The notes under the pieces were generated by a model, which made no database searches, was not told the origin of the DNA, and saw only the letters and a list, made by a program, of their open reading frames with translations. The translations under genes and the position numbers were made by a program. Of a stretch of 9,119 bases of DNA, positions 1 to 9,119 are shown piece by piece (position 1 is the stretch's first letter; the number at the start of each line of letters is the position of its first letter). The DNA is from an uncultured Chloroflexaceae bacterium. Its GTDB lineage: Bacteria > Chloroflexota > Chloroflexia > Chloroflexales > Chloroflexaceae. The DNA is taken from positions 1 through 9,119 of the forward strand of contig CAKZQX010000886.1 in assembly GCA_937141995.1 (NCBI GenBank). The letters run 5' to 3'.

Positions 1-1
1 T

Positions 2-1105
2 TCTTACACCGGCTCCTCCAACCTGCGCGCCATCGAACTGGCCGAGAAACTAAGCACGCTGACCTATCCGGCGATCAATACCTTCTTCTTCACCAGCGGT
101 GGGGCCGAGTCAACCGAGAGTTCAATCAAGACGGCGAGCTTCTACTGGAAAGCGCGCGGCAAACCGGACAAAGTCAAGATTATCTCGCGCAAGTATGCCT
201 ACCATGGTGTGACCCTGGCGGCGATGAGCGCCACCGGAATGGCGGCCTACTGGCCCATGTTTGAGCCGCGTGTGCCCAACTTCCTGCATATCGAGTCGCC
301 CTACCCCTACTACTTCAAAGGTGGCGATGCGCAGACCAGCCCCGGCGTTGCGGCGGCAAACCTGCTGGAAGAGGCGATCCTGCGCGAGGGCCCGGACACC
401 GTGGCCGGGTTTATGGCCGAGCCGATCCAGGGCGCGGGTGGGGTGATCATTCCTCAGGACGACTATTTCTCGCGCATCCGCGCGATCTGCGATAAGTATG
501 ATGTGCTGCTGATTAGTGACGAGGTTATCACCGGCTTCGGACGCACCGGGCGCTGGTTTGGCCTGGAGCACTGGGGCGTCGAACCGGACATTATCCAGTT
601 TGCCAAAGGTATCACCAGTGGCTACATTCCCCTCGGCGGGATTGGCGTGTCGGACGCAATCCACGAGGTCATTAACACCGTGCCCCCGGAGCAGCGCTGG
701 ATGCATGCCTTCACCTACTCCGGGCATCCTACCTGTTGTGCCGTCGCCCTGGCAAACATCAAGATTATCGAGGATGAAGGTCTGGTGCAGCGCGCCGCCG
801 AGATGGGCCAGTACCTGCTGGAGCGCCTGCGCACGCTGGAGCGCCTGGATGCCGTGGGGGAAGTACGCGGCAAGGGCATCATTGCCGCCGTCGAGATTGT
901 CGCGGACAAGGCCAACCGGCAGGAGTTCCCGGCGTCGGCGGGGGTGGGCAAGCGCATCTACAAAGAGATGCTCAAGCGCGGCCTCTTTACCCGCGTGCGC
1001 GGTGATGTCATCTGTATTGCGCCCCCGCTGGTGACAACCGCCGACCAGTTCGATCGCATCGTGGAGATCATCCGCGAGGCAATACCGGCAGCGTTGAGCG
1101 GTTAG
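2..1105 (+). CDS. Class III PLP-dependent aminotransferase, 5'-truncated by window edge
   Basis: This is the C-terminal 367 residues of a fold-type I, class III (omega/AGT2-like) aminotransferase, a cytoplasmic enzyme that moves an amino group between an amine or amino acid and a 2-oxo acid with pyridoxal phosphate. The reading frame is open from position 2. Family landmarks in order are: FFFTSGGAESTE (cofactor phosphate-binding turn), the aromatic AYHG stretch, EPIQGAGGVIIP, the cofactor aspartate in LLISDEVITGFGRTG (Asp codon 518-520), and the Schiff-base lysine in FAKGITSGYIPLGG (Lys codon 605-607). Family members are usually about 430-460 residues, so roughly 70-90 N-terminal residues lie outside the window. 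It ends with TAG. The substrate cannot be read from sequence; omega-amino acid:pyruvate or diamine aminotransferases are the closest in style. No terminator is visible after the stop; a repeat-rich spacer follows. Confidence 0.93.
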   Translation, partial: SYTGSSNLRAIELAEKLSTLTYPAINTFFFTSGGAESTESSIKTASFYWKARGKPDKVKIISRKYAYHGVTLAAMSATGMAAYWPMFEPRVPNFLHIESPYPYYFKGGDAQTSPGVAAANLLEEAILREGPDTVAGFMAEPIQGAGGVIIPQDDYFSRIRAICDKYDVLLISDEVITGFGRTGRWFGLEHWGVEPDIIQFAKGITSGYIPLGGIGVSDAIHEVINTVPPEQRWMHAFTYSGHPTCCAVALANIKIIEDEGLVQRAAEMGQYLLERLRTLERLDAVGEVRGKGIIAAVEIVADKANRQEFPASAGVGKRIYKEMLKRGLFTRVRGDVICIAPPLVTTADQFDRIVEIIREAIPAALSG

Positions 1106-1140
1106 ATCTGCAGGTGACAGGAACGGCATCTGACTGGAAC

Positions 1141-1165
1141 CACGAAGAACACGAAGAACACGAAG
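1141..1165. repeat. Tandem repeat of CACGAAGAA (2.8 copies)
   Basis: Two full units and one partial unit of the 9-mer CACGAAGAA run in a row. The sequence ACCACGAAG at 1139-1147 recurs inverted as CTTCGTGGT at 1220-1228, so this segment is bounded by 9-bp inverted arms about 70 nt apart. It lies where the left half of the neighbouring hairpin repeat would be expected and may have replaced it. Motifs of this kind are common as spacer repeats in several bacterial phyla. No coding function is visible. Confidence 0.7.
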
Positions 1166-1233
1166 TAGCGAAATGGATGCGGTTCATATAGTGGTGAGAA
1201 GATCGTGTCGGCTTAAGAGCTTCGTGGTAAATG

Positions 1234-1392
1234 CTACAGGGTGGAAGAACCCGGAGCTTTTTCACAAAATGTTGCTCTCAGAGCAACATTTTGTGAAAAA
1301 GCTCAAGAAGTACCATGCTGCCGCAGGCGCAACCGGCGTTTGGGTCCGGCATCGGGCCGGAATAGACCGTACCGCGTAACTCGTGTTGTTTA
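1234..1392 (+). repeat. Nested-hairpin repeat, left-truncated copy (A)
   Basis: Right part of the mobile-looking repeat family. The remnant of the left flank is CAGGGTGGAAGAA (1237-1249). The central palindrome has two 24-nt arms (1254-1277 and 1281-1304) that are perfectly complementary around the 3-nt loop TCA. It is followed by the family-constant TACCATGCTGCCGCAGGCG (1311-1329), a 39-nt spacer with its own short stem (TCCGGC/GCCGGA, about 1345-1361), and the right terminal repeat ACCGCGTAACTCGTG (1371-1385). TTGTTTA (1386-1392) occupies the position of the 7-bp target duplication. No matching left terminal repeat is found; the left end seems lost or replaced by the CACGAAGAA segment. Confidence 0.8.
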
Positions 1393-1435
1393 GAATGCCC
1401 CGCCGTAGATTCCACCACACAACCGACATTACATC

Positions 1436-1464
1436 TTGAGATCATTCGCCTACCGTGCTAGAAT
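1436..1464 (+). promoter_or_regulatory. Sigma-70-type promoter of the OmpR-family regulator
   Basis: TTGAGA (1436-1441), a 17-nt spacer and TAGAAT (1459-1464), preceded by TGC, which adds an extended -10. It predicts a transcript start near 1471 and a leader of about 35 nt before the ATG at 1505. Its position argues against a longer coding start at the TTG at 1436, which would lie inside the -35 box. Confidence 0.75.
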
Positions 1465-1504
1465 ACACAGCAGTACCCGAAAGAATGAGCAACTATTTAC
1501 CGAA

Positions 1505-2221
1505 ATGTCAGAACTAAAAGATAAACTCATCCTTGTGGTTGATGATGAAGTGCGCATGGTCAACTTTATGCGGATGAACCTGGAGTTGGAGGGCGCGCGC
1601 GTCAGTAGTGCTACCAACGGCCGCGAGGCACTGGATCGCGCCCGCGAAGATATGCCCGATGTAGTATTGCTTGACATAATGATGCCGGGGATGGATGGCT
1701 TTGAGACGCTGCGGCGGTTACGCCAGTTTTCCCAGGTGCCGGTGCTGATCCTGACGGCCAAGGATGAAGAGGAAGACCGGGTGCGCGGGCTGGAACTGGG
1801 CGCTGATGACTATATCGGCAAGCCCTTCAGCCACCGCGAACTGGTCAGCCGTATCCGCGCTGTGCTGCGGCGGCATTACACCGCTCCCCCGATCCCGCAA
1901 ACGCTGGTCAAGGTTGATGACCGGCTCCAGATTGATTTTGCCCGCCGCGAGGTGCTGGTTGCGGGTGAGCGGGTCAACCTGCGTCCCACCGAGTATCGCC
2001 TGCTCTATCATCTGGTGCAGAATGCCGGATATGTGCAGACGCACGAGATGCTGCTGACAAAAGTTTGGGGACCGGAGTATCGGGACGAGAGCCACTACCT
2101 GCGGCTCTACATCACCTACCTGCGGCAGAAGATCGAGCAAGATCCGGCGCACCCCAAGTATATTCTGACCGAGCGCGGCGTGGGGTATCGCTTTATTGAC
2201 TTTGAAAATCAGGCCGGGTAA
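1505..2221 (+). CDS. OmpR/PhoB-family two-component response regulator
   Basis: A 238-residue cytoplasmic transcription regulator activated by phosphorylation. The receiver domain covers about residues 7-123, with the acidic pocket VVDDE (Asp13, Asp14), phospho-acceptor Asp57 in [11 protein letters not shown], Thr84 and Lys106 (GKPF). The OmpR-type winged-helix DNA-binding domain covers about 137-232, with the typical [11 protein letters not shown] and the C-terminal hairpin [10 protein letters not shown]. Length is normal for the family. The start chosen is ATG 1505, since the in-frame upstream alternative at 1436 overlaps a good promoter; no strong Shine-Dalgarno is visible, so translation may rely on a short, weakly structured leader. 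No histidine kinase gene is adjacent, so its partner is unknown. The stop lies only 3 nt from the stop of the convergent gene on the other strand. Confidence 0.93.
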
Positions 2222-2224
2222 AAC

Positions 2225-2824
2225 TCAGGGCTGTTCTTCAACCAGGCTCAACATATCCTGGCGCAGCCGCTGCAACCGCTGCGTCATCCCTTCGGGGCGT
2301 ACTTGCAGATCCTCTCGCACCTCGCTGATCTGCATACGAAACTCGCCAATCGGTCCCTTATCCTGCTCGGTACTCAAGGCATACGCCTGGTCCAGCGATA
2401 CCCGGACGGTGATTAGTATCCGCTCAACCTCGTTCAGTTCGTTCACCTGGAGCGCATCATCCGCATCGGCCAGTTGTGCCGCCGCGCGCATCAGATAGTA
2501 GGCACTCCAGACCCGTCGCAGTTCGGCGCGCAGATCGAGGATCTCCTGGCTGAGAATGCGTTCGTCGGGGAGGGGTGGTGTCGGCAAAATGGAAGTTGGC
2601 GTAAGCGTGGGAAGCGGAGCCAATGTTGCCGAGGCAGGCGTCGCTGTCAGTGGCAGCAGCAAAACAGACTGCTGGCGCGCCAGTAGCGCGGCCTGAATAA
2701 GCAGGCTAAGCACTACGGCTGCCAGCGCAGTCACAACAAACGGAAGCGTGGACTTGAGTCGCGCATGCCGTGACGCTCCAGTTGATGCCGAGCGGTCGGG
2801 CGGGTCGGGCTGAGCTGCAGGCAC
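2225..2824 (-). CDS. Membrane-anchored coiled-coil protein of unknown function
   Basis: A 199-residue protein I cannot assign to a family. It has an N-terminal cytoplasmic tail rich in Pro, Ser and Arg (about 1-24), one transmembrane helix (about 26-50, with FVVTALAAVVLSLLIQAALL), a low-complexity linker rich in Thr, Pro and Ala (about 58-87), and a mostly helical, charged C-terminal part (about 88-199) that could form a coiled coil. By the positive-inside rule the C-terminal part should be outside the membrane. The start is GTG at 2822-2824, 13 nt after the stop of the ANTAR regulator, with a weak AAGGT about 11 nt upstream, so the two genes are probably cotranscribed. Its 3' end faces the OmpR-type regulator with a 3-nt gap and no room for a terminator. 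Confidence 0.8.
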   Translation of the reverse strand: MPAAQPDPPDRSASTGASRHARLKSTLPFVVTALAAVVLSLLIQAALLARQQSVLLLPLTATPASATLAPLPTLTPTSILPTPPLPDERILSQEILDLRAELRRVWSAYYLMRAAAQLADADDALQVNELNEVERILITVRVSLDQAYALSTEQDKGPIGEFRMQISEVREDLQVRPEGMTQRLQRLRQDMLSLVEEQP

Positions 2825-2837
2825 GATGCAGTTGACC

Positions 2838-3413
2838 TTAAATCTCGTTCGCTAAGAGGATGGCCTGCGCAATCTCCTTCATTGATTTGCGTGTATTCAT
2901 TGAGAGTTGCTGAATCTTCCGAAATGCCTCAGCCTCTTTCAGCCCCTGCGAGTCCATCAAGACACCCTTGGCACGCTCGACCAGCTTGCGCGTGTCCAGC
3001 GTCTCCTTCAGATCCTTGATTTCCTTATCCATCTCCAGGAATTCCTGGTAGCGGGCCAGGGCAATCTCAATTGCGGGGAGCAGTTCCGCGTCACGGAACG
3101 GTTTCACAACATAGTTAACAACCCCGGCTTCACGCGCCCGCTCCACAAGCTCACGATCAGAATAGGCCGTTAACAGCAATACCGGCGCAATTTTTTCTTC
3201 GGTTAACACCTTGGCTGCCTGAATACCATCGAGTTTGGGCATCTTGATGTCCATCAACACCAGATCAGGCCGCAGTTCGCGTGCCAGGTGGATAACGCTG
3301 GTGCCATCGCCTGCTTCGCCGACGACCAGGTACCCCAGGCCAATTAATGTTTCTTTGAGGTTCATACGAATGAGCGACTCATCATCCGCAATCACCAGAC
3401 GTACTTGTGCCAT
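2838..3413 (-). CDS. ANTAR-domain response regulator (putative transcription antiterminator)
   Basis: A 191-residue two-component output protein. The receiver domain (about 3-122) has Asp10/Asp11, phospho-acceptor Asp55 in LVLMDIKMPKLDG, Thr82 and Lys104 (VKPF). A helical linker (about 122-140) leads into the ANTAR domain (about 131-187, RKLVERAKGVLMDSQGLKEAEAFRKIQQLSMNT region). ANTAR domains bind paired RNA hairpins with six-base loops and prevent premature termination; this layout matches PdtaR-like proteins. The ATG at 3411-3413 has AAGGAAG seven nt upstream and a strong promoter. The membrane coiled-coil gene follows 13 nt downstream. No cognate histidine kinase is nearby, and I see no clear dual six-base-loop target RNA in this window. 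Confidence 0.93.
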   Translation of the reverse strand: MAQVRLVIADDESLIRMNLKETLIGLGYLVVGEAGDGTSVIHLARELRPDLVLMDIKMPKLDGIQAAKVLTEEKIAPVLLLTAYSDRELVERAREAGVVNYVVKPFRDAELLPAIEIALARYQEFLEMDKEIKDLKETLDTRKLVERAKGVLMDSQGLKEAEAFRKIQQLSMNTRKSMKEIAQAILLANEI

Positions 3414-3461
3414 CGTGACACTTCCTTAAATATGGCGGCTAAATCCTATACGAGCACCCGA

Positions 3462-3490
3462 AGTATAGCATGCCGATCAGTGACGGTCAA
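3462..3490 (-). promoter_or_regulatory. Promoter of the ANTAR regulator operon
   Basis: On the minus strand TTGACC (3490-3485), a 17-nt spacer and TATACT (3467-3462), with TGC just before the -10. The predicted start is near 3455, giving a leader of about 40 nt to the ATG at 3413. The sequence around the -10, GGCATGCTATACT, closely resembles that upstream of the STAS gene (GGCATGCTATAAT). Confidence 0.75.
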
Positions 3491-3619
3491 CATTCGTGGC
3501 GATAATGGCGACTGGTGACTGGTAGCTGGCGATGGGGTCGAGGGTGGAAAGCGTGCATTTATGGCCGCGAGCCGCAGCTACGAACTGGTACGGCATACGG
3601 TATCGCAGGGCAAAGGGAA

Positions 3620-3659
3620 ACCGTGAACCGTGTCGAGTGAAGGTTGAACGGTTCACGGT
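3620..3659 (-). terminator. 12-bp inverted repeat, possible weak terminator of the STAS transcript
   Basis: ACCGTGAACCGT (3620-3631) and ACGGTTCACGGT (3648-3659) are perfectly complementary around a 16-nt loop. On the minus strand, downstream of the STAS stop at 3733, the stem is followed by TTTCCCTTTGC, which is only moderately T-rich. It could end the STAS transcript, or be an unrelated repeat. The rest of the 3414-3732 spacer holds short repeats (CGGCATACGG at 3591-3600 and 3680-3689, GACTGGT units near 3509) and no supported gene. Confidence 0.45.
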
Positions 3660-3686
3660 ATGGTACTATCCGTAACGTGCGGCATA

Positions 3687-3737
3687 CGGACTACCGACTA
3701 CGGATTACGGACGACAGATTACGGACTACGGACTACG
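3687..3737. repeat. Heptamer tandem repeat, consensus CGGAYTA, seven units
   Basis: Seven consecutive 7-bp units: CGGACTA, CCGACTA, CGGATTA, CGGACGA, CAGATTA, CGGACTA, CGGACTA (3687-3735), followed by CG. The complement of the last three bases of unit seven (3733-3735) is the TAG stop of the STAS gene, so the array abuts that gene exactly. Units differ by one or two substitutions, which suggests age or slippage with drift. Any translation through it is low-complexity and not a real protein. Confidence 0.85.
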
Positions 3738-4062
3738 TGTGCGCGGCCAGGGCCGCCTCACGATCCGGGTGGATCGTGAACAGCGTATCAAAGCGGCTCT
3801 TGCGAAATATATCCGCAATGGGTGGTTGGAGACCACACAGAACCAACGCGCCACCCTGTCGTTTCACTTCCTTGTGATTGGTCAACAGCATACGCAGGGC
3901 CAGGCTGGCCACAAACTCAGTATTGCTCATATCGACCAGCGTCGTACCTTTGTGGGCTGTCACGGCTTCCCCAAACTTCTTCTCTACCGCTGAAACGCCG
4001 ACTGCGTCGAGGCGCTGGGGGAGTTCGATCACCAGGATATTACCAATCTGCTCTGATTTCAC
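3733..4062 (-). CDS. STAS-domain protein, anti-sigma factor antagonist-like (SpoIIAA/RsbV type)
   Basis: A single STAS domain of about 109 residues. In partner switching such proteins bind the RsbW-type kinase when unphosphorylated and so free its target. The fold-typical pattern is visible: SEQIGNILVIELPQRLDAVGVSAVEKKF, then TTLVDMSNTEFVASLALRML, then GGALVLCGLQPPIADIFRKSRF. The usual DSSGL or SSAGL phosphorylation motif is altered to ASLAL: one serine remains (codon 3904-3906) while the following glycine is alanine. Start: GTG 4060-4062 is preferred, because AAAGGGG lies eight nt upstream; the TTG at 4066-4068 would sit only two nt from that site. It lies 153 nt downstream of the phosphatase gene and has its own promoter. 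The stop falls in a heptamer repeat. Confidence 0.88.
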   Translation of the reverse strand: MKSEQIGNILVIELPQRLDAVGVSAVEKKFGEAVTAHKGTTLVDMSNTEFVASLALRMLLTNHKEVKRQGGALVLCGLQPPIADIFRKSRFDTLFTIHPDREAALAAHT

Positions 4063-4130
4063 ACCCAAGACCCCTTTCTGGTGTAGGAACGTATCCTGAA
4101 CTTCGTATCAAGTAAGGAATATAACCCATG

Positions 4131-4176
4131 CTGCGTTGTATGCTGCCAGGATACGGGTTCTGGCTTCCATACGCAG
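4131..4176 (-). other. Possible hairpin in the STAS gene leader
   Basis: On the minus strand CTGCGTATG (4176-4168) pairs with CATAC..CGCAG (4142-4131, small bulge), enclosing a second stem GCCAG/CTGGC with a 10-nt loop. It lies within the roughly 125-nt leader predicted from the promoter at 4195-4203. It could affect mRNA stability or translation of the STAS protein. The loop is not six bases, so it does not match a standard ANTAR target. The rest of 4069-4215 shows nothing else. Confidence 0.4.
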
Positions 4177-4194
4177 TTCTCTCTGTTGCGAGAT

Positions 4195-4203
4195 ATTATA
4201 GCA
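4195..4203 (-). promoter_or_regulatory. Extended -10 promoter of the STAS gene
   Basis: Minus strand TGCTATAAT: a perfect TATAAT with the TG extension. No good -35 is visible at 17 nt, as is common for extended -10 promoters. The upstream part overlaps the last codons of the phosphatase gene. It allows the STAS protein to be made independently of the RsbW-phosphatase pair. Confidence 0.6.
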
Positions 4204-4215
4204 TGCCCATCGTAC

Positions 4216-5493
4216 TTATGCCGGTAACATTGCCCGACTGACAATCAATAAGGTCATATCATCAGCCTGTGGCGCACCGGCCACGTAGGTTTCAACTGCC
4301 TGCACAATCATTTCGAGCAAGTCTTTAGCGGAAGCCCCGGCATGCGCGTGCAACACGGTCAGCAGGCGCTCATCGCCATAGGGTTCATCCGCCATATTCA
4401 TTGCCTCAGTAATGCCGTCGCTAAAGCCGACAAATGTCTCACCGGCGGTCAGCGTTGTCTGCGCGGTGGCATAGGTCTGCTGGCTCATAACACCCAGTGG
4501 TAGATTAGCCGCTTCTAATTCTCGGATGGCACTACCGTCCCTGCTGACAATCAGCGGGGGATTATGCCCCGCGTTGGTATAACTCAACTGACCCGTCCGG
4601 GGGTCCAGAACGCCGTAAAAAAGCGTTGTAAACATATCGCTGTCGCCATGTTCGCGGGTGAGATAATCATTCACCAGCCAGAGCGCCCCGGTCAGGATCA
4701 GGTCGGGGTCGGTAATCCGGTTGCCCTGGAAGGCCCAGGGAGCCTGAGACGCGGCCCGCAGCAGACTGCGTGTCAGCGCCACGAACAGTGCTGCCGGGAC
4801 ACCTTTGCCGCAGACATCGGCAACCACCAGCCCCAGATGTCCATTCGGCAGTTCAATACAGTCGAAGAAATCGCCGCCCACGGCCTGCGCGCCTCGGCTA
4901 AAGGCGGCAATCTCCCATCCGGAAAACTGCGGCAGTGTGCGTGGCAAGAACAACTCCTGGATGCGCCGGGCCACCGCCAGTTCTTCTTCCAGGCGGTTCA
5001 GGCGAATAACTTCGGCCTGCGCCGCCTGTAGTTCCTCGTAGGCGCGGGATAACTCGGCGTTTTTCTGCTCCAGGTCGGCAATCATACGCTGGCTGGTGCT
5101 GCGCAGGTGGGCCGTTACGTCGCGCAACAGTTCCAGCGCCAGCACCGGATCATTCGACATCAGGGTGGTAAAGTGCTGCTTGTTGAGCACAGCCAGCCGT
5201 CCGGCCGTCACCGCACGTACGGTTGCGGAGCGGGGGCTGCTGTCAATCAACGCCATCTCCCCGATGATCTCGCCCGCGCAGCGCGTACCCAGGCGCATCT
5301 CGGTGCCATTGATGTAGGTAATTACCGCCAGTTCACCCGTCAGAATGACATAGCAATTATTGCCCTCATCGCCCTGCCAGAACAGCACCTCACCGGCCTC
5401 CAGATACCGCTCGTCCAACTCCGCCGCCAGGCGGGCCAGGTCCGCATCGGCGAAGCCCTTGAAAATCGCTACCTGCCGCAGCCGTTCGAACAT
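4216..5493 (-). CDS. Cyclic-nucleotide-binding PP2C (SpoIIE/RsbU-type) serine phosphatase
   Basis: A protein of 425 residues joining a sensor to a phosphatase that would dephosphorylate a STAS partner. The N-terminal cNMP-binding domain (about 1-120) has a phosphate-binding cassette GEMALIDSSPRSATVRA (about 79-95) with the Glu and Arg expected for cAMP or cGMP binding. A heptad-rich helix (about 132-180, including EQKNAELSRAYEELQAAQAEV) links to the PP2C domain (about 185-422). Metal-binding acidic residues are present: GGDFFD (about 207-212), ADVCGKG (Asp near 227), FSDGITEA (Asp near 360) and ADDMTLL (about 411-417). ATG 5491-5493 is preferred over the adjacent GTG, since GAGGA lies six nt upstream. 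The start shares one base with the stop of the RsbW-like gene (TGATG), implying translational coupling. Confidence 0.94.
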   Translation of the reverse strand: MFERLRQVAIFKGFADADLARLAAELDERYLEAGEVLFWQGDEGNNCYVILTGELAVITYINGTEMRLGTRCAGEIIGEMALIDSSPRSATVRAVTAGRLAVLNKQHFTTLMSNDPVLALELLRDVTAHLRSTSQRMIADLEQKNAELSRAYEELQAAQAEVIRLNRLEEELAVARRIQELFLPRTLPQFSGWEIAAFSRGAQAVGGDFFDCIELPNGHLGLVVADVCGKGVPAALFVALTRSLLRAASQAPWAFQGNRITDPDLILTGALWLVNDYLTREHGDSDMFTTLFYGVLDPRTGQLSYTNAGHNPPLIVSRDGSAIRELEAANLPLGVMSQQTYATAQTTLTAGETFVGFSDGITEAMNMADEPYGDERLLTVLHAHAGASAKDLLEMIVQAVETYVAGAPQADDMTLLIVSRAMLPA

Positions 5494-5915
5494 CACGCGT
5501 CCTCGCGCCTTTTGATAATCACCAGTTCATTCCATCCGCTGCCGGTGTCGTGGCTGTAGGAGAGGTCATCAGCCAGTTCGCGTACCAGGAAGACACCCAG
5601 ACCGCCGACGACGCGTTGTTCCAGACTTTCACATAAATCGGGGGCGGGAACTTCATGAGGATCAAAGGGGCGACCCTGATCGCGGATCGCTACCCGGAGA
5701 ACGCCATCGGTGCAGCTACATCCAAGTTGAATAACACCATACGACCCACTGTCGTAACCATACTTGATAATGTTAGTCGCAATTTCTTCGATTGCCAGTC
5801 GCAGCAGGTATTTCTGTTCTTCGGAAAGCGCCAGCCGGCACTCAAATTCATCACTAAAGGCCATCAGGTGGGCGATACTTTCCCAGTCGGCGGGCACTTC
5901 AATGTTCTGCTCCAT
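5493..5915 (-). CDS. RsbW/SpoIIAB-like anti-sigma factor serine kinase
   Basis: A 140-residue HATPase_c protein of the RsbW type, which binds a sigma factor or other partner and phosphorylates a STAS antagonist. Bergerat-fold motifs are complete: N-box EEIATNIIKYGY (about 43-54, Asn48), G1 box RDQGRPFDP (Asp79), and G2 region GGLGVFLVRELADD (about 104-117). ATG 5913-5915 has GAGGT nine nt upstream and gives the family's usual length; the frame stays open further upstream into a repeat element but that part is not protein-like. The phosphatase gene overlaps its stop by one base. No sigma factor gene is in the window, so the kinase's final target is unknown. Confidence 0.93.
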   Translation of the reverse strand: MEQNIEVPADWESIAHLMAFSDEFECRLALSEEQKYLLRLAIEEIATNIIKYGYDSGSYGVIQLGCSCTDGVLRVAIRDQGRPFDPHEVPAPDLCESLEQRVVGGLGVFLVRELADDLSYSHDTGSGWNELVIIKRREDA

Positions 5916-5957
5916 TGCCCTGTTACCTCGCTTGTTGTGTCCGAATTCTCTATGAGA

Positions 5958-5966
5958 AGTGTAGCA
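5958..5966 (-). promoter_or_regulatory. Candidate extended -10 promoter of the rsbW-like operon
   Basis: Minus strand TGCTACACT, matching TGN-TATAAT at most positions, about 40 nt upstream of the ATG at 5915. No convincing -35 is seen. It resembles the extended -10 of the ANTAR (TGCTATACT) and STAS (TGCTATAAT) genes. Confidence 0.42.
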
Positions 5967-6185
5967 TAGGGAAATGACCGCTACGTAACGACGACAGATC
6001 GTGTGACAGGTGATTTCGTTGAAGTGTTTCCATCTGCCTGTCCGCACCTGCCCGGATGATCCCAACCGGCAGGCGGGAGAATCATTCCCCGCAAGTGTAT
6101 GCTGAGCAGCATCTTTTGTCAATCTTTTGCTCGGTCTCCCGGTCTGGTGTCGTGTGTCAGCCATACTGCCGTACCCAAAAAGAAC
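5967..6185. other. Spacer upstream of the rsbW-like gene, no gene seen
   Basis: This stretch separates the partner-switching operon from repeat copy B. I see no supported gene, RNA or strong promoter. An imperfect inverted pair GGATGAT (6054-6060) and ATCATTCC (6080-6087) and a small palindrome TGCTGAGCA (about 6100-6108) are present but without a clear role. Confidence 0.5.
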
Positions 6186-6192
6186 TAAATGA

Positions 6193-6389
6193 TACGAGTT
6201 ACGCGGTTGCTCACCCAAAAGGCATTTTCGCCTCCGGCAGGGCGGAAGATTCCATTCTTTGTTCACAAAAAATTTGCACTTTGTGCAAATTTTTTGTGAA
6301 CAAAGATAAAACAGTACCATGCTGCCGCAGGCGAAGCTGACTTTCATCGGGTGAAACGCCCAGGTTGCGCACTTACCGCGTAACTCCTG
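6193..6389 (+). mobile_element. Nested-hairpin MITE-like element, copy B
   Basis: Full copy, 197 bp. Left terminal repeat TACGAGTTACGCGGT (6193-6207) and right ACCGCGTAACTCCTG (6375-6389) are complementary except for one or two bases near the tip. Inner arms TTCGCCTCCGGCAG (6227-6240) and CTGCCGCAGGCGAA (6322-6335). The central palindrome has two perfect 24-nt arms (6256-6279, 6283-6306) around loop TTT. Spacers are 19 nt left and 39 nt right; the right one holds GGGTG/CGCCC around AAA. TAAATGA (6186-6192) flanks the left end; TCATTTA, its reverse complement, lies between this copy and copy C. No protein is encoded. Confidence 0.75.
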
Positions 6390-6396
6390 TCATTTA

Positions 6397-6656
6397 TAGG
6401 AGGTTCGCGGTCCTCCGTGAGCGAGTTCTTTTCGCCTCCGGCAGGGCGGAAGAAAATATCTTTTTTCGGAAACATGTGGCTCGGAGAGCCACATGTTTCC
6501 GAAAAAGATGGGAAAGAGGCCATCTTTTCCACAAAAAATTTGCTCCCAGAGTAAATTTTTTTGTGGAAAAATAAAACAAGTACCATGCTGCCGCAGGCGA
6601 ATCCGACCATTACTGTGTTCAAACGTCCAGTTTGAGCACCCACCGCGTAACTCGTA
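6397..6656 (+). mobile_element. Nested-hairpin MITE-like element, copy C (two central hairpins)
   Basis: Full copy, 260 bp, 7 bp after copy B in the same orientation. Left end TAGGAGGTTCGCGGT (6397-6411) is degenerate (12 of 15 to consensus); right end ACCGCGTAACTCGTA (6642-6656) is a perfect complement of copy B's left end. Inner arms lie at 6431-6444 and 6588-6601. It has two central hairpins: 21-bp perfect arms 6462-6482/6486-6506 with loop GGA, and 6525-6545/6549-6570 with loop CCA, one bulge and one G-T pair. A short AAAAGATGG/CCATCTTTT pair spans the junction. The 40-nt right spacer carries a 10-bp stem (GTGTTCAAAC/GTTTGAGCAC). TAAATGA follows at 6657-6663. Confidence 0.73.
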
Positions 6657-6686
6657 TAAATGAAAGAACGCTACGCCCGGCATATT

Positions 6687-7316
6687 TTACCGATCCATCC
6701 CCACGAATACGGCGAGTGTATACCAGAGCCCGAATCCGATAATAACGACTCCCGCGATCCGGTTGATCCAGCGGAGTTGCGTCGGGGTGATACGGGCGCG
6801 GAAGATACTCACACCGCCGCTCAGCAGCAACCACCAGAGCGCCGAGCCGGTGAAGACCCCTGTTACCACCAGCGCGGCTGTGCTATAGCTGCCGCCCGTC
6901 TGGACCATGCCTAACCCGGCAAAGATTGCTATAAATGCAAAGATAGTCATCGGGTTGGTGATGGTCAGCAAGAAGGTTGAGATATACGCGCCCAGCAGAC
7001 CACGACTGCCGGCAACGGCGGCCTCTTCGGCGGGCGGACGAAAAAAGGTTTTGAGCCCCAGGTAGAGAAGAAACAGGCCGCCCAGCAACTGAAGCCCGGT
7101 TTGTCGGCTCAACAATAGATTTGATACCAGCGTCAGTCCAAAACCCGCGATGCAGCCATAGCAGGCATCGGCCGTTGCTGCCCCCAACCCGGAGACCAGG
7201 CCGGCGGCGCGTCCGTCAGCCAGGGTGCGGCGAATGCACAGCACCCCGATGGGACCAACCGGCGCGGCGATGGCAAAGCCGATAATGATCCCATGCCCGA
7301 GGAAACTGATGTCCAC
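6687..7316 (-). CDS. LysE-family amino-acid/small-molecule exporter
   Basis: A 209-residue integral membrane protein of the LysE/RhtB superfamily, which export amino acids or related compounds using the proton gradient. The N-terminal family signature is clear: GFAIAAPVGPIGVLCIRRTLADGRAAGLVSGLGAATAD, followed by about six transmembrane segments (near 5-25, 38-62, 70-90, 108-135, 145-167 and 180-203) and the conserved NP motif in LLTITNPMTIFAFIAIFAG. Length is typical. The start is GTG 7314-7316, since AAAGGAG ends six nt upstream; an in-frame TTG at 7320-7322 touches the ribosome site and is unlikely. Repeat copy D begins about 20 nt upstream of the start codon, so any promoter must lie in the element or beyond. 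Substrate unknown. Confidence 0.92.
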   Translation of the reverse strand: MDISFLGHGIIIGFAIAAPVGPIGVLCIRRTLADGRAAGLVSGLGAATADACYGCIAGFGLTLVSNLLLSRQTGLQLLGGLFLLYLGLKTFFRPPAEEAAVAGSRGLLGAYISTFLLTITNPMTIFAFIAIFAGLGMVQTGGSYSTAALVVTGVFTGSALWWLLLSGGVSIFRARITPTQLRWINRIAGVVIIGFGLWYTLAVFVGMDR

Positions 7317-7335
7317 ATACAACTCCTTTCACATG

Positions 7336-7560
7336 CAAAAGTTACGTAGTGAGTGTCCAAACGGGACGTTTGACCAGGGGCAAAACCGATTCGCCTGCGG
7401 CAGCATGGTACGTTTTTATTCTTTTTCACAACAATGTGCTCAAAGAGCACATTGTTGTGAAAAAGATGGTCCCATTCCGGACTTGTCCCCAAAAGGAATG
7501 GGCTCTTCCACCCTGCCGGAGGCGAAATTTCCTTTCGGAGAAATGACCGCTTAACTTGTG
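7336..7560 (-). mobile_element. Nested-hairpin MITE-like element, copy D (inverted)
   Basis: Full copy, 225 bp, opposite in orientation to the others. Its terminal repeats CAAAAGTTACGTAGT (7336-7350) and ACCGCTTAACTTGTG (7546-7560) are diverged. Inner arms lie at 7390-7403 and 7513-7526. The central palindrome has perfect 22-nt arms (7420-7441, 7445-7466) around AAA. A second inverted pair CCCATTCC/GGAATGGG (7471-7478, 7495-7502) lies between palindrome and arm. Spacers are 39 and 19 nt, mirrored as expected for inversion. Flanking 7-mers TCACATG (7329-7335) and TCATATG (7561-7567) differ by one base, consistent with an old target duplication. Confidence 0.72.
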
Positions 7561-7567
7561 TCATATG

Positions 7568-7582
7568 CACGAGTTACACGGT
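7568..7582. repeat. Solitary terminal repeat of the nested-hairpin family
   Basis: CACGAGTTACACGGT matches the left-end consensus TACGAGTTACGCGGT at 13 of 15 positions and starts exactly 7 bp after the end of copy D, the same spacing seen between copies B and C. No inner arms or central palindrome follow at the expected 19 or 39 nt, so this is probably the stump of a deleted second element. Confidence 0.6.
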
Positions 7583-7604
7583 AGGCGTTCAAAACTGCCC
7601 CTGC

Positions 7605-7635
7605 AAAAAACCCGCCAGACCTCAGGTCTGGCGGG
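7605..7635 (-). terminator. Rho-independent terminator of the peptidase operon
   Basis: On the minus strand CCCGCCAGACC (7635-7625), loop TGA and GGTCTGGCGGG (7621-7611), followed by TTTTTT (7610-7605). The 11-bp GC-rich stem plus T-run is a textbook intrinsic terminator, placed downstream of the peptidase and small membrane protein genes after a leaderless stretch of about 180 nt. That stretch (7636-7816) shows no gene. The terminator isolates the exporter gene from upstream transcription. Confidence 0.88.
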
Positions 7636-7816
7636 CGGTTCAGCGGCAAAGATGCGCAGGCACAGCTACCCAAACCGGAGATCCGGCATCGGGACAGGCT
7701 GACGCTGCTGGTTCCTGCTTGTATGGGATTGGTTGTGTAAAAACATAGTTGAAACGTTCACTGGCAATTCATGTAGGGGCAAAATACCTTTCACCCCGGG
7801 TTGTGATATACGCGGG

Positions 7817-7939
7817 CTAGGCTTCTTCCGGCTCACCCAGCAGTTTGTTCGTCAGATAGCTTGCCAACCAGGCGGCCAGCGAACTCAAGATCAAGCTCAA
7901 CGCGCCGTACACCAACCGTCGCTTCATATCAGTATCCAT
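7817..7939 (-). CDS. Small membrane protein of 40 residues, unknown function
   Basis: Sequence begins MDTDMKRRLVYGALSL and ends LLGEPEEA. A short positively charged N-terminus is followed by one hydrophobic helix (about 9-29, LVYGALSLILSSLAAWLASYL) and an acidic tail, so it is likely a single-pass inner-membrane protein with the N-terminus inside. GGAGGAG lies seven nt before the ATG at 7937-7939 and overlaps the last codons of the peptidase gene, whose stop is three nt upstream. The excellent ribosome site, tight spacing and shared terminator make this a real operon partner of the peptidase, perhaps a regulatory or stabilising subunit; that role is inference. Confidence 0.75.
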   Translation of the reverse strand: MDTDMKRRLVYGALSLILSSLAAWLASYLTNKLLGEPEEA

Positions 7940-7942
7940 ACA

Positions 7943-8629
7943 TTAACTCCTCCGTCCGGTAAGCAACAAGAGAAAGTAGAACAGTTGCGAAATGGCCTGT
8001 GCCGCCGCTGCCACATAGGTAAGGGCTGCGGCGTTGAGTAACTGATTAACACCCTGTGCGTCCTGACTTGTCACCAGACCGTTGCGGGTGAGCATTTCAC
8101 GCGCGCGGCTGCTGGCGTTAAACTCCACCGGCAGCGTTACCAGAGTGAAGGCGACGGCTGCGCTAAAGAGAATAACCCCGGCCCAGGCAAGCGACTCGCC
8201 CAGGGGTGACATTGCGCTCATGATCAGGCCAACAATCACCAGTAATAGACCAAACTGCGAGCCAATATTGGCAACGCCTACAAGCCCGGCCCGCACCCGC
8301 AGCCAGGCATACCCCTGCTGATCCTGCACTGCGTGGCCCAGTTCGTGTGCAACGATTGCCAGCGCCGCCACCGAGGGTGCGCGGATAGAGCCCTGCGAGA
8401 GCCGCATGACCTTCCCCCGCGGATCGTAGTGATCGGTTAGATTTCCAGGGATCTCCTCGATCCGCACATGGTCCAGACCCTCGTTACGGGTCAGCATACG
8501 AGCAACATCCATGCCGGTCAAGCCCTGGGCATTGGGTACCTTGGAAAACTTCGCATAAGTTGAGCGGACACGCATCTGCGCCCACATTGCAAAGAGCAGC
8601 GCAGGTAAAAAGAAGAGTAGATAAAGCAT
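7943..8629 (-). CDS. YugP-like membrane zinc metallopeptidase (Zn_peptidase_2 family)
   Basis: A 228-residue membrane protein. The zinc-binding HELGH is in AIVAHELGHAVQDQ (His95, Glu96, His99), and the likely third ligand Glu169 is in LPVEFNASSRAREML, a stretch typical of this family. Upstream of HELGH is the family pattern TDHYDPRGKVMRLSQGSIRAPSVAALAIVAHE. Transmembrane segments lie near 2-17, 114-140, 146-167 and 198-224; the active site should face the cytoplasm. Length fits the family (about 225-235). The ATG at 8627-8629 has GGAAAGG 11 nt upstream, which is a little long. A 40-residue membrane protein gene follows three nt after the stop. Substrates of this family are not well known. Repeat copy E begins about 27 nt upstream of the start. 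Confidence 0.93.
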   Translation of the reverse strand: MLYLLFFLPALLFAMWAQMRVRSTYAKFSKVPNAQGLTGMDVARMLTRNEGLDHVRIEEIPGNLTDHYDPRGKVMRLSQGSIRAPSVAALAIVAHELGHAVQDQQGYAWLRVRAGLVGVANIGSQFGLLLVIVGLIMSAMSPLGESLAWAGVILFSAAVAFTLVTLPVEFNASSRAREMLTRNGLVTSQDAQGVNQLLNAAALTYVAAAAQAISQLFYFLLLLTGRRS

Positions 8630-8658
8630 AATTATTGATGCCTTTCCAGGAAAAGCTT

Positions 8659-8686
8659 ATTTAACGCGTTACGCGGTGGGTTCCAA
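8659..8686 (-). promoter_or_regulatory. Candidate hybrid promoter at the edge of repeat copy E
   Basis: Minus strand TTGGAA (8686-8681), a 16-nt spacer and TTAAAT (8664-8659), about 30 nt before the peptidase ATG. The -35 would lie in the element's spacer and the -10 in the target duplication. Both boxes match consensus at four of six positions, so this is tentative. Confidence 0.28.
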
Positions 8687-8874
8687 ACCAGGCATCTGCC
8701 TGGACAAATGGCCCGATTCGCCTCCGGCAGGGCGGAAGAAACGACCTTTTTCACAAAAATGTTGCACATAGTACAACATTTTTGTGAAAAGAAAAAACGT
8801 CCCATGCTGCCGCAGGCGAAGACTGCCGTTGTGGAAGTACATGTCTGATGTGTATGCCCACCGCGTAAGCCGTG
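8664..8874 (+). mobile_element. Nested-hairpin MITE-like element, copy E
   Basis: Full copy, 211 bp, flanked by the perfect 7-bp direct repeat TTATTTA (8657-8663 and 8875-8881). Terminal repeats ACGCGTTACGCGGTGGG (8664-8680) and CCCACCGCGTAAGCCGTG (8857-8874). Inner arms TTCGCCTCCGGCAG (8717-8730) and CTGCCGCAGGCGAA (8807-8820). Central hairpin arms 8746-8767 and 8771-8791 around ATA have one bulged T and one C-A mismatch. Both spacers are 39 nt; the left one has an extra stem CCAGGC/GCCTGG (around 8688-8703). It carries no gene. Confidence 0.78.
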
Positions 8875-8881
8875 TTATTTA

Positions 8882-9119
8882 CGAACAATCGCTATGCAAG
8901 TAGTATACCACCACTGCTGTTATGGATGATGTGAGAGCTTTATAAGAGAGAAGCGCGCCGGGAGCAATGGTCAATTAGTGGGTCAGTGTGGAAGAAGGCA
9001 GAACAACCGGCGTGTGCTGCCGGTTGATGCGTAGATAGTCGGTCAGTTGGACTGCCGCGCTCTAAGAGACTGTCTGAAAAGATGATGCGCGGCGGTCCCA
9101 CGGCATGCGGGGTGCCCGG
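8882..9119. other. Right-edge region without a supported gene
   Basis: Contains a hairpin AACCGGC/GCCGGTT with a 7-nt loop (9005-9025) and a motif GAGACTGTCTGAAAAG (9066-9081) that resembles insertion-sequence ends. A minus-strand frame open from the window edge to a TAA at 8940-8942 (59 codons) does not look protein-like. Confidence 0.5.

What the first reader, a model, noticed from the sequence alone, without database searches (positions are those of the whole stretch)
1234..8881. A MITE-like repeat family with 7-bp target duplications fills the spacers
Seen directly: five copies plus one solo end, all intergenic, with roughly 15-bp terminal inverted repeats (TACGAGTTACGCGGT) and lengths of 197-260 bp. 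Copy E is flanked by perfect TTATTTA repeats; the B-C pair by perfect TAAATGA repeats; copy D by TCACATG/TCATATG. This is strong evidence for transposition rather than chance hairpins. Such density in 9 kb suggests the element is abundant in this genome. No transposase is present, so the mobilising enzyme is unknown.
Basis: partly seen in the sequence, partly recalled or inferred. Interest (0 to 1): 0.85.

Follow-up and report, generated by a model that had tools for sequence, protein, structure and literature searches.

The report
Mobile palindromic repeats with self-matched arms
The gene spacers of what is likely an uncultured Chloroflexales bacterium hold well over a hundred short transposon-like repeats, many flanked by 7- or 8-base target duplications and likely moved by a predicted Tn5-fold transposase found in relatives; their hairpin arms differ from copy to copy yet mostly match within each copy, probably because DNA polymerase copies one arm from the other.

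Summary
The window carries four complete MITEs (B-E), one truncated copy (A) and one solo end, all between genes, with 15-bp terminal repeats and 7-bp target duplications. The own genome (5.4 Mb, 1122 contigs) has 663 near-matches to the end sequence against 19 for the reversed control. In 61 of its contigs, 139 paired elements gave 28 exact 7-bp and 10 exact 8-bp duplications (98 gave none), consensus TNANTNA/TNANNTNA. The missing enzyme has a strong candidate: Kouleothrix aurantiaca carries a 1274-bp IS with these ends and a 382-aa transposase of predicted Tn5 fold, plus a 165-bp MITE sharing the window's inner motif. A second genome, OHK40, has a close IS; two insertions, paired across contigs, show 8-bp duplications. 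The enzyme is related to IS701 but falls below every NCBIfam cut-off. Neighbouring copies often share one duplication; target preference in non-coding DNA would suffice to produce this. The unexpected part is the central palindrome: across 75 copies its stem shows 223 two-sided changes against 80 mismatches, while the outer stem of the same copies shows 2 against 89. Template switching explains this best; selection on the hairpin is not excluded.

The parts
1234..1385 (+). copy A: 5'-truncated element; right TIR 1371-1385; palindrome arms 1254-1278/1280-1304
   Evidence: inner motif GTACCATGCTGCCGCAGGCG present, left TIR absent
6186..6192 (.). TAAATGA, left duplication of the B-C pair
6193..6389 (+). 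copy B, 197 bp, TIRs TACGAGTTACGCGGT / ACCGCGTAACTCCTG
6256..6306 (.). central palindrome of B, 24-bp perfect arms, loop 3
6390..6396 (.). TCATTTA between B and C: the duplication in inverted orientation
   Evidence: 7 of 7 inverted, 4 of 7 direct, against both outer copies
6397..6656 (+). copy C, 260 bp, degenerate left TIR, two central palindromes in series (6462-6506, 6525-6569)
6657..6663 (.). TAAATGA, right duplication of the B-C pair
7329..7335 (.). TCACATG, left duplication of D
7336..7560 (-). copy D, 225 bp, opposite orientation; palindrome 7420-7466
7561..7567 (.). TCATATG, between D and the solo end
7568..7582 (+). solo TIR CACGAGTTACACGGT, remnant of a further neighbour
8657..8663 (.). 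TTATTTA, left duplication of E
8664..8874 (+). copy E, 211 bp, first TIR base taken as lost; palindrome 8748-8790 with one mismatch
8875..8881 (.). TTATTTA, right duplication of E

Best explanation
These are MITEs, non-coding elements with 15-bp terminal inverted repeats and, where preserved, 7- or 8-bp target duplications, likely inserted by cut-and-paste in trans by an IS701-related DDE transposase of predicted Tn5 fold, with central palindromes probably kept perfect by template switching during DNA replication. SHOWN: ends, duplications, target consensus TNA-N(1-2)-TNA, abundance, a nested empty site, and an IS with the same 15 end bases in Kouleothrix and OHK40. INFERRED: that this transposase moves the window's copies; cut-and-paste is taken from the Tn5/IS4 fold. 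Neighbouring elements that share one duplication are likely independent insertions: a duplication is itself a consensus target, and such targets are scarce in non-coding DNA. In the central stem a mutation in one arm would be removed or spread by the polymerase switching onto the other arm, most often 3 bases away. The outer stem, about 80 bases apart, would be too far for this and keeps its mismatches. The same process could flip the spacer between two facing TIRs, as the inverted TCATTTA between B and C suggests.
Against: No close relative of the transposase was found in the own assembly (best 23% identity). The Kouleothrix IS copy itself lacks a matching duplication. The two IS duplications are 8 bp, while exact MITE duplications are mostly 7. 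98 of 139 paired elements have no exact duplication. The array count fits neither simple model: 28 lies about 2.6 sd below the non-coding expectation (40.2, sd 4.6) and far above the all-sites one (11.6, sd 3.1). TIRs facing each other across an array junction are only weakly more alike than re-paired ones (2.82 against 3.38 mismatches; no shuffle of 5000 as low); the two TIRs of one element show a like small excess (6.08 against 6.44), so subfamilies may explain both, and the 15 bases beyond show none. The flipped spacer is complete only at B-C; L169 and L011 are half cases, and in L021 the odd copy is an outer one, which a spacer flip does not explain. The 75 copies are related, so two-sided changes count copies and not independent events.
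Confidence: 0.7

Rival explanations
1. The central hairpin is kept by selection (as RNA, or as a DNA site for a protein), and the two-sided changes are ordinary compensatory mutations.
For: Strong covariation, 19 of 21 pairs of the central helix with changes on both sides. The hairpin keeps a common style (TTTTTCAC...GTGAAAAA) across copies. One palindrome of copy C is itself among the ten terminator-like hits.
Against: G.T intermediates are scarce: 20 G.T against 223 two-sided changes, and 166 of the 223 are of transversion type, which a single G.T intermediate cannot bridge. G.T is not favoured over A.C on the oriented strand (11 to 8, 20 to 29), as expected without RNA-level tolerance. The Kouleothrix copy has wholly different, longer arms. 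No Rfam family reached its gathering score in the window; terminator-like sites are no more frequent than in shuffles (10 against 9.3).
Confidence: 0.25
2. The mobilising enzyme is another IS701-type transposase, such as the NF049921 (IS701_2) element in the own genome at G000:C394.
For: It is in the own assembly; its duplication TAATATAA (8 bp) fits TNANNTNA; it scores 320 bits against a cut-off of 250.
Against: Its ends are CTCACCTTACGC, matching the MITE ends mainly in TTACGC; seven other loci matched by the G017 query (G012, G021, G028, G029 twice, G044, G046) show 5-6 bp duplications and G017's own none.
Confidence: 0.15
3. The arrays come from a transposase that seeks out ends of its own element (self-targeting), or from tandem duplication.
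For: 28 of 80 adjacent pairs are spaced by exactly 7 or 8 bp; the gap histogram of facing ends peaks at 7 (43) and 8 (23) over a background of about 3. If coding consensus sites were used too, only 11.6 junctions are expected.
Against: Neighbours are no more alike than random pairs (12 pairs), so duplication is unlikely. Target preference within non-coding DNA already predicts 40.
Confidence: 0.2
4. REP/REPIN-like palindromes spread by a RAYT (Y1) transposase.
For: Short, intergenic, palindromic, abundant.
Against: Long TIRs and target duplications are not features of REPs as recalled; the linked transposase is DDE, not HUH.
Confidence: 0.02

Closest known systems
IS701 family insertion sequences (NCBIfam NF049921, NF033540, NF049999; Pfam DDE_5)
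   Same: Transposase related in sequence (125.8, 97.9 and 77.5 bits), DDE_5 domain over its cut-off.
   Different: Below each curated NCBIfam cut-off (250, 150, 170); duplications 7-8 bp, not 4 as tabulated for an IS701 element (ISTth8, PMC6352166, passages seen).
Tn5/IS50 transposase (IS4 superfamily)
   Different: 11-12% identity; Tn5 makes 9-bp duplications (recalled).
Bacterial MITEs in general (review PMC10969869, passages seen)
   Same: Short, non-coding, TIRs, target duplications, high copy number, enzyme supplied elsewhere (general features recalled).
   Different: A term search of that review found no mention of IS701 or Chloroflexi; a copy-specific perfect central palindrome is not, as recalled, a defining MITE feature.
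MITE-like tandem inverted repeats of Thiohalocapsa PB-PSB1 (PMC10907252, passages seen)
   Same: Tandem repeats matching IS ends and predicted to form stem-loops.
   Different: Other host; the passages seen do not treat shared duplications or arm covariation.

Membership tests
MITE | short, no coding capacity | tested here: met
MITE | terminal inverted repeats | tested here: met
   15-bp TIRs
MITE | target-site duplications | tested here: met
   28 exact 7-bp and 10 exact 8-bp of 139, shuffled 0.75 and 0; 98 of 139 without an exact one
MITE | ends shared with an autonomous element | tested here: met
   in Kouleothrix the IS and a MITE share CAGGACTTACGCGGTG; no such IS found in the own assembly
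MITE | mobilised in trans | not testable with these tools
   needs an experiment
IS701 family (for the IS) | transposase over a curated IS701 cut-off | tested here: not met
   125.8 of 250, 97.9 of 150, 77.5 of 170 bits
IS701 family (for the IS) | 4-bp target duplication | tested here: not met
   two OHK40 insertions, paired across contigs, with 8 bp; MITEs 7-8 bp; the Kouleothrix copy shows none; reference value from PMC6352166
DDE transposase of the Tn5/IS4 fold | RNase H-like fold with D, D, E | tested here: met
REP/REPIN | no target duplication, RAYT partner | tested here: not met
   duplications present; definition recalled; a RAYT was not searched for

The most novel reading that the evidence does not exclude
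One genome holds a natural library of scores of hairpins of like size, most with a loop of 1 or 3, nearly each with its own arm sequence, that records template switching in a bacterium: arms a few bases apart are copied from each other, arms about 80 bases apart are not, and a spacer between facing terminal repeats can be flipped. The MITE palindrome would thus be a self-repairing DNA structure maintained by mutation bias and not by selection.
Probability: 0.47. Interest if true: 0.72.

Novelty: new variant of a known kind. Interest (0 to 1): 0.55.

Why it matters
It links an abundant Chloroflexota MITE family, for which I saw no paper in the listings, to a candidate transposase in a branch of the IS701/Tn5-like group whose member here passes no NCBIfam cut-off. 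It suggests how target preference alone could pile elements into arrays. And it offers an in-genome comparison, one element with nested inverted repeats at different arm distances, for the open question of whether perfect hairpins are kept by selection or by template-switch mutation.

Tried and rejected
Rejected or empty: PF01609 loci of ten MITE-bearing genomes (30 of 51 matches fetched) showed no transposase bounded by these ends. The IS701_2 element of G017 (TAGGACTTACGCAGTTG ends) looked like the enzyme at first; seven loci matched by it have 5-6 bp duplications. Viral contigs: no relative of either transposase, no 18-mer end; phages none; plasmids 58 records, all under 60% identity, the 20 listed at most 27%; PDB by sequence one irrelevant match at E 0.43. 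A 17-mer of the end in 400 phylum genomes: 3 of 400, namely G000, G001 and a single hit in G268; OHK40 and Kouleothrix were not in that draw. Congener G001: synteny at 69-76% identity but no alignable spacers; the interval holding B, C and D is 727 b there against 1928 b here. Strong homogenisation of facing TIRs at junctions: not found.

Limits: the 61 own contigs (of 1122) are the window's and 60 picked because they carry end matches or the C394 IS, so densities are not genome averages. Coding mask (81.5%; 16 of 139 elements overlap it by 30% or more) and insertion simulation are crude. Array-neighbour identity used 12 of 28 junction pairs, those with both partners 170-230 bp. The 75 copies of the alignment are those with an insert of 74-83 bases, against 80; in at least one of the 80 (L182) the best stem is a TIR junction and not the central palindrome. 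The sets use different mismatch limits.
Full report
WHAT IS THERE. The window is G000:C886:1-9119 of a 5.4-Mb draft genome in 1122 contigs. Its congener G001 corresponds by contig position to a record titled uncultured Chloroflexales bacterium N1_Bin_185_1, so the host is likely an uncultured Chloroflexales. Four complete elements (B, C, D, E), a left-truncated copy (A) and a solo end lie between genes. The end consensus occurs 9 times in the window against 0.15 expected. A typical complete copy has, from outside in, a 15-bp TIR; a variable stretch; the motif TTCGCCTCCGGCAG facing CTGCCGCAGGCGAA (an outer stem about 80 bases apart); and a central palindrome with arms of about 20-25 bp and a loop that is most often 3 (52 of 85). 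Copy C has two palindromes in series.

ABUNDANCE AND DUPLICATIONS. End matches in the own genome: 663 against 19 reversed (up to 2 mismatches); 545 against 0 for the exact consensus CASGASKTACGCGGT. Of 61 genomes searched with the latter, 14 had a match, with 139 in the congener, 66 in G003, 42 in G009, 33 in G051. In 61 own contigs (477,498 bases, nearly all chosen because they hold end matches) 139 elements could be paired. Exact duplications: 28 of 7 bp, 10 of 8 bp, 2 of 6, 1 of 9, none in 98; shuffled flanks gave 0.75 of 7 bp and none of 8. Reasons for the 98 were not traced; decay, mispaired ends and array exchanges are likely. TNANTNA fits 23 of the 28 and TNANNTNA 6 of the 10; the differently filtered set gave 18 of 20 and 6 of 10. 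The base composition would give about 0.2%. Element L014 12232-12422 sits inside another MITE; its joined flanks realign with uninterrupted copies, with one copy of the 7-bp site (the two copies differ by one base).

ARRAYS. 28 of 80 adjacent pairs are separated by exactly 7 or 8 bases. The gap histogram of facing ends peaks at 7 (43) and 8 (23); a lesser peak at 14-15 (21 and 9) is at least in part a register shift, as the same end also matches 7 bases further in. Neighbours are no more alike than random pairs (0.743 each; 12 pairs), so they look like independent insertions. Consensus target sites in non-coding DNA number 446 in these contigs, and 148 element flanks fit the consensus. A simple simulation that fills non-coding consensus sites evenly expects 40 shared junctions (sd 4.6); with coding sites included, 11.6 (sd 3.1); 28 were seen. 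The truth lies between the two models. Self-targeting is therefore not needed, though not excluded.

THE PALINDROMES. To avoid bias, 80 copies were picked by the outer motifs alone. Their best 18-bp stem has 0 mismatches in 55 and at most 1 in 68; arms taken from two different copies average 5.5. In an alignment of 75 copies picked the same way the structure has 94.7% paired cells (83.7% shuffled, at most 53.3% slid) and 226 cells with two-sided changes (57 shuffled, 34-53 slid). Counted by stem, the central stem has 223 two-sided changes (57 transition type, 166 transversion type), 20 G.T, 29 A.C and 31 other mismatches. The outer stem has 2 two-sided changes and 89 mismatches, and keeps an arm-specific difference in most copies. 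Selection for the whole fold does not predict this split; short-range template switching does. Published work describes arm homogenisation and spacer inversion by this route (PMC8604942, passages) and multibase compensatory changes in hairpins (PMC8794818, abstract and opening). Spacer inversion would also explain TCATTTA between B and C where both outer copies read TAAATGA. Elsewhere the sign is weaker: L169 and L011 show an inverted copy on one side with the other side not usable, and in L021 the left and middle copies agree while the right outer one is inverted, which a spacer flip does not explain. Facing TIRs at junctions show only a slight excess of matching, a result against a strong action there. 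Selection on the central hairpin alone remains possible.

NOVELTY. Full-text searches for MITEs with Chloroflexus (no paper), Chloroflexi (five papers, titles and abstract starts seen) and Chloroflexales (10 of 1,477 listed) showed none that describes this family; two papers of the last listing were opened for passages. A search joining MITE, palindrome and template switching gave one Drosophila paper (listing only). The library holds open-licence papers only, so older descriptions may exist. The kind (MITE plus IS) is known. The branch of transposase, its 7-8 bp targets and the distance-dependent arm matching are the new part.

Noticed in passing
L138 (G000:C394) 1421-2588: An IS701_2-type IS in the own genome, ends CTCACCTTACGC, 8-bp duplication TAATATAA, sits directly beside a MITE end and its TCAATAA spacer.
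   Followed up: partly
L209, L218, L223 (G006): The same CTCACCTTACGC IS appears multi-copy in G006: ten partial matches to its first 35 aa, all of the same length.
   Followed up: no
L245 2925-3495 (Methanocorpusculum parvum): A 571-bp stretch in an archaeon bounded by TAGGACTTACGCGGTGGG and its 15-base inverted match, outside Chloroflexota.
   Followed up: no
window 3686-3737: Imperfect repeats with a 14-base period (ACGGACTACGGATTACG-like) in a gene spacer; unrelated to the MITEs.
   Followed up: no
window 7610-7636: A terminator-like GC-rich hairpin with a T-run just after the solo end.
   Followed up: no
window 2838-5915: Cluster of ANTAR response regulator, STAS protein, SpoIIE phosphatase with cNMP domain and HATPase_c_2 kinase, which looks like a partner-switching module.
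   Followed up: no
window 5917-7845: In the congener G001 this interval is 727 b instead of 1928 b, so the LysE-type gene and/or the MITEs B, C, D differ between the two.
   Followed up: partly
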